Positions 1-64,000 of a stretch of DNA of 64,000 bases are shown here, piece by piece (the first letter of the stretch is position 1; every line of letters starts with the position of its first letter). The DNA lies in contig JAJFGO010000003.1 of the NCBI GenBank assembly GCA_021776095.1, positions 165,226-229,225 on the forward strand, written 5' to 3'. A program made the translations under genes and the position numbers. Below the pieces are notes generated by a model that saw only the letters and a list, made by a program, of their open reading frames with translations, was not told where the DNA came from and searched no databases. Source of the stretch: Kiloniellaceae bacterium. Its GTDB lineage: Bacteria; Pseudomonadota; Alphaproteobacteria; Kiloniellales; J153.

Positions 1-188
1 AGGCTGAGCGCCACACCGCACAACCCCATGGCAATGGATAGGGCGGCGAGGCCGGAGGCCGCCTCCGCCTGGCTCGCGCCCACGCCGAGCAAGCCGTTCA
101 CCACCACGGCAAAGGAACTGCCGAAGCCGACAAATGCCACCAGGAGGCCGGTGGTCGCGGCCTGCATGGAGAACGTCGAGTCCTTCAT
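1..188 (-). CDS. BenE-family benzoate/H+ symporter, N-terminal part (cut by window edge)
   Basis: Reading the minus strand from the ATG at 188 gives an open frame to the window edge, about 62 residues starting MKDSTFSMQAATTGLL. The stretch 'VGFGSSFAVVVNGLLGVGAS' followed by a Gly/Ala/Leu-rich membrane segment matches the start of the BenE (YdcO-like) family, inner-membrane transporters linked to uptake of benzoate and related aromatic acids. It is missing from the ORF track because it is open at the edge. The start lies only 10 bases after the marC stop on the same strand, so marC and this gene may be co-transcribed. The family call is from recognition; the substrate is unproven. Confidence 0.72.
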   Translation of the reverse strand, partial: MKDSTFSMQAATTGLLVAFVGFGSSFAVVVNGLLGVGASQAEAASGLAALSIAMGLCGVALS

Positions 189-198
189 GGTGCCGCCG

Positions 199-825
199 TC
201 ACACCCCTGGCCAGGCGGCGTGGACGCCGTCGACGATGAACTGCACCGCCAAGGCGGCGAGAACGATGCCGGCGACCCGGCTGATGACGTTGATGCCCGT
301 GACCCCGAGCAAGCGCATGACCGGCCCGGTCAGCAGCAGGCAGATCAGCATGATCGCCAGAACCGCCCCCAGAACACCCAGGATCATGGCCTTGCCGGCC
401 AGATCCTCGGCCCGGCCCATGAGCAGCACGATGGAGGTCATGGCCCCGGGCCCGGCGATCAGGGGAATCGCCAGAGGGAAGACCGTGATGTCGGGGCGGG
501 CGCTGCCTTCTTCCTCTTCGTCGCTGGTGGTCGCGCGCAGGCCGGTGTGCTTGGCCATGACCATCTCGATGGACAGTAGCAAAAGCAGGATCCCGCCGGC
601 GATCCGGAAAGCGGGCAGGCCGATACCCAGCGCCCGCAACAAGGCCTCGCCGCCGACCGCGAAGGCGAGCAGGACTCCGGCGCCGATCAAGGTGCCGCGC
701 AGGGCCATGCGCCGTCGCTCGGCCGGGCTCGCATCGCCAGTCAGGCCGGCAAAGATCGGCACTACCCCGGGCGGGTCGATCACGACCAGCAGGGTCACGA
801 AGGCGGCGATCAGAGTATCGAGCAT
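199..825 (-). CDS. MarC-family integral membrane protein
   Basis: This 208-residue protein has about six hydrophobic segments, beginning MLDTLIAAFVTLLVVIDPPG. The 'IDPPGVVPIF' motif near the start, 'RIAGGILLLLLSIEMV' in the middle and 'FPLAIPLIAGPGAMTS' after an acidic loop (DEEEEGS) are hallmarks of the MarC/YhgN family of inner-membrane proteins, whose function is not settled (the old link to antibiotic resistance was not upheld). The ORF track starts 20 residues earlier, but that extension is not membrane-like and ATG 825 gives the usual family N-terminus. The gene runs toward the BenE-type gene and is divergent from alaS. Confidence 0.85.
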   Translation of the reverse strand: MLDTLIAAFVTLLVVIDPPGVVPIFAGLTGDASPAERRRMALRGTLIGAGVLLAFAVGGEALLRALGIGLPAFRIAGGILLLLLSIEMVMAKHTGLRATTSDEEEEGSARPDITVFPLAIPLIAGPGAMTSIVLLMGRAEDLAGKAMILGVLGAVLAIMLICLLLTGPVMRLLGVTGINVISRVAGIVLAALAVQFIVDGVHAAWPGV

Positions 826-898
826 GGGGGCCGAGCCTAGGGTTTGGACCGCGGCTATCATGCCTGGGCGGGATCGGCATCGCAATCAAGAGCAAAGT

Positions 899-997
899 CG
901 TCATCCCGGCCAGGCGTTAGCGCGAGCCGGGACCTTCGGTTTGGGCCAGTACCCGAAGACCCCGGATAAGCCCCTGGCGGCACTTTCCGGGATGACG
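899..997. repeat. Interspersed palindromic repeat element between marC and alaS
   Basis: The two ends form a perfect 11-bp inverted repeat, CGTCATCCCGG at 899-909 and CCGGGATGACG at 987-997. Inside lie 'agcgcgagccggga' and 'ccccggataag' blocks. This arrangement (outer gtcatcccgg arms, GC-rich inner arms, about 100 bp, intergenic) resembles the non-coding palindromic repeats scattered through many alphaproteobacterial genomes, which fold into a long imperfect hairpin in RNA. I found only this copy in the window. It sits in the alaS leader region, so it could affect alaS mRNA, but that is inference. Confidence 0.6.
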
Positions 998-1052
998 CGC
1001 GACTATGAGGCTGCCGCTTGCCCGATTTCGGGGGAAGCCTTAAGTAAGGGGC

Positions 1053-3725
<2,673 letters not shown>

Positions 3726-3750
3726 GTCGAGGCGGCTCCCGCATGACACA

Positions 3751-4281
3751 ATGACGACGCACGACTTCGCATTTGCCGGCTGCCGGTTTTTGGCTCTCTA
3801 CTGGGCGGTAAGGGCGACAGAAAATATTACTTCCGCGGTGTTCGGCTGGATCGCTTTGCGGCAAAATCTGGACGTTCAAGATGAATTAGTTCCGACAGAA
3901 TTTTTCTACTTCCTTCCATTAGTATTGTACGTCTTTGCCGCCCTTTTCTTGTGGTTCAGCGCTGCTTGGCTGGCTCGATACATCGCACCGAACACAAGCG
4001 GTGGAGCTGAATCAGGTTCGTGGAGTCGTGTCGACGCTCAAGCAATTGTCTTCGCGGCGGTTGGTCTTTTCGTCATACTTGGGGCGCTCCCGGAACTTGG
4101 CTACGCCATATTCCAGTTTTTTCGATTGTATGATCTCGAGAATCAGTTCGAAAGGGCGTTTGGGGCGCCCGGTAGACTCTACGAATTGGCGGTCCGAACG
4201 ATCTTGGGGGTGCTACTTGTATTTGGTGCAAGAGCGTTAAGTCGATTGCTGATCCGGCTCCGGACGGCTGGGCTAAAATGA
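3751..4281 (+). CDS. Small multi-pass membrane protein, function unknown
   Basis: I do not recognise this 176-residue protein. It starts MTTHDFAFAGCRFLALYWAVR and has about four hydrophobic segments: near residues 10-30, 50-72 ('FFYFLPLVLYVFAALFLWF'), 95-118 and 145-165. The ORF track begins 60 residues earlier inside alaS, but that extension is an Arg-rich shadow; ATG 3751 lies 25 bases after the alaS stop. Base composition is noticeably more AT-rich than alaS or the peptidase downstream, and codon choice is less biased, which hints at a more recent arrival. There is no motif suggesting transport or enzymatic activity. Confidence 0.6.
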   Translation: MTTHDFAFAGCRFLALYWAVRATENITSAVFGWIALRQNLDVQDELVPTEFFYFLPLVLYVFAALFLWFSAAWLARYIAPNTSGGAESGSWSRVDAQAIVFAAVGLFVILGALPELGYAIFQFFRLYDLENQFERAFGAPGRLYELAVRTILGVLLVFGARALSRLLIRLRTAGLK

Positions 4282-4327
4282 ACAATGTTGACTTATTCGC
4301 CAGTGCAACCATGAGTGTTGGGTAAGC

Positions 4328-5434
4328 GTGAGACACACCCCTTCTGGAAAACCGCGCGCGCGAGCACTGGGCATCCCCTTTGACGGCGCACCCGGCGCGT
4401 TCAATGCAATCACGGATGTCGCCGGGGTGGAAGTCGGCTATTGCACCATGATCTCGGGCGAGGGGCCGCTGGTCGTGGGGCAGGGGCCGGTACGCACAGG
4501 GGTCACCGCCATCTGTCCACGGGGCCGGAAAGGTGTGGCCACACCGGTGTTTGCCGGCGGGCACAGTCTGAACGGCAACGGCGAGATGACTGGTTTCGTC
4601 TGGATCGAGGAATCCGGAAACCTGGGCGGTCCGATTACTATCACCAACACGCACTCCTGCGGCATCGCGCGCGATGCCACGTTGCGCTGGCTGGTCGAGC
4701 ATGGTGGGGTCGATTTCGATCAGGATTGGTGGGGCCTGCCGGTAGCGGCCGAGACCTATGACGGCAAGCTGAACGACATCAACGGCTTTCATGTCCGCGA
4801 GGCTCATGTCTTCGCGGCCTTCGATGATGCACGTGGCGGCGCCATTGAGGAAGGTAGCGTCGGCGGCGGCACGGGCATGATCTGCTATGAGTTCAAGGGT
4901 GGCTCCGGCACCGCCTCCCGGCGGGTTGAATTGGCGGGAGAGACTTTTACCCTCGGCGCCTTCGTGCAAGCTAACTTCGGCCGGCGCGAGCAGTTGACGA
5001 TCGCCGGTGTGCCGGTCGGTCGGCATTTGCCCAAGCGCGATAGCGGCCCCGATCAAGGCTCCATCATCGGCATTGTCGCGACCGATGCGCCGCTCTTGCC
5101 CCATCAACTGAAACGTCTAGCGCGCCGTTGCGGCCTGGGTATCGGACGTTCGGGCGCTGTGGCCGCTCATTCTTCCGGCGATATCTTCATGGCGATTTCG
5201 ACGGCCAATGCGGGCTCGGTCGCGGCCGCGGGACAGATATGCAAAGCGGACTTCGTGCCAGATGCTGATCTAACCCCGCTGTTCGAAGCGGTGATTCAGG
5301 CGGTCGACGAAGCCATCGTCAATGCCCTGGTGGTCAACGAGACCATGACCGGGCGCGATGGGGTCACTGTCGAGGCGTTACCGCATGACCGGTTGCAAGA
5401 CATTCTGCGGCAATACAGACGATTGTCGAACTGA
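4328..5434 (+). CDS. P1-family (S58, DmpA-like) aminopeptidase
   Basis: The 368-residue product matches the DmpA/BapA-type N-terminal nucleophile peptidases, which split L-aminoacyl amides, D-Ala esters or beta-peptides after self-cleavage into two chains. Supporting motifs are 'ALGIPFDGAPGAFNAITDVAGVEVG' (family N-terminus), 'GNGEMTGFVWIEESG', 'GGGTGMICYEFKGGSGTASR' near residues 178-198, and 'HSSGDIFMAISTAN' from about residue 281, which aligns with the family's nucleophile-containing Ser-Gly-Asp segment. Length is typical. There is no signal peptide, so it should be cytoplasmic. It is convergent with the MscS gene. The substrate cannot be read from sequence. Confidence 0.88.
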   Translation: MRHTPSGKPRARALGIPFDGAPGAFNAITDVAGVEVGYCTMISGEGPLVVGQGPVRTGVTAICPRGRKGVATPVFAGGHSLNGNGEMTGFVWIEESGNLGGPITITNTHSCGIARDATLRWLVEHGGVDFDQDWWGLPVAAETYDGKLNDINGFHVREAHVFAAFDDARGGAIEEGSVGGGTGMICYEFKGGSGTASRRVELAGETFTLGAFVQANFGRREQLTIAGVPVGRHLPKRDSGPDQGSIIGIVATDAPLLPHQLKRLARRCGLGIGRSGAVAAHSSGDIFMAISTANAGSVAAAGQICKADFVPDADLTPLFEAVIQAVDEAIVNALVVNETMTGRDGVTVEALPHDRLQDILRQYRRLSN

Positions 5435-5460
5435 CCTGCCCGCGCCACGCCAGCCGCCAC

Positions 5461-6312
5461 TTACACCGCCGCCGGCTTTTCCTGAAACAGGTGCACGTCA
5501 CGCTGCGGGAAGGGGATGGAGATTCCCTCCGCGTCCAGGCGTTGCTTGGACAACTTGTTCAGGTCGAATAGAAGGTTCCAGTAATTCGCCGTGTTGGTCC
5601 AGCAGCGCATATTGAGATTGACCGAGCTGTCAGCCAGGGCCTTGACCATGACCTGGGGCACCGGGTCGTCGTGGACTCGCTCGTCTCGCGTCAATTCATC
5701 CATCAGGGCGGCTTGAGCTTTGTCGATGTCATCGGCGTAGCTTATGCCGACGACAATATCGAGCCGGCGCGTGGGCAGGCGCGTGTAATTGGTGATCGCG
5801 CGGTTCCAGAGCATGGAGTTCGGAACCTCGACGTAGACCCCGTCGAAGGTCGTCATGTGAGTAGTGAACAAGCCGATCTCGTCGATCGTGCCGGCGACTC
5901 CCTGGGCGTCGATATAGTCGCCGGCGCGGAACGGCCGCAGGAACAAGAGCATGATTCCGGCGGCGATGTTTTGCAGAGTGCCTTGCAAGGCTAAGCCGAC
6001 AGCCAAGCCGGCGGCGCCCAGCATGGCGATGATGCTGGCGGTCTGAATCCCGAACTGGGCCAGGACCGCGATCAGGACCATGATCAAGATTATGTAGCGC
6101 ACGATGTTGGCGAAGAAGGGCTTGAGCGTGTCGTCGATCCGCTCGGTCTTGTTCAAGGTGCGGATGACGCCGTTACGCGCCCAGTTGGCCACGAACCGGC
6201 CAACCATGAGAATCGCGATCGCGCCCAGGATATCCAGGCCGTACTTCACCGCCAGGTCCGTGAACTCGGTGGCGTAGGCCATGAATTGTTCTTCGTTTAA
6301 AGATTCCGGCAC
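5461..6312 (-). CDS. Small-conductance mechanosensitive channel, MscS family
   Basis: The 283-residue length fits MscS itself, an inner-membrane heptameric channel that opens under hypo-osmotic stress. Three N-terminal membrane segments are visible, the last being the pore helix 'LGAAGLAVGLALQGTLQNIAAG' with its Gly/Ala spacing, followed by 'RPFRAGDYI', the start of the beta domain, and 'VEVPNSMLWNRAITNYTRLPTRR' further on. The likely start is GTG 6312, which has a GGAGGGGG site just upstream; an in-frame ATG lies ten codons later. The C-terminal 'IPFPQRDVHLFQ' is the usual family ending. It follows the cyclophilin gene on the same strand. Confidence 0.93.
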   Translation of the reverse strand: MPESLNEEQFMAYATEFTDLAVKYGLDILGAIAILMVGRFVANWARNGVIRTLNKTERIDDTLKPFFANIVRYIILIMVLIAVLAQFGIQTASIIAMLGAAGLAVGLALQGTLQNIAAGIMLLFLRPFRAGDYIDAQGVAGTIDEIGLFTTHMTTFDGVYVEVPNSMLWNRAITNYTRLPTRRLDIVVGISYADDIDKAQAALMDELTRDERVHDDPVPQVMVKALADSSVNLNMRCWTNTANYWNLLFDLNKLSKQRLDAEGISIPFPQRDVHLFQEKPAAV

Positions 6313-6345
6313 AGCTACCCCCTCCGAAAGTATCCCTCAGAGATC

Positions 6346-6368
6346 CGCCCGGCGGTGACCGCCGGGCG
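6346..6368 (-). terminator. GC-rich hairpin after the cyclophilin gene
   Basis: A perfect 10-bp stem, CGCCCGGCGG at 6346-6355 and CCGCCGGGCG at 6359-6368, encloses a three-base loop. It begins 9 bases after the cyclophilin stop in the direction of transcription. No T-run follows, so it may be an mRNA 3' stabiliser or a weak terminator rather than a classic intrinsic one. Confidence 0.45.
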
Positions 6369-6376
6369 AACTCAAT

Positions 6377-6934
6377 CTAGTCTTTGATGTCGGCTTTGAC
6401 CCGCATGCGCACGATCTTGTCCGGGTCGTCGACCTCGCCGCTGCGGCTCCCTGACGGCGCTTTTTTGATGTCGTCGACATGCTCCATACCGTCGATCACA
6501 CGGCCCCAGACCGTGTATTGACCGTCCAAATGCGAGGCGGTGTCAAAGGTGATGAAGAATTGGCTATCGGCGCTATTGGGGCTCTGCGAACGCGCCATGC
6601 CCAAGGTACCGCGCAAGAACGGCTCACGTGAGAACTCGGCGTCGAGCTTTTGGCCGGAACCACCGGTCCCGGTACCCGTCGGATCTCCGGTCTGGGCCAT
6701 GAAGCCGTCGATCACCCGGTGGAACACGATGCCGTCGTAGAATCCCTCGCGGGTCAATTCCTTGATCCGCGCGACATGATTGGGCGCCACATCGGGTAGC
6801 AACTGGATGATAATCTCACCGCTTTCGACCTCTAGAACGAGGACGTTTTCCGGGTCCGGCGCGGCCTCGGCTCCACTGGGGTTCGCTGACAAGGCAATTC
6901 CAATCACAGTTAGAATTTTCAGAATCTTGTTCAT
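6377..6934 (-). CDS. Periplasmic cyclophilin-type peptidyl-prolyl isomerase
   Basis: This 185-residue protein has a cleavable signal peptide (MNKILKILTVIGIALSANPSGAEA) and then a single cyclophilin domain. 'FYDGIVFHRVIDGFMAQTGD' is the family signature with the catalytic Arg in 'FHRV', and 'SPNSADSQFFITF' is the second substrate-binding block. It should catalyse cis-trans isomerisation of prolyl bonds in exported proteins, like PpiA. It lies downstream of icd on the same strand with a 32-base gap, so the two may share a transcript. A hairpin follows the stop. Confidence 0.93.
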   Translation of the reverse strand: MNKILKILTVIGIALSANPSGAEAAPDPENVLVLEVESGEIIIQLLPDVAPNHVARIKELTREGFYDGIVFHRVIDGFMAQTGDPTGTGTGGSGQKLDAEFSREPFLRGTLGMARSQSPNSADSQFFITFDTASHLDGQYTVWGRVIDGMEHVDDIKKAPSGSRSGEVDDPDKIVRMRVKADIKD

Positions 6935-6966
6935 GTTCTCAACCTAAAGTCTTAAGTCGACACGGT

Positions 6967-8181
6967 TCATGCCAAAGCCGCCTGCAGATTATTGTCCAGG
7001 GCGGTCATGAACTCCTCGGTGGTCAGCCATTTTTGCTGCGGGCTGATCAGGAGCGCGAGGTCCTTGGTCATCTGGCCCTGTTCGACCGTCTCGATGCAAA
7101 CCCGTTCCAGGGTCTCGGCGAACTTGACCACCTCGGGCGTGCCGTCGAAGGTGCCCCGGTAATACAGCCCGCGGGTCCAGGCGAAGATCGAGGCGATTGG
7201 GTTGGTCGAGGTTGGCTTGCCTTGCTGATGCAGGCGGTAGTGGCGGGTCACCGTGCCGTGCGCCGCCTCGGCCTCGACTGTCTTGCCATCCGGGGTCATG
7301 AGGACCGAGGTCATCAGGCCCAAGGATCCGAAGCCCTGCGCCACGGTATCCGATTGCACGTCGCCGTCGTAGTTCTTGCAGGCCCAGACATAGCCGCCGG
7401 ACCATTTCATCGCGGCCGCCACCATGTCGTCGATCAGGCGATGCTCGTAGGTGATCCCCTTGGCCTCGAACTTGGCCTTGAATTCGGCCTCGAAGATCTC
7501 CTGGAACAGGTCCTTGAAGCGGCCGTCATAGACTTTCAGGATCGTGTTCTTGGTCGAGAGATAGACCGGCCAGCCCAGGTTGAGGCCGTAATTCAGGCAG
7601 GCCCGGGCAAACCCGCGGATCGATTCGTCCAGGTTGTACATGCCCATGGCGACGCCGGCCTCGGGAAAATCGAAGATTTCATGGGTCTGGGCCGCGCCGC
7701 CGTCAGCCGGCTGAAAGGTCATGGTCAGCTTGCCCGGACCGGGGATCTTCATATCCGTGGCCCGGTACTGGTCGCCGAAGGCGTGACGGCCAATGACGAT
7801 GGGCAGCGTCCAGCTCGGCACCAGGCGCGGCACATTGCTGACGATGATCGGCTGGCGGAACACGGTGCCGCCCAGGATGTTGCGGATCGTTCCGTTGGGC
7901 GAGCGCCACATCTTTTTCAGGTTGAATTCTTCGACCCGCGCCTCGTCCGGCGTGATGGTCGCGCACTTGACGCCGACGCCGTGCTCTTTGATCGCGTTGG
8001 CCGAATCGATTGTGACCTGGTCGTCGGTTGCGTCCCGGTGTTCGATCGAGAGGTCGTAGTATTTCAAGTCAATATCGAGGTAGGGCTGGATCAGCCGTTC
8101 CCTGATCCTGGCCCAAATGATGCGCGTCATCTCGTCGCCGTCGATTTCGACGACGGGGTTCTTTACTTTGATTTTCGCCAT
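6967..8181 (-). CDS. icd: NADP-dependent isocitrate dehydrogenase (TCA cycle)
   Basis: The 404-residue enzyme oxidatively decarboxylates isocitrate to 2-oxoglutarate with NADP+. The N-terminus '[18 protein letters not shown]', the substrate block '[19 protein letters not shown]' and '[19 protein letters not shown]' place it in the homodimeric subfamily shared with eukaryotes, common in alphaproteobacteria and distinct from the E. coli type. The ORF track begins at a TTG four codons earlier; ATG 8181 gives MAKIKVKNP and has a GGAG site at good spacing, so it is the likely start. Proximity to alaS echoes the recA-alaS-icd neighbourhood of related genomes. Confidence 0.97.
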
Positions 8182-8270
8182 TATCGTCTCCAAACGCCGC
8201 GTCCGTCACGGCGCCCGGAACATAGCCAGCCGGTTTAGATGGCGCAAGATTGCCTTGGCCGCGCGGCGCG

Positions 8271-9113
8271 CTATTTGGCCACAGCGGCCGGTACGACCCC
8301 CTGAGACGCGCGTGCGGCCCGCGCCGCCTCGGGCGCGATAAAGAACCCGGTCAAGGTGGCGCGAACGTTGTCGCCGGCGGCCGCGCTGACCGGATTGATA
8401 CAATGAGCGCAGCCCAGGGAAACAATTACCAATCGGTTTGGCTTCGGCATGACGTAGCGCCCGGCCCCGGTTTCGAGGAGCTTTTTGTTTTCCCAGGTGT
8501 TTTCCAGGTGCTGGCCGAAACGTTTAGTCTTGTCCGGGTGATAGATACTTGTATGGGACGGATCGTGCGGATCGAACGCCGCGCCCATCTTTTCGCGTGC
8601 CGGATCGTCGGCGATCATTAGTTCGCCGCCCCATTTCACGTTCCAATTGGGATGGGCGTAATAGATGTAGGCGCCTGAGTATCGGCCCAAATCCAGGTGC
8701 CATGATAGCCCGGTGCCCTGGGGGTAGAGAAAGGCGCGGGTGGTAAAACCGCACCAATCCTGGGGTTGGCGTCCGATCAGGTCGCTCCAGTCATCGCCAT
8801 GTTGCAGTATGGTCTGGAACAGTTGATCGATCGGCCGGCCGGTCGGGAAGACGCACTGCTGGACCATCTCGGGCGGCAGCACCATGTGTTGGGGCACCTG
8901 ATTGGCGACCCGGGCCGTCGTTTCGTTGGAAAAAAGAACCGGCCCGGCCAGAGGCGAACCGTCGCACAAACGCCAGGTTTTGGCCCACATCTGCTGATGA
9001 ACAGATGTGTAATTTGTGCGCTGCATATATTCCCAGACCGCCTGAAATTCGGCCGGCGGCAGAACATCGTCGTATACCGCGAACGACGATGTCCGCGTCA
9101 CTTCCGTGACCAT
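8271..9113 (-). CDS. 2-oxoglutarate/Fe(II)-dependent oxygenase, prolyl-hydroxylase-like
   Basis: The 280-residue protein shows the jelly-roll dioxygenase iron triad: His139 and Asp141 in 'GLSWHLDLGRYSGAYIYY' and His237 in 'LGCAHCINPV', with Arg251 in 'RATLTGFF' placed to hold 2-oxoglutarate. The region between (GGELMIADDP) is the usual 'GGEL' strand of prolyl-4-hydroxylase-like members. Such enzymes hydroxylate peptides or small molecules; the substrate here is unknown. There is no signal peptide. The gene stands alone between icd and the DUF1127 gene, with no partner suggesting a pathway. Confidence 0.8.
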   Translation of the reverse strand: MVTEVTRTSSFAVYDDVLPPAEFQAVWEYMQRTNYTSVHQQMWAKTWRLCDGSPLAGPVLFSNETTARVANQVPQHMVLPPEMVQQCVFPTGRPIDQLFQTILQHGDDWSDLIGRQPQDWCGFTTRAFLYPQGTGLSWHLDLGRYSGAYIYYAHPNWNVKWGGELMIADDPAREKMGAAFDPHDPSHTSIYHPDKTKRFGQHLENTWENKKLLETGAGRYVMPKPNRLVIVSLGCAHCINPVSAAAGDNVRATLTGFFIAPEAARAARASQGVVPAAVAK

Positions 9114-9272
9114 GGCTTGCCCTCTCCCAATGCCAAGCCCGTTTTGACTACGATAGCATTCTAACCAGCGGCTTAGCTACCGTTATCGCGCCCGAGGACA
9201 GGGCAGGACGTGGGAAACGCCCGGCCTTTCTCATTGAGGAAATCATTCCTCATATGTCGAAAATTGACGCGA

Positions 9273-9533
9273 TCAGGCAGTTCTCGCCGGGCGCCGGGCG
9301 CGATTTCGGATCGCCAGCGGTCCTTCGCCCTGTTGTTGCCTTGGGCCGTGGAGGCTGCCAGGCATCCCGTACAACTCAAGGTGGCCTTCAACCCGGTCAC
9401 GGATCTCGCCGCGTTCGATTCCGATGTCGCGTAGATGGTGATCGCTGAGCACAGAAAGTTGACGGATGGCTTCCTGTCGCTCGTGCGTCCTGGCGAGCCA
9501 GCTAAAGATGCGTCTCCATATGGATGGCTTCAT
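9273..9533 (-). CDS. DUF1127 (YjiS-like) small protein
   Basis: The 86-residue product contains a clear DUF1127 core, 'RQEAIRQLSVLSDHHLRDIGIERGEI', preceded by 'MKPSIWRRIFSWLARTHE'. Such short Arg-rich proteins are abundant in alphaproteobacteria; some members affect RNA turnover or phosphate and stress responses, but the role here is unknown. ATG 9533 is preferred over the ORF-track start because GGGAACGG lies just upstream and the domain begins normally there. It is divergent from the WYL regulator, and two palindromes lie in the gap between them. Confidence 0.8.
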   Translation of the reverse strand: MKPSIWRRIFSWLARTHERQEAIRQLSVLSDHHLRDIGIERGEIRDRVEGHLELYGMPGSLHGPRQQQGEGPLAIRNRARRPARTA

Positions 9534-9619
9534 ATCCGTTCCCGTTGGGCTAGGGTTGGCTTGAGCGGCCCTGGGCACTCGCCTCGGCGCTCCTCAGATT
9601 TTATGAATTTACCTGCTGG

Positions 9620-9643
9620 CTCCTGACACCATGGTGGCAGGAG
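9620..9643. promoter_or_regulatory. 24-bp palindrome, operator candidate (distal site)
   Basis: A 24-bp near-perfect palindrome, arms CTCCTGACACCA and TGGTGGCAGGAG with one mismatched pair. It lies between the divergent DUF1127 and WYL-regulator genes and shares the CTGACAC core with the palindrome at 9666-9682. The two centres are about 42 bp apart, roughly four helical turns, consistent with one protein binding both. Confidence 0.55.
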
Positions 9644-9665
9644 GGCTTTGCTAGGGTCGCTTCAA

Positions 9666-9682
9666 CTGACACTCTGTGTCAG
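9666..9682. promoter_or_regulatory. Palindrome CTGACAC-TCT-GTGTCAG, operator candidate (proximal site)
   Basis: Seven-base perfect arms (CTGACAC and GTGTCAG) flank a three-base centre. The site ends 37 bases before the ATG of the WYL regulator, in the region expected to hold its promoter, so autorepression is plausible. TGACA/TGTCA-type palindromes fit HTH-WYL repressor operators as I recall them; the assignment here is inference. Confidence 0.55.
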
Positions 9683-9719
9683 GAGGCCTACTTGAGACAT
9701 CCATCGCCGGAACCCTGCC

Positions 9720-10397
9720 ATGCGCCGTGCCGACCGCCTGTTCGAGATCATTCAGATTCTGCGGCGCCGGAAATTGGTTCGGGCCCGTGACCTGGCGGAC
9801 AAGCTCGAGATCTCGGAGCGCACGGTTTACCGCGATATGCGCGACCTCATGGCCAGCGGGGTGCCGATCGACGGCGAGGCGGGTGTCGGATACATATTGC
9901 GAGGAGGCTACGACTTGCCCCCGATCATGTTTGAGGAAGAGGAAATCGAGGCTTTGGTCTTGGGCGTGCGGATCGTCGAATCCTGGGCCGATCCGAAGCT
10001 TGCCGATGCCGCCGGCCGGGTGATCGCCAAGGTCGAGGCGGTGGTGCCGGAGCGCCTGCGCCGTCACATGGCCGACACGGCGCTCTTGGCGCCCAGCGAT
10101 CACTATGCCGAGCCGCTGACTATCGATCCCACAGCGCTGCGTGAGGCCATTCGCAAGACGCGCAAGGTCGAATTTAGCTACCGGGACCGGGAAGCGGCCG
10201 CGACCCGGCGCACGGTTCGACCGCTAGCCCTGGCCTTTTACGGACCGGTTTGGTTGCTGGCGTCCTGGTGTGAGCTGCGCCATGATTTCCGGGCCTTCCG
10301 CCTCGACCGGATGGCGGAACTCGCAGTCCTGGACGAGGTCTTTCCGATTGAGCCCGGTAAGACCATCACTGACTATCTGGCACAAGATACTCGATGA
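9720..10397 (+). CDS. HTH-WYL transcriptional regulator (YafY family)
   Basis: The 225-residue protein has an N-terminal DeoR-like helix-turn-helix ('RADRLFEIIQILRR', then 'RDLADKLEISERTVYRDMRDL', residues 1-45) and a C-terminal WYL domain ('AIRKTRKVEFSYRDREAAATRRTVRPLALAFYG', then 'LLASWCELRHDFRAFRLDRM', about residues 140-205). WYL domains bind small ligands or nucleic acid and tune DNA binding. Two CTGACAC-type palindromes lie directly upstream and are the likely operators. Targets may include itself, the divergent DUF1127 gene and possibly the nitronate monooxygenase gene 89 bases downstream. Length is normal for the family. Confidence 0.9.
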   Translation: MRRADRLFEIIQILRRRKLVRARDLADKLEISERTVYRDMRDLMASGVPIDGEAGVGYILRGGYDLPPIMFEEEEIEALVLGVRIVESWADPKLADAAGRVIAKVEAVVPERLRRHMADTALLAPSDHYAEPLTIDPTALREAIRKTRKVEFSYRDREAAATRRTVRPLALAFYGPVWLLASWCELRHDFRAFRLDRMAELAVLDEVFPIEPGKTITDYLAQDTR

Positions 10398-10486
10398 GGG
10401 TTTCGCGCTGAGGCCTTGCAGCGGGACCGGCCCAGGGGCAAGATTCCTACCCCTATCTGACAAATCGCCTTAGGAGCAGGGCCAAA

Positions 10487-11563
10487 ATGATCGCTGGGAA
10501 CCAACTTACCCAAAGGCTCGGACTCCGCCATCCGATTATTCAAGCGCCCATGGCCAGCGCCACAACCCCAGCATTGGCCGCCGCTGTCAGCGACGCCGGC
10601 GGTCTGGGCTCGCTCGGCCTGGCGACCAGTAAAATCGAGGACGCGGCGCGCCAAATTCAGGCCTTCCGGCAACAAAGCGGCGGGCCGCTTAACGTCAATT
10701 TCTTTTGCCATGCGGAACCGGGTGAGGTCACGGGGACCGGCGCGGCCATGCGCCGGCGCCTGCAAGGTTGGTACGACGCGAAGAACCTGGGTCCGGTTCC
10801 GGCGCCTAGCGTGCCTTATTCTAGCTTCGGGGCCGACCACGTCGCGATGATCCGGGAATTCAAGCCGGAGGTGGTCAGCTTTCACTTCGGCCTACCCGAG
10901 TCCGGGATGCTTCAAGTTGTGAAGGAGACCGGCGCCTATATCATGTCCAGCGCGACCACGGTGGCGGAGGCACGATGGCTCGAGGAGCGTAGCGTCGACG
11001 CGATTATCGCCCAGGGTCTTGAGGCAGGCGGGCATCGCGGCACCTTCCTCGGCGCGGATCCTGCCAGCCAGCCGGGGTTATTCGCCTTGTTGCCCCAGGT
11101 TACTTCGGCGGTAGGTGTGCCGGTAATCGCCGCCGGTGGAATTGCCGACGGGCGCGGCGTGGCGGCGGCGCTGGTTCTCGGTGCGAGCGCGGCCCAGGTC
11201 GGCACTGCGTTCTTGCGGTGCCCGGAAACCGATATGCACCCGGCCCACTTGGCGGCCCTGGAGGCAGCCCGGGACGACAGCACCCAAGTGACCAAGCTCT
11301 TTACCGGCAAGCCGGCCCGGGCGGTGAAGAACCGGCTGATGGTGGAGCATGCGGACGGTGAAACCGAAGTTGCACCTTATCCCGCCCAGCTTTCGCTGGT
11401 ATCGCCACTGCGCCGGGGTACCGCGGCGCCCGATATGGGCGATGCCTTATCCATGTGGTCAGGTCAGGCGGTAGCGTTAACTCGAGCGATGCCGGCGGCA
11501 CAATTGGTTGAGATCCTGGCCCAGGAAGCTGAGCAATCCCTGGCTGCGCTAGAGTCTAGATAG
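10487..11563 (+). CDS. Nitronate monooxygenase (2-nitropropane dioxygenase family)
   Basis: This 358-residue FMN-dependent TIM-barrel protein oxidises alkyl nitronates such as propionate 3-nitronate. 'LGLRHPIIQAPMASATTPALAAAVSDAGGLGSLG' is the family N-terminus, 'QGLEAGGHRGTFLG' near residues 176-190 holds the catalytic/FMN-phosphate region, and 'PVIAAGGIADGRGVAAALVLGASAAQVGTAFL' is the second phosphate-binding block. The start ATG has an AGGAGC site eight bases upstream. It follows the WYL regulator on the same strand, so it is a candidate target. Some relatives are misnamed enoyl-ACP reductases (FabK); the HRG motif favours the monooxygenase. Confidence 0.9.
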   Translation: MIAGNQLTQRLGLRHPIIQAPMASATTPALAAAVSDAGGLGSLGLATSKIEDAARQIQAFRQQSGGPLNVNFFCHAEPGEVTGTGAAMRRRLQGWYDAKNLGPVPAPSVPYSSFGADHVAMIREFKPEVVSFHFGLPESGMLQVVKETGAYIMSSATTVAEARWLEERSVDAIIAQGLEAGGHRGTFLGADPASQPGLFALLPQVTSAVGVPVIAAGGIADGRGVAAALVLGASAAQVGTAFLRCPETDMHPAHLAALEAARDDSTQVTKLFTGKPARAVKNRLMVEHADGETEVAPYPAQLSLVSPLRRGTAAPDMGDALSMWSGQAVALTRAMPAAQLVEILAQEAEQSLAALESR

Positions 11564-11587
11564 GTGCCAAAGCAAGCGGTCCCAAGC

Positions 11588-13549
11588 TCAGCGCGGACTG
11601 CCGGCCCGCCCGCCCAGATGATCGGCTAGAAACTGCTCCATGGCGTGGGCCAATTCGATTCGGTTCTGCCATTTGCGGATGCCATGCCCCTCGTCCTTGA
11701 AGACGATATAGCGAAACGGCAGGCCGGCTTTCTTCATGGTTTCGGCAATCCGATCGGAATGGGCCCGCACCACCCGCACGTCGTTCGCTCCCTGCACCAG
11801 GAGCAAGGGCCGCTTGATCCGCTCGATAAAGTTGATCGGCGAGCGCGCGGCCATGTCGTCGCGGTCCGCAGGGTCATTGGGATCGCCGACATAGGTCTTC
11901 CAGCGTTCGATCCAGGGTTTCCAGTAGGGCGGGAAGGTCTCCAAGGCCATGACCAGGTCGGATACGCCGACGATATTGATCCCGGCGGCAAAGACCTCCG
12001 GTGTGAAGGTCAGGCCGACCATGCTGGCGTATCCGCCATAGCTGCGGCCATAGATCGCAATCTTGTCCGGGTCCGAAATGCCGCTTTCGATCAGCCAATT
12101 CACGCCGTCGATTAAGTCGTCGTGCATCTTGCGCCCGAATTCGCGCCGGGCGCCCTGTGCGAAGGCGCGGCCATAGCCGGTCGAGCCGCGATAGTTGACC
12201 GTCAGCACGGCATAACCACGGTTGGCCAGGAACTGGTCGGCGACGACATAGCCCCATTTGTCGCGAGCCCAGGGCCCGCCGTGGACCCGCAATACCGTAG
12301 GCAGGCGGCGTGCCTCGACACCGCGGGGCAGGGTGAGGTAACCGTGCAGAGGCAGCCCATCCCTAGCCGTGAGCGCCACCGGACGTGTGATCGAGAGCGT
12401 GTCGCGATGTTGTGCGATCGGCTGTTCGGCGAGCAGGGTCTTGGTCTTGCTGCGCCGATCGAAGAGATAATAGGCACTGGCGCTGCGCTCGGTCTCGACC
12501 GCGAGTGTCATGACCTGCTTGTCGTGGCTGAGGCTCAGGAGCCAGATGTTAGCCGGCCCATTGCCCCGGAAACGTTCGAGATCACGGCCCAGATCCTCGT
12601 CGAGGTAGGCGAACTCCATGTAATCCGGCCAGGATTGGGCGAACAGGGGCAGGTAGGTTTCGTTGTCGATCCATACGTCGTCCACGTCCACATCAGGATG
12701 GCCGTAGATGACCTCCTCGGTACCGCTCTGTAGGTCCAAACGGGCGAGGACGATGCGGTCGCGGTCCCGATTCGAGCGAACCCAGAGAAAGGTTCCGCCC
12801 GGTAGGGGATGGCCCAGAACCTGGAGGTTTTCGTCGAAGCTCCAGTCGATTAGAGTCCGCCATCCTGTGCCCTCGGGCACCTCTAGGATCCGCCGTTTTC
12901 CCTCGGTACGGCGCAGACGGCCAATGATCTTGCCGGCGCGGTCAGTTACCCAGCCCTGGCCGTTGCCCGGGTTTTTGACGATCCGCTTGAGGTCTCCGGT
13001 CTCGATGTTGAGCCGGTAAAGGTCATGCTCCGAGGGATCGCGCGCGTTGAGCCGGACCAGCATGTGGGCCGGATCGTCTCGGAATGCCTGGTGCCACCAG
13101 ACCGTCGTGCCATCGAGCGGGGTCATATCGCGTGGCGCGCGCTCTGGGTGCGCGGTGTCGGCGATGTAGAGATGGTAATTCTCGTCGCCGTCGTTATCCC
13201 AATAAAACACCAGGCGCCGGCTATCGTGCGCCCAATAGGCGCGGTAAACCGGCTTTTCGGTGTCGATGGTCTGGATCGTTTTTCGGTCGAGCGCGCTGAA
13301 ATGTATCGTTGGTTTGCCGTTCTTATAGGCGATCCATACCAACTTTCGGCCGTCCGACGAGACCCTGTAGCGCCAGCTCTGGTTCTGGTCGGCGAAGAAC
13401 GCTTCTGCCGAAATGAGGGGCGGTAGCTCAGCCCCGCGTAGGCTCGGGTGAACCGGCGGGCGCTCCGCCAAAGCGGGCAGGGCCCAGACCAGGACCAAGA
13501 TTGTGAAGGCACAGGCAACAACCGCTTGGAACCGTGGTATTGCGCGCAT
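11588..13549 (-). CDS. Exported S9-family prolyl oligopeptidase-like peptidase
   Basis: The 653-residue protein begins with a signal peptide (MRAIPRFQAVVACAFTILVLVWALPALA), so it should act in the periplasm or be secreted. The first ~370 residues form the beta-propeller, with WD-like repeats such as 'KLVWIAYKNGKPTIHFSALD'. The C-terminal alpha/beta-hydrolase domain has the nucleophile in 'IYGRSYGGYASMVG' near residue 500, the acid in 'VQGANDVRV' and the His in 'FKDEGHGI'. It resembles acylaminoacyl-peptidase or dipeptidyl-peptidase relatives that cut short peptides. It is convergent with the nitronate monooxygenase gene. Confidence 0.92.
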   Translation of the reverse strand: MRAIPRFQAVVACAFTILVLVWALPALAERPPVHPSLRGAELPPLISAEAFFADQNQSWRYRVSSDGRKLVWIAYKNGKPTIHFSALDRKTIQTIDTEKPVYRAYWAHDSRRLVFYWDNDGDENYHLYIADTAHPERAPRDMTPLDGTTVWWHQAFRDDPAHMLVRLNARDPSEHDLYRLNIETGDLKRIVKNPGNGQGWVTDRAGKIIGRLRRTEGKRRILEVPEGTGWRTLIDWSFDENLQVLGHPLPGGTFLWVRSNRDRDRIVLARLDLQSGTEEVIYGHPDVDVDDVWIDNETYLPLFAQSWPDYMEFAYLDEDLGRDLERFRGNGPANIWLLSLSHDKQVMTLAVETERSASAYYLFDRRSKTKTLLAEQPIAQHRDTLSITRPVALTARDGLPLHGYLTLPRGVEARRLPTVLRVHGGPWARDKWGYVVADQFLANRGYAVLTVNYRGSTGYGRAFAQGARREFGRKMHDDLIDGVNWLIESGISDPDKIAIYGRSYGGYASMVGLTFTPEVFAAGINIVGVSDLVMALETFPPYWKPWIERWKTYVGDPNDPADRDDMAARSPINFIERIKRPLLLVQGANDVRVVRAHSDRIAETMKKAGLPFRYIVFKDEGHGIRKWQNRIELAHAMEQFLADHLGGRAGSPR

Positions 13550-13646
13550 GATTCTTACCCAAGGATTATACGGGGACCCGGAATTGCGCAGCCAAGATTA
13601 GGCCTAAGACGCTCTTGCGACCAGCGTACCGCACAGGGCCTAAAGC

Positions 13647-14231
13647 TCAAAACCGCTCGCTGTCGCCTAACGTCTTAGGCGCCGGAGACGCCTCTAAGGC
13701 GTCGAAGATAGACTCGATCCGTTCGACTACACGAAACAGGCCCATTTGCTCGGGCCGGACGTAGCCTGCGGCGGTCTGATATTCCAGCATCCTCAAAAGC
13801 GTGTCCCAATAGCCGCCAAGGTTGGCCAAAACGATTGGCTTGTCATGCAAACCCAATTGTTTCCATGTAATTATCTCGAATGTCTCATCCAATGTGCCCA
13901 TACCGCCGGGTAAGGCGCAAAAGGCGTCGGAGCGCTCGAACATGTGCCGTTTGCGGGTATGCATGGAATCGACCACGATCATCTCGCTGGCGCCGGAATG
14001 GGCCACCTCGCGCGCCATCAGGATTTCCGGAATAATACCAATCACGCTGCCTCCCGCGGCCAAAGCGCCGTCGGCCAAGGCGCCCATCATGCCCACATGG
14101 CCGCCTCCGAAGACGATCTCGATGCCGCGCTGCGCCGCTTGGCGGCCGGTGTCGCGCGCGGCTTTCAGGTGTGCGGGATCAACATCGTTCGATGAGCCGC
14201 AATAGACGCACAGCGCCCCGATATCGGGCAT
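13647..14231 (-). CDS. LOG-family (TIGR00730-type) nucleoside monophosphate phosphoribohydrolase
   Basis: The 194-residue Rossmann-fold protein starts 'IGALCVYCGSSNDVDPAH' and carries the two diagnostic motifs: 'VFGGGHVGMMGALADGALAAGG' and 'ALPGGMGTLDETFEIITWKQLG' near residue 107 (the PGGxGTxxE active-site motif). Members release free bases from nucleoside 5'-monophosphates; in plants and some bacteria they activate cytokinins. In most bacteria the physiological substrate is not established. It is cytoplasmic and of typical length. Confidence 0.92.
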   Translation of the reverse strand: MPDIGALCVYCGSSNDVDPAHLKAARDTGRQAAQRGIEIVFGGGHVGMMGALADGALAAGGSVIGIIPEILMAREVAHSGASEMIVVDSMHTRKRHMFERSDAFCALPGGMGTLDETFEIITWKQLGLHDKPIVLANLGGYWDTLLRMLEYQTAAGYVRPEQMGLFRVVERIESIFDALEASPAPKTLGDSERF

Positions 14232-14367
14232 GGGTAGCCTTTCTTAGTTCACGGTTGCGTGAGGCCGGGGCGATCCGGCAGTTTCAGGGGGCAAGATAAC
14301 GCGCCCTGGGCTAGACGGCCAATAGCGCGCTCGATACCGTATCTCGCAAGATTGGGCCGCGCTGGCG

Positions 14368-14393
14368 GGAACCTTTCCTCCGGTTCATGCGTC
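14368..14393 (+). promoter_or_regulatory. Possible ECF-sigma-type promoter before cytochrome c'
   Basis: GGAAC at 14368-14372, a 17-base spacer, then CGTC at 14390-14393. Alphaproteobacterial general-stress (EcfG-type) promoters have GGAAC, 16-17 bases, then CGTT, so one base differs. It lies 78 bases before the cytochrome c' ATG. This is a motif match only. Confidence 0.35.
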
Positions 14394-14470
14394 TTTACGT
14401 AGAAAGGGACTCTCGGTGAAAAGGCCGAGCAATCCTTTCGGCAATTCTTTCAACAGTGGAGTGCGAGTAC

Positions 14471-14932
14471 ATGAAACGAGCCATTTTTGCCATTTGCATT
14501 GGTTTGTGCACCGCGGGTGCGACCCAAGCCCTCGCCGCCGACGAGCCGGAAAATGTCATTAAGTACCGGCAGGCCGTCATGAAGGCGATCGGTGGGCATA
14601 TCGGAGCCATCGCAGGCGTTGTGAAGGGCGAGGTCAGCTATACCGGCGATGTCGCGGCTCACGCGCGCGGCATTCAGGAAATGAGCCAACTCGTTTCCAA
14701 GCTGTTCCCCAAGGGCACCGACAACGGGATGCACAAGAATACCCGGGCGCTGCCCGAGATCTGGCAGGATTGGGATAAGTTCGGGGCGGCAGTGAAAGCG
14801 TTTCAGGACGCCAGCGCCGATCTGGTCAAGATCGCCGAGGCCGGCGATCCGGCCGCCTTCGGGGGCGGTCTGAAAGGACTCGGCACGTCCTGCGGCGGCT
14901 GCCACAAGCCGTTCCGGGCGGAGAAGAAATAG
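14471..14932 (+). CDS. Cytochrome c' (class II cytochrome c), periplasmic
   Basis: The 153-residue precursor has a signal peptide (MKRAIFAICIGLCTAGATQALA) and a helical bundle ending in the haem-binding site CGGCH at residues 141-145, close to the C-terminus as in class II cytochromes. 'VIKYRQAVMKAIGGHIGAIAGVVKGE' is the usual first helix. Cytochromes c' bind NO and CO and are tied to nitrosative-stress protection or electron shuttling. ATG 14471 is chosen over the ORF-track start because it opens the signal peptide and has GGAG upstream. The diheme cytochrome gene starts 10 bases after the stop, so they form an operon. Confidence 0.92.
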   Translation: MKRAIFAICIGLCTAGATQALAADEPENVIKYRQAVMKAIGGHIGAIAGVVKGEVSYTGDVAAHARGIQEMSQLVSKLFPKGTDNGMHKNTRALPEIWQDWDKFGAAVKAFQDASADLVKIAEAGDPAAFGGGLKGLGTSCGGCHKPFRAEKK

Positions 14933-14942
14933 GTCAAGTCCT

Positions 14943-15872
14943 ATGCCGTGGCCTCTGGGCCAAGGTTTCTTTGGCGGCCGGTTCGCTTCGCGACCGGTCG
15001 CCGCGCTCTTTCTCCTGACCCTTGCCACCGTGGCGGCAGGTTTGGGACCGGCCGGGGTCGCATGGGCTGCTGAGCCTTCGGCCATCGTGCGCGGCGCCTA
15101 TGTATTTCGCGCCGCCGGATGCTTGGCCTGTCACACCGATTTTAAGAACAAAGGCGCCGCCCTGGCCGGCGGCCGGGCCCTGCCGACCCCCTTTGGGATT
15201 TTTTATTCGCCCAACATCACGCCCGATCCGTCCCATGGGATCGGCGCCTGGTCCGACGCCGACTTTGTGCGCGCCCTGCGTACGGGTGTCGCGCCCGATG
15301 GCCGCCACTATTACCCGGCCTTTCCCTATCCCGCCTATACCGGCATGAGCGAGCGCGACATACTCGATTTGAAGGCTTATCTGTTTTCGCGCCCGCCCGT
15401 TGCCACGCCAAACAAACAGCACGACTTGTCGTTTCCCTTCCGGTTTCGGGTCCTGCTTTGGCCCTGGAAGTTCTTGTTCTTCGAGGCAGGCCGCCGGGTC
15501 GAGGACCCGGCCCGGGACGCCCAGTGGAACAGGGGCGCCTATCTGGTTGCCCATCTGGGCCACTGCGCCGAATGTCATAGTCCACGCAACATCCTGGGCG
15601 GCATCGACCGGGACCGGCATCTGGCGGGCAATCCGTCGGGCCCTGACGGTAAGAAGGTCCCCAATATCACGCCGGACCCCAATGGCGGAATCGGCGACTG
15701 GCGCGAATCGGATATAACCTTTCTACTCAAGTCGGGTTTTTTGCCCGATGGGGATTTCGTAGGGGGTGCGATGACCGAGGTCGTCGAGGAAGGCAGCAGC
15801 CACCTAAGCGACGAAGACCGTGCAGCGATCGCCGTCTACCTTCTCAGTCTGCCGCCCGTGGCTGGACCCTGA
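14943..15872 (+). CDS. Exported diheme cytochrome c
   Basis: The 309-residue protein has a long N-terminal signal/anchor (residues ~15-43, ending AWAAEP) and two class I haem c sites: CLACH at residues 60-64 and CAECH near residue 209. Each is followed by the same block, 'NITPDPSHGIGAW' and 'NITPDPNGGIGDW', showing that the protein is two homologous cytochrome domains. It resembles the cytochrome c subunits of membrane-bound alcohol/aldehyde or gluconate dehydrogenases, but no dehydrogenase gene is adjacent. Electron transfer with the upstream cytochrome c' or a distant enzyme is inferred from the operon. Confidence 0.9.
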   Translation: MPWPLGQGFFGGRFASRPVAALFLLTLATVAAGLGPAGVAWAAEPSAIVRGAYVFRAAGCLACHTDFKNKGAALAGGRALPTPFGIFYSPNITPDPSHGIGAWSDADFVRALRTGVAPDGRHYYPAFPYPAYTGMSERDILDLKAYLFSRPPVATPNKQHDLSFPFRFRVLLWPWKFLFFEAGRRVEDPARDAQWNRGAYLVAHLGHCAECHSPRNILGGIDRDRHLAGNPSGPDGKKVPNITPDPNGGIGDWRESDITFLLKSGFLPDGDFVGGAMTEVVEEGSSHLSDEDRAAIAVYLLSLPPVAGP

Positions 15873-15956
15873 CCCGGAAAAAGCTGGCTCTCGGTGCGTT
15901 TGCGCCTTACACCCCCCGCATACTAATGTAGCGAGCGATTTTTCGAGGATCCGCTA

Positions 15957-17282
15957 TTGAAGCGCGCAGGACTATTCGCCGGCTTGGCCGCCCTCATTGC
16001 GCTTGCCGTGACTGGTTACCTTTGGTGGAGCGATCGCAGCTCTCAGGTCTCAGAAACGACATCCACTTCCGTTCAAACAGCCGACACCGCCGCGGAAAGC
16101 GTCAGCCCGCCGGCTGAGTCCGCGGCCGATCCCAAACCCGAAACCCTGGCCCAATCGGAACCGGAAAAACCGGTGGTCGGCGCGCAAACAGACACGGCCT
16201 CGACGGACAGCGAACAGACCGCCCGCCTGCCGGCTCCCGGTGCGAGCGAGCCAAGCGTAAAGACCCGGGAGGTGGCGCCGCCGACAGATAGCGGCCCGGC
16301 GGCCATCTTGCCGAGCTTCGATGTCGTCCGGGTCGAGCCGAGCGGTGAAGCAGTGATCGCGGGGCGCGCCACGCCGCGCAGCGTCGTGCATTTGAAGGAT
16401 TTCGGGACCGACATCGCTGAGGTCACCACAAATGCCAACGGGGAGTGGGTGATCGTGCTGCGCACGCCCTTGGCGCCGGGGTCGCACGAACTCAGCCTGG
16501 AGTCCCATTTACTCAGCGGCGAGATTCTTTTGTCCGAGAATGTAGTCATCGTTTCGGTGCCGGCCCCCGCAGTGGTTGCCGCAACGCCGGCGCCGAGCGA
16601 AACGCAGGTCGCATCGCCCGTGACCAAACCTACTGACGAGCCAATGGTGGCGGCGCCCCAGCCGGCCGCCTCGGCCGGGTCAATGGTTGCGGCCGTGGAA
16701 GCGACCGATTCTGCGGCGGCGCGCATCGCGTCCAGCGGCCCGGCTCGTCCGCTGGCAGTGCTTATGCCGCGCACCGGGTCGGGGGCCAGCCGGGTCATCC
16801 AGGCGCCGGAGCCGGTTCCACGCGGTCAAGGCCGGGAAGTTTTGCTGCTCGAGACCGTCGACTACGATGGCCAGGGCAGGGCCGTGATCGGCGGCCGAGG
16901 CAAGGTAGGGGTGACCTTACTTCTCTATCTGGACGGCCAACCCGCCGGACGCACGGTCGTCGGTGTTGATGGCCGCTGGCAGGTCCGCTTGGCCGGTGAG
17001 GTTGCCTTCGGTGTGCACACCCTGCGAGTTGATCAACTGGATCCATCCGGCCGTGTGGTTGGGCGGGTCGAATCGCCGTTCTCGCGGGCGGAAATTCTGG
17101 CGGAGATGGCCAACGAGACGGCCGTGATCGTTCAGCCGGGAAATAGCCTGTGGCGAATCTCGCGCCGGATCTATGGTAAAGGCATTCAATATTCGGTCAT
17201 ATTCGAGGCCAACCAGGACCAGATCGGGGACCCGGATTTGATTTACCCGGGCCAGATATTCGTGCTGCCGAAGGCGAATTAA
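15957..17282 (+). CDS. Membrane-anchored LysM-domain protein with Ala/Pro-rich linkers
   Basis: The 441-residue protein starts at a TTG (MKRAGLFAGLAALIALAVTGYLWW), giving one N-terminal membrane segment. A low-complexity Ser/Thr/Ala/Glu/Pro-rich region follows (about residues 30-115), then a beta-sandwich-like segment ('EAVIAGRATPRSVVHLKDFGTDIAEV'), another Ala/Pro linker, a second similar segment ('GRAVIGGRGKVGVTLLLYLDGQPAG'), and a C-terminal LysM domain (~388-438, 'VQPGNSLWRISRRIYGKGIQYSVIFEANQD'). LysM binds peptidoglycan, so it probably bridges inner membrane and cell wall. The architecture matches conserved alphaproteobacterial LysM proteins of unknown role. Confidence 0.85.
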   Translation: MKRAGLFAGLAALIALAVTGYLWWSDRSSQVSETTSTSVQTADTAAESVSPPAESAADPKPETLAQSEPEKPVVGAQTDTASTDSEQTARLPAPGASEPSVKTREVAPPTDSGPAAILPSFDVVRVEPSGEAVIAGRATPRSVVHLKDFGTDIAEVTTNANGEWVIVLRTPLAPGSHELSLESHLLSGEILLSENVVIVSVPAPAVVAATPAPSETQVASPVTKPTDEPMVAAPQPAASAGSMVAAVEATDSAAARIASSGPARPLAVLMPRTGSGASRVIQAPEPVPRGQGREVLLLETVDYDGQGRAVIGGRGKVGVTLLLYLDGQPAGRTVVGVDGRWQVRLAGEVAFGVHTLRVDQLDPSGRVVGRVESPFSRAEILAEMANETAVIVQPGNSLWRISRRIYGKGIQYSVIFEANQDQIGDPDLIYPGQIFVLPKAN

Positions 17283-17292
17283 GGGGCTTGAT

Positions 17293-17820
17293 CTAGTTCG
17301 CCGTGGACTCCGACACCGGCTCCGGGGGCACGATCAAGACGTCGTGCAGCAAATCCAGATAGGGCTTGAAGTCGAGCAGGATTGCAGTCAGGGCGGCCAT
17401 GATGTTGGCCGGAGTCAAGGGCGCAGGCGGCACAATTTCCGCACTCAAGTGCATATCTTGCGAGTCGGAAAGGACGATCGCGCCACGGGGGAGGGCCTGG
17501 GTCGCCTCAAGGATGCGCCGAGTGCTGTCGCGTCGCTGGCCGGCCTCGAAGCGATAGGGTAATTTTCCTATTTCAGCGTTCAGGCTGAGCCGCGGCGTGC
17601 CGCCGGTCTCGATCTCGGCCATGAAATCCAGGCCCCGGTAGGAAAAGCCGAAGATGATCGGGGCCCCGTTCTGGCGGGGGCGCAGCCGGCCCTCGTCGTC
17701 GATCTCGACGTCGCCCAGTTGGTACGGCCTATCGGACTTGGCCACCATATTGACCGTCGTCCGCAAATCCTCAGCCTTGGCGGCTTGGCCGGTACCTACA
17801 TCTTGGCCTGAGGCATCCAT
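17293..17820 (-). CDS. Conserved-looking cytoplasmic protein, function unknown
   Basis: I do not recognise a named family. The 175-residue product has no signal peptide or membrane segment. It has a mixed alpha/beta pattern with 'MVAKSDRPYQLGDVEIDDEGRL' early, 'IIFGFSYRGLDFMAEIETG' in the middle and a hydrophobic helical C-terminus. The layout is somewhat like the YbjN/secretion-chaperone fold, but that is a guess. Two in-frame ATGs exist: 17826, which has GGGGAGG directly against it, and 17820, which has the same site at a proper six-base spacing, so 17820 is preferred. It is convergent with the LysM gene. Confidence 0.65.
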   Translation of the reverse strand: MDASGQDVGTGQAAKAEDLRTTVNMVAKSDRPYQLGDVEIDDEGRLRPRQNGAPIIFGFSYRGLDFMAEIETGGTPRLSLNAEIGKLPYRFEAGQRRDSTRRILEATQALPRGAIVLSDSQDMHLSAEIVPPAPLTPANIMAALTAILLDFKPYLDLLHDVLIVPPEPVSESTAN

Positions 17821-18036
17821 GGTCATCCTCCCCGCATTGTTGCTTCAGCGCCGACCGGGCATGACGAACTCGGCCGCAACGCGTGGTTGCGATAGCATGG
17901 CCGAGATTAAGGGAGCGTAAAACCGTTGGCGGATAAGACTGGTCGTGTATACCTAGGCCTTGGCTAACCGGGGGGTCGGGCGCGGCTGCGAGTCCAGGCT
18001 GACGAAAGATCCTACGACACCGGACGGGGAGACGCC

Positions 18037-18723
18037 TTGCTGAAGGATTTTCTAGTGCCGATCCACCGGGCAGGATGGCCATTTATCGCCATCTTTGCGG
18101 GCGTTACCTTGGCACTGTTCCTGGTCTTCCCGCCGTTGGCTTGGCTCGGCGTTATTCTGACGGCCTTCTGCATCTTCTTCTTTCGAGACCCGGAGCGAAT
18201 CGTGCCGGTGCGTCCGGGCTTGGCGGTCAGCCCAGCGGACGGATTGATCTCTGCGGTGGACCGGGTCGCGCCGCCTTTGGAACTGGACATGGGCACCCAG
18301 GCGGTCTGGCGGGTCAGCGTCTTCCTGAGCGTGTTCGATGTTCACATCAACCGGGTGCCGTGCGACGGCACGATCACAGCCCTGTCGTATCACCACGGTA
18401 AATTCCTGAACGCCGCGCTCGATAAGGCTTCGGAGGAGAACGAGCGTCAGGCGGTGCGCCTAACCCTGGAAGACGGGCGGCAGGTTGCCTTCGTGCAGAT
18501 CGCCGGCCTGATCGCGCGGCGCATTATTTGCGACCTGGCCGATGGCCAAGGGGTGCGGGCAGGGGAGCGTTTCGGCCTGATCCGCTTCGGCAGCAGAACC
18601 GACATCTACCTGCCAGCCGGCATCGCCCCGCTGGTCGCGCCAGGCCAGCGTATGATCGGCGGCGAAACCGTGGTGGCGGACTTGAATTCCGACGAAACCC
18701 AGCGCCCAGGGGAGGCTCGCTAG
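18037..18723 (+). CDS. psd: Phosphatidylserine decarboxylase proenzyme
   Basis: The 228-residue short-form enzyme makes phosphatidylethanolamine from phosphatidylserine at the inner membrane. It starts at a TTG, has two N-terminal membrane segments ('GWPFIAIFAGVTLALFLVFPPLAWLG'), 'FFFRDPERIVP' and 'SPADGLI', and near the C-terminus 'IRFGSRTDIYLP'. The Gly-Ser pair at residues 185-186 is the self-cleavage site that yields the pyruvoyl group. 'SVFLSVFDVHINRVPCDG' carries the conserved His. The pssA start codon directly follows the stop, so the two steps of PE synthesis are translationally linked. Confidence 0.96.
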   Translation: MLKDFLVPIHRAGWPFIAIFAGVTLALFLVFPPLAWLGVILTAFCIFFFRDPERIVPVRPGLAVSPADGLISAVDRVAPPLELDMGTQAVWRVSVFLSVFDVHINRVPCDGTITALSYHHGKFLNAALDKASEENERQAVRLTLEDGRQVAFVQIAGLIARRIICDLADGQGVRAGERFGLIRFGSRTDIYLPAGIAPLVAPGQRMIGGETVVADLNSDETQRPGEAR

Positions 18724-19515
18724 ATGGGCAGGCGACACCGCCGCGGACTACCGGTCCTAACGGTCAACCGTTTAGTGCCCAATGCCCTGACATTGTTGGG
18801 CTTGTGCTCCGGTCTGACCGCCGTGCGCCTGGCCTTGCTGGAACGCTGGGAGTTGGCGATCGCCGCGATTGTCTTCGCCATGGTTATGGATGCGCTGGAT
18901 GGCCAGATCGCCCGTCTCATGCGTGCAACCAGTGAGTTCGGTGCGCAGCTCGATTCCCTTTCCGATGCCATTAGCTTCGGTGTGGCGCCCGCCTTGATCG
19001 TCTATCTCTGGGCGCTCGGCGACGCCGGGCGTATCGGCTGGGCCCTGGCGCTGATTTTCGCGGTGTCGTGCGCTCTAAGGCTTGCCCGCTTCAACACCAA
19101 AATCGGGACCGCCAAGGCCTTTCCGTGGTCTGATAGGTTCTTCTCCGGGGTTCCGGCCCCAGCGGGCGCGGGCCTCGCGCTTTTGCCCATGGTGCTCAGT
19201 TTCGAGTTGGGCGAGGGCTTCTTGTCGTCTCCCTGGTTCAACGGCTTTGTCTTGGCCGGGGTGGCAGGCTTGATGGTCAGCACGATTCCGACATTTTCGG
19301 CCAAGCGTTTCAAGATACCGCGCAGCTATGTTGGCTTCGCCTTGATCGGCGTCGGCGCGCTCGCCGCCTTCTTGGTCGGGACTCCCTGGGTTACGCTCGG
19401 GGTTCTGGGCTTGGCGTATTTTGCCAGCATACCCATCGCGATTTTTGCGTTTCGGCGCATGCAGGATCGATACGAGGCCCAGACCGGGACCAAGGACGGC
19501 TCTACGGAAATCTGA
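18724..19515 (+). CDS. pssA: CDP-diacylglycerol-serine O-phosphatidyltransferase
   Basis: The 263-residue integral membrane enzyme condenses CDP-diacylglycerol with serine to give phosphatidylserine. The CDP-alcohol phosphotransferase signature is intact: 'DALDGQIARLMRATSEFGAQLDSLSD' at about residues 56-81 (DGxxAR...G...D...D). Some eight hydrophobic segments follow. The Arg-rich start 'MGRRHRRGLPVLTVNRLVPNALTLLGL' is typical of the Gram-positive/alphaproteobacterial PssA type rather than the E. coli peripheral type. The ATG abuts the psd stop codon. Confidence 0.96.
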   Translation: MGRRHRRGLPVLTVNRLVPNALTLLGLCSGLTAVRLALLERWELAIAAIVFAMVMDALDGQIARLMRATSEFGAQLDSLSDAISFGVAPALIVYLWALGDAGRIGWALALIFAVSCALRLARFNTKIGTAKAFPWSDRFFSGVPAPAGAGLALLPMVLSFELGEGFLSSPWFNGFVLAGVAGLMVSTIPTFSAKRFKIPRSYVGFALIGVGALAAFLVGTPWVTLGVLGLAYFASIPIAIFAFRRMQDRYEAQTGTKDGSTEI

Positions 19516-19558
19516 GCGGGCCGGCGCTGACTAAAGAAATCACTGGAAACGAGGCGCT

Positions 19559-20623
19559 ATGCTGCACCTGAATTGGGAAAAGATCACGGTCCTCATCGTC
19601 GACGACAATGCGTTCATGCGTAAGTTGCTCAGAACGACGCTCAGCGCATTCGGTATCAAGGAGATCGTGGACGAGCCGGACGGCGCGAGCGCGATTGAGC
19701 GCCTGAAACTGAGCCGCACCGACCCCGTGGAAGCCAGCCTCGGTCAGGTCGACCTGATCCTTTCGGACTACACCATGCCCGGGATAGACGGAAACCTGTT
19801 CCTGCGATGGATCCGGACCGGGGAGGGCGCGCCGGACCGTTTCGTGCCGTTCGTCATGGTTACAGGTGCGGCCAGTAAAGACGTGGTTCGCGAGGCACGA
19901 GACGCCGGGGTGTCGGGGGTCCTCGCGAAGCCTTTTTCTGCCAACACCTTAGCGCAAAGTATTCTGACTCTCGTCAACAGCGGCCGGAATTTTGTCCTGG
20001 CGGCGGCGTATTTTGGGCCCGACCGTCGGCGCACAGAAAGAAGCGTGCAGGATGAGCGCCGCATCACGACCCCGGATCAGATCCAGACCGTCAACCCCGA
20101 TTCGAAGATACGAACCCTGCGCGAGGACGTGCGAGCGGTCCATTTCCGTCCGGATAACCGAATCCGTGCAAAGCTCGGCCCTGATGCCATGGGTAAGGCG
20201 GTCGAATTCGATCCGCAGGTGATTCGCGCGGTCGAGGAGCGTATTCACGAACTGGTTGGCGATTACGCGGATTGGGTCGAAAAATACATCGATTCCATGG
20301 CCGAGTCCCTGGCCGCGCTCAAGCCCAGCGCCGAGCCCCTCAAGGCCAATCAAAAACATATAGCCAACATTAACCGGATCGCGCACGAGTTGCACGGCCA
20401 GGGCGGGACCTTCGATTATCCGCTAATTACCGACTTTGGCATGTCGCTGTACCGCGCGACGGTGGAGCCCAGAATGCTAATCAATTCTAACACCTGCAAG
20501 TTGATCCAGGCCCATATCGACGCGATCCGCACGGTCTTCAGCGGTCGGATTCAGGGCGACGGCGGGGAAGTGGGGGCGCAATTGCTGACCGAAATCGCGC
20601 GGGCGGTGAAGAAGTATACCTGA
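19559..20623 (+). CDS. Receiver-domain protein with C-terminal HPt-like helical domain (copy 1)
   Basis: The 354-residue protein has a CheY-like receiver at residues ~8-135: acidic pair Asp15-Asp16, phosphoacceptor Asp70 in 'LILSDYTMPG', Thr in 'VMVTGA' and Lys in 'LAKPFS'. A linker holds 'YFGPDRRR', common in alphaproteobacterial receivers. The C-terminal ~130 residues are helical and include 'INRIAHELHGQGGTFDY' with His276, resembling the HxLKG of histidine phosphotransfer domains. There is no DNA-binding domain. Receiver assignment is firm; the HPt reading is inference. A close paralogue lies at 44427-45524. It sits 43 bases after pssA but is functionally unrelated to it. Confidence 0.85.
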   Translation: MLHLNWEKITVLIVDDNAFMRKLLRTTLSAFGIKEIVDEPDGASAIERLKLSRTDPVEASLGQVDLILSDYTMPGIDGNLFLRWIRTGEGAPDRFVPFVMVTGAASKDVVREARDAGVSGVLAKPFSANTLAQSILTLVNSGRNFVLAAAYFGPDRRRTERSVQDERRITTPDQIQTVNPDSKIRTLREDVRAVHFRPDNRIRAKLGPDAMGKAVEFDPQVIRAVEERIHELVGDYADWVEKYIDSMAESLAALKPSAEPLKANQKHIANINRIAHELHGQGGTFDYPLITDFGMSLYRATVEPRMLINSNTCKLIQAHIDAIRTVFSGRIQGDGGEVGAQLLTEIARAVKKYT

Positions 20624-20636
20624 AATCAGAGTAGCG

Positions 20637-23600
20637 CTATTCGGCAGGGTCGGGTAGCGGGCCCGGGCCGGGCCCGCCGGACAGTGTGCCGGAGGCCGCC
20701 TTGGCGGATCGCCGCGAAACGCGCCATGTGGCCAAATTGGCCCGCAACATGAGCGCGCTGGGGGTCACGACCAGCGTTAGCACAGTCGCGAAGCCGAGGC
20801 CGAAGACAATCGCGGTCGAGAGTTGGCGCCACCATTGTGTCGAAGGCGCGCCGATTAGAACTTCCCGTGTGATGAAGTCCACATTCATGCCCAGGACCAT
20901 GGGCATGAGCCCCAAGATCGTGGTGATGGTGGTCAAGAGCACTGGTCGCAAGCGCTGCGCGCCGGTCCGTAGGATGGCGTCCATGGGCGAGTCCGCTGAG
21001 TGCTTCAAGCGGTCGAAGGTGTCGATCAGCACGATGTTGTTGTTGACCACGATCCCGGCCAAGGCGATCACACCAATGCCCGACATGACGATACCGAAGG
21101 GTTGATCGATGACCAGGAGGCCGATCATGACGCCGATAGTCGACATGATGACCGCAGAGAGAATTAAGAACGCGCTGTAGAAACTGTTGAACTGCGTGAC
21201 CAGGATGATGGCCATCAGGAAAATCGCCACACCGAAGGCCTTAACCAAGAACTGTTGAGCCTGCTGTTGTTCTTCGTCTTCGCCTTTAAAGTTGATCGCG
21301 ATGCGCGGGTCGATCCGCTGATCGGATAGCCAAGCCCGGACTTCGCGCACCTTGTCGTCGGCCAGAAGGCCGGGTGCCACGTCTGCCTTTACGGTCATGG
21401 TGCGGCGGCCGTCGACCCGGCGCAGTAAGCTGACTTTGGGTTTCGCGGTGCGGGTGATGAAGTTGGAAATTGGCACCATGCCCATGTCCGTCTGCACTCG
21501 GATCCGATCCAACTGTTCGATGTTCCGGTTGACGGTAGGCAGGCGCGCGACGATATCGACTTCCTCGTTGGAACCGTCCGGGCGGTAATCGCCGAGCTTC
21601 ATGCCGTTGGTGATCATGCGCACGTAACTGCCGATCAGGGTCACGTCGGCGCCGAATTTTGCGGCTTGTGCCCGGTCGACCTGAACCTCCCACTCGATAC
21701 CCGGCACGGGGCGGCCGTCCTCGATATCCACGAAGCCACCGATCGCCTCCAGGGCGCCAGCCACACGTAGCGCGACCGGCTCGACAAGGTCGGGATAGTC
21801 AGAGCCGATCTCGACCTGCACCGGTTTGCCGACCGGCGGGCCCGACTCCTGCTTGCGCGGCTCGACGATTACACCGGCCAGCGCCGCAGTGCGCGCGCGA
21901 ATCTCAGCCAAAATCTCGTCGGCCGAGCGGCGCGCGTGCCAATCGGTAAACTCGAGCTGGATGGTCCCGATCAGGTCCTCGGGCTCATCCCGTTCGATTC
22001 CCGAGGAGGCCACGCTGGCGGCATAGATGGAGTGCAACTCTCCGTGTTCGCGTTGCAAATTGAGGATCTCGTTCTCGACTTGGCGCAACAGGGCGTCGCG
22101 CTCGTAAATCGAAAGGTTGCCGCGTGCGTGAACCTGCAGAGCGGCATTGTCGGGTTCGACCTCCGGGAAAAATTCAACCCCGCGGCCGTAGTTGGCATAG
22201 GTAAACTGCGCCACGATCAAAACGACGAAGGCACCGAGCAGAACCTTGGCCGGATGGTGCAGCGCCGCGCGCAAGACCCGCAGATAGCGGCCGGTGAAGC
22301 CGCCAATCTGATTGATGTCGCCGCTATCCCCCGCGGCCAGCGCTTTCATGGTCGCTGGATCGACCCCGCCGCCCGGTCGCCCGAAAACCGAACCCATGGT
22401 CGGGACAAAGACCAGCGCCATGATCAACGAGGCTGACAGGGTGGCAACCAACGTGATGGGCAGGTACTTCATGAACTCGCCGACTACGCCTGGCCAAAAC
22501 AGGAGCGGCATGAACGCGGCCAGAGTGGTCACGGTCGAGGCCGTGATCGGCCAGGCCATGCGCTTGCCGGCCATGGCATAGGCGGTGCGCCGGGGCTCGC
22601 CTTCCATCATCTTCCGGTCAGCGTATTCGGTCACCACAATGGCGCCGTCGACCAGCATGCCGACCGCCAGGATCAAACTGAACAGGACCACAATGTTGAC
22701 CGTGAAGCCGAGCCCGGCCAGAACCAAAATGCCGGCCAGGAAAGAACCCGGAATCGCGATCCCGACCAAACAGGCGGAGCGCAGGCCCAGGGCGCCGACG
22801 ACCACCACCATGACCAGCAGGATCGCGCTCATCACGTTGTTCTGCAGGTCGGTCAACATGGAGCGAATGTCGGTCGATTTGTCCTGGCTGTAGGTTACCG
22901 TAACCTCGGCCGGCCAATGCTGCCGCGTGCTCTCGACGACGGCGCGCACGTTCTCGATCGTCTCGATGATGTTTTCGCCGGTGCGCTTAGAGACCTCCAA
23001 GGCGATGGCCGGTTTGCCATTGATCCGGGCAAAGCCTTCCGGATCCTTGAAGGTCGGGCGCAGGGTCGCGACCTCGCGGACGCGCACCACGGCATCGCCG
23101 TTGACCTTAAGCGGCATGTCCAGGATGTCCCCGATGGATTCGAACAAGCCCGGCAGGCGAATTGCGAAGCGGCCTTGCCCGGTGTCGACCGCGCCAGCGG
23201 CCACCACGCGGTTGGAGCGGCCCACTGCGGTGACGATATCGTCCGCGTCTAAGCCATAGCTTTCCAAGACCAGCGGATCGATCACCAGTTCCACCACCTC
23301 GTCGCGGTCGCCGGCGATTTGGGCACTCAGCACGCTCGGCAAGGCTTCGATCTCGTCCCCAAGATCACGGGAAAGACGCAACAGGCTGCGCTCCGGCACG
23401 TCGCCGGACAGGGTGACGACCAGGACCGGGAAGAGGCTTAGGTTGATCTCGTGCACCGTGGGCTCGTCGCTGTCGTCCGGCAACTCGGGCTCGGCGATAT
23501 CGACCTTCTCGCGCACGTCGGCGAGCGCCTGATCGGCGTTGAAGCCGGCCTCGAACTCGAGCACCACGTTCGCGCCGCCAAGAAAGGCGGTCGAGCGCAT

Positions 23601-23840
23601 TTCCTTGATTCCCTCGATACCGCGCAGCTCCTGCTCCATGGGTCTGATGAGCAGGCGCTCCGCGTCGCCAGGCGAAATCCCCTCGTGGGACATGTTCACG
23701 TAGAGCACCGGGATCTGAATGTCCGGGTCTGCCTCCTTGGGCACGGTGACGTAGGCATAGCTGCCTGCCACCAGGATTAGCAGAAGGCTGGCGATGACTG
23801 TTCTGGATCGCCCGATGGCGGCATCGATAATGGCGTTCAC
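20637..23840 (-). CDS. RND-family efflux permease
   Basis: The 1067-residue protein has the AcrB-type plan of 12 membrane helices with two large periplasmic loops. Diagnostic parts are 'SRTVIASLLLILVAGSYAYVTVPKEADPDI', the TM4 block 'FSLILAVGMLVDGAIVVTEY', 'RMAWPITASTVTTLAAFMPLLFW', and the TM10 block 'LAGIVVNNNIVLIDTFDR'. It should form the proton-driven inner-membrane trimer that exports drugs, solvents or similar. Compared with AcrB, the TM4 Asp-Asp pair is Asp-Gly and the TM10 Lys position reads Asn, as in other RND subclades. The start overlaps the end of the adaptor gene by four bases (ATGA). No outer-membrane channel gene is next to it. Confidence 0.95.
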   Translation of the reverse strand: MNAIIDAAIGRSRTVIASLLLILVAGSYAYVTVPKEADPDIQIPVLYVNMSHEGISPGDAERLLIRPMEQELRGIEGIKEMRSTAFLGGANVVLEFEAGFNADQALADVREKVDIAEPELPDDSDEPTVHEINLSLFPVLVVTLSGDVPERSLLRLSRDLGDEIEALPSVLSAQIAGDRDEVVELVIDPLVLESYGLDADDIVTAVGRSNRVVAAGAVDTGQGRFAIRLPGLFESIGDILDMPLKVNGDAVVRVREVATLRPTFKDPEGFARINGKPAIALEVSKRTGENIIETIENVRAVVESTRQHWPAEVTVTYSQDKSTDIRSMLTDLQNNVMSAILLVMVVVVGALGLRSACLVGIAIPGSFLAGILVLAGLGFTVNIVVLFSLILAVGMLVDGAIVVTEYADRKMMEGEPRRTAYAMAGKRMAWPITASTVTTLAAFMPLLFWPGVVGEFMKYLPITLVATLSASLIMALVFVPTMGSVFGRPGGGVDPATMKALAAGDSGDINQIGGFTGRYLRVLRAALHHPAKVLLGAFVVLIVAQFTYANYGRGVEFFPEVEPDNAALQVHARGNLSIYERDALLRQVENEILNLQREHGELHSIYAASVASSGIERDEPEDLIGTIQLEFTDWHARRSADEILAEIRARTAALAGVIVEPRKQESGPPVGKPVQVEIGSDYPDLVEPVALRVAGALEAIGGFVDIEDGRPVPGIEWEVQVDRAQAAKFGADVTLIGSYVRMITNGMKLGDYRPDGSNEEVDIVARLPTVNRNIEQLDRIRVQTDMGMVPISNFITRTAKPKVSLLRRVDGRRTMTVKADVAPGLLADDKVREVRAWLSDQRIDPRIAINFKGEDEEQQQAQQFLVKAFGVAIFLMAIILVTQFNSFYSAFLILSAVIMSTIGVMIGLLVIDQPFGIVMSGIGVIALAGIVVNNNIVLIDTFDRLKHSADSPMDAILRTGAQRLRPVLLTTITTILGLMPMVLGMNVDFITREVLIGAPSTQWWRQLSTAIVFGLGFATVLTLVVTPSALMLRANLATWRVSRRSAKAASGTLSGGPGPGPLPDPAE

Positions 23841-24976
23841 GAGGCATCGTCCCGGGGCACGCTGGCAGTATTTGCATCCCCGTCAACCCGGCCAAAGGGT
23901 TTCAGTGTCGCATCGTCGATCGGCCGCACCTTCTGCCCGTCGGAGATAAACTCCTGGCCAACGGTAATCAGGACCACGCGTTGCGGCAGGCCGGCGACCC
24001 AAACCCCGGTCGGTTCCTCGTCCATGACCTGGACCGGCATGAAGGTCACCGTGTTATCCGGGGTCAGGGTCTTGACCCCGACCTTGCCGGAATCATCCAG
24101 GGCCAATACCGCGGGCGAGAGGCGGTGCGCGACGATTTGCTGTAATGGCAGGCTGACCTCGGCGCTGAGGCCGTCCGACATACGCCCCTCGGGATTGGCC
24201 ACCTCGACCTCGACCCGGAAAGTTCGGGTCGCGTCGTCGGCTTCGGCGGAGACGTACGAGACAATTCCTTCCACCGTCTGCCCGGTAATCAGGCGGGCGG
24301 TCGCCAGCGCGCCCAAGGTCAGGCGGCCGGCGTCGCGCTCGTTGACGTGGACCACGATCAGCAGGGGATCGAGGTCGATCAGGCGGGCGATCGGATCGCC
24401 CATTTCCACGAAGTCGCCGATCTCCACATTGCGGTCGACAATCAGTCCGTCGAAGGGCGCCAGTATAGCCATGTGGTTCAGGCTCATTTGGGCCGTCTTC
24501 ACCGCCGCCACGGCCGCGTCCAGCGCGGCCCGGGCGCCCGCCACTTGGGTTTCGGCCCGATAGCCCTTTTTGTTCAGGCGCTTGGCGGCATCGTATTCTA
24601 TTCGACGTTGTTCGCGAAGGGACTTGGCCTCGGCCAGGCGCGCCGGTCGCTCATCGGCCGCGAGCCGAGCCAAGACCGAGCCCGCTGCAACTGATTCGCC
24701 CTTTTCGGCATTTAACTCCACGATGCGGCCATGGGTTTCCGACTTGATATTGACTTTCCGGTCGGCCTTGGTCTTGCCGTGCAGCGCGATCTTTGCCGTG
24801 CGCATCTGGGCATTGTGAACCCGTACCCGGACGCTGGGCATGACCTCACTCGCCGCCAAATCGGCCGGCGGCTTTTCGTTCGCCTTGGGCCGGTCGGCGC
24901 CGCCCAACTGGCCGGATCCGATCCAGGCAATAGCCCCGATGGCCAGCGTGGCCGCGATTACGAAAGAGCGCTTCAT
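23837..24976 (-). CDS. RND efflux periplasmic adaptor (membrane fusion protein)
   Basis: The 379-residue protein has an uncleaved or cleaved N-terminal hydrophobic segment (MKRSFVIAATLAIGAIAWIG) with no lipobox Cys. The split lipoyl halves are 'KINIKSETHGRIVELNAEKGESV'-like ('VNIKSETHGRIVELNAEKG') and 'NHMAILAPFDGLIVDRNVEIGDFV', separated by a coiled-coil hairpin rich in Ala, Arg and Lys (~residues 110-165). Beta-barrel and membrane-proximal domains follow. It links the permease encoded next to an outer-membrane channel. It lies between the padR gene and the permease on one strand, forming a three-gene regulated operon. Confidence 0.93.
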   Translation of the reverse strand: MKRSFVIAATLAIGAIAWIGSGQLGGADRPKANEKPPADLAASEVMPSVRVRVHNAQMRTAKIALHGKTKADRKVNIKSETHGRIVELNAEKGESVAAGSVLARLAADERPARLAEAKSLREQRRIEYDAAKRLNKKGYRAETQVAGARAALDAAVAAVKTAQMSLNHMAILAPFDGLIVDRNVEIGDFVEMGDPIARLIDLDPLLIVVHVNERDAGRLTLGALATARLITGQTVEGIVSYVSAEADDATRTFRVEVEVANPEGRMSDGLSAEVSLPLQQIVAHRLSPAVLALDDSGKVGVKTLTPDNTVTFMPVQVMDEEPTGVWVAGLPQRVVLITVGQEFISDGQKVRPIDDATLKPFGRVDGDANTASVPRDDAS

Positions 24977-25043
24977 GCTACCGACGTCTAATCCAATTGA
25001 GTTACAGGTTGTACGGGGCCCGGGACCGTTAGGTCCCCAGAGA

Positions 25044-25586
25044 TTATTCGGCGACCATACGGCCGCTGGCCGAGACTTCGTCGTGCAGGCGGTCGCGGTG
25101 CGCGCTTAGATAGTCGGCCGCAGCCTGGTAAACGGCGAGGCCGAGGCCATGCACGAAGACTTCACCCGCTCGCCCGTTCTCATAGCTGCAGGCCTCCATG
25201 CGCTGCAGGCATTCCCGGTACCAAGCGATCCGCCGGTCGATCAGGGCGGCCAGGCGGGACGCCGGCAGGAGATGGGCGAAGAATAGGATGAACAGGAAGT
25301 CTGAGCGCACCTTGTCCTCGCCGGGGGGTGCTATCAAGGCCTCGAAGAAGGCCGAGCGGCCCCGTTCCGTAATCGAGAACACCTTTTTGTCCGGGCGCTT
25401 CTCCTGGGCCATCTCGGTACCCTGAACCATTCCGGCCTCGCTCAGGGCGGCCAGGGCCGGGTAGATCGCGCCGAAACTGGCCACATGGATATGCCCAAAG
25501 GGTCCCTCTTCGAAGGCCTTCTTGATCTCGTATCCAGTGGCGTCGCCCCGACTCAAAACGCCGAGGCATAGGGTCTTGATGTCCAT
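25044..25586 (-). CDS. PadR-family transcriptional regulator
   Basis: The 180-residue protein begins 'MDIKTLCLGVLSRGDATGYEIKKAFEE', the PadR winged helix, and continues with 'VASFGAIYPALAALSEAGMV' and 'KKVFSITERGRSAFFEAL' (wing). Residues ~95-175 form the helical Vir_act_alpha_C-type dimerisation domain. PadR repressors are often released by the compounds their target pumps export. The gene is first in the RND operon, 67 bases before the adaptor start, and a 23-bp palindrome lies about 67 bases upstream of its ATG, so autorepression of the whole operon is likely. Confidence 0.92.
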   Translation of the reverse strand: MDIKTLCLGVLSRGDATGYEIKKAFEEGPFGHIHVASFGAIYPALAALSEAGMVQGTEMAQEKRPDKKVFSITERGRSAFFEALIAPPGEDKVRSDFLFILFFAHLLPASRLAALIDRRIAWYRECLQRMEACSYENGRAGEVFVHGLGLAVYQAAADYLSAHRDRLHDEVSASGRMVAE

Positions 25587-25652
25587 GGCAGGTCACGATC
25601 CAGCGAAATTTATCTCATGATTCAATATATCACAGTGGCATAAGATTACACG

Positions 25653-25675
25653 GCATATATCCGTTCGATATATGC
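25653..25675. promoter_or_regulatory. Palindromic operator candidate for the PadR regulator
   Basis: Perfect nine-base arms, GCATATATC at 25653-25661 and GATATATGC at 25667-25675, around a five-base centre. PadR operators are typically AT-rich palindromes with ATG/CAT ends, as here. An extra half-like 'aatatat' lies at about 25624. The position, upstream of the padR ATG, suits autorepression of the RND operon. Confidence 0.6.
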
Positions 25676-25831
25676 AAGGCAGCCCGCCATCGCGCGCATG
25701 GCTGGCCGGGCAATGGCCGTCCGGGTTCGAATTTCATCTAGGATTTAGTAGAAAAACGACTTAAAAACAAATAGTTGTACCATTTTCCTAACACCTGTAT
25801 TCTGTGCCCGCGATACGCTGTGGGAGGTTCC

Positions 25832-26227
25832 ATGAGTTCGATCAATAGTGTGGCTTTGTCCGGCCTCTTGGCGCAGAGCAAACGCCTCGAGGTTTCGGCT
25901 AGCAATGTGGCCAACTTGCGCAGCACCGGAGTTAAGCCCGGGGCTCAGCCCCAACCGGGCGAGTTCGTGCCGCATCAGGTAGCGCTGAAGTCACGCGCCG
26001 GTGGCGGCGTGGAGGCGGTCGCGGTGCCGGTGAACCCGCCCTCGGTGCCGGCCTTCGAGCCCGGCGCGCCGGACGCAGACGCCAATGGGCTCGTGGCCCG
26101 GCCGAACGTCCAGTTAGAACGCGAAGTGGTCAACCAACTCGACGCGCGGCGTAACTTTCAGGCCAATCTGAAAGTAATCGAGACCCAGGATCGCCTGCTC
26201 GGCGACCTGCTGGATATCATTTCCTAG
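25832..26227 (+). CDS. Flagellar basal-body rod-like protein (FlgC/FlgB type), orphan
   Basis: The 131-residue protein starts 'MSSINSVALSGLLAQSKRLEVSASNVANLRSTG', the classic rod/hook N-terminal motif with the ANNxAN-like 'SASNVAN', and ends with 'VQLEREVVNQLDARRNFQANLKVIETQDRLLGDLLDI', the matching C-terminal coiled helix. Length and layout fit the proximal rod protein FlgC. ATG 25832 follows a GGGAGG site; the ORF-track extension upstream is not family-like. No other flagellar gene is in the window, so it may be a divergent spare copy or a protein recruited elsewhere. Export would depend on the flagellar type III system. Confidence 0.75.
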   Translation: MSSINSVALSGLLAQSKRLEVSASNVANLRSTGVKPGAQPQPGEFVPHQVALKSRAGGGVEAVAVPVNPPSVPAFEPGAPDADANGLVARPNVQLEREVVNQLDARRNFQANLKVIETQDRLLGDLLDIIS

Positions 26228-26236
26228 AAAATCGCC

Positions 26237-26899
26237 TTAGCGCCGGAGGATGCCGTCAGCGAGGTCTTGGCGGTTCTCCCAACCGCTGCGCAGGAGCTCC
26301 GGGTCGAGGTGCTCTTCCTCGGGCCAGCCGATGCAGAGATAGGCAACGAGCGACCAATCCTCGGGAACATCCAGAGTTTTGCTTAGCGCCTCGGGATCGA
26401 GGATCGACACCCACCCCACCCCAATGCCGCGCGCCCGTGCCGCGAGCCACAGCGTGTGGACCGCGGTGACCACCGAATAGCGCAAGGTCTCTGGCATGGT
26501 CCGGCGGCCGAGGCCGTGGCCGACGTGCGTACCCTCTTCGCAAAAGACCGCAATCTGAACCGGCGCGTCCTCGAGGCCGGAAAGCTTCAGCCCGGCATAC
26601 AGCTTGGCCCGAGCGCCGCGCTGCTCGGCCAGGGCTTCGGCGTTGCAACGCGCGAAGTTTTCGCGCACCGCGGCCCGGCGGGCGGCATCCTCCACCAAAA
26701 CGAAACGCCAGGGCTGACTGTAACCGACAGAAGGGGCCAGGGCGGCAAGCGCGAGCAAATCCGCCACTGTGGCGTCGGGCAGGGGTGACCGCCGGAACCG
26801 CCGTACATCCCGGCGCCATAGAAACAGCGCGTGCAGCGTATCCTGAAACTTCTGGTCGAAGTCAGGCACCATCTCGCCATGTTGCGCCGGCAAGGTCAT
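26237..26899 (-). CDS. bluB: 5,6-dimethylbenzimidazole synthase
   Basis: The 220-residue nitroreductase-fold protein matches BluB, which cannibalises FMNH2 with oxygen to make the lower ligand of vitamin B12. Key blocks are 'LWRRDVRRFRRSPLPD', 'APSVGYSQPWRFVLV', 'KLSGLEDAPVQIAVFCEEGTHVGHGLGRRTMPETLRYSVV' (read in parts) and 'GIGVGWVSILDPEAL'. The long insert with 'GLGRRTMPE' separates BluB from ordinary nitroreductases. The start may be ATG 26899 or the Met ten residues later. No other cobalamin gene and no cobalamin riboswitch is adjacent. Confidence 0.92.
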   Translation of the reverse strand: MTLPAQHGEMVPDFDQKFQDTLHALFLWRRDVRRFRRSPLPDATVADLLALAALAPSVGYSQPWRFVLVEDAARRAAVRENFARCNAEALAEQRGARAKLYAGLKLSGLEDAPVQIAVFCEEGTHVGHGLGRRTMPETLRYSVVTAVHTLWLAARARGIGVGWVSILDPEALSKTLDVPEDWSLVAYLCIGWPEEEHLDPELLRSGWENRQDLADGILRR

Positions 26900-26975
26900 G
26901 TCGCCATTTGGCCCAGAGTCAGGGTGGCTGACAAGGGTGTGTCGCTAGCGCGCGCCGGCAATATGCACAGTCGAA

Positions 26976-28442
26976 TCAGCCCACCTGGCGGCTTTTCGGC
27001 AGAAGGATAGTTGCGCGCAGGCCGCCGCCGGCCCGATTGCTCAGGGCGATGTCGCCGCCGTGGCCGCGGAAGATGGAACGCGCGATGGCCAGGCCCAGGC
27101 CCGTGCCGCCGGTTTCCCGGCTACGCGAAACCTCCAGGCGCAGAAATGGCTCGAAGACCCGCTCCAGATCGGCCTCTGGGATCCCGGGGCCGTCGTCGTC
27201 CACCGTGATCTCGTAAGATTGGCCGAGATCGGCCAGGGCGACCCGCGCCCGCGCGCCGTAGGCTAGCGCGTTCGCGATCACGTTGTTCAGCGCGCGCTTC
27301 AAGGCGACCGGTCGGCATTGGTACGGCGCCTTGCCGGATTCGGCGAGTGCCACGTCCTGGCCGCCGTCGGCCAAATCGTCGCACAGGCTGGCGATCAAGG
27401 CCTGCAACTCGACCGGCCGGGAGTCCTCGCGCGCGGCGTCTTCGCGCACGAACGCCAGTACCGCCTCGACCATTTCCTGCATCTCGGCCAAGGTTTCGAG
27501 AATCTTCTCGCGCACCTCGGGGTCCTCGACGAACTCGGCGCGCAGGCGCAGGCTGGTGATCGGCGTACGCAGATCATGACTAATCGCGGCCAGCATGCGG
27601 GTGCGGTCGCGCACGAAACGGTGCAGGCGCTCGACCATTTCGTTGAAGGCTTGAGTCGTTTGGCGCACGTCGTCCGGTCCCTCGTCGGGCAGGGGCGGCA
27701 CATCCTCGCCCCGGCCCAGGCGTTCCGCCGCGCCGGCTAGGGCCCGCATGGGCCGGGTGATACGCCGAACGGATAAGACGACGATCAGCGTTACCGCGAC
27801 CGCCATGAGGCCTAGCCAGGTCAGAGTGTGCCAGGCCCAAGCAGGTGCGGGTGGCGGCAGCAGGGTTGCGGCATTGAGCCAGCGGCCATCTTGCAGTTGC
27901 ACGGCGATGGTCAAGCTCAAGGGGAACCGGCGGCGATGATCGCGCCACTCCGGTTCGCCATGTCGTTCGCCGAATTCGTTCTCCTCATCGTCGTCGTGAC
28001 CGTCGTCGTCGCGATGCTCATGGTGCCACCACCGGGGCATTCCTTCCTGGCGTTTGACGGCGTAACGGAACGAGGGGTTGTCCACCTCTACCAGCACCTC
28101 CCGGGCACCAGTGCCGCGCAACCTGTCCGCCAAACGGGCCCGCAAGGGGTTGTTACGATGCGCCGTATCCTCCGGGTCGACCGCGCTCGCCCCGGCCAGC
28201 CAATAGCGCAGGCGCGGGCCGCTGGCGGTTTCAATGAGGCGACGGCTCAATTCCGGCGGGGTTTCGCCGAGTAGCCGGACCATGGAAACGGTGCGCGACA
28301 GAACCTGCGCCCGGTCGGCGGCGCGCACGGCGTGACGCCGCTCGTCGAGGAACAGATACAGACTGATCGCCTGAACCGCGACGAGAGCCAGCAGCAGCAG
28401 CGCGATGGTCTGCCCGGCCAGGCTGCGGGGCCAGGGGCGCAT
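26976..28442 (-). CDS. Sensor histidine kinase with His/Asp/Glu-rich periplasmic region
   Basis: The 488-residue kinase has TM1 at ~11-31, a periplasmic domain to ~202, TM2 at ~203-225, HAMP, a HisKA domain with His289 in 'AISHDLRTPITSLRL', and an ATPase domain with 'NNVIANALAYG', 'VDDDGPGIPE' and 'GGTGLGLAIARSI'. Within the periplasmic part, residues 138-171 are extremely rich in His, Asp and Glu ('HHEHRDDDGHDDDEENEFGE'), as expected for a metal-ion or cation sensor. The real start is ATG 28442, which overlaps the regulator's stop by one base; the longer ORF-track start is inside that gene. Overall plan is EnvZ-like. Confidence 0.93.
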   Translation of the reverse strand: MRPWPRSLAGQTIALLLLALVAVQAISLYLFLDERRHAVRAADRAQVLSRTVSMVRLLGETPPELSRRLIETASGPRLRYWLAGASAVDPEDTAHRNNPLRARLADRLRGTGAREVLVEVDNPSFRYAVKRQEGMPRWWHHEHRDDDGHDDDEENEFGERHGEPEWRDHRRRFPLSLTIAVQLQDGRWLNAATLLPPPAPAWAWHTLTWLGLMAVAVTLIVVLSVRRITRPMRALAGAAERLGRGEDVPPLPDEGPDDVRQTTQAFNEMVERLHRFVRDRTRMLAAISHDLRTPITSLRLRAEFVEDPEVREKILETLAEMQEMVEAVLAFVREDAAREDSRPVELQALIASLCDDLADGGQDVALAESGKAPYQCRPVALKRALNNVIANALAYGARARVALADLGQSYEITVDDDGPGIPEADLERVFEPFLRLEVSRSRETGGTGLGLAIARSIFRGHGGDIALSNRAGGGLRATILLPKSRQVG

Positions 28443-29170
28443 CACAAACGCTCTACCTGGGCCGCGAAGCTGTAGCCGCCACCCCAAACGGTTTGGATCA
28501 GGGTCGGGTTCTTTGGGTCGTCCTCGATCTTGCGGCGAAGCCGGCTGACCTGATTGTCGATGCTGCGGTCGAACATCTTGGCCGCGCGGCCCTGGGTCAG
28601 GTCCAGCAACTGGTCGCGCGACAGCACCATGCGGGGATGATCGAGAAACGTGGCAAGCAGGCGCGCTTCGGCCGTGCTCAACGGCACCGCAGTGCCGGCC
28701 CGGTCCAGCAATTCGCGCCGGTTGGGGTCGAAAGTCCAACGGTCGAATCGGAGGCGCTGCGGTCCGCCGGCAGTACGCTGGCGTGGCAGGCTCTGGGTGC
28801 GCCGCAGTACAGCCTTGATCCGGGCCAGCAGTTCGCGCGGATTGAAGGGTTTGGTCAGGTAATCGTCGGCGCCGATCTCCAGCCCGACCACGCGGTCGGT
28901 TTCCTCGGCCATGGCGGTCAGGAGAATCACCGGCACGTCAGTGGTCTCACGCAGATGGCGGCACAGGCTGAGGCCGTCTTCGCCGGGCATCATGATGTCG
29001 AGCACCACCAGGTCGATGGCACTGGCCTTCAACGCCTGCCGCATGGTTGCGCCGCCATCTGCGGCGGTCACCCGAAGGCCGTGCTTGGTCAAATACTTGG
29101 CCACCAAGTCGCGGATATCGCGATGGTCGTCGACCACCAGGACGTGGGGCGTTCGCTCCATGTCGCTCAT
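28442..29170 (-). CDS. OmpR-family response regulator
   Basis: The 242-residue protein has a receiver with 'VLVVDDHRDIRD' and phosphoacceptor Asp58 in 'LVVLDIMMPGEDGLSL', then Lys in 'YLTKPFNPRELLARI', and a C-terminal winged helix ('RELLDRAGTAVPLSTAEARLLATFL', 'GRAAKMFDRSIDNQVSRLRRKIEDD'). ATG 29170 gives MSDMERTPHVLVVDD; a second ATG three codons on is also possible. The sensor kinase gene overlaps its end. A tandem direct repeat lies 63 bases upstream, in the gap to the divergent EF-hand gene, and is the natural candidate for its own binding site. Confidence 0.95.
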   Translation of the reverse strand: MSDMERTPHVLVVDDHRDIRDLVAKYLTKHGLRVTAADGGATMRQALKASAIDLVVLDIMMPGEDGLSLCRHLRETTDVPVILLTAMAEETDRVVGLEIGADDYLTKPFNPRELLARIKAVLRRTQSLPRQRTAGGPQRLRFDRWTFDPNRRELLDRAGTAVPLSTAEARLLATFLDHPRMVLSRDQLLDLTQGRAAKMFDRSIDNQVSRLRRKIEDDPKNPTLIQTVWGGGYSFAAQVERL

Positions 29171-29232
29171 CCAAGTTCCGTTTCTTCCTAACTGGGAATA
29201 TGTGCCCCTGGCGGGCCTTGGGGGACAAAACT

Positions 29233-29249
29233 TTGTATCGAATTGTATC
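29233..29249. promoter_or_regulatory. Tandem direct repeat TTGTATC, candidate OmpR-type binding site
   Basis: TTGTATC occurs at 29233-29239 and again at 29243-29249, exactly ten bases apart, the head-to-tail spacing that OmpR/PhoB-family dimers use. It lies between the response-regulator gene and the divergent EF-hand gene, in a less GC-rich patch, so one site could control both. Not tested beyond the match. Confidence 0.5.
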
Positions 29250-29362
29250 ACCTGGGGCCCTTGCGACGATCCGCGACCAAATGGCCCGGTGCCTGGCATA
29301 CAAATGCGACAACCGGGCCCCAGTTTATCAGGCATCACGAACTACATTGAAACGAGGACAAG

Positions 29363-29905
29363 ATGAGAACCAGAACCAAGGTCACGATCGTCGCCAGCGC
29401 CGCTGTTCTCCTGGCCAGTCTCGGTGTCGCCGGCATTAGCCACGCCAGCGGCTCCGGCTGGAATTACCACGGTAAGGGATATCACGACGGCGAACGCCAT
29501 GGCCGGCATGGCATGAGCGGCAAAGAAGGCAGGCGCGGCCATCACGGCGGCCGACATCTGATGAGTATGTTCAACGACTTCGACGCGGATGGCGACGGCA
29601 AGCTGACCCAGGCCGAGATCGACGACGCGCGCCGGGGGCAGCTGTCCCGCTTCGATACCGACGGCAACGGCATGCTGAGTCTGCAGGAATACGAGGCCCT
29701 GTGGCTCGATGCCATGCGCGAGCGCATGGTCGACCGCTTTCAGAACCTGGACGCCGACGGCGATGCCACCATCACTACGGCCGAATTCGCCGAGCCCTTT
29801 GCCCGTGCCGTCCGTTTCATGGACCGAAACGACGATGGCGCCATCAGCCGTGACGATATGGGCCGCCACAAGCGTATGCGAGATCGTAACGACGACGACG
29901 ACTAA
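29363..29905 (+). CDS. Secreted EF-hand calcium-binding protein with His-rich N-terminus
   Basis: The 180-residue precursor has a signal peptide (cleavage near residue 28, 'ISHASG'), a His/Gly-rich stretch at ~35-65 ('YHGKGYHDGERHGRHG'), and four EF-hand loops: 'DADGDGKLTQAE' (74-85), 'DTDGNGMLSLQE' (98-109), 'DADGDATITTAE' (130-141) and 'DRNDDGAISRDD' (154-165, with Asp instead of Glu at the last position). It should bind Ca2+ outside the cytoplasm, and the His stretch could bind transition metals. It is divergent from the two-component system, whose sensor is also rich in metal-binding residues. A strong hairpin terminator follows. Confidence 0.92.
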   Translation: MRTRTKVTIVASAAVLLASLGVAGISHASGSGWNYHGKGYHDGERHGRHGMSGKEGRRGHHGGRHLMSMFNDFDADGDGKLTQAEIDDARRGQLSRFDTDGNGMLSLQEYEALWLDAMRERMVDRFQNLDADGDATITTAEFAEPFARAVRFMDRNDDGAISRDDMGRHKRMRDRNDDDD

Positions 29906-29950
29906 GTCCGGCGCTGGACCTGAAATCTGGGGCCAGATCCGACCCAGGAG

Positions 29951-29984
29951 GCCGCCTTTCCCGCTGCAGATCGGGAAAGGCGGC
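29951..29984 (+). terminator. Intrinsic terminator after the EF-hand gene
   Basis: A perfect 13-bp stem, GCCGCCTTTCCCG at 29951-29963 and CGGGAAAGGCGGC at 29972-29984, with an eight-base loop. The downstream tail is 'ttcagttt', moderately T-rich. It lies 46 bases after the EF-hand stop codon. Confidence 0.8.
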
Positions 29985-30137
29985 TTCAGTTTAATCTATA
30001 TATTATAAATAATTATAGGTATTTTCTTAAGTGTTTTCGAGCAAAGATTAACGGCAGATTAGAGTTTGCCCGCTATGCTCCAGATGCCTTGGAGGCGGCT
30101 TGGGCCGCCCCGTCCCTAGGAGCATGGAAACCCCGCC

Positions 30138-31169
30138 ATGGCCATTTCCCTGGATACCACCACCCCGGCGCCTGGCTGGCTGCGCGACCGCAGCTTCGAC
30201 GTGACCTTCATTTTGGGATTTGCCGCCCTGGCTCTAGCATCGGGGTGGGCGGTAACCATGAACCCGGTCCTGTTCGCGCCGATCCTGATCGCTGACCTCT
30301 GGCTGCTGGGGTATCATCACGTCATCGCCACCTATACGCGACTGTGCTTCGACGCCGAGTCATTCCGCCAGCATAAATTTTTGCTGTTCGGTTTGCCGGT
30401 AATCGTCCTGGCCGGCGTCATGGCCATGGGCTTCGGGGTGGGGTTCTGGACTGTGACCAGCATCTATCTGTACTGGCAGTGGTTCCACTATTCCCGGCAA
30501 AGTTGGGGCGTTTCGCAAGTCTACCGCCGCAAGGCCGAGGGCTTGGCCGACGATCCGGAATGGCCCGCCAAACTGGCGTTCTATAGCGTCCCGGTGTGGG
30601 GCATCTTGTACCGTTCGCACCAAGCTTCAGACACTTTCCTCGGCATTGAACTCGTAGTCATTCCAGTCCCGGAAGTCCTGGTCCAAATCGCCGGAGCGGC
30701 TGCCCTGCTTGGGGTGACCTGGTGGATCGCGACCCGGGCCGTGGCCTGGTGGCGTGGCCGGTTGCCCTTGGCGCACACGCTCTACATGGCCTCACACTTT
30801 GTTATCTTCGCGGCGGCCTATGTATGGATCGAGGACATCACCTACGGCTGGCTGGTGGTGAACATCTGGCACAACGCCCAGTACATCACCTTCGTTTGGC
30901 TGTTCAATACCAACCGCTTTAAAGGGGGCATCGACCCCAAGGCCCGGTTCCTCTCCAAGATCAGCCAGGTAAACAATGCCTGGATCTACTTTGGACTCTG
31001 CTTCGGCCTATCGACAACGATCTATTTGCTGTTGGACAACACCGTAGCCCTGTTGCTGCCGGCGATCATCCTGTACCAGGCCATCAATTTCCATCATTAC
31101 GTGGTCGATGGGGTGATCTGGAAAATCCGGCGCAAGCCGCTGCAGAAAACCTTGGGCCTCGCCCAATAA
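30138..31169 (+). CDS. Multi-pass membrane protein with conserved-looking His motifs, function unknown
   Basis: The 343-residue protein has about eight or nine membrane segments. Histidines cluster near membrane boundaries: 'LLGYHHVIATYTRL' (~residue 58), 'QWFHYSRQSWG' (~115), 'NIWHNAQYITFVW' (~245) and 'INFHHYVVDGVIWKIRR' near the C-terminus. Paired His motifs like these recall di-metal membrane oxidases, desaturases and hydroxylases, but the exact spacing of those families is not met. I have seen the 'HHYVVDGVIWK' ending in unnamed membrane proteins of several phyla. No neighbour explains its role; the gene downstream is convergent. ATG 30138 is preceded by AGGAGCATGG. Confidence 0.7.
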   Translation: MAISLDTTTPAPGWLRDRSFDVTFILGFAALALASGWAVTMNPVLFAPILIADLWLLGYHHVIATYTRLCFDAESFRQHKFLLFGLPVIVLAGVMAMGFGVGFWTVTSIYLYWQWFHYSRQSWGVSQVYRRKAEGLADDPEWPAKLAFYSVPVWGILYRSHQASDTFLGIELVVIPVPEVLVQIAGAAALLGVTWWIATRAVAWWRGRLPLAHTLYMASHFVIFAAAYVWIEDITYGWLVVNIWHNAQYITFVWLFNTNRFKGGIDPKARFLSKISQVNNAWIYFGLCFGLSTTIYLLLDNTVALLLPAIILYQAINFHHYVVDGVIWKIRRKPLQKTLGLAQ

Positions 31170-31185
31170 GGACGCCATTGCCGGC

Positions 31186-31521
31186 TCAATTGCAGAGCCG
31201 CACACTCAGCCAGTCTGAGGCCCGCGTGGAATCGTCGCCGCAAGCCGCGTTCAATTGAAGCTGGGTCCGGCCAGCGGCGTCGCGCAAATCGGTGTTCTTC
31301 AAGTTAGTACCGCGCAGGTGGGCGGCATAAAACGCAATCTCCGCCAGGAATGACCCGGCTAAACACGCTCGGCTCAGATCGGCATGATCAAGCGATTCTC
31401 GCAGCAGAATAGCACCGCTCAGGTCCGCGCCCGGCAGGCGCGCGCGGCTTAGCCTTGCGCTAGCGAAGTTAGTTTCTTCAAGCCTGGCCCCTGAGAGACC
31501 GGCCTTGTCGAGCCGGGCCAT
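31186..31521 (-). pseudogene. Pentapeptide-repeat protein, probably truncated at its 5' end
   Basis: The 111-residue ORF shows A(N/D)LxX pentapeptide repeats ('LSGARLEETNFASARLSRAR', 'GADLSGAILLRESLDHADLS', 'LRGTNLKNTDLRDA') and ends with the segment 'LQLNAACGDDSTR' that closes many such proteins. The same frame continues upstream of the ATG with another repeat (TRANLEMARL) before meeting a TAG, and there is no good ribosome site or signal peptide. I read it as the surviving C-terminal part of a longer gene. Pentapeptide repeats form a right-handed beta helix; function is unknown. Confidence 0.6.
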
Positions 31522-31746
31522 CTCAAGATTCGCCCGGGTGCCGTAGGTGATTCCGAAATTTTCGACGGAATTCTAACGCCGGGACGGGACAGACGGAAAC
31601 GCCGCTGTAATGCGCCGGGAGAAGGGGAAGAAGCGCCGGCCGCGGACGAAACTTTAGCAAAATTGATTTAGTGGCTTTGGTCCGCTGGGTTAAGGCCCAG
31701 GTACTTAGACTTGGAACTCCAGGCGTGGTGGTACGGACTCGGGTGC

Positions 31747-32064
31747 CTAAGCTTGAGGGTCCAGGCTGGTCCGGTCGCCGGTAAGAGCGCGCCAGCCTTC
31801 GCCGGTCGCCAGCAGGCAGGTCATGCCATCCGGATTCGATACGATAATGGTCCAGGTTTGCCCGTCGCCGGTCGAGAGAACCTCTACCAGGCCGCCCGCA
31901 TTGGTCACGCCGATGGCGACCGGGGCTTCATGGTACTTGTCGGCCAAGTGGCCGATAACCCGCTTGCGCTGATCGCAGGTCGAATTCTGCGCTGCCAGCG
32001 ACCGATCACTCGCGACCTGACTGATCAACAGGGCGAGAGCAACGATCCATGTAATTTTCGACAT
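31747..32064 (-). CDS. Small secreted protein, function unknown
   Basis: The 105-residue precursor begins MSKITWIVALALLISQVASDRSLAAQ, a signal peptide, followed by a compact domain with two Cys ('STCDQRKRVIGHLADKYHE' and 'GMTCLLATGEGWRAL') and 'PVAIGVTNAGGLVEVLSTGDGQTW'. The two Cys could form a disulfide in the periplasm. The pattern is familiar from small conserved proteins of rhizobia and Rhodospirillales without a known role. ATG 32064 is preferred over the longer ORF-track start because it opens the signal peptide and follows AAGGAGC. Confidence 0.75.
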   Translation of the reverse strand: MSKITWIVALALLISQVASDRSLAAQNSTCDQRKRVIGHLADKYHEAPVAIGVTNAGGLVEVLSTGDGQTWTIIVSNPDGMTCLLATGEGWRALTGDRTSLDPQA

Positions 32065-32270
32065 TGCCAGCTCCTTGCTGGTGCGTGGTCTATTGGGCGG
32101 CTCAGAGCAGGACACCGAATCGCCCTTTGCCCGTGTTAATCATGTTTAAGCGGAGTTGTTAAAAATCCCTTAATGGGCATACAAAAGTAGGTCCGCTTGG
32201 GCGCCGTGAGCGGAAAAGGTAGCGAAGCCCACCGTTGGAGAGCGGATGAAGAGTTCCGGAGGATCCGATC

Positions 32271-32702
32271 ATGACCCGCCCGCGTATTCAGCTCGCAGCC
32301 CTGCTAATCTTGCTTATTCCGTCCTTTGCCCTCGCCCAGGATCCGGTCGGGGCGGCCGCGCGCGCCGCCGTTTTAGCCACCATCCAAGCGCAAATGGAGG
32401 CATTCCGGCGCGATGACGGCGCAGCCGCCTTTTCTCATGCGTCGCCGGGAATTCGCGACCGGTTTCAGAATCCGGAAATCTTTATGGACATGGTGCGTGG
32501 CGGCTATTCGGCGGTTTACCGGCCGCGCGAGGTGGAATTCCTGGAGTCACGAGCCGAGAGCGGGGAGATCTTGCAGCCGGTGCGCGTGGTCGGGCCCGAC
32601 GGCAAATCGGCGATCGCTCTGTACCGCATGCAGCGCCAGGCTGACGGAACCTGGAAGATCGCCGGCGTGGTTCTGCTGCCTACCGGTGAGCTCTCCAGTT
32701 AA
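32271..32702 (+). CDS. DUF4864-type exported protein
   Basis: The 143-residue precursor has a signal peptide (MTRPRIQLAALLILLIPSFALAQ) and a domain running 'VLATIQAQMEAFRRDDGAAAFSHASPGIRDRF', 'MVRGGYSAVYRPREVEFLE', 'VRVVGPDGKSAIALYRMQRQADGTWKIAGVVL'. This fits the DUF4864 family, an NTF2-like fold with no known activity. A GGAGG site lies eight bases before the ATG. The upstream gap has a lower GC content and could carry its promoter. Confidence 0.82.
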   Translation: MTRPRIQLAALLILLIPSFALAQDPVGAAARAAVLATIQAQMEAFRRDDGAAAFSHASPGIRDRFQNPEIFMDMVRGGYSAVYRPREVEFLESRAESGEILQPVRVVGPDGKSAIALYRMQRQADGTWKIAGVVLLPTGELSS

Positions 32703-32754
32703 GCGGGGCCGCATGCCCAGCCCTGGGCACGGTTGTCAACCCTTCAGGCGCGAG

Positions 32755-32770
32755 TGTGACGGGCGTCACA
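32755..32770. promoter_or_regulatory. CRP-type palindrome TGTGA-N6-TCACA
   Basis: TGTGACGGGCGTCACA is a fully symmetric 16-bp match to the CRP consensus (TGTGA, six bases, TCACA). It lies 86 bases before the ATG of the 54-residue gene and 53 bases after the DUF4864 stop, where an activator site could sit. Whether this organism has a Crp that reads this consensus cannot be seen here. Confidence 0.55.
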
Positions 32771-32855
32771 GACCTTCGGTCCTCGGACGCCTATGGTGAA
32801 GCTGAGAGTGCCGGCCACTGACCGGCCGACGTGAACCCCAAAACCTGGATCGGCC

Positions 32856-33020
32856 ATGACTAACGATGTTTCCACCCTACCGCCCCTGACTGGCGAACCG
32901 GCCCTAGAAGACGTCCTCGCCGACCCCATCGTCCAAGCCATCATGCGCGTGGACGGCCTGGTCGAAGCGGATCTGCGCGCCGCCATGACCCAAGCCAAAC
33001 AAGCCCGGACCCGGGACTAG
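32856..33020 (+). CDS. 54-residue conserved-looking small protein
   Basis: Too short for the ORF track. It reads MTNDVSTLPPLTGEPALEDV, then 'LADPIVQAIMRVDGLVEADL' and an Ala/Gln/Lys-rich helical tail, ending TAG at 33020. The 'LxDPIVQxxMxxDGVxxxxL' pattern recurs in short alphaproteobacterial proteins of unknown role, which supports a real gene. It is amphipathic-helical with no membrane segment. A CRP-type palindrome lies upstream and a hairpin 44 bases downstream, so it looks like its own transcription unit. Confidence 0.65.
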   Translation: MTNDVSTLPPLTGEPALEDVLADPIVQAIMRVDGLVEADLRAAMTQAKQARTRD

Positions 33021-33063
33021 ATTATAGCGATAGACGGGGAGGCGATGCGGTGAATTCTGTAGC

Positions 33064-33081
33064 GGCTCGCCCGTGCGAGCC
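33064..33081 (+). terminator. Short hairpin after the 54-residue gene
   Basis: Seven-base arms GGCTCGC (33064-33070) and GCGAGCC (33075-33081) around CCGT. No T-run follows, so termination strength is doubtful. It is placed where a 3' end of the small gene would be expected. Confidence 0.35.
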
Positions 33082-33237
33082 AATCTCAATAGGGCAAGAG
33101 CCTAGAACATCGTCAGGCCGAATGGGGTCCGCTTTGCTGGTTCGACAACGCGACAAATCAAGGGGCAAGAGAGCATGATCGGATTCACTTCGATCTGCCG
33201 TGCGTCAGCCTGAAAAATAATGAACCAATATTAGTTT

Positions 33238-34194
33238 TCACAATTTAATATTTACATACAGGCTGATAATAATAAAAGCCGAAATTAATACATAAGTGTA
33301 TACATGGGAGAATATATCAATTATTAATTCCCTTAATTGTTCTTTAACCGACACTTTTATCCGTAATTTTTTTGGAGGGTTGATTGGTTTGTCTGCTCCA
33401 ACTATCGAACTAATTGACAATTTGTTATCACGTGCGCTCGGCGTTGTTGCATAGGTGTTCAAGAGGCCATTGTTTGAGAGGTGCCCTGAAAAAACGACAG
33501 CGAAATCTGAGCTATTTGCTTGGGGAATTCCTGTATTGGCAAACAAAATAGAAGTTGTACTATTATTCTCCGTTACAGAAGTTGTATTATTAATTTCTGT
33601 TACCGATTTGCTAATTAGTGCGAAAACGGTGTTTCCCCGGGGCGGACTAAAAACGTCTTCTGTCATTCTTAGCAAGTACTGGAAATAATCCAGGCAAACG
33701 CCGACATTCGTCACGCGCGTTCTAATATTTACCATGCGTGTGCTGACCTGGTCCAAATCCGAAATATTGTCATTGGATTGACGAGCATTGGGGCTAAGGC
33801 TATCCGACACCCAAGCCATCCGATCCAAACCCCCGTTCTCCGCAAGCGCCTCTAAAGGGCGCCCGGACTCGCTATTGCCAAGCGAGGCACTTGGGGCCGG
33901 TAGTCCCGAGTTGCTCGTTCCGGCCCCGTTTTTCGGACCTGAACCGGCTTCGGCATGGACGGAGGTTAGATTGCAAGCGCTAGCGTCTAATGCCACCTGC
34001 GATAACGTCAAACGATGCAGAAAAGGGCCAAGTATATCTGCGTACGTTTGACGGGGATCGTCGACGATTATCTTGGCTTCGACAGGGCCTGGCCAAATAA
34101 CAAATATTAGAAGGGTCAAGACACAGGCCACGACCGTGCCTTGCCGCACGCAGGTCCGTGTCTTACGTTTGCCGGGCCCGTCCCAAGCCACCAT
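33238..34194 (-). CDS. Low-GC membrane-anchored exported protein, unknown (possible transferred gene)
   Basis: I do not recognise this 318-residue protein. It has an N-terminal hydrophobic segment ('VVACVLTLLIFVIWPGPVEA'), a large polar middle rich in Asn, Ser and Thr ('NNTTSVTENNSTTSILFANT'), three Cys in the exported part, and a C-terminal membrane helix ('VYTYVLISAFIIISLYVNIKL'). The layout suggests a periplasmic protein anchored at both ends or an adhesin-like stalk. Its base composition, especially the 3' half, is far more AT-rich than its neighbours, and it lies on the 3' side of tRNA-Gln, so horizontal acquisition is likely. A TTGACG/TAGGCT promoter candidate lies upstream. Confidence 0.6.
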   Translation of the reverse strand: MVAWDGPGKRKTRTCVRQGTVVACVLTLLIFVIWPGPVEAKIIVDDPRQTYADILGPFLHRLTLSQVALDASACNLTSVHAEAGSGPKNGAGTSNSGLPAPSASLGNSESGRPLEALAENGGLDRMAWVSDSLSPNARQSNDNISDLDQVSTRMVNIRTRVTNVGVCLDYFQYLLRMTEDVFSPPRGNTVFALISKSVTEINNTTSVTENNSTTSILFANTGIPQANSSDFAVVFSGHLSNNGLLNTYATTPSARDNKLSISSIVGADKPINPPKKLRIKVSVKEQLRELIIDIFSHVYTYVLISAFIIISLYVNIKL

Positions 34195-34586
34195 TCTTCT
34201 ACCTCAACCGAGCACGCGGAGGGCACCGCCTCACGCGTCAACGAGATCCGGCGGCCCCGTGCGTGCTGAATTTATCATGTTTAGAGCCTAAAGGTAGTCG
34301 GAGAAGGCGTCAATTATTAAGTATTGTTCCTCTCCAAATATTGAAGTGACAAGTATTACCTGCCGCAATTGGAATTAACCATTGTGCCGCTGGAAACCCC
34401 CAGCGCCCTATATGGAGAGCGTGATCTTCGGATTCCCGTGCGTGCGCACCTGGTAGTCGAACGATCTATCCGATGGTGGGCCTCCATTTCGGCGACGACA
34501 CCTAACCCATTAGGCGAAGGCTTTTGGCACCGCGACTTCATTTGCATACGCAAATACTGGTGCCGTGTTGCCCGGATTACGCGTCT
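34195..34586. other. Intergenic stretch between the low-GC gene and tRNA-Gln
   Basis: These 392 bases hold the promoter candidate for the low-GC gene (34285-34313) and otherwise nothing I can support. An ORF at 34369-34608 (+) runs into the tRNA and looks spurious. I looked for a second copy of the tRNA 3' end as an attachment site and saw none nearby. Confidence 0.4.
34285..34313 (-). promoter_or_regulatory. Sigma-70-type promoter candidate for the low-GC gene
   Basis: On the minus strand TTGACG (34313-34308), a 17-base spacer and TAGGCT (34290-34285) form a -35/-10 pair; the -35 matches five of six consensus bases, the -10 three. It is about 90 bases before the ATG at 34194. Confidence 0.4.
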
Positions 34587-34660
34587 TGGCTGGGGGACCT
34601 GGATTTGAACCAGGGCTGTCCGGGTCAGAGCCGGAAGTTCTACCGCTAAACTATCCCCCA
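34587..34660 (-). tRNA. tRNA-Gln (anticodon CTG)
   Basis: The minus strand gives a 74-base sequence starting TGGGGGATAGTTTAGCGGTA and ending with an encoded CCA. Acceptor stem TGGGGGA/TCCCCCA, T arm with GTTCAAATC, and anticodon stem TCCGG/CCGGA around the loop CTCTGAC, whose middle bases are CTG. The unusual T at position 1 is typical of bacterial tRNA-Gln. It reads CAG codons. Confidence 0.95.
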
Positions 34661-34907
34661 GTGGGGCGGGACGCGGGTGCCGCGGGTGGCCGGCGCAACC
34701 GGTGCGTCAACTGTATGTAGTCCGAGATAGCTCTGAAATTCAACTGATTTCCAAGATTTGGGATCCAGGGACGACCCGGAGGCGGTGCCAAGATGTCACG
34801 CCCGTTGGATTTCTGGCGTGGCCGCTCTGGCGTAGGGCCCGCTTGGGCGTCTAGGATATGTCCTGTAACGCGGCCGAATATAAGGCCGCGAAGTGGGAGC
34901 TTCATTC

Positions 34908-36002
34908 GTGGCGAAATGCGCCCCCCTAGAGCCGACCGACGCCCCGGCGGTGTCCGCCACCGAGTCCGCGCAGGTCTTCGCCGCCCTCGATCTGGGCACT
35001 AACAACTGCCGGCTGCTGATCGCCCGGCGGGCCGGAGAGGGATTTCGGGTCTTCGATGCCTTTTCGCGTATTGTCCGCTTGGGTGAGGGGTTAAACGGCT
35101 CCGGCCGCCTATCGAGCGAAGCCCAGGCCCGCACCCTAGGCGCCCTGCACATCTGTGCTGCCAAGATCCGCCGCCGCGGCGTGACCCACATGCGCGCCAT
35201 CGCCACCGAGGCCTGCCGCCGGGCCAGCAACTGCGACGAATTTCTGCACCGGGTGCGGCGCGAGACCGGCATCGGCCTGGAGATCATTTCGAACGACGAG
35301 GAGGCCAGCCTGGCCTTTTTGGGGTGCATGCCCTTGCTCGATCCCGACGTGGGTCACGCGCTGGTCTTCGACATCGGTGGGGGCAGCACCGAGATCGCTT
35401 GCATGGCAGTCCCGGGCCCGGACGCCAATTCCTTAGATCTAGCGAACCAGGGCGCAAGCCAGTTGCGCGGCTGGCACTCGATTCCGATTGGCGTCGTGAC
35501 GCTGGCCGAGAAGCACGGCGGGCAGGACATTGCGATCGAGGCCTATAGCGCCATGGTGGCGGAGGTCGAGGCCGCCTTGGCGCCTTTCGAAACGCGGGAG
35601 GATCTGCATCAACTGGTCGCGCGCGGCGAAATGCAGATGCTCGGCACCTCGGGGACGGTGACCACCCTGGCCGGCGTGCACCAGTGCCTTAAGCGTTACG
35701 ACCGGGCACGGGTGGACGGCTGTTATTTGGATTTCGAGACCGTGCACCGGATCAGCCGGGACATAGCCGCCATGAGCTATGAAATGCGCAAGGCCCATCC
35801 CTGTATTGGGCGCGAGCGGGCCGATCTGGTGGTCGCCGGCTGTGCGATTCTGGAAGCGGTGTGCCGGACCTGGCCGGTCGGCCGCTTGCGGGTTGCCGAT
35901 CGCGGTCTGCGCGAAGGCATGCTCTACACCATGACCCGGGCCGCGCGGAGCGCTTTGCAGGCAACGGCCGCCGAGCGACCTCACGTCAACACCTGGACCT
36001 GA
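34908..36002 (+). CDS. Ppx/GppA-family phosphatase
   Basis: The 364-residue protein belongs to the exopolyphosphatase/guanosine pentaphosphatase family of the actin-like ATPase fold. 'FAALDLGTNNCRLLIAR' is the phosphate-1 loop, 'ISNDEEASLAFLG' contains the catalytic Glu region, 'ALVFDIGGGSTEIA' is phosphate-2 and 'MLGTSGTVTTLAGVH' follows. The short single-module form (no C-terminal HD part) is common in alphaproteobacteria next to rlmE, exactly as here, with rlmE starting 10 bases after the stop. GTG 34908 has GGGAG at eight bases; the track start at GTG 34893 lacks such a site. Polyphosphate versus pppGpp preference cannot be told. Confidence 0.9.
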   Translation: MAKCAPLEPTDAPAVSATESAQVFAALDLGTNNCRLLIARRAGEGFRVFDAFSRIVRLGEGLNGSGRLSSEAQARTLGALHICAAKIRRRGVTHMRAIATEACRRASNCDEFLHRVRRETGIGLEIISNDEEASLAFLGCMPLLDPDVGHALVFDIGGGSTEIACMAVPGPDANSLDLANQGASQLRGWHSIPIGVVTLAEKHGGQDIAIEAYSAMVAEVEAALAPFETREDLHQLVARGEMQMLGTSGTVTTLAGVHQCLKRYDRARVDGCYLDFETVHRISRDIAAMSYEMRKAHPCIGRERADLVVAGCAILEAVCRTWPVGRLRVADRGLREGMLYTMTRAARSALQATAAERPHVNTWT

Positions 36003-36012
36003 TCCGCGCACC

Positions 36013-38371
<2,359 letters not shown>

Positions 38372-38392
38372 CGCGGCCACGGTCGGCCGCGG

Positions 38393-39730
38393 ATGACGCC
38401 GGCCGCCCGCATTCAGGCTGCAATCGAACTCTTGGACGAGATCCTAACGGCGGACGCGCCCGCCGATCTGGCGGTCGGCCGCTACACCCGCACGCGCCGC
38501 TACATGGGCTCCAAGGACCGCCGGGCGGTGGTCGAGCGGGTCTATGGGACCCTGCGCCGACGCGCGCGCCTGTCCTGGTGGTGCGAACAGGCGGCCGACG
38601 GGCCGGTCAGCGAGAACGGCCGGCGCTTGATTTTGGCCGCCCTTACGCTGAACGAGGATGCAGCGGACCTGCGCGAGATCTTCAATGGCGCGCCTTATCA
38701 CCCGGCGCCGCTAGACGAGAGCGAACTGGCTTTGGTCGCGGTCCTAAACGAGCAAACCCTTAACGATCCGGCGCAAGATACGGCGACCCGGCTGGAGCTG
38801 CCCGCCTGGCTGGAGCCGTGCTTGAGGGCGGCCTTCGGCGCGGACCTGGAGACCGAAGTCTCGGCTTTGAACGGCGAGGCGCCACTCGATTTGCGGGTGA
38901 ATTCCTTGAAAAGCGACCGCGAAGCCGCGCGCGCGGCCTTGGCGGAGGCGTGTATCCAGGCCGCGCCGATCCCGTTTCTGCCTGATGGTTTGCGCGTTGA
39001 GGGGCGCCGGGCGGTGCGAAACACAGCAGCCTTCATTGCCGGGTCAATCGAGGTCCAAGATGCGGGCTCCCAGGTCGTGGCCTTGCTGTGCGATGCCCGG
39101 CCGGACATGGCGGTCGCCGATTTCTGTGCCGGTGCGGGCGGCAAGACCTTGGCCCTCGCGGCCGCCATGGAAAATCGCGGCCGGCTGGTTGCTCTCGACG
39201 TCGATCAGGCCCGCCTTGACCGTAGCGCAGCACGGCTGCGCCGGGCCGGGGTCAGCCTGGTCGAGCGCCAGGTCTTGGAGGGCGAGGGCTGGCTCAAAGA
39301 CAACGCCGGCCGCTTCGACCGCGTTCTGGTCGACGCCCCTTGTTCAGGCTGCGGTGCCTGGCGGCGCGACCCGCACGCGCGCTGGCGCATGACGCCCGAA
39401 TCGCTCGCGCGGGCTCAGGATGCCCAAACAGGGTCCCTGCGCAAGGCGGCCGACCTAGTGCGGCCGGGTGGGCGTCTGATTTATGCCACCTGCTCGCTCT
39501 TGCCCGAGGAAAACGAGATGCAGGTCGAGGCCTTCCTGCGGGACCACAGCGAGTTCACCGTACGTCCGGCCCAAGTCTGGAAAGAAACCCTGGGTGCCAT
39601 GGGCGCCGCACCGCCGAACCTAGCACCGTTCCAGGGCGACTATCTATTTCTGACACCGGCCCGGCATGGCACCGACGGATTCTTCGCGGCGGTCCTGGAA
39701 CGCACGGCAGGCTCGGGATCCCCCCAGTGA
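38393..39730 (+). CDS. RsmB/NOP-family rRNA (cytosine-C5) methyltransferase
   Basis: The 445-residue protein has an N-terminal NusB-like helical part (~1-140) and a C-terminal SAM-dependent domain. Motifs are 'VADFCAGAGGKTLALAAAM', 'LVALDVDQARLDR', 'VLVDAPCSGCGAWRRDPHARW' with the releasing Cys and 'LIYATCSLLPEENEMQVEAFL' with the nucleophilic Cys. It should make 5-methylcytosine in 16S rRNA, probably at the RsmB position, though RsmF-type specificity is not excluded. Its TGA stop overlaps the GTG start of the GNAT gene by four bases. A small GCGGCC/GGCCGC hairpin sits between guaB and its start. Confidence 0.92.
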   Translation: MTPAARIQAAIELLDEILTADAPADLAVGRYTRTRRYMGSKDRRAVVERVYGTLRRRARLSWWCEQAADGPVSENGRRLILAALTLNEDAADLREIFNGAPYHPAPLDESELALVAVLNEQTLNDPAQDTATRLELPAWLEPCLRAAFGADLETEVSALNGEAPLDLRVNSLKSDREAARAALAEACIQAAPIPFLPDGLRVEGRRAVRNTAAFIAGSIEVQDAGSQVVALLCDARPDMAVADFCAGAGGKTLALAAAMENRGRLVALDVDQARLDRSAARLRRAGVSLVERQVLEGEGWLKDNAGRFDRVLVDAPCSGCGAWRRDPHARWRMTPESLARAQDAQTGSLRKAADLVRPGGRLIYATCSLLPEENEMQVEAFLRDHSEFTVRPAQVWKETLGAMGAAPPNLAPFQGDYLFLTPARHGTDGFFAAVLERTAGSGSPQ

Positions 39731-40281
39731 GTGAGACCGTCACGATCCGTGCGGCCCGGCCCGAGGATGCTGCGCGCATCGCGCGGATCGGGGTGGAGAC
39801 TTGGCGCGATGCCTACGCGGGCCTGGTGCCCGACGACTATCTTCTGAACCTGAATGAGGCCCGCCAGGCAGTCCAATGGGAGGCGGCGCCGCGCCGCGCC
39901 CGGGGCAGCCAGGCGGTGTTGGTGGCGGAGATACTTGGCCCTCAGGCACCAAAGGTGATCGGTTTCGGAAGCTGCGGACGGTCACGAACCGGACCCATGC
40001 GGGGCGAGGTTTATACCCTCTATGTAAGCACCGATTGGCAGAACCAAGGTTTCGGCCGAAGTTTGATGTCTGCCTTGTTCGAAATCCTGGCCGGGCACGG
40101 CGTGAACGACGCCGTAATTTGGGTTCTGAGCGGCAACCCCGCGCGTTTTTTCTACGAATCCATGGGTGGAACCCGTCTGGCCGAGCGCAAAGAGCGCTTC
40201 GCCGGCACCCATTTGGAAGAGACCGCTTATGGCTGGCCCGATCTCAAAGCCTGGCTGGCGGAACGCGGCCGCCGGGTTTGA
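39727..40281 (+). CDS. GNAT-family N-acetyltransferase
   Basis: The 184-residue protein begins at GTG 39727, overlapping the upstream stop in a GTGA. The GNAT fold shows in 'VTIRAARPEDAARIARIGVETWRDAYAGLVPDDYL' and the acetyl-CoA loop region 'VYTLYVSTDWQNQGFGRSLMSAL' (Q/RxxGxG/A type), followed by 'WVLSGNPARFFYESMGGTRLAERKERFAG'. The ORF track began far upstream in a shadow frame. Substrate is unknown. It lies between an rRNA methyltransferase gene and guaA, probably in one operon. Confidence 0.88.
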   Translation: MSETVTIRAARPEDAARIARIGVETWRDAYAGLVPDDYLLNLNEARQAVQWEAAPRRARGSQAVLVAEILGPQAPKVIGFGSCGRSRTGPMRGEVYTLYVSTDWQNQGFGRSLMSALFEILAGHGVNDAVIWVLSGNPARFFYESMGGTRLAERKERFAGTHLEETAYGWPDLKAWLAERGRRV

Positions 40282-40344
40282 GCCAAAACGGAACCGCCCG
40301 GTGCAAGGCCTGGACACGGCGCGGGAAATATCTATAGAAGCGCC

Positions 40345-41889
40345 ATGTCGGACCGCATCCTGATTCTCGACTTCGGCTCGCAGGTGACTCAGCTGATCGC
40401 GCGCCGGGTGCGCGAGAGCGGGGTCTACTGCGAAATCGTCCCCTTCAACGCCGACCCGGCCCGGATTCGCGACTTCGGCGCCAAGGGCATCGTCCTATCC
40501 GGCGGTCCGGCGTCGATCACAGCGGCGGAGGCCCCGCGCGCCCCGGATATCGTGTTCCAACTCGGCGTGCCGATCCTCGGTATCTGCTACGGCGAGCAGG
40601 CGATCTGCCAGCAACTGGGCGGCCGGGTCGAAACCTCCGATCATCATGAATTCGGCCGCGCCATAGTCGAGGTCACCGATGTTTCCGGCCTGACCGAAGG
40701 CATTTGGGCCAAGGGCGAACGTCACCAGGTGTGGATGAGTCACGGCGACAAGGTCATGCAATTGCCGGACGGTTTCCGGGTGGTCGGCACTTCGGAGGCG
40801 GCGCCCTATGCCATGATCGCCGACGATGCTCGGCGTATTTACGCGGTGCAGTTTCACCCGGAGGTCGTGCATACCCCGGACGGCGCCAAGCTTCTGACGA
40901 ACTTCACCAAGCAGGTGGCGGGCTGCGGCGGCGACTGGACCATGGCGGCGTTCCGCGATCAGGCCATCGCCAATATCCGCGCGCAAGTGGGGCAGGGGCG
41001 GGTCGTCTGCGGTCTGTCCGGCGGCGTCGATTCCTCAGTCGCCGCGGTCCTGATCCACGAGGCCATCGGCGACCAGTTGACCTGCGTTTTCGTCGATCAT
41101 GGGCTGCTGCGCGCGGGCGAGGCGACGGAGGTGGTCGACCTGTTCCGCGACCACTACAACATTCCGCTGATACACCGGGATGCCGGCGAACTTTTCCTTG
41201 GCAAGTTGGCCGGGGTCAGCGATCCGGAGGCCAAGCGTAAGATCATCGGCGCAACTTTCATCGATGTTTTCGACCAGGACGCGGGGCGGATCGGCGCCGA
41301 CTTCCTGGCACAAGGAACGCTCTATCCCGACGTGATCGAATCGGTTTCCTTCACTGGCGGCCCCTCGGTCACCATCAAGTCGCACCACAACGTGGGTGGT
41401 TTACCGGCCCATATGAAGCTCGATTTGGTCGAGCCCCTGCGTGAGCTTTTCAAGGACGAGGTTCGGGTTCTGGGCCGTGAACTCGGCCTGCCGGAAACTT
41501 TGGTCGGGCGCCATCCCTTTCCGGGACCCGGCCTGGCCATTCGCGTGTTGGGCGAGGTCACGCCCGAACGATGCGCGGTTCTGCGCAAGGCCGACGCGAT
41601 CTATTTGGATGAGATCCGCAAGGCCGGACTCTACGACGCCATCTGGCAGGCCTTCGCCGTGTTGCTGCCGGTCAAGACGGTGGGTGTCATGGGCGATGCG
41701 CGCTCTTACGAATCGGTCTGCGCCCTGCGTGCCGTGACCTCAAGCGACGGTATGACCGCGGAAAGCTATGCCTTCGATCACAGCTTTCTCGCCAATGTCG
41801 CGACGCGCATCGTTAACGAAGTGCGCGGCATCAATCGCGTCGTCTACGACGTGACGTCGAAGCCGCCCGGCACGATCGAGTGGGAATGA
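40345..41889 (+). CDS. guaA: GMP synthase (glutamine-hydrolysing)
   Basis: The 514-residue enzyme aminates XMP to GMP using glutamine and ATP. The N-terminal class I glutaminase has 'LSGGPASI', the nucleophile in '[15 protein letters not shown]' and '[10 protein letters not shown]' (His/Glu). The central ATP-pyrophosphatase has the PP-loop '[20 protein letters not shown]'. The C-terminal dimerisation domain ends in the invariant '[15 protein letters not shown]'. It completes the GMP branch begun by guaB upstream. Confidence 0.98.
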
Positions 41890-42027
41890 TCTGCATTGTT
41901 TCCGAGCCTATCGGCAAGTACGGCCCATCGTGCCTCTCACTCGCAGGCGCAAGAGAAAATGTAACGACGCGCACAGTGCCGCCGCCGAAAAGAGGCTGGC
42001 CGGCTCGGCAGAAAACCGGCGGATGCG

Positions 42028-43218
42028 TTAGCCCACCACGACGTGTTCAAAGGACTTCGGCGCTTTGGTCAGCACGCGCGGAGCGTCCGCGCCGACGACG
42101 ACCGTATCATCGATGCGAAAACCACCTACGCCGGGGAGGTAAATTCCTGGTTCGGCGGAGTACACTTCATTTTCGAGAAGAGCACGGGAGTTGAACGGCA
42201 TGTCACCCGGATATTCGTGACCAACTTGGCCAACGCCATGACCGGTGCGGTGCAGTACATTCTCATGGAATCCCGTTCTGGCAAACACCGCGCGTGCGGC
42301 GGCATCTATGTCTTGAACCGCATTGCCCGCCACCATCTGTTCGATCGACGCTTCATTAGCCTCGAGCGCGGCGTCAAAGGCCTTACGTTGCACATCTGAT
42401 GGATTTCCGCAAAACAGCGTACGCTCATTTTCAATTGTCACGCCATTCAATCGGGGAATGATGATGTTGACAATGCCGTGGCCGTTTTCGATTTGCGCCC
42501 CTGCCTGCCCTCCATCGCCGTGGGGCGAAGAGGACGACGGGCCACTAAGGGTGTAAAACCGCAGCTCGAAATTTTCGCCGGGAAAAATATCCGCCGCCCT
42601 CATAAATGCCATACGCGCAATCGTATAGTCCAGATCATGCACCAGGCGGCCGGGGCGTATTTCTTCAAGATACCGCTCCTGAATCCAATCGCTGAATTGA
42701 CTGATATCCGCCATCACCGCTATTTCTTCTTGGTGCTTGACCCAACGCAGGCTGCGTGTGCCCTCAACCAAAGTGGTGAACCGGGTTTCGGGGTGGGCTT
42801 TGATGATCGTCTCGGTCCAGCCGGAGCTAATGTCGATTCCAAGCGAAGCACCGGCTAACCCGGTTGCGTCAATCGCATCGACCAGAAGTTCGGCAAAGCT
42901 TTTTCGGCTGCGCGTATCGCGTTCATCCAGAGGGAATTCACAATAGATGCTAACGTCGTCCACCCAAAAATTATCGCGCTGCCGGGCAAATCCAATGTGC
43001 CCGGTCGAAAGCGCATTCATCACCGCATGAGGCTTACCATCTCGCGGGATAATCATCGCAATCGGACGCTCCCATGGCTGGACATCCACATGGAAATTGG
43101 AAAAGAACTGAAAAAAATCGGCGCTGAACACGACGAAACCGTCCAGGTTGTACTCATCCATTAGCTGGTTCAAACCATCGCGGCGGTATTGGTAAACGTC
43201 TTTCGACAGAAAGCTCAT
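42028..43218 (-). CDS. Creatinase-like M24-fold protein lacking typical metal ligands
   Basis: The 396-residue protein has a creatinase N-terminal domain (~1-160) and a C-terminal pita-bread domain. The usual two metal Asp residues of M24 peptidases are absent: the region reads 'GIVNIIIPRLNGVTIENERTLFCGN', which matches creatinase ('NTFP...ALERTLFC') rather than a metallopeptidase. His residues of 'HRTGHGVGQVGHEYPG' and Glu of 'SAEPGIYLPGVGGFR' remain. It may therefore hydrolyse a C-N bond in a small molecule, as creatinase or ectoine hydrolase relatives do, rather than peptides. ATG 43218 is the start; the longer track ORF adds an unrelated leader. Confidence 0.8.
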   Translation of the reverse strand: MSFLSKDVYQYRRDGLNQLMDEYNLDGFVVFSADFFQFFSNFHVDVQPWERPIAMIIPRDGKPHAVMNALSTGHIGFARQRDNFWVDDVSIYCEFPLDERDTRSRKSFAELLVDAIDATGLAGASLGIDISSGWTETIIKAHPETRFTTLVEGTRSLRWVKHQEEIAVMADISQFSDWIQERYLEEIRPGRLVHDLDYTIARMAFMRAADIFPGENFELRFYTLSGPSSSSPHGDGGQAGAQIENGHGIVNIIIPRLNGVTIENERTLFCGNPSDVQRKAFDAALEANEASIEQMVAGNAVQDIDAAARAVFARTGFHENVLHRTGHGVGQVGHEYPGDMPFNSRALLENEVYSAEPGIYLPGVGGFRIDDTVVVGADAPRVLTKAPKSFEHVVVG

Positions 43219-43613
43219 TTTCTTGAACCTTTCATGGCAGTGATGGGGTCGCCCCATGCCGCCCACCGCTTCAGCCTGTGTTGGAAAACTAGACCGCATA
43301 AAGCAGTTGCGCGGGTCATGGTGGGAGCGGGGATGAACGGCAACGCTGGGCGAAGTCGCGCATTGGCGGCAGAGGAAATTCAGCCAAATTTCTTGAGTCC
43401 CATCATTGAGAAACGAGCCCGCCGAGGTCAACTTTTTCCAGCACACATTGAAGCGCCGGAGCTATAAAGGGAAGGGCGAGGCAAAGCATGTCAACGAAAT
43501 TCCGGCACCATGGCGCGACACTCAAATTTCCTTCGCGACAAAGCGAGCGCTCAGATCTTGTTCGCCTTCACATGAACTCTTATGTCGCGATCGGATGCCT
43601 CGGCATAGCCGAG
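43219..43613. other. Intergenic stretch upstream of the creatinase-like gene
   Basis: These 395 bases must contain the promoter of the creatinase-like gene and the 3' end of the small membrane gene. A six-base hairpin, CTCGGC (43599-43604) and GCCGAG (43608-43613), touches the stop of the latter and may act as its 3' end. Nothing else can be supported. Confidence 0.4.
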
Positions 43614-43781
43614 TTAGTCTTCCCCGCCAAAGATCGGGAACACGCCGGTTGGACCGCAAAAAGCCATGACCTGTTCGTACAGCCACTGGGTGCTGGTGGT
43701 CCGCAAGTGTGCAGGCAAGAACGCGACCGCGATCAGCATTATCCCGGCCGCAATAACGTGGATGGTGTACTTACGCCGCAT
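43614..43781 (-). CDS. 55-residue single-pass membrane protein
   Basis: The short frame begins MRRKYTIHVIAAGIMLIAVAFLPA, a membrane helix with positive residues first, then a 30-residue tail 'HLRTTSTQWLYEQVMAFCGP' containing one Cys. The ORF track lists a 110-residue version with an upstream shadow. It lies 29 bases after the end of the His-rich gene on the same strand, so it likely belongs to the same transcript. I do not recognise it; it could be an accessory subunit of a periplasmic metal-handling protein. Confidence 0.5.
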   Translation of the reverse strand: MRRKYTIHVIAAGIMLIAVAFLPAHLRTTSTQWLYEQVMAFCGPTGVFPIFGGED

Positions 43782-43810
43782 ACGTTCCGTTCCGGTTGTC
43801 GCGCTGCCCG

Positions 43811-44280
43811 TCAGTGAACGTGCACATCTTTGGTCACCGAGAGTGCCGCGTCGCCTATGGCCATGACGCGATGGTCGTTCGCATTGAGGGTAACGGTAAC
43901 CTGTTTTGCCCTTTTGCGAGCGCACCAATGTGAAACCATGGGCCATGGATACGCGCTAATTTGACTCCGTTGATATAGACGTGCGCGTGACTCTCGCCGT
44001 CTTTGTGCGGTCGGTTGACACTCTCTGGCGCGAAGCGAAAGTTGGACGCCTGGATGTGCAGGTTCCAACCGCTCACCGCGTCCATGGCAATCACGAAATC
44101 CAAGTCGGGGACCGTGGGGCCGCTCGGCACCCTAACCATCTCGCCATGTTGGTGGGCGCCTTTGTCGTGGCCATCGCTCATTTCCGCATGCTCGGCATGA
44201 GTCTTGGGCTTGTTATCCGCAAGAACGGGTGCGGCCAGGAGCACCAGGACCCAGCCCATTGCGATATAACGTGCCACCAT
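43811..44280 (-). pseudogene. His-rich periplasmic protein gene broken by a frameshift
   Basis: From ATG 44280 the frame gives a signal peptide (MVARYIAMGWVLVLLAAPVLA), a His-rich stretch ('HAEHAEMSDGHDKGAHQHGE') and 'HAHVYINGVKLARIHGPWFHIGALAKGQ', then runs into unlikely sequence ('NRLPLPSMRTTIASWP'). The other minus frame continues with convincing protein, 'VTVTLNANDHRVMAIGDAAL', ending at 43811. A one-base loss near 43902 joins them into a single ~155-residue periplasmic protein. The His-rich N-terminus suggests binding of copper or another metal. It could also be a sequencing error. The small membrane gene follows. Confidence 0.65.
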
Positions 44281-44426
44281 CCTGTAATCTTTCTGCTGTA
44301 CCCGCTTGAGACGGTCCTAGATATCATTTGCTGTCCACGCAGAAAACCTTCGTGCGGCAGGTCCGACCCTCGCCCTATCTCCGGGAGGCGGCGCAGGAGG
44401 TGGCCGCTTCGGGCCGGCCGCGGCCG

Positions 44427-45524
44427 TTAGGTGTATTTCACGACCGCCCGCTTGATTTCCCTAAGGAGCTGTGCGCCGACATCGCCGCCGGTGCCCTGGA
44501 TCCGATTCTTAAAGACGGTGCGAATTGCGTCGATATGCGCCTCAATCAGCTTCAAGGTGTTGTCACCGATGAGCATGTCGGGATTGTCGGTCGCGCCAAT
44601 CAGCGACATCCCGAAGTCGGTGATCAACTGGTAGTCGAAGGTCCCGCCTTGATTGTGCAGTTCATGCGCGATCCGGTTTATATTTGCGACATGCGTGCGG
44701 TTGCTCTTGAGCGGCGCATCGGCGGGCGTCAGGGCCGCCAAGGACGTCGCCATCGATTCGATATACTTCTCGACCCAGGCGGCATAGTCGCCAACCAGTT
44801 CCTGAATGCGCTCCTCCGCCGCGCGGATTACCTCGGGATCGAATTCGACCGGACCGCGCATTGCTTCTGGGCCGAGCTTGACGCGGACGCGGTTGTCCGG
44901 GCGGAAGTGGATGGCCCGTACGTTGTCGCGCAGGGTGCGTATATTCGAACCCGGCCTGACGGTCTGAATCTGGTGGGGCGTGGTTTGCCGGCGCTCCTCC
45001 TCGATTGGGAGAGTCGTCCGCTGCGGCTCCCCTTCGGCCGGGAGGGTCGTCCGTCGCCGATCAGGCCCGAAGTAGCCCTGTGCCAAGATGAATTGATGGT
45101 TCGCATTGACGATGGACAAGACCTTGTCGGCCAGGGACTGGACCGAGAAGGGCTTGGCCAGCACGCCATTGACTCCCGCGTCGCGCGCCTCCTGAACCAC
45201 GTCCCGGCTGGCCGCGCCGGAGACCATGACGAAAGGCACGAAGCGGTCTGGCGCACCTTCGCCGGTCCGGACCCAGCGCAGGAAAAGATTGCCGTCAATC
45301 CCCGGCATCATGTAGTCGGAAAGAATCAAATCGACCTCGCCCAGGCCAGCCGCGATCCGCTCGGCACCGCGCAGCTTCAGACGTTCGATGGCAGCCGCGC
45401 CGTCGGCCTCCTCAACGATTCTTCTGACTCCGAACACACGGAGCGCCGAGGAAAGTAACCTGCGCATGAAGGCGTTGTCGTCGACGACGAGAACGCAGAT
45501 TCTCTCCCAATTCAGGTTCGCCAT
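44427..45524 (-). CDS. Receiver-domain protein with C-terminal HPt-like helical domain (copy 2)
   Basis: This 365-residue protein is a paralogue of 19559-20623 with the same architecture and more than half the residues identical by eye. The receiver starts 'LNWERICVLVVDDNAFMRRLL' and has phosphoacceptor Asp in 'LILSDYMMPGIDGNLFLRW' and Lys in 'VLAKPFS'. The 'YFGPDRRR' linker is followed by a short internal repeat (RTTLPAEGE / RTTLPIEEE) that copy 1 lacks. The C-terminus has 'INRIAHELHNQGGTFDY', so the putative phosphotransfer His is kept although the following Gly is Asn. No DNA-binding domain. It lies downstream of a cyclic-nucleotide-binding protein gene but a hairpin separates them. Confidence 0.85.
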   Translation of the reverse strand: MANLNWERICVLVVDDNAFMRRLLSSALRVFGVRRIVEEADGAAAIERLKLRGAERIAAGLGEVDLILSDYMMPGIDGNLFLRWVRTGEGAPDRFVPFVMVSGAASRDVVQEARDAGVNGVLAKPFSVQSLADKVLSIVNANHQFILAQGYFGPDRRRTTLPAEGEPQRTTLPIEEERRQTTPHQIQTVRPGSNIRTLRDNVRAIHFRPDNRVRVKLGPEAMRGPVEFDPEVIRAAEERIQELVGDYAAWVEKYIESMATSLAALTPADAPLKSNRTHVANINRIAHELHNQGGTFDYQLITDFGMSLIGATDNPDMLIGDNTLKLIEAHIDAIRTVFKNRIQGTGGDVGAQLLREIKRAVVKYT

Positions 45525-45596
45525 GACGGATACGATGCTCGTGCTTGCGCTATTCTCGGATGATGGCGGTGAGGCGACGGAATATCAAAAGGATTG

Positions 45597-45614
45597 AGTC
45601 CGGCAGGCCGGACT
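45597..45614 (-). terminator. Hairpin with T-stretch between the cNMP-binding gene and receiver copy 2
   Basis: Eight-base arms AGTCCGGC and GCCGGACT nearly touch (two-base centre). On the minus strand it is followed by CAATCCTTTTGATATT. It lies about 155 bases after the cNMP-binding gene and 73 bases before the receiver gene, so it may end the former's transcript. Confidence 0.45.
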
Positions 45615-45769
45615 GCAAACCGAGAAAAGCACGCCTGGCCAGGATCAGGTCAGCCACCAACTACCGCACCGACCGCCTGCGATGTAAAAAACTCGCCGCG
45701 ATCACGTTGGACATGCGGGTGTCGCTCTGCCGCGATGCCCCGCGCTTAACCGCTCCTGGGGCTAACGCG

Positions 45770-46138
45770 TCAGTCCGCACCAGTTTGGTCGATCTGCGCC
45801 AATCTCCTGTTCGCCTCGCGGAGCCGGTCGAACAAGACCTTCAATAAGTCGATGGCTTCGTCTGGGTTCTTGCGAAGCATGTCCAAGAACTCCGCTGGCG
45901 TAACCGGTGCGCACACCACCCTACTCAGAGCCAAGGCACTAGCAGAACGGGGCTGGTTGTCGATCGCGCCCATTTCGCCGACATACTCGCCGGCGCCAAC
46001 CACTGCGATCTCCTTCGCGTTGGCCGTTTCGTAGCCTTTCATGATCTGAACTTTACCGGAAATGATCAGATAGGCGGCGTCGCTCGCCGATCCCTCTCGG
46101 AAGATCACGTCGCCTGGCTCGTAATTCGGCCATGCCAT
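45770..46138 (-). CDS. Single-domain cyclic-nucleotide-binding protein
   Basis: The 122-residue product is one cNMP-binding beta-barrel: 'YEPGDVIFREGSASDAAYLIISGKVQIMKG' and the phosphate cassette 'YVGEMGAIDNQPRSASALAL', with the Glu and Arg that contact the cyclic phosphate present. A C-terminal helix follows and there is no DNA-binding wing, so it cannot be a Crp repressor by itself. It may be a diffusible cAMP/cGMP sensor or a partner subunit. ATG 46138 follows a GGAG site; the track start at TTG 46153 includes that site. The receiver/HPt-like gene lies downstream on the same strand. Confidence 0.87.
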   Translation of the reverse strand: MAWPNYEPGDVIFREGSASDAAYLIISGKVQIMKGYETANAKEIAVVGAGEYVGEMGAIDNQPRSASALALSRVVCAPVTPAEFLDMLRKNPDEAIDLLKVLFDRLREANRRLAQIDQTGAD

Positions 46139-46265
46139 TATGCTGAACTCCAATCTTCGGGAAAGCTATCCGCGGGCGGGCGCTGTGTCACGGGGTTATC
46201 CCTTGGTCTCGGCTTTGTCCACATAGCGCGTCAGGTCTAATATGGAGACGGGCCCCACCCAAACC

Positions 46266-47033
46266 TCACTTTTTCTTCGGCAGGCGCCGCAGGACGCGGT
46301 CGCTCACGGCCGGGGGCAGGGCGGCAATCAAGCGGACCAAGGCGTACATGGGCCACGGAAAGGCAATGCGGGCCCGGTTGCGAGCCAGGCCGCGCCGGAT
46401 AATGCCGGCGGCCCTCTCGGCACTCATTAACATGGGCATGGGAAAGTCGTTGACCGCGGTCATGGGGGTTTCGACATAGCCGGGACAGATCACGCTGACG
46501 CCGATTCCGTCTTGATGTAGATGGCCGCGCAGGGCCTCGCCCCAGACCCGCACGGCGGCCTTACTGGCGCAATAGGCCGGCGCGCCCGGAAAGCCGCGAA
46601 ACGCCGCGAGCGAGGCCATGACGGCAACCTGCCCACGCCGGCGCGCCCGCATACGAGCCACCGCGGGCAGCACGGTATCGATCGCGCCTTCGACGTTGAT
46701 CGCCATGATCCGGCGGATCTGGACCTCGCTCTCTCCCGCACCGCCGGTTCCGGCCGAGATGCCGGCATTGGCGATCACCAGATCGAGCGGCGCACGTTCA
46801 TCGGCCGCCGCAATCCAATCCGATAGGGCGGCCCGGTCCAAGACGTCGACGGCCCGCGCCTCGGCTTCGGCACCCGCATCGCGGCAGGCGGCCGCAACCG
46901 TCGCCAGCCGACCCGCGTCGCGCCCACCGAGCGCTAAGGTGACACCCGGCGCGGCGTAGGCCCGGGCCAAGGCCGCGCCTAGGCCGCTGGACCCACCGGT
47001 GATGAGGATAGATCGGGGCTGATTGAAGACCAT
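46266..47033 (-). CDS. Short-chain dehydrogenase/reductase
   Basis: The 255-residue classical SDR has the NAD(P) motif 'ILITGGSSGLGAALARAYA', 'VIANAGISAG', and the catalytic 'YCASKAAVRVWGEALRGHL' (YxxxK) with Ser upstream in 'MASLAAFRGF'. 'ICPGYVETPM' and a hydrophobic C-terminus ending in KKK follow. Substrate cannot be inferred. The ORF track extends 96 residues into a shadow frame; ATG 47033 opens the family N-terminus. It is divergent from yicC. Confidence 0.92.
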   Translation of the reverse strand: MVFNQPRSILITGGSSGLGAALARAYAAPGVTLALGGRDAGRLATVAAACRDAGAEAEARAVDVLDRAALSDWIAAADERAPLDLVIANAGISAGTGGAGESEVQIRRIMAINVEGAIDTVLPAVARMRARRRGQVAVMASLAAFRGFPGAPAYCASKAAVRVWGEALRGHLHQDGIGVSVICPGYVETPMTAVNDFPMPMLMSAERAAGIIRRGLARNRARIAFPWPMYALVRLIAALPPAVSDRVLRRLPKKK

Positions 47034-47155
47034 TCTCCATAAATGGCGGCCCTGCGGGACGGGCACAAGTTTCTCGGCGCCTTGTTGCTGAAATGTCCGG
47101 GGGCTATAAAGACGCGCGCTCCATCTCCGCCGCGCCGCAAATTCAGGATACCGCC

Positions 47156-48058
47156 GTGACCGCCAAAACTGCCCCCCTTGCCAGCATGACAGGCTACGCC
47201 CGACAGGAGGGCGGCGACGGCTTACTGACCTGGACTTGGGAACTGAAAAGCGTGAACGGCCGCGCGTTGGACGTGCGATGCCGTATTCCTTCCGGTTACG
47301 AGGCCTTGGAGCCGGTGGCACGATCTATCGCCCAAAAGCACTGCACCCGCGGAAACCTGCAGATTTCGCTGAACGTCAACCGGGGCAAGCTGCCCCGTCA
47401 AATGCGTCTCAATCGGGAGGCGTTGGATCAAGTTGTCGCCATGGTGACCGCCCTGGAAACCAGTGTGCGCGCGGAGCCGCCGCGCTTGGACGCCTTGCTC
47501 GCCTTTCCCGGCGTGATCGAGGTCGGCGAGGAAGAGGAAACCAAGGAGCAGCTCGACATCCGCGAAGCGGCCATGGAGGAGGACCTGATCCTGGGGTTGG
47601 AAGCCTTGACTGCCATGCGGCGCGGCGAGGGGGCCCGGCTCAAGTCACTAATTGGGACGCAACTAGACGATATCGGCCGTTTGAGCGAGGCGGCGGCGGA
47701 CAGCGCCTCGGTCCGGCCAGAGGCGCTGCGTGAGCGCCTGCGCAAACAAATTGAGGAATTGCTTCAGGCTTCGCCCGCCCTGCCGGAGGAGCGTCTGGCC
47801 CAAGAGGCGGCGCTGCTCGCCACAAAGGCGGATGTTCGCGAAGAGCTGGACCGTCTGCGCGCTCATGCTGCGGCCGCGCGGGAACTGGTTGCGGAGGGCG
47901 GTGCCATCGGTCGGCGGCTCGATTTTCTGTGTCAGGAGTTCAATCGGGAAGCGAACACCTTGTGCTCCAAGGCGGGCGACCTGGCACTGACCCGGATCGG
48001 CTTGGATTTGAAGGCGGTGATTGACCAACTTCGCGAACAAGTACAAAACATCGAATAG
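47156..48058 (+). CDS. yicC: YicC-family endoribonuclease
   Basis: The ~300-residue protein shows 'ASMTGYARQEGG' at the start, 'WELKSVNGRALDVRCRIPSGYEALEP' and the C-terminal 'RRLDFLCQEFNREANTLCSKAGDLALTRIGLDLKAVIDQLREQVQNIE', all typical of YicC (YloC in Bacillus), now known as an RNase family. GTG 47156 has CAGGA upstream and gives the usual short leader; the track's ATG 47093 would add 21 residues. gmk begins 24 bases after its stop, the usual yicC-gmk pairing. Confidence 0.92.
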   Translation: MTAKTAPLASMTGYARQEGGDGLLTWTWELKSVNGRALDVRCRIPSGYEALEPVARSIAQKHCTRGNLQISLNVNRGKLPRQMRLNREALDQVVAMVTALETSVRAEPPRLDALLAFPGVIEVGEEEETKEQLDIREAAMEEDLILGLEALTAMRRGEGARLKSLIGTQLDDIGRLSEAAADSASVRPEALRERLRKQIEELLQASPALPEERLAQEAALLATKADVREELDRLRAHAAAARELVAEGGAIGRRLDFLCQEFNREANTLCSKAGDLALTRIGLDLKAVIDQLREQVQNIE

Positions 48059-48081
48059 CGCGCGGGGGGTGTCGCCAGTTC

Positions 48082-48732
48082 ATGGCTCAGAGCACGTTCC
48101 AGGGCACAATCAAGCGGCGCGGCCTGATGCTGGTGCTATCCTCGCCGTCGGGCGCGGGCAAGACGACGATCTCGCGAAAGCTGCTGCATCTCGAGAAAAA
48201 CCTGACCCTTTCGGTCTCGGTGACCACCCGCTCGAAGCGGCCCAAGGAGCGTGACGGCGTCGATTACCACTTTATCGACCAAGCGGCCTTCGACCGCATG
48301 GTCGAGCAAGGTGAGTTGCTGGAGCACGCGACCGTGTTCGGCAACGCCTATGGCACGCCACGGGCCGCCGTGGCGCGGGCGCTGGACCAGGGGAGCGACG
48401 TGCTCTTCGATATCGATTGGCAGGGCACCCAGCAGGTCGCCGAGACCGCGCGCGAAGATCTGGTCAGCCTGTTTATCCTGCCGCCCAGCACGGGCGAGCT
48501 CGAACGGCGGCTGCGTGCCCGCGCCCAGGACTCCGAGGATGTGGTCCAGGGCCGCATGGCCAAGGCAGCCGACGAGATGAGCCACTGGGCCGAGTACGAT
48601 TACGTGATCGTGAATACCGACATCGCAGCCAGCGTCGCCGACGCGCAAAAGGTTCTGCATGCCGAGCGCCTGAAGCGCGAGCGCCAGGTGGGCTTGCGCG
48701 ATTTTGTCGAAGGCCTGCGCACCGGCGACTAG
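48082..48732 (+). CDS. gmk: Guanylate kinase
   Basis: The 216-residue enzyme phosphorylates GMP to GDP. The P-loop is 'LSSPSGAGKTTISRKLL', the GMP-binding segment 'TLSVSVTTRSKRPKERDGVDYHFID' and 'ELLEHATVFGNAYGTPRAAV' follow, and 'DVLFDIDWQGTQQV' is the Mg region. N-terminal 'MAQSTFQGTIKRRGLMLVL' is the usual alphaproteobacterial leader. With guaB and guaA also in the window, the whole IMP-to-GDP route is present here. It is convergent with ksgA. Confidence 0.97.
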   Translation: MAQSTFQGTIKRRGLMLVLSSPSGAGKTTISRKLLHLEKNLTLSVSVTTRSKRPKERDGVDYHFIDQAAFDRMVEQGELLEHATVFGNAYGTPRAAVARALDQGSDVLFDIDWQGTQQVAETAREDLVSLFILPPSTGELERRLRARAQDSEDVVQGRMAKAADEMSHWAEYDYVIVNTDIAASVADAQKVLHAERLKRERQVGLRDFVEGLRTGD

Positions 48733-48741
48733 GCTTGTCCG

Positions 48742-49641
48742 TTAGCTGGCCCCGTTGGTTAAGTCGTCCAGGGCCCTGGCCAGGGCGCAAAACGCCGAAA
48801 CCTCCAATTCTTCCGCCCGGGCAGTTTCGGTCACGCCGGCGGTGTCGATAAGGGCGCTGGTCTCGACCCCCAGGCTCTTTAGACTTTGCCTCAGCATCTT
48901 GCGGCGCTGACCGAAGGCAGCGGCGGTGACGCGCTCCAGGCTTTCCATGCGGGCCGACCCCAAGGGCTGAGGCCGCGGCCAGAGGCCGACCACGCTGGAG
49001 ATCACTTTCGGGGGCGGGGTGAAGGCGCGCGCCGGCACCTCGAACAAGGGGCGCACCTCACAGAGCCACTGGGTAATGACGCTCAAGCGGCCGTAGTCCT
49101 TGGTCCGTGGTGCAGCGGTTAGGCGGTTGGCGACTTCTTTCTGAAACATAAGCACCAGGCAGTCGAAGCTGTCGGGCGCGCGATAGACTGCGGTCAGCCA
49201 ACGCAACAGCAGGGGCGTTGCGACGTTGTAGGGCAGATTGGCCACGACCCGGCGCGGTGGTGCGCCCAGGTCGGCGGCGTCGATCTCCATTGCATCGCCT
49301 GAGACGAGCTCAAGGCGCGCCGGATAGGCCGCGGCCAAATCGGTCAGAGCGGCGAGGCAGCGTGCGTCTTTCTCGATCGCGATGACCCGGCCGGCCCCCT
49401 CGGCCAGCAAGGCGCGCGTCAGGCCGCCAGGACCGGGACCGATTTCGATCACCGTACCAGCGGCCATATCCCCGGCGGCGCGCGCGATGCGCCCGGTCAG
49501 GTTGAGATCGAGCAGGAAGTGCTGGCCCAGTCCCTTACGCGCGCTCAAGCCGTGGCGCGCTATGACCTCCCGCAGCGGCGGCAGGGCTGGAGGGGTATCA
49601 GGCAAGGGCCTTCGGCGAGGTGGGGACTCTGGCAGCAGCAC
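48742..49641 (-). CDS. rsmA: 16S rRNA (adenine(1518)-N6/adenine(1519)-N6)-dimethyltransferase
   Basis: Also called ksgA. The protein dimethylates A1518 and A1519 in the 3' hairpin of 16S rRNA. Motifs: 'LSARKGLGQHFLLDLNLTGRIA', SAM loop 'VIEIGPGPGGLTRALL', 'VIAIEKDARCL', and the catalytic 'RRVVANLPYNVATPLLLRWL'. The track start, GTG 49641, overlaps the pdxA end by 44 bases and gives 299 residues; a TTG at 49605 with GAAGG close by would give 287 residues and an 8-base overlap. Both are possible. It is the last gene of the lptFGD-surA-pdxA cluster. Confidence 0.95.
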   Translation of the reverse strand: MLLPESPPRRRPLPDTPPALPPLREVIARHGLSARKGLGQHFLLDLNLTGRIARAAGDMAAGTVIEIGPGPGGLTRALLAEGAGRVIAIEKDARCLAALTDLAAAYPARLELVSGDAMEIDAADLGAPPRRVVANLPYNVATPLLLRWLTAVYRAPDSFDCLVLMFQKEVANRLTAAPRTKDYGRLSVITQWLCEVRPLFEVPARAFTPPPKVISSVVGLWPRPQPLGSARMESLERVTAAAFGQRRKMLRQSLKSLGVETSALIDTAGVTETARAEELEVSAFCALARALDDLTNGAS

Positions 49642-50683
49642 GGGCTCTGGCCATGCTACGGGCCGTAACGAGCGCCGCGATCAGACTGGCCGGATTGGCA
49701 ACGCCCTGACCGGCGATGCTGAGGGCCGTGCCATGGTCGGGCGAGGTGCGCACGATGGAAAGTCCGAGCGTGATATTCACGCCTCGTTCGAAATCGATAG
49801 TCTTGAGGGGAATCAGGGCTTGATCGTGATACATGCACAAGACGGCGTCGTACCGCGCGCGCGCGTTGGCATGAAACAAGGTATCGGCCGGTTCCGGCCC
49901 GAACGCCTGGATACGCTCGGCGCGCAGAGCGGCAACCGCGGGGGCGATGATCTGGGTCTCCTCGTTTCCCAAGGCCCCATGTTCTCCCGCGTGCGGGTTC
50001 AGCCCGGCAACCGCGAGACGCGGCGCCGCGACACCGAAATCCCGTCGCAGCGCGTGGGCGGTTACCTGCCCGGCATGGACGATCGCGTCGCTGGAAAGGC
50101 CCGCCAAGGCCTTGGCAAGCGGCAGATGCACCGTCACCGGCACAACCCGCAGGCCAGGACAGGCCAGCATCATGACCGGTGCCTGGTCGCTTCCAACCAG
50201 AGCGGCCAAGAATTCGGTGTGTCCGGGGTGCGGGAAGCCCGCGCCGTACAGTGCCTTCTTGTGGATCGGATTGGTCACTACGGCCGCCGCCTCGCCTGCG
50301 GTGGCGAGCGCAACCGCCCGCTCGATCGATTCAATCACCGCACGGGCATTGGACGGATTAGGCTGGCCGGGCTGCACCGGCGCAGGCAAGGCCAACGGCA
50401 GAACCGGTAACGCACGGTCAAAGACAGCGGCGGCCTCGCTGGCCTGGGAAATCGGTGCGACCGGAACCTCAAGGCCCAAGCTGCCCGCCAGATTGGTCAA
50501 ACGCTGCGGATCGTCGACCAGGAAGAATGGCCCAGACCGGTCATTGGACTCGCCGCGCCCATCCGTCTGGGCGGCGCGCCACGCCATAAGGGCGATTTCG
50601 CCGCCAATCCCCGCTGGCTCACCCATGGTCAAGGCTGTCGGCGCGGCATCGGCGCGGCCGTCGCCGCGCCGATCCGGTGTCAT
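49598..50683 (-). CDS. pdxA: 4-hydroxythreonine-4-phosphate dehydrogenase (vitamin B6)
   Basis: The 361-residue enzyme oxidises 4-phosphohydroxy-L-threonine in pyridoxal phosphate synthesis. It opens 'TALTMGEPAGIGGEIALMAW', has 'VVTNPIHKKALYGAGFPHPGHTEFLAAL' and the metal-His segments 'GLNPHAGEHGALGNEE' and 'MYHDQALIPLKTIDFERGVNITLGLSIVRTSPDHGTALSIAGQG' (read in parts). ATG 50683 overlaps the surA stop in an ATGA, showing translational coupling; the longer track ORF is a shadow extension. The surA-pdxA-ksgA order is widely conserved in proteobacteria. Confidence 0.96.
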   Translation of the reverse strand: MTPDRRGDGRADAAPTALTMGEPAGIGGEIALMAWRAAQTDGRGESNDRSGPFFLVDDPQRLTNLAGSLGLEVPVAPISQASEAAAVFDRALPVLPLALPAPVQPGQPNPSNARAVIESIERAVALATAGEAAAVVTNPIHKKALYGAGFPHPGHTEFLAALVGSDQAPVMMLACPGLRVVPVTVHLPLAKALAGLSSDAIVHAGQVTAHALRRDFGVAAPRLAVAGLNPHAGEHGALGNEETQIIAPAVAALRAERIQAFGPEPADTLFHANARARYDAVLCMYHDQALIPLKTIDFERGVNITLGLSIVRTSPDHGTALSIAGQGVANPASLIAALVTARSMARARAAARVPTSPKALA

Positions 50684-51954
50684 ATCCGGATGTCCACGTT
50701 GGCGTCGCGGCGCAGATCGCGCATGAAACGGCGCACCTTGATGTTCAGCCTCTCGTCGGACAGCCTTTGGCTGATCCGCCCGCGATCGATATCGGAGTCT
50801 TCCCGGTCGCATACGACCAAGAGGCTAATACCGGCGGGCAGGGCGACCGGTTGGCTGACCTGCCCCTTGGAAAGGCCCTGGACGGCCTCGCGCACCGGGG
50901 GCGGCAACTCCGCCAGCTTCATCCGTCCCAGACTGCCCGAGCCGGGCGACCCGATTTGCTCGGCCAAGCTATCGAAATCCTGACAGCCTGTGACCTTGGG
51001 CCGTACTTCTTGAGCACGAGCAATGGCAGCCTCTCGCTGCTCAGCGCCCGGGTTCGGCGGCAGAGCGAAAAGGATTTGTTTAAGGTCCAGGGTGACATCG
51101 CCTTGTGCGCTTTGGCGTTGATTCTTTAGCCAAATGATGTGGTATCCGGATAGGGTACGTATGGGCCGTGAAATCTGCCCCGGCCGTAACAATTCAACAG
51201 CGGCATCGATTTCCTCCGACATCTGGCCTTTTCGAATCCAGCCGACCTCTCCATTTCGCGCCGCCGTGGCGGATTGGGAGAACTCACGCGCCAGGAGGCG
51301 GAAGTCGGCGTTAGCGCGCAATTGCTCCAGGAGTCGCTCGGCATTGCGGCGGACCTCCTCGTCTTGGCCAGGGTTGTCGACCCTCAAAAATATCTCGGAA
51401 AGCTCCCACATGACCGAGCCTCGGTTGGCCCGGATACGCTGTACCGCATCGTTGACCTCATCCTGAGAAACCTGGGCGGATGGACGGATTCTTCGCGCGA
51501 TCAAAGCCTGCCAGACAATCTGCGCCCGAATCTGGCTCATCATAGATTCGGACATGATTCCGCGCGATTCCAAGAGCCGCTGGAATTGCGCCCGGGACAT
51601 ATTGTTTTGCTTGGCAATATCGTCCATGGCCGTCTGAACCTGCGCCTCCGTAACTTTGATGTCGAGGCGCTCGGCCTCCTGAGCCTGAAGCCTTTCGTCG
51701 ATCAAGTTGCGGACGACCTGAGACAGCATGCGTTGGCGCAGCTTAGGCGAATCCTTCTGTCCGGTGGCCAGGATAGACAGCAGAAGGCGCTGCTCGACAT
51801 CGAGCATTGAGACGATTTCGTCGTTGACGACGGCCGCCGCGCGTAATGTCTGTTGGGCTGCGACCGTACCGGGTAGACAGATGAACGATACCGCCATCGG
51901 TAGCATGAGAGCCATGGCGGCGGCCTTAACGAACTGCGGAATACTCGGTGGCAC
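50680..51954 (-). CDS. surA: Periplasmic chaperone/peptidyl-prolyl isomerase SurA
   Basis: The 424-residue precursor has a signal peptide ('AMALMLPMAVSFICLPGTVAA'), the SurA N-terminal chaperone domain ('RAAAVVNDEIVSMLDVEQRLLLSIL', 'LRQRMLSQVVRNLIDERLQAQEAERL'), and parvulin-like modules ('WELSEIFLRVDNPGQ...GEVGWIRKGQM', then 'DLKQILFALP...GSLGRMKLAELPPPV'). It escorts outer-membrane proteins such as LptD, encoded just upstream. The start is GTG 51954; an ATG 13 codons later is a possible alternative that would still leave a signal peptide. Confidence 0.94.
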   Translation of the reverse strand: MPPSIPQFVKAAAMALMLPMAVSFICLPGTVAAQQTLRAAAVVNDEIVSMLDVEQRLLLSILATGQKDSPKLRQRMLSQVVRNLIDERLQAQEAERLDIKVTEAQVQTAMDDIAKQNNMSRAQFQRLLESRGIMSESMMSQIRAQIVWQALIARRIRPSAQVSQDEVNDAVQRIRANRGSVMWELSEIFLRVDNPGQDEEVRRNAERLLEQLRANADFRLLAREFSQSATAARNGEVGWIRKGQMSEEIDAAVELLRPGQISRPIRTLSGYHIIWLKNQRQSAQGDVTLDLKQILFALPPNPGAEQREAAIARAQEVRPKVTGCQDFDSLAEQIGSPGSGSLGRMKLAELPPPVREAVQGLSKGQVSQPVALPAGISLLVVCDREDSDIDRGRISQRLSDERLNIKVRRFMRDLRRDANVDIRI

Positions 51955-52048
51955 GATGACTATTTTCCTATTTATCTTCCAGCGCCGGCAGCCCAGCGGC
52001 TAAAATATAGGCGCCGCGAGACAGCGGCACAACGCGTGCCCGCCATGC

Positions 52049-54268
52049 CTATTGCCCGGAATCCACACCCGTGGTGGAGACCCCCCCGAGGTGCTTAAAG
52101 ACCACGCTGACGAAGAAGGCATCCTCTGGCTCGATCTCGCGGTCAGAGAAGAAATTACGCTCGGCTACGCCGGTAATCAGGAAGCACTCGTCGTGATAGG
52201 TCAAACCGAACCGGGCCTGCAGTGTTTCGCTTTCGTCGATGTCGATCAAATGGCTTCCGAATACCGACCAGTATCTGGAAAACTTGGAGCTCACTGTCCA
52301 ATTTAATTCCTCACGGTTGCCGAACTCACTCTCGCCCGGCTCACTGGCAACGAAGGTGTAGTCGAGATTGAGATTGAGGGCGGGCGGGCCGATCGTGAGA
52401 TCGACCTCGTTCCGACGGGCCGAGAAATCATCCTTGTCTAGCCGGGTCCGGTAAGTCAGGTCGATCTCGTGCGTTGGGGCGATCTGAACCCTGCCCACCA
52501 AGTCCGACAGGTCGTCGGACACACCAGATCCGACGGCGAAAACGCCTGGCTCGTTAAAGCGATAACTTTGTCCAAGAAAGGCGCTCACGAAACCGCCTTC
52601 CTCCCCATGGGCGGTCCACTTCAAACCGTAATCGACGCGCGATCCCGGATCGATCCGGTCGCGGCCCGCAAACCGGTTGAGGCTGAATAGGTTGGTGTCG
52701 TCGAATTCGAAATCCAGGCTGTCCTCGTTCGGGATCACGTTCGGGTTCGAACCGTTTGGCGCCAAAACAACCTGTGCCATGGGTTGAACCACTTGATGGA
52801 CGCTCCCCGAACTACGGACCCAGGGATATCGCCAGTTTGCCGCCAATTGGGGAAACATTCGGCCGGTCACTTCATTTTCTGTCTCGCCCGATGGATTTAC
52901 CTCGTTGCTCCCCGGGGCCACTCCGTTAACCCAATAGCCGTCCGCTTGAACCTGGGCGGTAAAAGTGTAGACCTCACCGAATTCACTGTTATAGGGAAGT
53001 TCCCAAGCGGTGATGGTTGAGATCCGGCGGCTATCCCGACCGTCGTCCCGGGTCAGAATCAAGAAATCACCGTCGAAGGTGTACCGGCCGCCGGCAGCAC
53101 CAGGCTCACTGACGAAATTGTAGTCGACTAAGGGTAAAATGATGGGCGTTTCGGACTGAATATCGGTCGCACGCAAGCCCTGGTATGCATAGGCATTGGC
53201 ACTCAAGTAATTGCGGCCGTTGAAACCCTCGGCGAAGGCGCGAGAGGTCAGCGTGCGGTCATCGGAAAAGTTATAGATCCGCATGTAGGTATCGTCGGTG
53301 GACCGCTGAATATCCGCGCCGGCACGCCAAGTGTCTGTTAGGTCGTACCGAATAGAACTATCTATATGGCCGCGAAAGCTATCTGTCTTAATGGTGCCGT
53401 CGCTTCGAGTGCGATCCGCGATCGTACCACTGCCTCGCAGCTGAAGCTCGGCATCTGGAAACAGGTGGCGGTATCGCCCTGTCATGACGATACCTTGCTT
53501 GCCGGTAATGATCGGCGCGATGGTCGCATCGCGGTTCGTGCCGATCGCCCAATAGTAGGGTTGCTGAAAAGTGGTGCCCAGAATCTCGGAACTGCCGAAG
53601 GTCGGCGCTAGGAAACCGGACTTGCGCTCGACTGTCGGATCGGGGTGCTCGAAATACGGTAGGTACATAACCGGCACACCGAACATCTCCATCCAGGCAT
53701 CCCGGTATATAATGACTTTTTCTTCCTGATCGTGTTCGATCTCGACCGCCTTTAGCTGCCACAGAGGCGCCCGCGTAGGATCCTCGCGGCACAATTCACA
53801 GGGGCTGAACACACCCTTGCGAAACACGGTCTTGCGCCCGCCGCTGCGTAGGCCGTTGGCGGCCGCGAGACGACTACGATCCGTTAAGAGAACCCGAATG
53901 TCGCGGATAAAGCCTTCGCGCATGTCGTCGGTCAACTCGACGAAATCCGCGAAGAGGATTTCGCCACTCGGCTCCATCAAGGTGATGTTGCCGGACGCGG
54001 TAACAACCTCGGTGCGTTGGTTGAAAGTGACGGTATCGGCCAGCAAGACGCGCTCACCTTGGGCAACCTCGACATTGCCTTTGGCGGTCACCACGGCCAA
54101 GTTTTCGTCGTAGGTCAGCTCATCGGCGCTGATCAGAGCCGGCATCTCGGTATCGAGATCTTGCGCCAACGCGGGTCGGGAGGGAATGTCCGCTGCGGTT
54201 AAGGCAGCGAAAACCGCGGCCGCCCCAGCAAGCGCTCGAAGCGCCGACTTTAGATTGGTCGGCGTCAT
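52049..54268 (-). CDS. lptD: LPS-assembly outer-membrane protein LptD
   Basis: The 739-residue precursor has a signal peptide (cleavage near 'PALAQD'), an N-terminal jelly-roll of OstA type ('LISADELTYDENLAVVTAKGNVEVAQGERVLLADTV' in parts), and a large C-terminal beta-barrel with many aromatic strands. Two Cys in 'SPCELCREDPTRAPLW' resemble a disulfide region of alphaproteobacterial LptD. It inserts LPS into the outer leaflet. The lptG stop lies only 6 bases upstream and surA is next downstream, giving an LPS-export and folding cluster. Confidence 0.96.
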   Translation of the reverse strand: MTPTNLKSALRALAGAAAVFAALTAADIPSRPALAQDLDTEMPALISADELTYDENLAVVTAKGNVEVAQGERVLLADTVTFNQRTEVVTASGNITLMEPSGEILFADFVELTDDMREGFIRDIRVLLTDRSRLAAANGLRSGGRKTVFRKGVFSPCELCREDPTRAPLWQLKAVEIEHDQEEKVIIYRDAWMEMFGVPVMYLPYFEHPDPTVERKSGFLAPTFGSSEILGTTFQQPYYWAIGTNRDATIAPIITGKQGIVMTGRYRHLFPDAELQLRGSGTIADRTRSDGTIKTDSFRGHIDSSIRYDLTDTWRAGADIQRSTDDTYMRIYNFSDDRTLTSRAFAEGFNGRNYLSANAYAYQGLRATDIQSETPIILPLVDYNFVSEPGAAGGRYTFDGDFLILTRDDGRDSRRISTITAWELPYNSEFGEVYTFTAQVQADGYWVNGVAPGSNEVNPSGETENEVTGRMFPQLAANWRYPWVRSSGSVHQVVQPMAQVVLAPNGSNPNVIPNEDSLDFEFDDTNLFSLNRFAGRDRIDPGSRVDYGLKWTAHGEEGGFVSAFLGQSYRFNEPGVFAVGSGVSDDLSDLVGRVQIAPTHEIDLTYRTRLDKDDFSARRNEVDLTIGPPALNLNLDYTFVASEPGESEFGNREELNWTVSSKFSRYWSVFGSHLIDIDESETLQARFGLTYHDECFLITGVAERNFFSDREIEPEDAFFVSVVFKHLGGVSTTGVDSGQ

Positions 54269-54274
54269 TAAGCG

Positions 54275-55402
54275 CTATCCGTCTTCCAGGTGCAGCAACA
54301 TGGCGATGCCGAGCATGAGACTGACCCCCGCAGGCGTCCAGGCCGCTAGGATCACCGGAATCTTAGCTGACAGGCCCAGGGCGAAGACGAAATTAGATAG
54401 GAAATAAACCAGAAAACCGGCCAAAACCCCGCCCAGAATAATGAGACCGACCCGACCGCGGCGTTGCGGGCGAAGGGAGAACGTCGCGGCCAGCAAGACC
54501 ATAGCAGCGAAGAGCAGGGGGATGGCGAGCAGACGGTGAAACTGCAACTTATGGCGAACCGCCGAAAACCCAGCGTTCTCCAAGAGCTCGATGAAGCCGG
54601 GCAAACTCCAAAACGATATAGTTTCCGGCGGTGCGAAACTGTCCATGATCTTTTCTCGGGTGAGATCGGTGGTCAGCTTGAGAGTCTCGAATGTCTTCGG
54701 CGCCCCGCCGGGGACCGATTGCAGGACATCGAAAAGAACCCAGGACCTGTCTTCGAGTTCGGCCCGCTCGGCGTCTATACGTTCACGGAATCGATCCTGC
54801 TCGCCAAATCGAAACACGATCACTCCGTACAGAACGACGGGGTCGCTAGTCACGCGCTGAGCATGGATCACAGACTGGCCATCCTGGTCCGCTTGGCGCA
54901 ACCACAACCCACTCTGCGACACTGCCAGAGTGCTGGTCTTGTTGTGAATGTATTGCGCCTCCATCTGCTCGAAGCGCCCCAGCAGGACCGAAGCAACCGG
55001 GTTCAACAGGGCCACGGTCACAATGCCGACCAGGATGGCGACTCCCAGGACCGGGGCCAGAAGTTGCCAAATCGATACCCCGGCGGCGCGGGTCACGACC
55101 AATTCGTGGGACCGGGTCAGGCGCCAGAAACAAGTGAACCCGGCCAAGAGCACAGTGAAGGGCATGACCTCTATGGCCAAGTGCGGCAGTTTCAACAGCA
55201 CCATACGGAAGACCACGCCGAGCGACGCGTTCTTGCTGGCCAGACGATCCAGCAGATCGACCGTGCTTATCAAAAAGATAACCCCGGTCAGACCGAACAG
55301 AAAACTGGCGTACCAAAAGCCATATTGGCGCGCCAAATAGCCCGAAAGAGTGCCGGAGAGGCGCAGCCGGCGCATTCCTGGAAAGTGCAGCGCGCCGGTC
55401 AT
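54275..55402 (-). CDS. lptG: LPS export ABC transporter permease LptG
   Basis: The 375-residue YjgP/YjgQ-family permease has three N-terminal and three C-terminal membrane helices around a periplasmic beta-jelly-roll. 'LSGYLARQYGFWYASFLFGLTGVIFLISTVDLL' is TM1, and 'LRRAAGVSIWQLLAPVL'-type sequence ('VTRAAGVSIWQLLAPVLG') is the coupling region. Named LptG from its place after lptF. Its start overlaps the lptF stop by four bases. It works with LptF and LptB2 to lift LPS from the inner membrane. Confidence 0.93.
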   Translation of the reverse strand: MTGALHFPGMRRLRLSGTLSGYLARQYGFWYASFLFGLTGVIFLISTVDLLDRLASKNASLGVVFRMVLLKLPHLAIEVMPFTVLLAGFTCFWRLTRSHELVVTRAAGVSIWQLLAPVLGVAILVGIVTVALLNPVASVLLGRFEQMEAQYIHNKTSTLAVSQSGLWLRQADQDGQSVIHAQRVTSDPVVLYGVIVFRFGEQDRFRERIDAERAELEDRSWVLFDVLQSVPGGAPKTFETLKLTTDLTREKIMDSFAPPETISFWSLPGFIELLENAGFSAVRHKLQFHRLLAIPLLFAAMVLLAATFSLRPQRRGRVGLIILGGVLAGFLVYFLSNFVFALGLSAKIPVILAAWTPAGVSLMLGIAMLLHLEDG

Positions 55403-56523
55403 GTCGGCACGGCCGGCGGGCCCGCGGTGCGGGGAACGTTTCGTCGCGGCACCCGCAAGAGGGCATAGAGGCTGGCTAGGATCGGCACGATCACGCCGGC
55501 GTACATGACCGGAATGGCATGGGCGCTCCGTGTCGCCAGGTCGTGAAGCGCGAGCGCCTGGGCCTCTAGGACGGCAACCAGCAGGATAGCCAGGAGGACG
55601 CGGCGTGTCTGCCCGCGGCGGTTGAACTCACCGGCTAGAAGCGCAGCCAGGCCGATCAACACAAAGCAAAGACTGTAGAGCGGCATGACCAGACGTTGAT
55701 GCCCTTCCGCGACGAGCTCGCTCCGATAGGCGATATCGCCGGGATGGCTGCCGGGAATGAACAGCTCGGTTATGAAGCGTTCCTTGGGTTCGCGCCATCG
55801 GGTGTGCACGGTTTCCTGAAGCCGCGCCAATTCGACCGTATAACGATCGAAATAGAGCATGGAGACCTGCCCGTTCTCCGCGTTCCTTTGTTGCCGGTTG
55901 CCATTCAGCATGACCACCCGCGGACCGTCTTCACTGTGCACCATGGCCCCCCTCTCGGCCATCATGGTAACCGGATTTTCCGGCTCGCGGGTGTCGTGCA
56001 CCAGGATACCCAGGAGTTCGCCTTTCGCGGTGCGATCGCGGACGTAGACCGTGATCCCATCGGTTACCGTGTTGAATATGCCTTCCTGAAGCAGAACCGT
56101 GGTGAAATCGCTCCGCAGTTCGTACTGCAAGTCTTTGAAGGCCCGGTATGAGGCGGGCAGGAAATACAGCGATATGCTGTAAACAACCAGAGTAACCAGT
56201 AGGCCCAGGCGCAGCGCCGGACGGGCCAATTGCATTTGCGACAGGCCAGCGGCGCGCAACACCACCAGTTCGCTGTCCATGACCATCTTGTAATATATGA
56301 AGAGTACCGAGCAGAAAGCCGCGATGGGTAGGACGATGCCGATAAAGGATGGCAGAAGAAGGGTAATAAAGGAGAAGAACGTCGACGCCGGCAAACCGCG
56401 GTTGACGATGAAATCGATCAAGCGCAGTGACTGGGTCAACCAGACGGCAAAAGTCAGGCCGACCGTGACTGCGATTGTGGCAGCCAGGACCTGAGCAAAT
56501 ATATATCGATTGATCGCCTGCAT
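55399..56523 (-). CDS. lptF: LPS export ABC transporter permease LptF
   Basis: The ~374-residue permease begins 'MQAINRYIFAQVLAATIAVTVGLTFAVWLTQSLRLIDFIVNRG', typical of LptF, and has 'LRAAGLSQMQLARPALRLGLLVTLVVY' after TM3 and 'LVMPLYSLCFVLIGLAALLAGEFNRRG' near the C-terminus. It pairs with LptG in the LptB2FG transporter. ATG 56523 is the start; the ORF track adds a 39-residue shadow leader. It is the first gene of the cluster and is divergent from pepA; the ~210 bases between must hold both promoters. Confidence 0.94.
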   Translation of the reverse strand: MQAINRYIFAQVLAATIAVTVGLTFAVWLTQSLRLIDFIVNRGLPASTFFSFITLLLPSFIGIVLPIAAFCSVLFIYYKMVMDSELVVLRAAGLSQMQLARPALRLGLLVTLVVYSISLYFLPASYRAFKDLQYELRSDFTTVLLQEGIFNTVTDGITVYVRDRTAKGELLGILVHDTREPENPVTMMAERGAMVHSEDGPRVVMLNGNRQQRNAENGQVSMLYFDRYTVELARLQETVHTRWREPKERFITELFIPGSHPGDIAYRSELVAEGHQRLVMPLYSLCFVLIGLAALLAGEFNRRGQTRRVLLAILLVAVLEAQALALHDLATRSAHAIPVMYAGVIVPILASLYALLRVPRRNVPRTAGPPAVPT

Positions 56524-56735
56524 TTGGCGCACAAGATAAACGCGGGCCGGACAAAGGAAAAGCCGCTTCGACCGATCCAGAAATCTAGCCGGGCGCCCAT
56601 GACAAGCGTTGACATGCCTGTGCTTCGCCGGATATCGCAATGCCTTGGCCTTTGCGCGTCGCCCAGGCCAAGCCGTGGGACGGTGATTTGGCGCTGCTCC
56701 CGAATACTTCCACTCATCGTACCAAGGGGTCGTCT

Positions 56736-58295
56736 ATGCCACTCAAGATCAGCTTCGCCGCGCCGAAATTACCGAAAACAGGCGCCGTCGCCGTTGGGGT
56801 GCTGGAAGGGCGGAAGCTTTCGCCGAGCGCGGCCGCCTTGGACAAGAGCACCGGTGGCCTCATTGCCCGCGCAGTCAAGCAGGGCCGGTTTTCCGGCAAA
56901 ACCGGGCAAATCCTCGAACTTGTGGCACCGGGCGGCTTGGGCAACAGCCGAATCCTGCTGGTCGGCGTGGGCAAACCTGGCGCCCTGAAGGACCTGGACG
57001 CGGAAAGCATCGGTGGTTCTTTGGTTGCCCGCCTGAACGGCACCGGCGAGCAAAGCCTCACTATCATGGTCGATTCGGTCGAGGAGTTCTCACAGGCCCC
57101 GGCGCATCGCGGCGCGCTGTATGCCCTGGGCGCCAGCCTGCGCGCCTACCGCTTCGACAAATACAAGACGAAGGAAAAGCCCGACGACAAGCCAAGCCTG
57201 AAATCCATCACTGTGATGACCGCCAATCCAGCGGTTGCGACCCGCGCGTCCGCCGCCTTGCAAAAGGTCGCGGAGGGCGTAATCTTCACACGGGACCTTG
57301 TCTCTGAACCAGCAAACATAATACATCCCAAAGCACTGGCCGCCGAAGCTAAGAATTTAGAGAAACTCGGCGTGAAGGTTCAGATAATGGGCGAGCGCGA
57401 GATGCGCAAGCTAGGGATGGGGGCGCTCTTGGGCGTTGGCCAAGGCTCGGCTGAGGAAGCTCAACTTTTGGTCATGCGCTGGAACGGCACCGGCGGGGCC
57501 GGTGGCAGTGCGGCCAAGAAGGTGGCCGCCAAGGGCCCAAGTGCCAAGGGTCAAGGCCCGGTCGCCTTCGTCGGCAAGGGGGTTACCTTCGATACCGGCG
57601 GTATCTCAATCAAGCCGGCCGGCGGCATGGAAGACATGAAATGGGACATGGGCGGTGCCGGCGTGGTCATCGGCCTGATGCGGGCCCTGGCCGGGCGCAA
57701 GGCCAAGGTCGACGTGGTCGGTGTCTGCGGCCTAGTTGAGAACATGCCCTCGGGCACAGCCCAGCGCCCGGGCGATATTGTGACCTCCATGTCGGGCCAG
57801 ACCATCGAGGTCATCAACACGGATGCGGAAGGCCGCCTGGTCCTGGCCGATGCCCTCTGGTACACGCAGGAAACCTTCAAGCCCCGCGCCATCGTCGATC
57901 TGGCGACCCTTACCGGGGCGATCATCATCGCCCTCGGCCACGACCACGCGGGTCTGTTTTGCAACGATGATAAGATGTCTGATCAGTTGATCGCCGCCGG
58001 AAAGGGCGTTGGGGAGCCAGTTTGGCGGCTGCCCTTGGCCGAACTCGGCGAATCCTACGATAAGGAGATCAACAGTGATGCCGCCGACATGAAGAACGTC
58101 GGCAACCGGGCCGGAGGCTCCATCACCGCCGCGCAGTTCCTGCAGCGTTTCATTCAGAAGGGCACGCCTTGGGCCCATCTGGATATCGCCGGGACGACAT
58201 GGGCGAGCAAGGACAAGCCGACCGTGCCCAAGGGCGGCACCGGTTTCGGCGTGCGTCTGCTCGACCGCTGGGTCGCGGAAAATTACGAGAAGTAG
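56736..58295 (+). CDS. pepA: Leucyl aminopeptidase (M17)
   Basis: The 519-residue di-metal exopeptidase removes N-terminal residues in the cytoplasm. The C-terminal catalytic domain has 'VAFVGKGVTFDTGGISIKPAGGMEDMKWDMGGAG' in parts, the signature 'NTDAEGRLVLADAL' and 'GTTWASKDKPTVPKGGTGFGVRLL'. An Ala/Lys-rich insert ('SAAKKVAAKGPSAKGQGP') lies just before the catalytic start and is not usual. ATG 56736 follows an AAGGGG site; the track's 32-residue extension is a shadow. It is divergent from lptF and leads into holC, an arrangement conserved across many proteobacteria. Confidence 0.95.
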   Translation: MPLKISFAAPKLPKTGAVAVGVLEGRKLSPSAAALDKSTGGLIARAVKQGRFSGKTGQILELVAPGGLGNSRILLVGVGKPGALKDLDAESIGGSLVARLNGTGEQSLTIMVDSVEEFSQAPAHRGALYALGASLRAYRFDKYKTKEKPDDKPSLKSITVMTANPAVATRASAALQKVAEGVIFTRDLVSEPANIIHPKALAAEAKNLEKLGVKVQIMGEREMRKLGMGALLGVGQGSAEEAQLLVMRWNGTGGAGGSAAKKVAAKGPSAKGQGPVAFVGKGVTFDTGGISIKPAGGMEDMKWDMGGAGVVIGLMRALAGRKAKVDVVGVCGLVENMPSGTAQRPGDIVTSMSGQTIEVINTDAEGRLVLADALWYTQETFKPRAIVDLATLTGAIIIALGHDHAGLFCNDDKMSDQLIAAGKGVGEPVWRLPLAELGESYDKEINSDAADMKNVGNRAGGSITAAQFLQRFIQKGTPWAHLDIAGTTWASKDKPTVPKGGTGFGVRLLDRWVAENYEK

Positions 58296-58322
58296 GCCGA
58301 GGCACGGACAGGCCGGAGGTTA

Positions 58323-58784
58323 ATGGACGCAGTCATGACCGAGGTCCGCTTCTATCATCTAACTCGCAGCACCTTGGAATCCGCGCTGCCCAAGATGCTG
58401 GAGAAAACCCTGGAGCGCGGTCAGCGCGCGGTCGTCCTAGCCGGTTCTCCGGAGCGGGTCGAGGCACTCAACGCCTATCTATGGACCTATAACGATCGCA
58501 ACTTCCTGCCCCATGGCTCGGCCCGGGACGGTCGAGACGAGGGACAGCCGATTTGGCTGGGCGACAAGGACGAGCGCCCGAACGACGCTCAGGTCCTGTT
58601 CCTGACCGACGGCGCGCGGTCCGAGAAGGTCGGGGATTACGAGCTCTGTGCCGTACTATTCGACGGCAAAGACCCGGATGCCGTCGCCGCCTCGCGCGAT
58701 CAATGGCGGGTGCTTAAGGATGCCGGCCACGAAGTTACCTACTGGCAGCAGGACGAGGCGGGTAGGTGGGAGCAAAAAACCTGA
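58323..58784 (+). CDS. holC: DNA polymerase III chi subunit
   Basis: The 153-residue protein matches HolC, the clamp-loader accessory subunit that binds SSB and psi. 'VRFYHLTRSTLESALPKMLEKTLERGQRAVVLAG' is the N-terminus, 'LNAYLWTYNDRNFLPHGSARDG' the central block and 'VLFDGKDPDAVAASRDQWRVLKDAGHEVTYWQQDE' the end. ATG 58323 has GGAGG three bases before; an in-frame ATG four codons later would begin closer to the family start. It follows pepA by 27 bases, the common pepA-holC pairing. Confidence 0.93.
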   Translation: MDAVMTEVRFYHLTRSTLESALPKMLEKTLERGQRAVVLAGSPERVEALNAYLWTYNDRNFLPHGSARDGRDEGQPIWLGDKDERPNDAQVLFLTDGARSEKVGDYELCAVLFDGKDPDAVAASRDQWRVLKDAGHEVTYWQQDEAGRWEQKT

Positions 58785-58841
58785 TCGGACAGGTTTAGGC
58801 CCAGATTGAATTGGGCCGAGCGGTATCGGGAGCGGCGGCAC

Positions 58842-59654
58842 GTGGCCAAAATACCCAGCGTCACCACGGCGCGTTTGATCCTGGATGCCTTTGCCGGCAC
58901 CGATGTTCCGGCCCTGGCGGAAATTCTGGCCGAGCCGGAGGTTACGCGCACCATCACCGCTAACGGCTCAACGCCCGAGCGCTGCCTGGCAAGCGCCGAG
59001 CAGCGGATCGCCTGGCACAATAAGACTTGGCCCGACCATGGTTATGGCGTTTGGGCCGTCAAGGCGCGGGATGAGACGATCGCGCCGCGTGGGGCGCTTC
59101 TCGGTTGGTGCGGCTTCGCGGAACCGGATATCGGCCAGGACCCGGAGATCCTCTACGGCCTGGCGCCACCGTATTGGGGTCAGGGCCTCACCCAGGAGGC
59201 GGCGCGCGCGGCCATCGACTGGTTGTTCGCGGAAACACCGTGCTCAGGCGTTTCTGCGGTCATATTCGGTCGCCTTAATCCCGCCTCGGTGGCGATTGCC
59301 CAGAAATTCGGTATGACCCTGCGTGGCACCATGCCGATGAGCGATTTCATGTCCCACCTGGCCCTGGCCAAAGACGTTCTGGACTATGAGATTTGGCGAT
59401 TAGCCGAGGGTCGGTGCCTCGATGCCGAGGCTTTGCTGTTGCAAGCGCCTTACAAAGGCGGCCAGATCGCGAGCCTCGGCTTCGCCGAGCCGGCGGGCGT
59501 GGAGCAAGCGTTTTGCGAGGCCGCGCAGGCCCGGGGCGACTACGTAGCGATCGAACGGCCGGAGCTGGATCAGCGGATTCGCGATGCTTTCCGCCAAGGC
59601 ATGGCGGCGCCTGATCTCGATCGGTATCACTTGCCGCGCGTCGCGTGGCGGTAA
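58842..59654 (+). CDS. GNAT (RimJ/RimL-type) acetyltransferase with C-terminal extension
   Basis: The N-terminal ~190 residues form a RimJ/RimL-like GNAT ('VTTARLILDAFAGTDVPALAEILAEPEVTRT', 'GYGVWAVKAR', 'ILYGLAPPYWGQGLTQEAARAAIDWLF', 'LNPASVAIAQKFGMTLRG'). About 80 further residues ('LDAEALLLQAPYKGGQIASL' to the end) are not part of the usual fold and form a small extra domain. GTG 58842 has GGGAG upstream and starts right before the family N-terminus; the track begins at TTG 58806. Substrate unknown. It follows holC on the same strand. Confidence 0.82.
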   Translation: MAKIPSVTTARLILDAFAGTDVPALAEILAEPEVTRTITANGSTPERCLASAEQRIAWHNKTWPDHGYGVWAVKARDETIAPRGALLGWCGFAEPDIGQDPEILYGLAPPYWGQGLTQEAARAAIDWLFAETPCSGVSAVIFGRLNPASVAIAQKFGMTLRGTMPMSDFMSHLALAKDVLDYEIWRLAEGRCLDAEALLLQAPYKGGQIASLGFAEPAGVEQAFCEAAQARGDYVAIERPELDQRIRDAFRQGMAAPDLDRYHLPRVAWR

Positions 59655-59716
59655 GGACGATGAGCATATCAATCGAGAGGATCTCGATACGAATTTTTTC
59701 CCAAGCCATCATCGGT

Positions 59717-59751
59717 TTTGCATACAAGACATGTCCGGTATAATGCGGACA
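59717..59751 (+). promoter_or_regulatory. Sigma-70 promoter with palindrome over the -10
   Basis: TTTGCA (59717-59722), a 16-base spacer and a perfect TATAAT (59739-59744) form a promoter 35 bases before ATG 59779. A palindrome, TGTCCG (59732-59737) and CGGACA (59746-59751), brackets the -10 box, so a repressor bound there would block transcription. The start codon also has a GGAG site. Confidence 0.55.
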
Positions 59752-59778
59752 GGCTAGCCGTTACTCAGGAGTAAAGGT

Positions 59779-60128
59779 ATGCGACTGCGACTGACCGGCC
59801 TTTCAGGCCTAGGGGTGATGGTCTCGGTTTGCTTCGCGACCGCCCTTCACGCGTCCGAGCCAAGCGCTGCGCCAAACGCGGCAGACATCGAAAACCTCTT
59901 CCAGGAGTCGAATTTAGGCTCCTTGACCTGGAGCGGATAACGGCCTCGCGCTGGCACGCTGGGATTGATGCATTGGTGGATTTCGGGCCCTCGCCACCTT
60001 CGATCGTGGGGTTTGAGCGGGTGCGCAAGGGCCGGTATCGCGTGTTGTTTAAGCGTGAAGGCCGTGAGTTAGAGGTGCTCCGCGTCACCCCTGTATCCCG
60101 CGCGCATTCGTTGCCTGCGAGCGATTGA
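59779..60128 (+). pseudogene. Small secreted protein, possibly frameshifted
   Basis: From ATG 59779 a 53-residue frame gives a signal peptide (MRLRLTGLSGLGVMVSVCFA, then TALHASEP) and ends at 59940. Another plus frame continues to 60128 with plausible protein: 'EFRLLDLERITASRWHAGID', 'PPSIVGFERVRKGRYRVLFK'. One base change near 59915-59930 would join them into a ~115-residue exported protein. Because promoter and ribosome site are good, the 5' part is likely expressed; it may instead be a genuine 53-residue peptide. I do not recognise either part. Confidence 0.4.
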
Positions 60129-60211
60129 AAGCGCCCTCGCGCGCTTAGCCCGTTCGGATATCGAACTGATCAGGCGTAGCTGGAGCGCGCAATTTGGGGA
60201 GGAACACCGCC

Positions 60212-61879
60212 TCAGCGCTGCTTAGTCTCCCACTCGGGCGCGATGAAGACCGGCGCGTTTGAGGGGGCGAGGGGCGGGCGGCCCAGGATGATATCCGACC
60301 CTTTTTCCCCGACCATGATGCTGGGCGCGTTCAGGTTGCCGTTGGGAATGGTCGGGAAGATCGAGGAATCGACAACCCGCAGGCTATCGATCCCGCGCGC
60401 CCGGCAGTCCGGATCGAGCACCGCCATGGGGTCATCCGCCCCGCCGATCTTGCAAGTGCAGGAGGGGTGATAGGCGCTTTCCGCGTTCTGCCGGATCCAG
60501 GCATCGATGGCCTCGTCGTCTGTGATCTCGGTACCCGGTTGGATCTCGTCGCCGCGATAGGCGTCGAAGGCCGGTTGGTTGATAATCTCGCGGGTCAGGC
60601 GGATGCAGGCCCGGAACGCGGCCCGGTCGTCCTCGTGCTCCAGGTAATTGAAAAGAATCCGCGGCTTGGCCCGCGGATCGGCCGAGGCGATGCGGATATG
60701 TCCCCGGCTTTTCGGCTTGTTGGGCCCGACATGGACTTGAAAACCATGGCCCTTGAAGGCCGCGTTGCCGTCGTAGCGCATGGCCGCGGGCAGGAAGTGG
60801 TATTGGATGTCCGGCCACTTGAGCCCGGCGCGCGAACGGATGAAGGCGCAGGATTCGAAGTGGTTGGTCGCGCCAAGGCCGCTCTTGAAGAAGAACCAGC
60901 GGGCGCCGATCAGGAACTTGTGCCAGGGGTCGAGCTGACCGTTCAACGTGATCGGCTGGGTGCAGCGGAATTGGAAGTAGACCTCCAGGTGGTCCTGCAG
61001 GTTCGCGCCGACCCCGGGCAAGTCGTGCACCACCGGCACCCCTGCGTCTTGCAGCACTTGACCGGGGCCAATGCCGGATAGCTGCAAGAGCGTGGGCGAG
61101 CCGACCGAGCCGGCCGCGAGGATCACTTCGCACCGGGCCCGCGCGGTCGAGACCTGTCCGTCCCGTTCGTAGGTCACGCCGACGGCGCGACGGTTCTCCA
61201 GTACCACATGATGTGTGAGCGTTCCCGTGACCACCTTCAGGTTGGGGCGCGTTCGGGCGGGCCCCAGATAGGCCAGGGCCGTCGAGCAACGCACGCCGTC
61301 CTTAACGGTCATGTGCATGGCACCGAAGCCTTCCTGCTGCTCGCCGTTATAGTCCTTGGTTTTCAGGTAGCCGGCTTGCTGTCCTGCCTCGATGAAAGCC
61401 CGGTACAGGGGGTTCCGCATCTCGTTGCCGTTGCAGGTGGCGAGCGGACCCTCGCCGCCGCGATAGGCGTCGGCACCGCCCTTCCAGGTCTCGGCCCGGC
61501 GGAAGTAGGGCAGGCAATCGCGGTAGGCCCAGCCGGTCGCGCCCTCATCCTCCCACTCGTCGAAGTCGCAGGCGTGGCCGCGCACATAGACCATGCCGTT
61601 GATGGACGAGGAACCGCCCAGGCCCTTGCCGCGCGGGCAATGCATGCGGCGGCCGTCCATGTGGGGTTCCGGTTCGGATTCGAAGAACCAGTTGAAGCGC
61701 CGCATGTTCATGGGGATTGAGAGCGCGGTCGGCATTTGCACGAAAATGCTGCGATCCGATCCGCCAGCCTCGAGCAGCAGGACGCGAGCCTCGCCGTCCT
61801 CGCTCAGGCGGTTTGCCAGAACGCAGCCGGCCGAACCGGCGCCGACAACGATGTAATCAAAGGTCTCAGTTTGGGTCAT
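60212..61879 (-). CDS. GMC-family FAD oxidoreductase (choline dehydrogenase-like)
   Basis: The 555-residue flavoprotein has the ADP-binding motif '[22 protein letters not shown]', the GMC signature '[23 protein letters not shown]', a second signature '[16 protein letters not shown]', and the active-site His in '[14 protein letters not shown]'. It resembles BetA and alcohol dehydrogenases that act on choline or primary alcohols, but no bet genes or BetI are nearby, so the substrate is open. A decayed fragment of a related gene lies at 63345-63440. Confidence 0.92.
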
Positions 61880-62063
61880 TCCGGCCTGCTGGAGATGAGC
61901 GGCACAGGACTCTAGCTCGGGACGTGCCGCACCTCGTTGTTACGAATCGATATGTTCCGGAAATGCCCGCAAGGCAAAGCGAAAAAAGCCGGAATAGCTT
62001 CTACAGTATATGTCCGGTAGGTTCCTCGAATAAAGAACCAGAACCGAGGGGTCGGCGGACCAC

Positions 62064-63311
62064 GTGCTTTCGATCGACGACATTGTCGCGGGCGGTTTGT
62101 GCATCGGTTGCGGCCTGTGCAAGAGCATTGCGGGGGCGGAGCGCATCCGTATGGTTATGACGCCCGAGGGCCGGGAGCGACCGGTCGCCGTGGAGCCGCT
62201 GTCGCGCGAGGTCTTGGCGACCATCAACGCCGTGTGTCCCGGGACCCAAATCGAGGGCGCCGATCCGAAAGCGATTCCCGATGACGCCGAAACGGACCTG
62301 ATTTGGGGTCCCGTGATCCCCTCTACTTTGACCATTGCGCATGCCAGCGACCCCGTGGTGCGTCATCGCGGCGCTGCGGGCGGCGTCCTGACGGCCTTGG
62401 GGCAGTACCTCCTGCGTAGCGGCGAGGTTGAACTGGTGCTGCATGTGAAGGCCCGGCCGGATGCGCCGGTGCGTAGCGTTGCCACTGTCAGCGAAACGCC
62501 GGAGGCGGTCTTGGATGCCGCCACCTCGCGATACGGCCCAGCCGCCGTGTTCGAGGACCTGGAGAGCGTTTTGGCCCGTGGGCGGCCCTTTGCCGTCATA
62601 GCCAAGCCCTGCGATATTGGCGCCATGCGGCGCATGGCCGAGGTCGACAAGCGGGCGCGCGAACTCCTGCGCTACGGCCTGACCCTGGCCTGCGGTGGCG
62701 CGTCCGACCTGATTAAGTCGCTCGACGTGCTCAAGCGCTTCCATGTGGTAGAGAAGGACGTGTCCTTATTCCGCTATCGCGGCTACGGGAACCCCGGCCC
62801 AACCCGTGTAGAGACGACGGGCGGTCGTAGTTTCGAACTCAGTTACGAGGACATGTGGGGCAATGAATCCGGCTGGCGCATTCAGCCTCGATGCAAAATC
62901 TGCCCGGACGCAATCGGCGAGGCCGCCGACGTAGTGTCCTCCGACTGCTGGCCCGGCGGGGCGCCTGAGGGCGAGGACGACGGATTCAACGCCGTCTTTG
63001 CCCGCACCCGCGCCGGTGTGAGTTTGTTCGAGAGGGCGGTGACCAGTGGCGCCCTGACGGTCGTGCGCTCCATCGGGATCCGGGACATGGACCTTTTTCA
63101 GCCGCATCAAGTGCGTAAAAAGCGCGCGGTCTGGGCGCGGTTACAGGGCATGCGAGAGGCAGGCATGGTGGTACCGGCAGTCGAGCGCTTGCGCATCGCC
63201 GATCTCGCGGCCACCAACGAAGAGAGCGAGAACGAACGTGAAAAGCACGGCGCCGTGACGCGAGCCCGCGCGGGACGCCTCGGCGAACCGCCCGCGGTTG
63301 CAGTGGGCTGA
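62064..63311 (+). CDS. FrhB-type (coenzyme F420 hydrogenase beta-subunit family) iron-sulfur flavoprotein
   Basis: The 415-residue protein starts at GTG 62064 and has a ferredoxin-like cluster motif 'CIGCGLCKS' (C13, C16, C19), 'HRGAAGGVLTALGQYLLRSG', 'AVIAKPCDIGAMRRM', 'TLACGGASDLIKSL' and a second cysteine set 'CKICPDAIGEAADVVSSDCW'. This is the FrhB/FdhB family, whose members use F420, FAD or ferredoxin; plant and cyanobacterial relatives reduce hydroxymethyl-chlorophyll and similar. F420 use is not implied. The last ~60 residues are polar and unlike the family. It is divergent from the GMC gene. Confidence 0.88.
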   Translation: MLSIDDIVAGGLCIGCGLCKSIAGAERIRMVMTPEGRERPVAVEPLSREVLATINAVCPGTQIEGADPKAIPDDAETDLIWGPVIPSTLTIAHASDPVVRHRGAAGGVLTALGQYLLRSGEVELVLHVKARPDAPVRSVATVSETPEAVLDAATSRYGPAAVFEDLESVLARGRPFAVIAKPCDIGAMRRMAEVDKRARELLRYGLTLACGGASDLIKSLDVLKRFHVVEKDVSLFRYRGYGNPGPTRVETTGGRSFELSYEDMWGNESGWRIQPRCKICPDAIGEAADVVSSDCWPGGAPEGEDDGFNAVFARTRAGVSLFERAVTSGALTVVRSIGIRDMDLFQPHQVRKKRAVWARLQGMREAGMVVPAVERLRIADLAATNEESENEREKHGAVTRARAGRLGEPPAVAVG

Positions 63312-63344
63312 GCGGACTTCGCGCGGGTCGGTCCGTCGCCGAGG

Positions 63345-63440
63345 CTAGTCCGTGGCGCGGCAGACTTCGAGCACCACATGATGTGTCCGCATGTCCGTGA
63401 TGACCTTCAGGTTGGTTGCATCCGGGCGGCCCCCAAGGCC
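63345..63440 (-). pseudogene. Remnant of a second GMC oxidoreductase gene
   Basis: Read on the minus strand this segment gives 'ATNLKVITDMRTHHVVLE', which lines up without gaps with '[18 protein letters not shown]' of the intact GMC protein at 60212-61879; the DNA is also alike (accacatgatgtgt and accttcaggttgg are shared). It directly follows the ArsR-type gene's stop codon in the same frame and ends at TAG. It is too short to function, so it is a fragment left by duplication or recombination. Confidence 0.65.
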
Positions 63441-63446
63441 GCCGGA

Positions 63447-64000
63447 TTACTGGCCGGATAGACTTACGCCGAACGTGTCGTGCAGGCCCTTGTGGCCGGC
63501 CTTCGTGATTTCCAGGGTGCGGCTATCGCGGACCTGGGCGACCCAACCGCGCGCGAAACAGCCTTCGGCCAGGGCGGCGCCGATCGCGCCCGCCACATGG
63601 GGCCGCCGCTCGCTCCAGTCGATGCAGGATCGGGCAAAGGCGCGGCGTTTACGCCGGGCAGCCGCAAGGTCAATCCCGAAGTCGCCGAGGAAGGCTTCGC
63701 CCGCCTTGGTCGGCCGGAATTCCTTACCTTTCAGCTCCAGGTGCCCCTGCGCCAACAACCCATCGGCCAGGGCGACACCCAGGCGTCCGGCGAAGTGGTC
63801 GTAGCACAGCCGGGCGGCCCTCATGGCCTCGTCGCGCGGACCCGGCCGCCGATGGCGCGGCGGCCCGCTGCCGGCCAGTTGGGTCAGAACCTCAATGGCC
63901 TCGGCGACCTGGGGATTGGCCAGGCGGTAATAGCGATGCCGTCCCTGGCGGTCCATGGTCAGAAAGCGGCCATCCATAAGCTTGGCCAAGTGGCTGCTGG
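63447..64000 (-). CDS. ArsR-type winged-helix regulator with C-terminal domain (cut by window edge)
   Basis: The visible 184 or so residues include the second half of an ArsR helix-turn-helix ('SSHLAKLMDGRFLTMDRQGRHRYYRLANPQVAEAIEVLTQLA'), a Pro/Arg linker and an ~110-residue C-terminal domain with 'ARLCYDHFAGRLGVALADGLLAQGHLEL', 'CIDWSERRPHVAGAIGAAL' and two Cys. The frame stays open to 64000, so the start lies beyond the window. The extended C-terminal domain occurs in ArsR regulators that pair with small transporters or oxidoreductases. Metal or small-molecule sensing cannot be told. Confidence 0.85.
   Translation of the reverse strand, partial: SSHLAKLMDGRFLTMDRQGRHRYYRLANPQVAEAIEVLTQLAGSGPPRHRRPGPRDEAMRAARLCYDHFAGRLGVALADGLLAQGHLELKGKEFRPTKAGEAFLGDFGIDLAAARRKRRAFARSCIDWSERRPHVAGAIGAALAEGCFARGWVAQVRDSRTLEITKAGHKGLHDTFGVSLSGQ

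Follow-up and report, generated by a model that had tools for sequence, protein, structure and literature searches.

What does a two-component system detect when its sensor holds a dense His/Asp/Glu tract in the periplasm and its operon faces a gene for an exported EF-hand protein, and does that protein act as the output of the system only or also as a part of its regulation? The role of bacterial EF-hand proteins in signalling is poorly understood. In the window (the whole stretch of 64,000 nucleotides that was analysed), a pair of genes encoding a response regulator (RR) and a histidine kinase (HK) on the minus strand faces a divergent EF-hand gene on the plus strand. The features of this trio are listed below, with the RR and HK starts as given here adopted instead of the long open reading frame starts.

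26976..28442, minus strand: sensor histidine kinase (HK) of the EnvZ/CpxA-like class, 488 amino acids, with the domain order TM1, periplasmic domain, TM2, HAMP, HisKA, HATPase_c
27924..28025, minus strand: His/Asp/Glu-rich tract of 34 residues (HK residues 140-173) in the periplasmic domain
28442..29170, minus strand: OmpR-type response regulator (RR), 242 amino acids
29171..29362, no strand: divergent intergenic region, 192 bp
29233..29249, plus strand: operator-like direct repeat TTGTATC-N3-TTGTATC with a 10-base period
29363..29905, plus strand: four-EF-hand protein, 180 amino acids, apparently exported (Sec-signal-like N-terminus)
29465..29560, plus strand: His-rich segment of the EF-hand protein, with Met/His/Gly repeats in relatives
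29582..29617, plus strand: EF loop 1, DADGDGKLTQAE
29654..29689, plus strand: EF loop 2, DTDGNGMLSLQE
29750..29785, plus strand: EF loop 3, DADGDATITTAE, with Ala at position 6
29822..29857, plus strand: EF loop 4, DRNDDGAISRDD, with Asp at position 12
29948..29987, plus strand: terminator-like hairpin of 16 pairs, 3' of the EF-hand gene, from a consensus scan only

The RR gene and the HK start share one base. In a Pfam domain search the HK (HAMP, HisKA and HATPase_c) and the RR (receiver and Trans_reg_C) exceeded the cut-offs for all of these domains, which places both proteins in the OmpR/EnvZ class of two-component systems (TCS). The length of the intergenic region is similar among relatives, and the hairpin after the EF-hand gene is consistent with a single-gene unit. 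Beside the HK, at 20637-26899 of the window, lie an RND efflux operon, a PadR-type regulator, a solitary FlgB/C-like gene and a nitroreductase, an arrangement that is syntenic in the genus. The nitroreductase (26237-26899, after the HK) was considered as a member of the operon and rejected, as it adjoins the HK in the genus only.

The preliminary description had assigned an exported four-EF-hand protein to the divergent gene. This assignment is borne out by a match to PF00036 (55.6 bits against a cut-off of 25.4) and by four 12-residue loops of the form D-x-[DN]-x-[DN] at residues 74-85, 98-109, 130-141 and 154-165, which identify a canonical EF-hand protein; its export is apparent, from an N-terminus that by inspection resembles a signal peptide. 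Loops 3 and 4 are non-ideal Ca2+ loops because of the Ala at position 6 and the Asp at position 12, respectively, and the canonical loops 1 and 2 make Ca2+ plausible as the cation. The His-rich segment that had also been noted is present but variable, with Met/His/Gly repeats in the nearest relatives. An AlphaFold2 model of the protein, built from four sequences, reached a pLDDT of 37 and was unusable. At one other locus of the kinase family (L245), the EF partner carries six EF-hand loops, arranged as two blocks with GGDGERGE-type repeats between them, and the sensor loop paired with it is rich in Glu, Gly and Arg.

The close relatives of the window genome are Kiloniellaceae metagenome bins, and all three congeneric ones carry the trio; in a fourth, more distant relative the contig ends ahead of the partner's place. 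The kinase family was searched through relatives, order, class and phylum, and the loci were taken with their flanks, giving 122 that could be analysed. An EF-hand gene lies upstream of the RR in 39 of these 122 loci, divergent in all 39, and in most of them about 150-240 bases separate it from the RR. On a tree of the catalytic part of the HK, 13 changes in the EF partner are needed, compared with a mean of 33 after shuffling, which indicates a link between partner and kinase that is stable, with exchanges. Conservation of the trio, on which a functional link would depend, is thus seen both in the genus and across families, always in the divergent orientation.

The TTGTATC direct repeat that had been noticed between the divergent genes proved to be a conserved operator-like element. 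In the window it reads TTGTATC-GAA-TTGTATC (29233-29249), and the genome of 5 Mb has no other exact match. A repeat with up to three mismatches is not unusual in the window alone, and the significance of the element derives from its conservation among relatives, i.e. from a phylogenetic footprint. A matrix seeded with the window site and then refined on the EF loci gave the consensus AAAANTGTANCNAANTGTNNCAAN, in which two half-sites recur at a 10-base period. About 35 of 40 EF loci yielded the operator TGTAWC-N4-TGTNNC with scores above those of shuffles (34 EF loci score above 10, the 99th percentile of the shuffles being 2.7); the window's own score is circular, and those of the other loci are not. 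The strict pattern TGTAWCNAANTGTNNCA has exactly one match per genome in eight of ten genomes, always in this intergenic region, and the remaining two also match at their trio when one mismatch is allowed. At one mismatch, the ten genomes hold 25 sites, i.e. 10 at the trio, one in the intergenic region of a paralogous TCS of the window genome and 14 others; these 14 compare with 17 for a reversed-pattern control, so that this search for a wider regulon gave no evidence of further targets. A conserved tandem OmpR-type site therefore lies between the divergent genes, as in an autoregulated divergent TCS-effector circuit. Since the operator is nearly unique per genome, the main genes directly governed through this putative operator seem to be the EF-hand gene and the RR-HK pair itself, in agreement with the earlier proposal that the EF-hand gene is the main output. 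Judged from its conservation, the trio with its candidate DNA switch, recurring across many alphaproteobacteria, is a real circuit variant.

Some further sites were observed. A one-mismatch repeat adjoining a pilin-like gene (L002) was judged to be a chance match. At 29260-29330, past the operator and ahead of the EF-hand start, lie opposite-strand half-sites resembling GTCGC/TGTNNC that are partly conserved in the genus and might be additional regulator sites. One family member (L093, G027:C23) has the operator, but its divergent slot is without an EF-hand gene and its sensor without a dense acidic tract.

The periplasmic domain of the HK spans about 170 residues, and the stretch of 34 residues dominated by His, Asp and Glu that first drew attention to it is compositionally extreme. 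The tract, HHEHRDDDGHDDDEENEFGERHGEPEWRDHRRRF, holds 20 D/E/H in its 34 residues, a number that none of 20,000 loop shuffles attained (maximum 18, mean 11.6). In an AlphaFold2 model of HK residues 1-230 (five sequences, mean pLDDT 66), the tract is predicted to lie in a disordered segment between two strands (residues 123-173, pLDDT below 50), and the sensor-domain model found no fold match in the PDB (best E 0.44). Dense tracts (at least 10 D/E/H in 20 residues) occur in 19 of the 39 EF-type sensors against 5 of 83 others (Fisher 1.3e-7, uncorrected for phylogeny). With phylogenetically independent contrasts (PIC), the association between EF presence and D/E/H density is not significant (r=0.16, p=0.07), and that between any small secreted partner and the D/E/H density of the loop reaches r=0.28 (p=0.002). 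The sensing of Ca2+ or of a transition metal, as the preliminary description had proposed, is thus partly supported: dense tracts occur in 19 of 39 EF-type sensors, and their association with EF partners weakens once phylogeny is corrected for (p=0.07). The tract is kept in kind, not at the residue level, in about half of the EF-type sensors; as the other half lack it, a dense tract is not required for an EF partner. It may perhaps be just a hypervariable disordered loop.

The divergent slot is not reserved for EF-hand proteins. With partner classes defined by our own profiles, built from seeds within the loci, other members of the kinase family were found to carry PepSY/Met-rich proteins (13 loci) or Spy/CpxP-like proteins (16 loci) in the same place, or to lack a recognisable partner there. 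The window genome itself has a paralogous RR-HK pair with a divergent Met-rich PepSY-like protein (contig C109:103000-119957, L288) and a copy of the operator that differs by one mismatch. This paralogue is flanked by a copper-type P-type ATPase, a YHS protein and Met-rich (cytochrome-like) proteins, i.e. it lies in a copper island, the names of the ATPase and the YHS protein being our own reading of the sequences.

Copper also appears around EF-type members of the family. The trios of Hoeflea sp. IMCC20628 and Martelella mediterranea are plasmid-borne and lie amid copper-resistance genes, among them those for multicopper oxidase, copper ATPase and DUF302 proteins; the EF protein is Met-rich there and the sensor loop reads PEMAEMHxxMM. 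One large genome family has many loci in which a Met-rich sensor loop is paired with a Met-rich EF partner, often with copper genes near; these loci are counted as one clade because their sequences are closely related. The Met content of the partner correlates with that of the loop (r=0.25, p=0.02, PIC). As judged from the neighbouring genes, the module is copper-associated in this sister branch, and its trios, with their Met-rich ligands, suggest copper and not Ca2+. Beside the window trio there are no copper genes, and the ligands are acidic residues and His, not Met. The HK reaches 141.5 bits against a cut-off of 292.55 for the heavy-metal sensor kinase model (CusS/CopS/SilS/CzcS, TIGR01386), and the RR 132.8 bits against 279.2 for TIGR01387, so that both fall short of these models. 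Met-rich EF-hand proteins were also observed in copper-resistance islands that have no adjacent TCS, on pDSHI03 of Dinoroseobacter shibae (L281) and on a plasmid of Roseovarius indicus (L283); many records related to these islands are typed as conjugative plasmids.

We propose, with moderate confidence, that the trio is a local autoregulated circuit responsive to periplasmic cations, with the EF-hand protein as its output and probably as an accessory regulator too. The HK would watch the periplasm through a domain whose flexible His/Asp/Glu tract could bind divalent cations. The phosphorylated RR would then bind the tandem TGTAWC half-sites with their 10-base period between the divergent genes and thereby control its own operon as well as the EF-hand gene, the latter being its chief direct target and perhaps the sole strong one. 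The exported EF-hand protein would bind periplasmic cations, most likely serving as a buffer and, by contact with the sensor, as an accessory that tunes the HK in the manner of DbfQ or CpxP. Its role as accessory regulator is suggested by analogy with CpxP and with DbfQ, which binds the sensory domain of DbfS. More tentatively, the kinases may form one family whose exported metal-ligand partners can replace one another (EF-hand, Met-rich PepSY, Spy-like and Met-rich EF-hand proteins), and in which the disordered loop of the sensor mirrors the ligand chemistry of the partner, i.e. a D/E/H loop with an EF-hand partner and a Met/His loop with a Met-rich partner. If the loop does mirror the partner, then sensor and partner would read or compete for the same ion.

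The proposed feedback on the kinase is the point at which another reading departs. It is possible, though we consider it rather doubtful, that the tract of the HK binds the cation directly and that the EF-hand protein is an induced buffer or sink which does not act on the kinase at all. CopM would be the precedent, a protein that binds copper and is encoded together with CopRS (PMC4335983). The nearly unique operator, which makes the EF-hand gene the main target, agrees with such a role, as do the EF-hand proteins that lie without an adjacent TCS in the copper islands of the Dinoroseobacter shibae and Roseovarius plasmids. A pure sink, however, need not remain locked to its sensor, and the proteins that take the same slot elsewhere in the kinase family, PepSY and Spy-like, belong to families with known accessory regulators of kinases; both points count against this reading.

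The nature of the signal can be read differently as well. An envelope-stress system, in which cation binding by the tract and the EF-hands is the means and the signal, like that of DbfQRS, CpxAR or PhoQ, is damage to the outer membrane or surface, low divalent cations or cationic peptides, would suit the HK and RR, which score best against EnvZ/CpxA/RstB and OmpR models and not against heavy-metal sensor models, and would suit the syntenic RND efflux operon nearby in the genus; DbfRS reacts when the membrane is perturbed but not when iron is added (PMC12714742). The embedding of the sister-clade trio in copper-resistance islands, with Met-rich ligands, speaks against it, and we regard it as improbable. 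That the genes adjoin by chance and were kept together by local synteny, for which the equally syntenic nitroreductase, FlgB/C-like, PadR and RND genes of the genus could be cited, merits hardly any belief: the trio also occurs in other families, whose fetched flanks lack the nitroreductase, so that synteny alone does not explain it, and the divergent orientation is invariable and the operator conserved.

In the cation-responsive circuit that we favour, an EF-hand protein is tied to one sensor pair by its conserved position and by a near-unique operator, and because of this tie a direct link between an EF-hand protein and a TCS can be tested in relatives that are cultivable (Hoeflea, Martelella). 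Partner exchange, together with the pattern of Met and acidic loops, could aid the prediction of the metal for many sensor kinases that have not been assigned one. If the mirroring of loop and partner were true, it would amount to a modular scheme of periplasmic metal sensing with the EF-hand as a bacterial signalling partner.

Among known systems, lanmodulin resembles the window protein as a small periplasmic EF-hand protein of alphaproteobacteria with a weak model match. Identity with lanmodulin was rejected (NF053806, 26.9 bits against 135; no Pro at position 2 in the EF loops counted), and, unlike for lanmodulin, no lanthanide genes were seen for the window system. CarSR/CarO and EfhP of Pseudomonas resemble the window system in that CarSR is a Ca2+-linked TCS and EfhP an EF-hand protein. 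To our knowledge CarO is not an EF-hand protein, and we know of no divergent trio of this kind in Pseudomonas. BqsRS is another name for CarSR. EfhP, a Ca2+-binding EF-hand protein (PMC9132961), has two EF-hands against four in the window protein. The parallel with CarSR/CarO that had been drawn is loose, but BqsS of P. aeruginosa, described as the DbfS orthologue, has PepSY proteins as neighbours (PMC12714742).

CopM-CopRS of Synechocystis and the copper TCS of the CusRS/CopRS type encode a metal-binding periplasmic protein with the TCS, comparable to the putatively cation-binding EF-hand protein, and the sister-clade trios lie in copper islands; the window system differs in an HK far under the cut-off of the heavy-metal kinase model and in its lack of adjacent copper genes. 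Systems of the CpxP-CpxA and ZraP-ZraS type combine an EnvZ/CpxA-like kinase with a periplasmic helper. The 16 loci with Spy/CpxP-like proteins in the same slot liken the window's kinase family to them, whereas the window trio has an EF-hand instead of the LTXXQ fold, a different loop and a system-specific operator. In DbfQ-DbfRS of Vibrio cholerae and BqsRS/PA2658-PA2659 of Pseudomonas aeruginosa, as in the window, a small exported protein is encoded beside an OmpR-type pair. DbfQ is a PepSY protein whose gene adjoins those of DbfRS; its binding partner is the sensory domain of DbfS (PMC12714742), and it modulates the kinase. PepSY-like partners also occur in the window's kinase family, as in the paralogue of the same genome. 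The window partner, in contrast, is a four-EF-hand protein that matches EF-hand and not PepSY in Pfam, and its gene is divergent rather than co-transcribed. Individually, the HK and RR are ordinary EnvZ/OmpR-class proteins; the trio of EF-hand gene and TCS was not described in the open-licence papers searched, and the novelty is the combination with an EF-hand partner, an apparently undescribed version of the known circuits made of a sensor plus a periplasmic helper protein.
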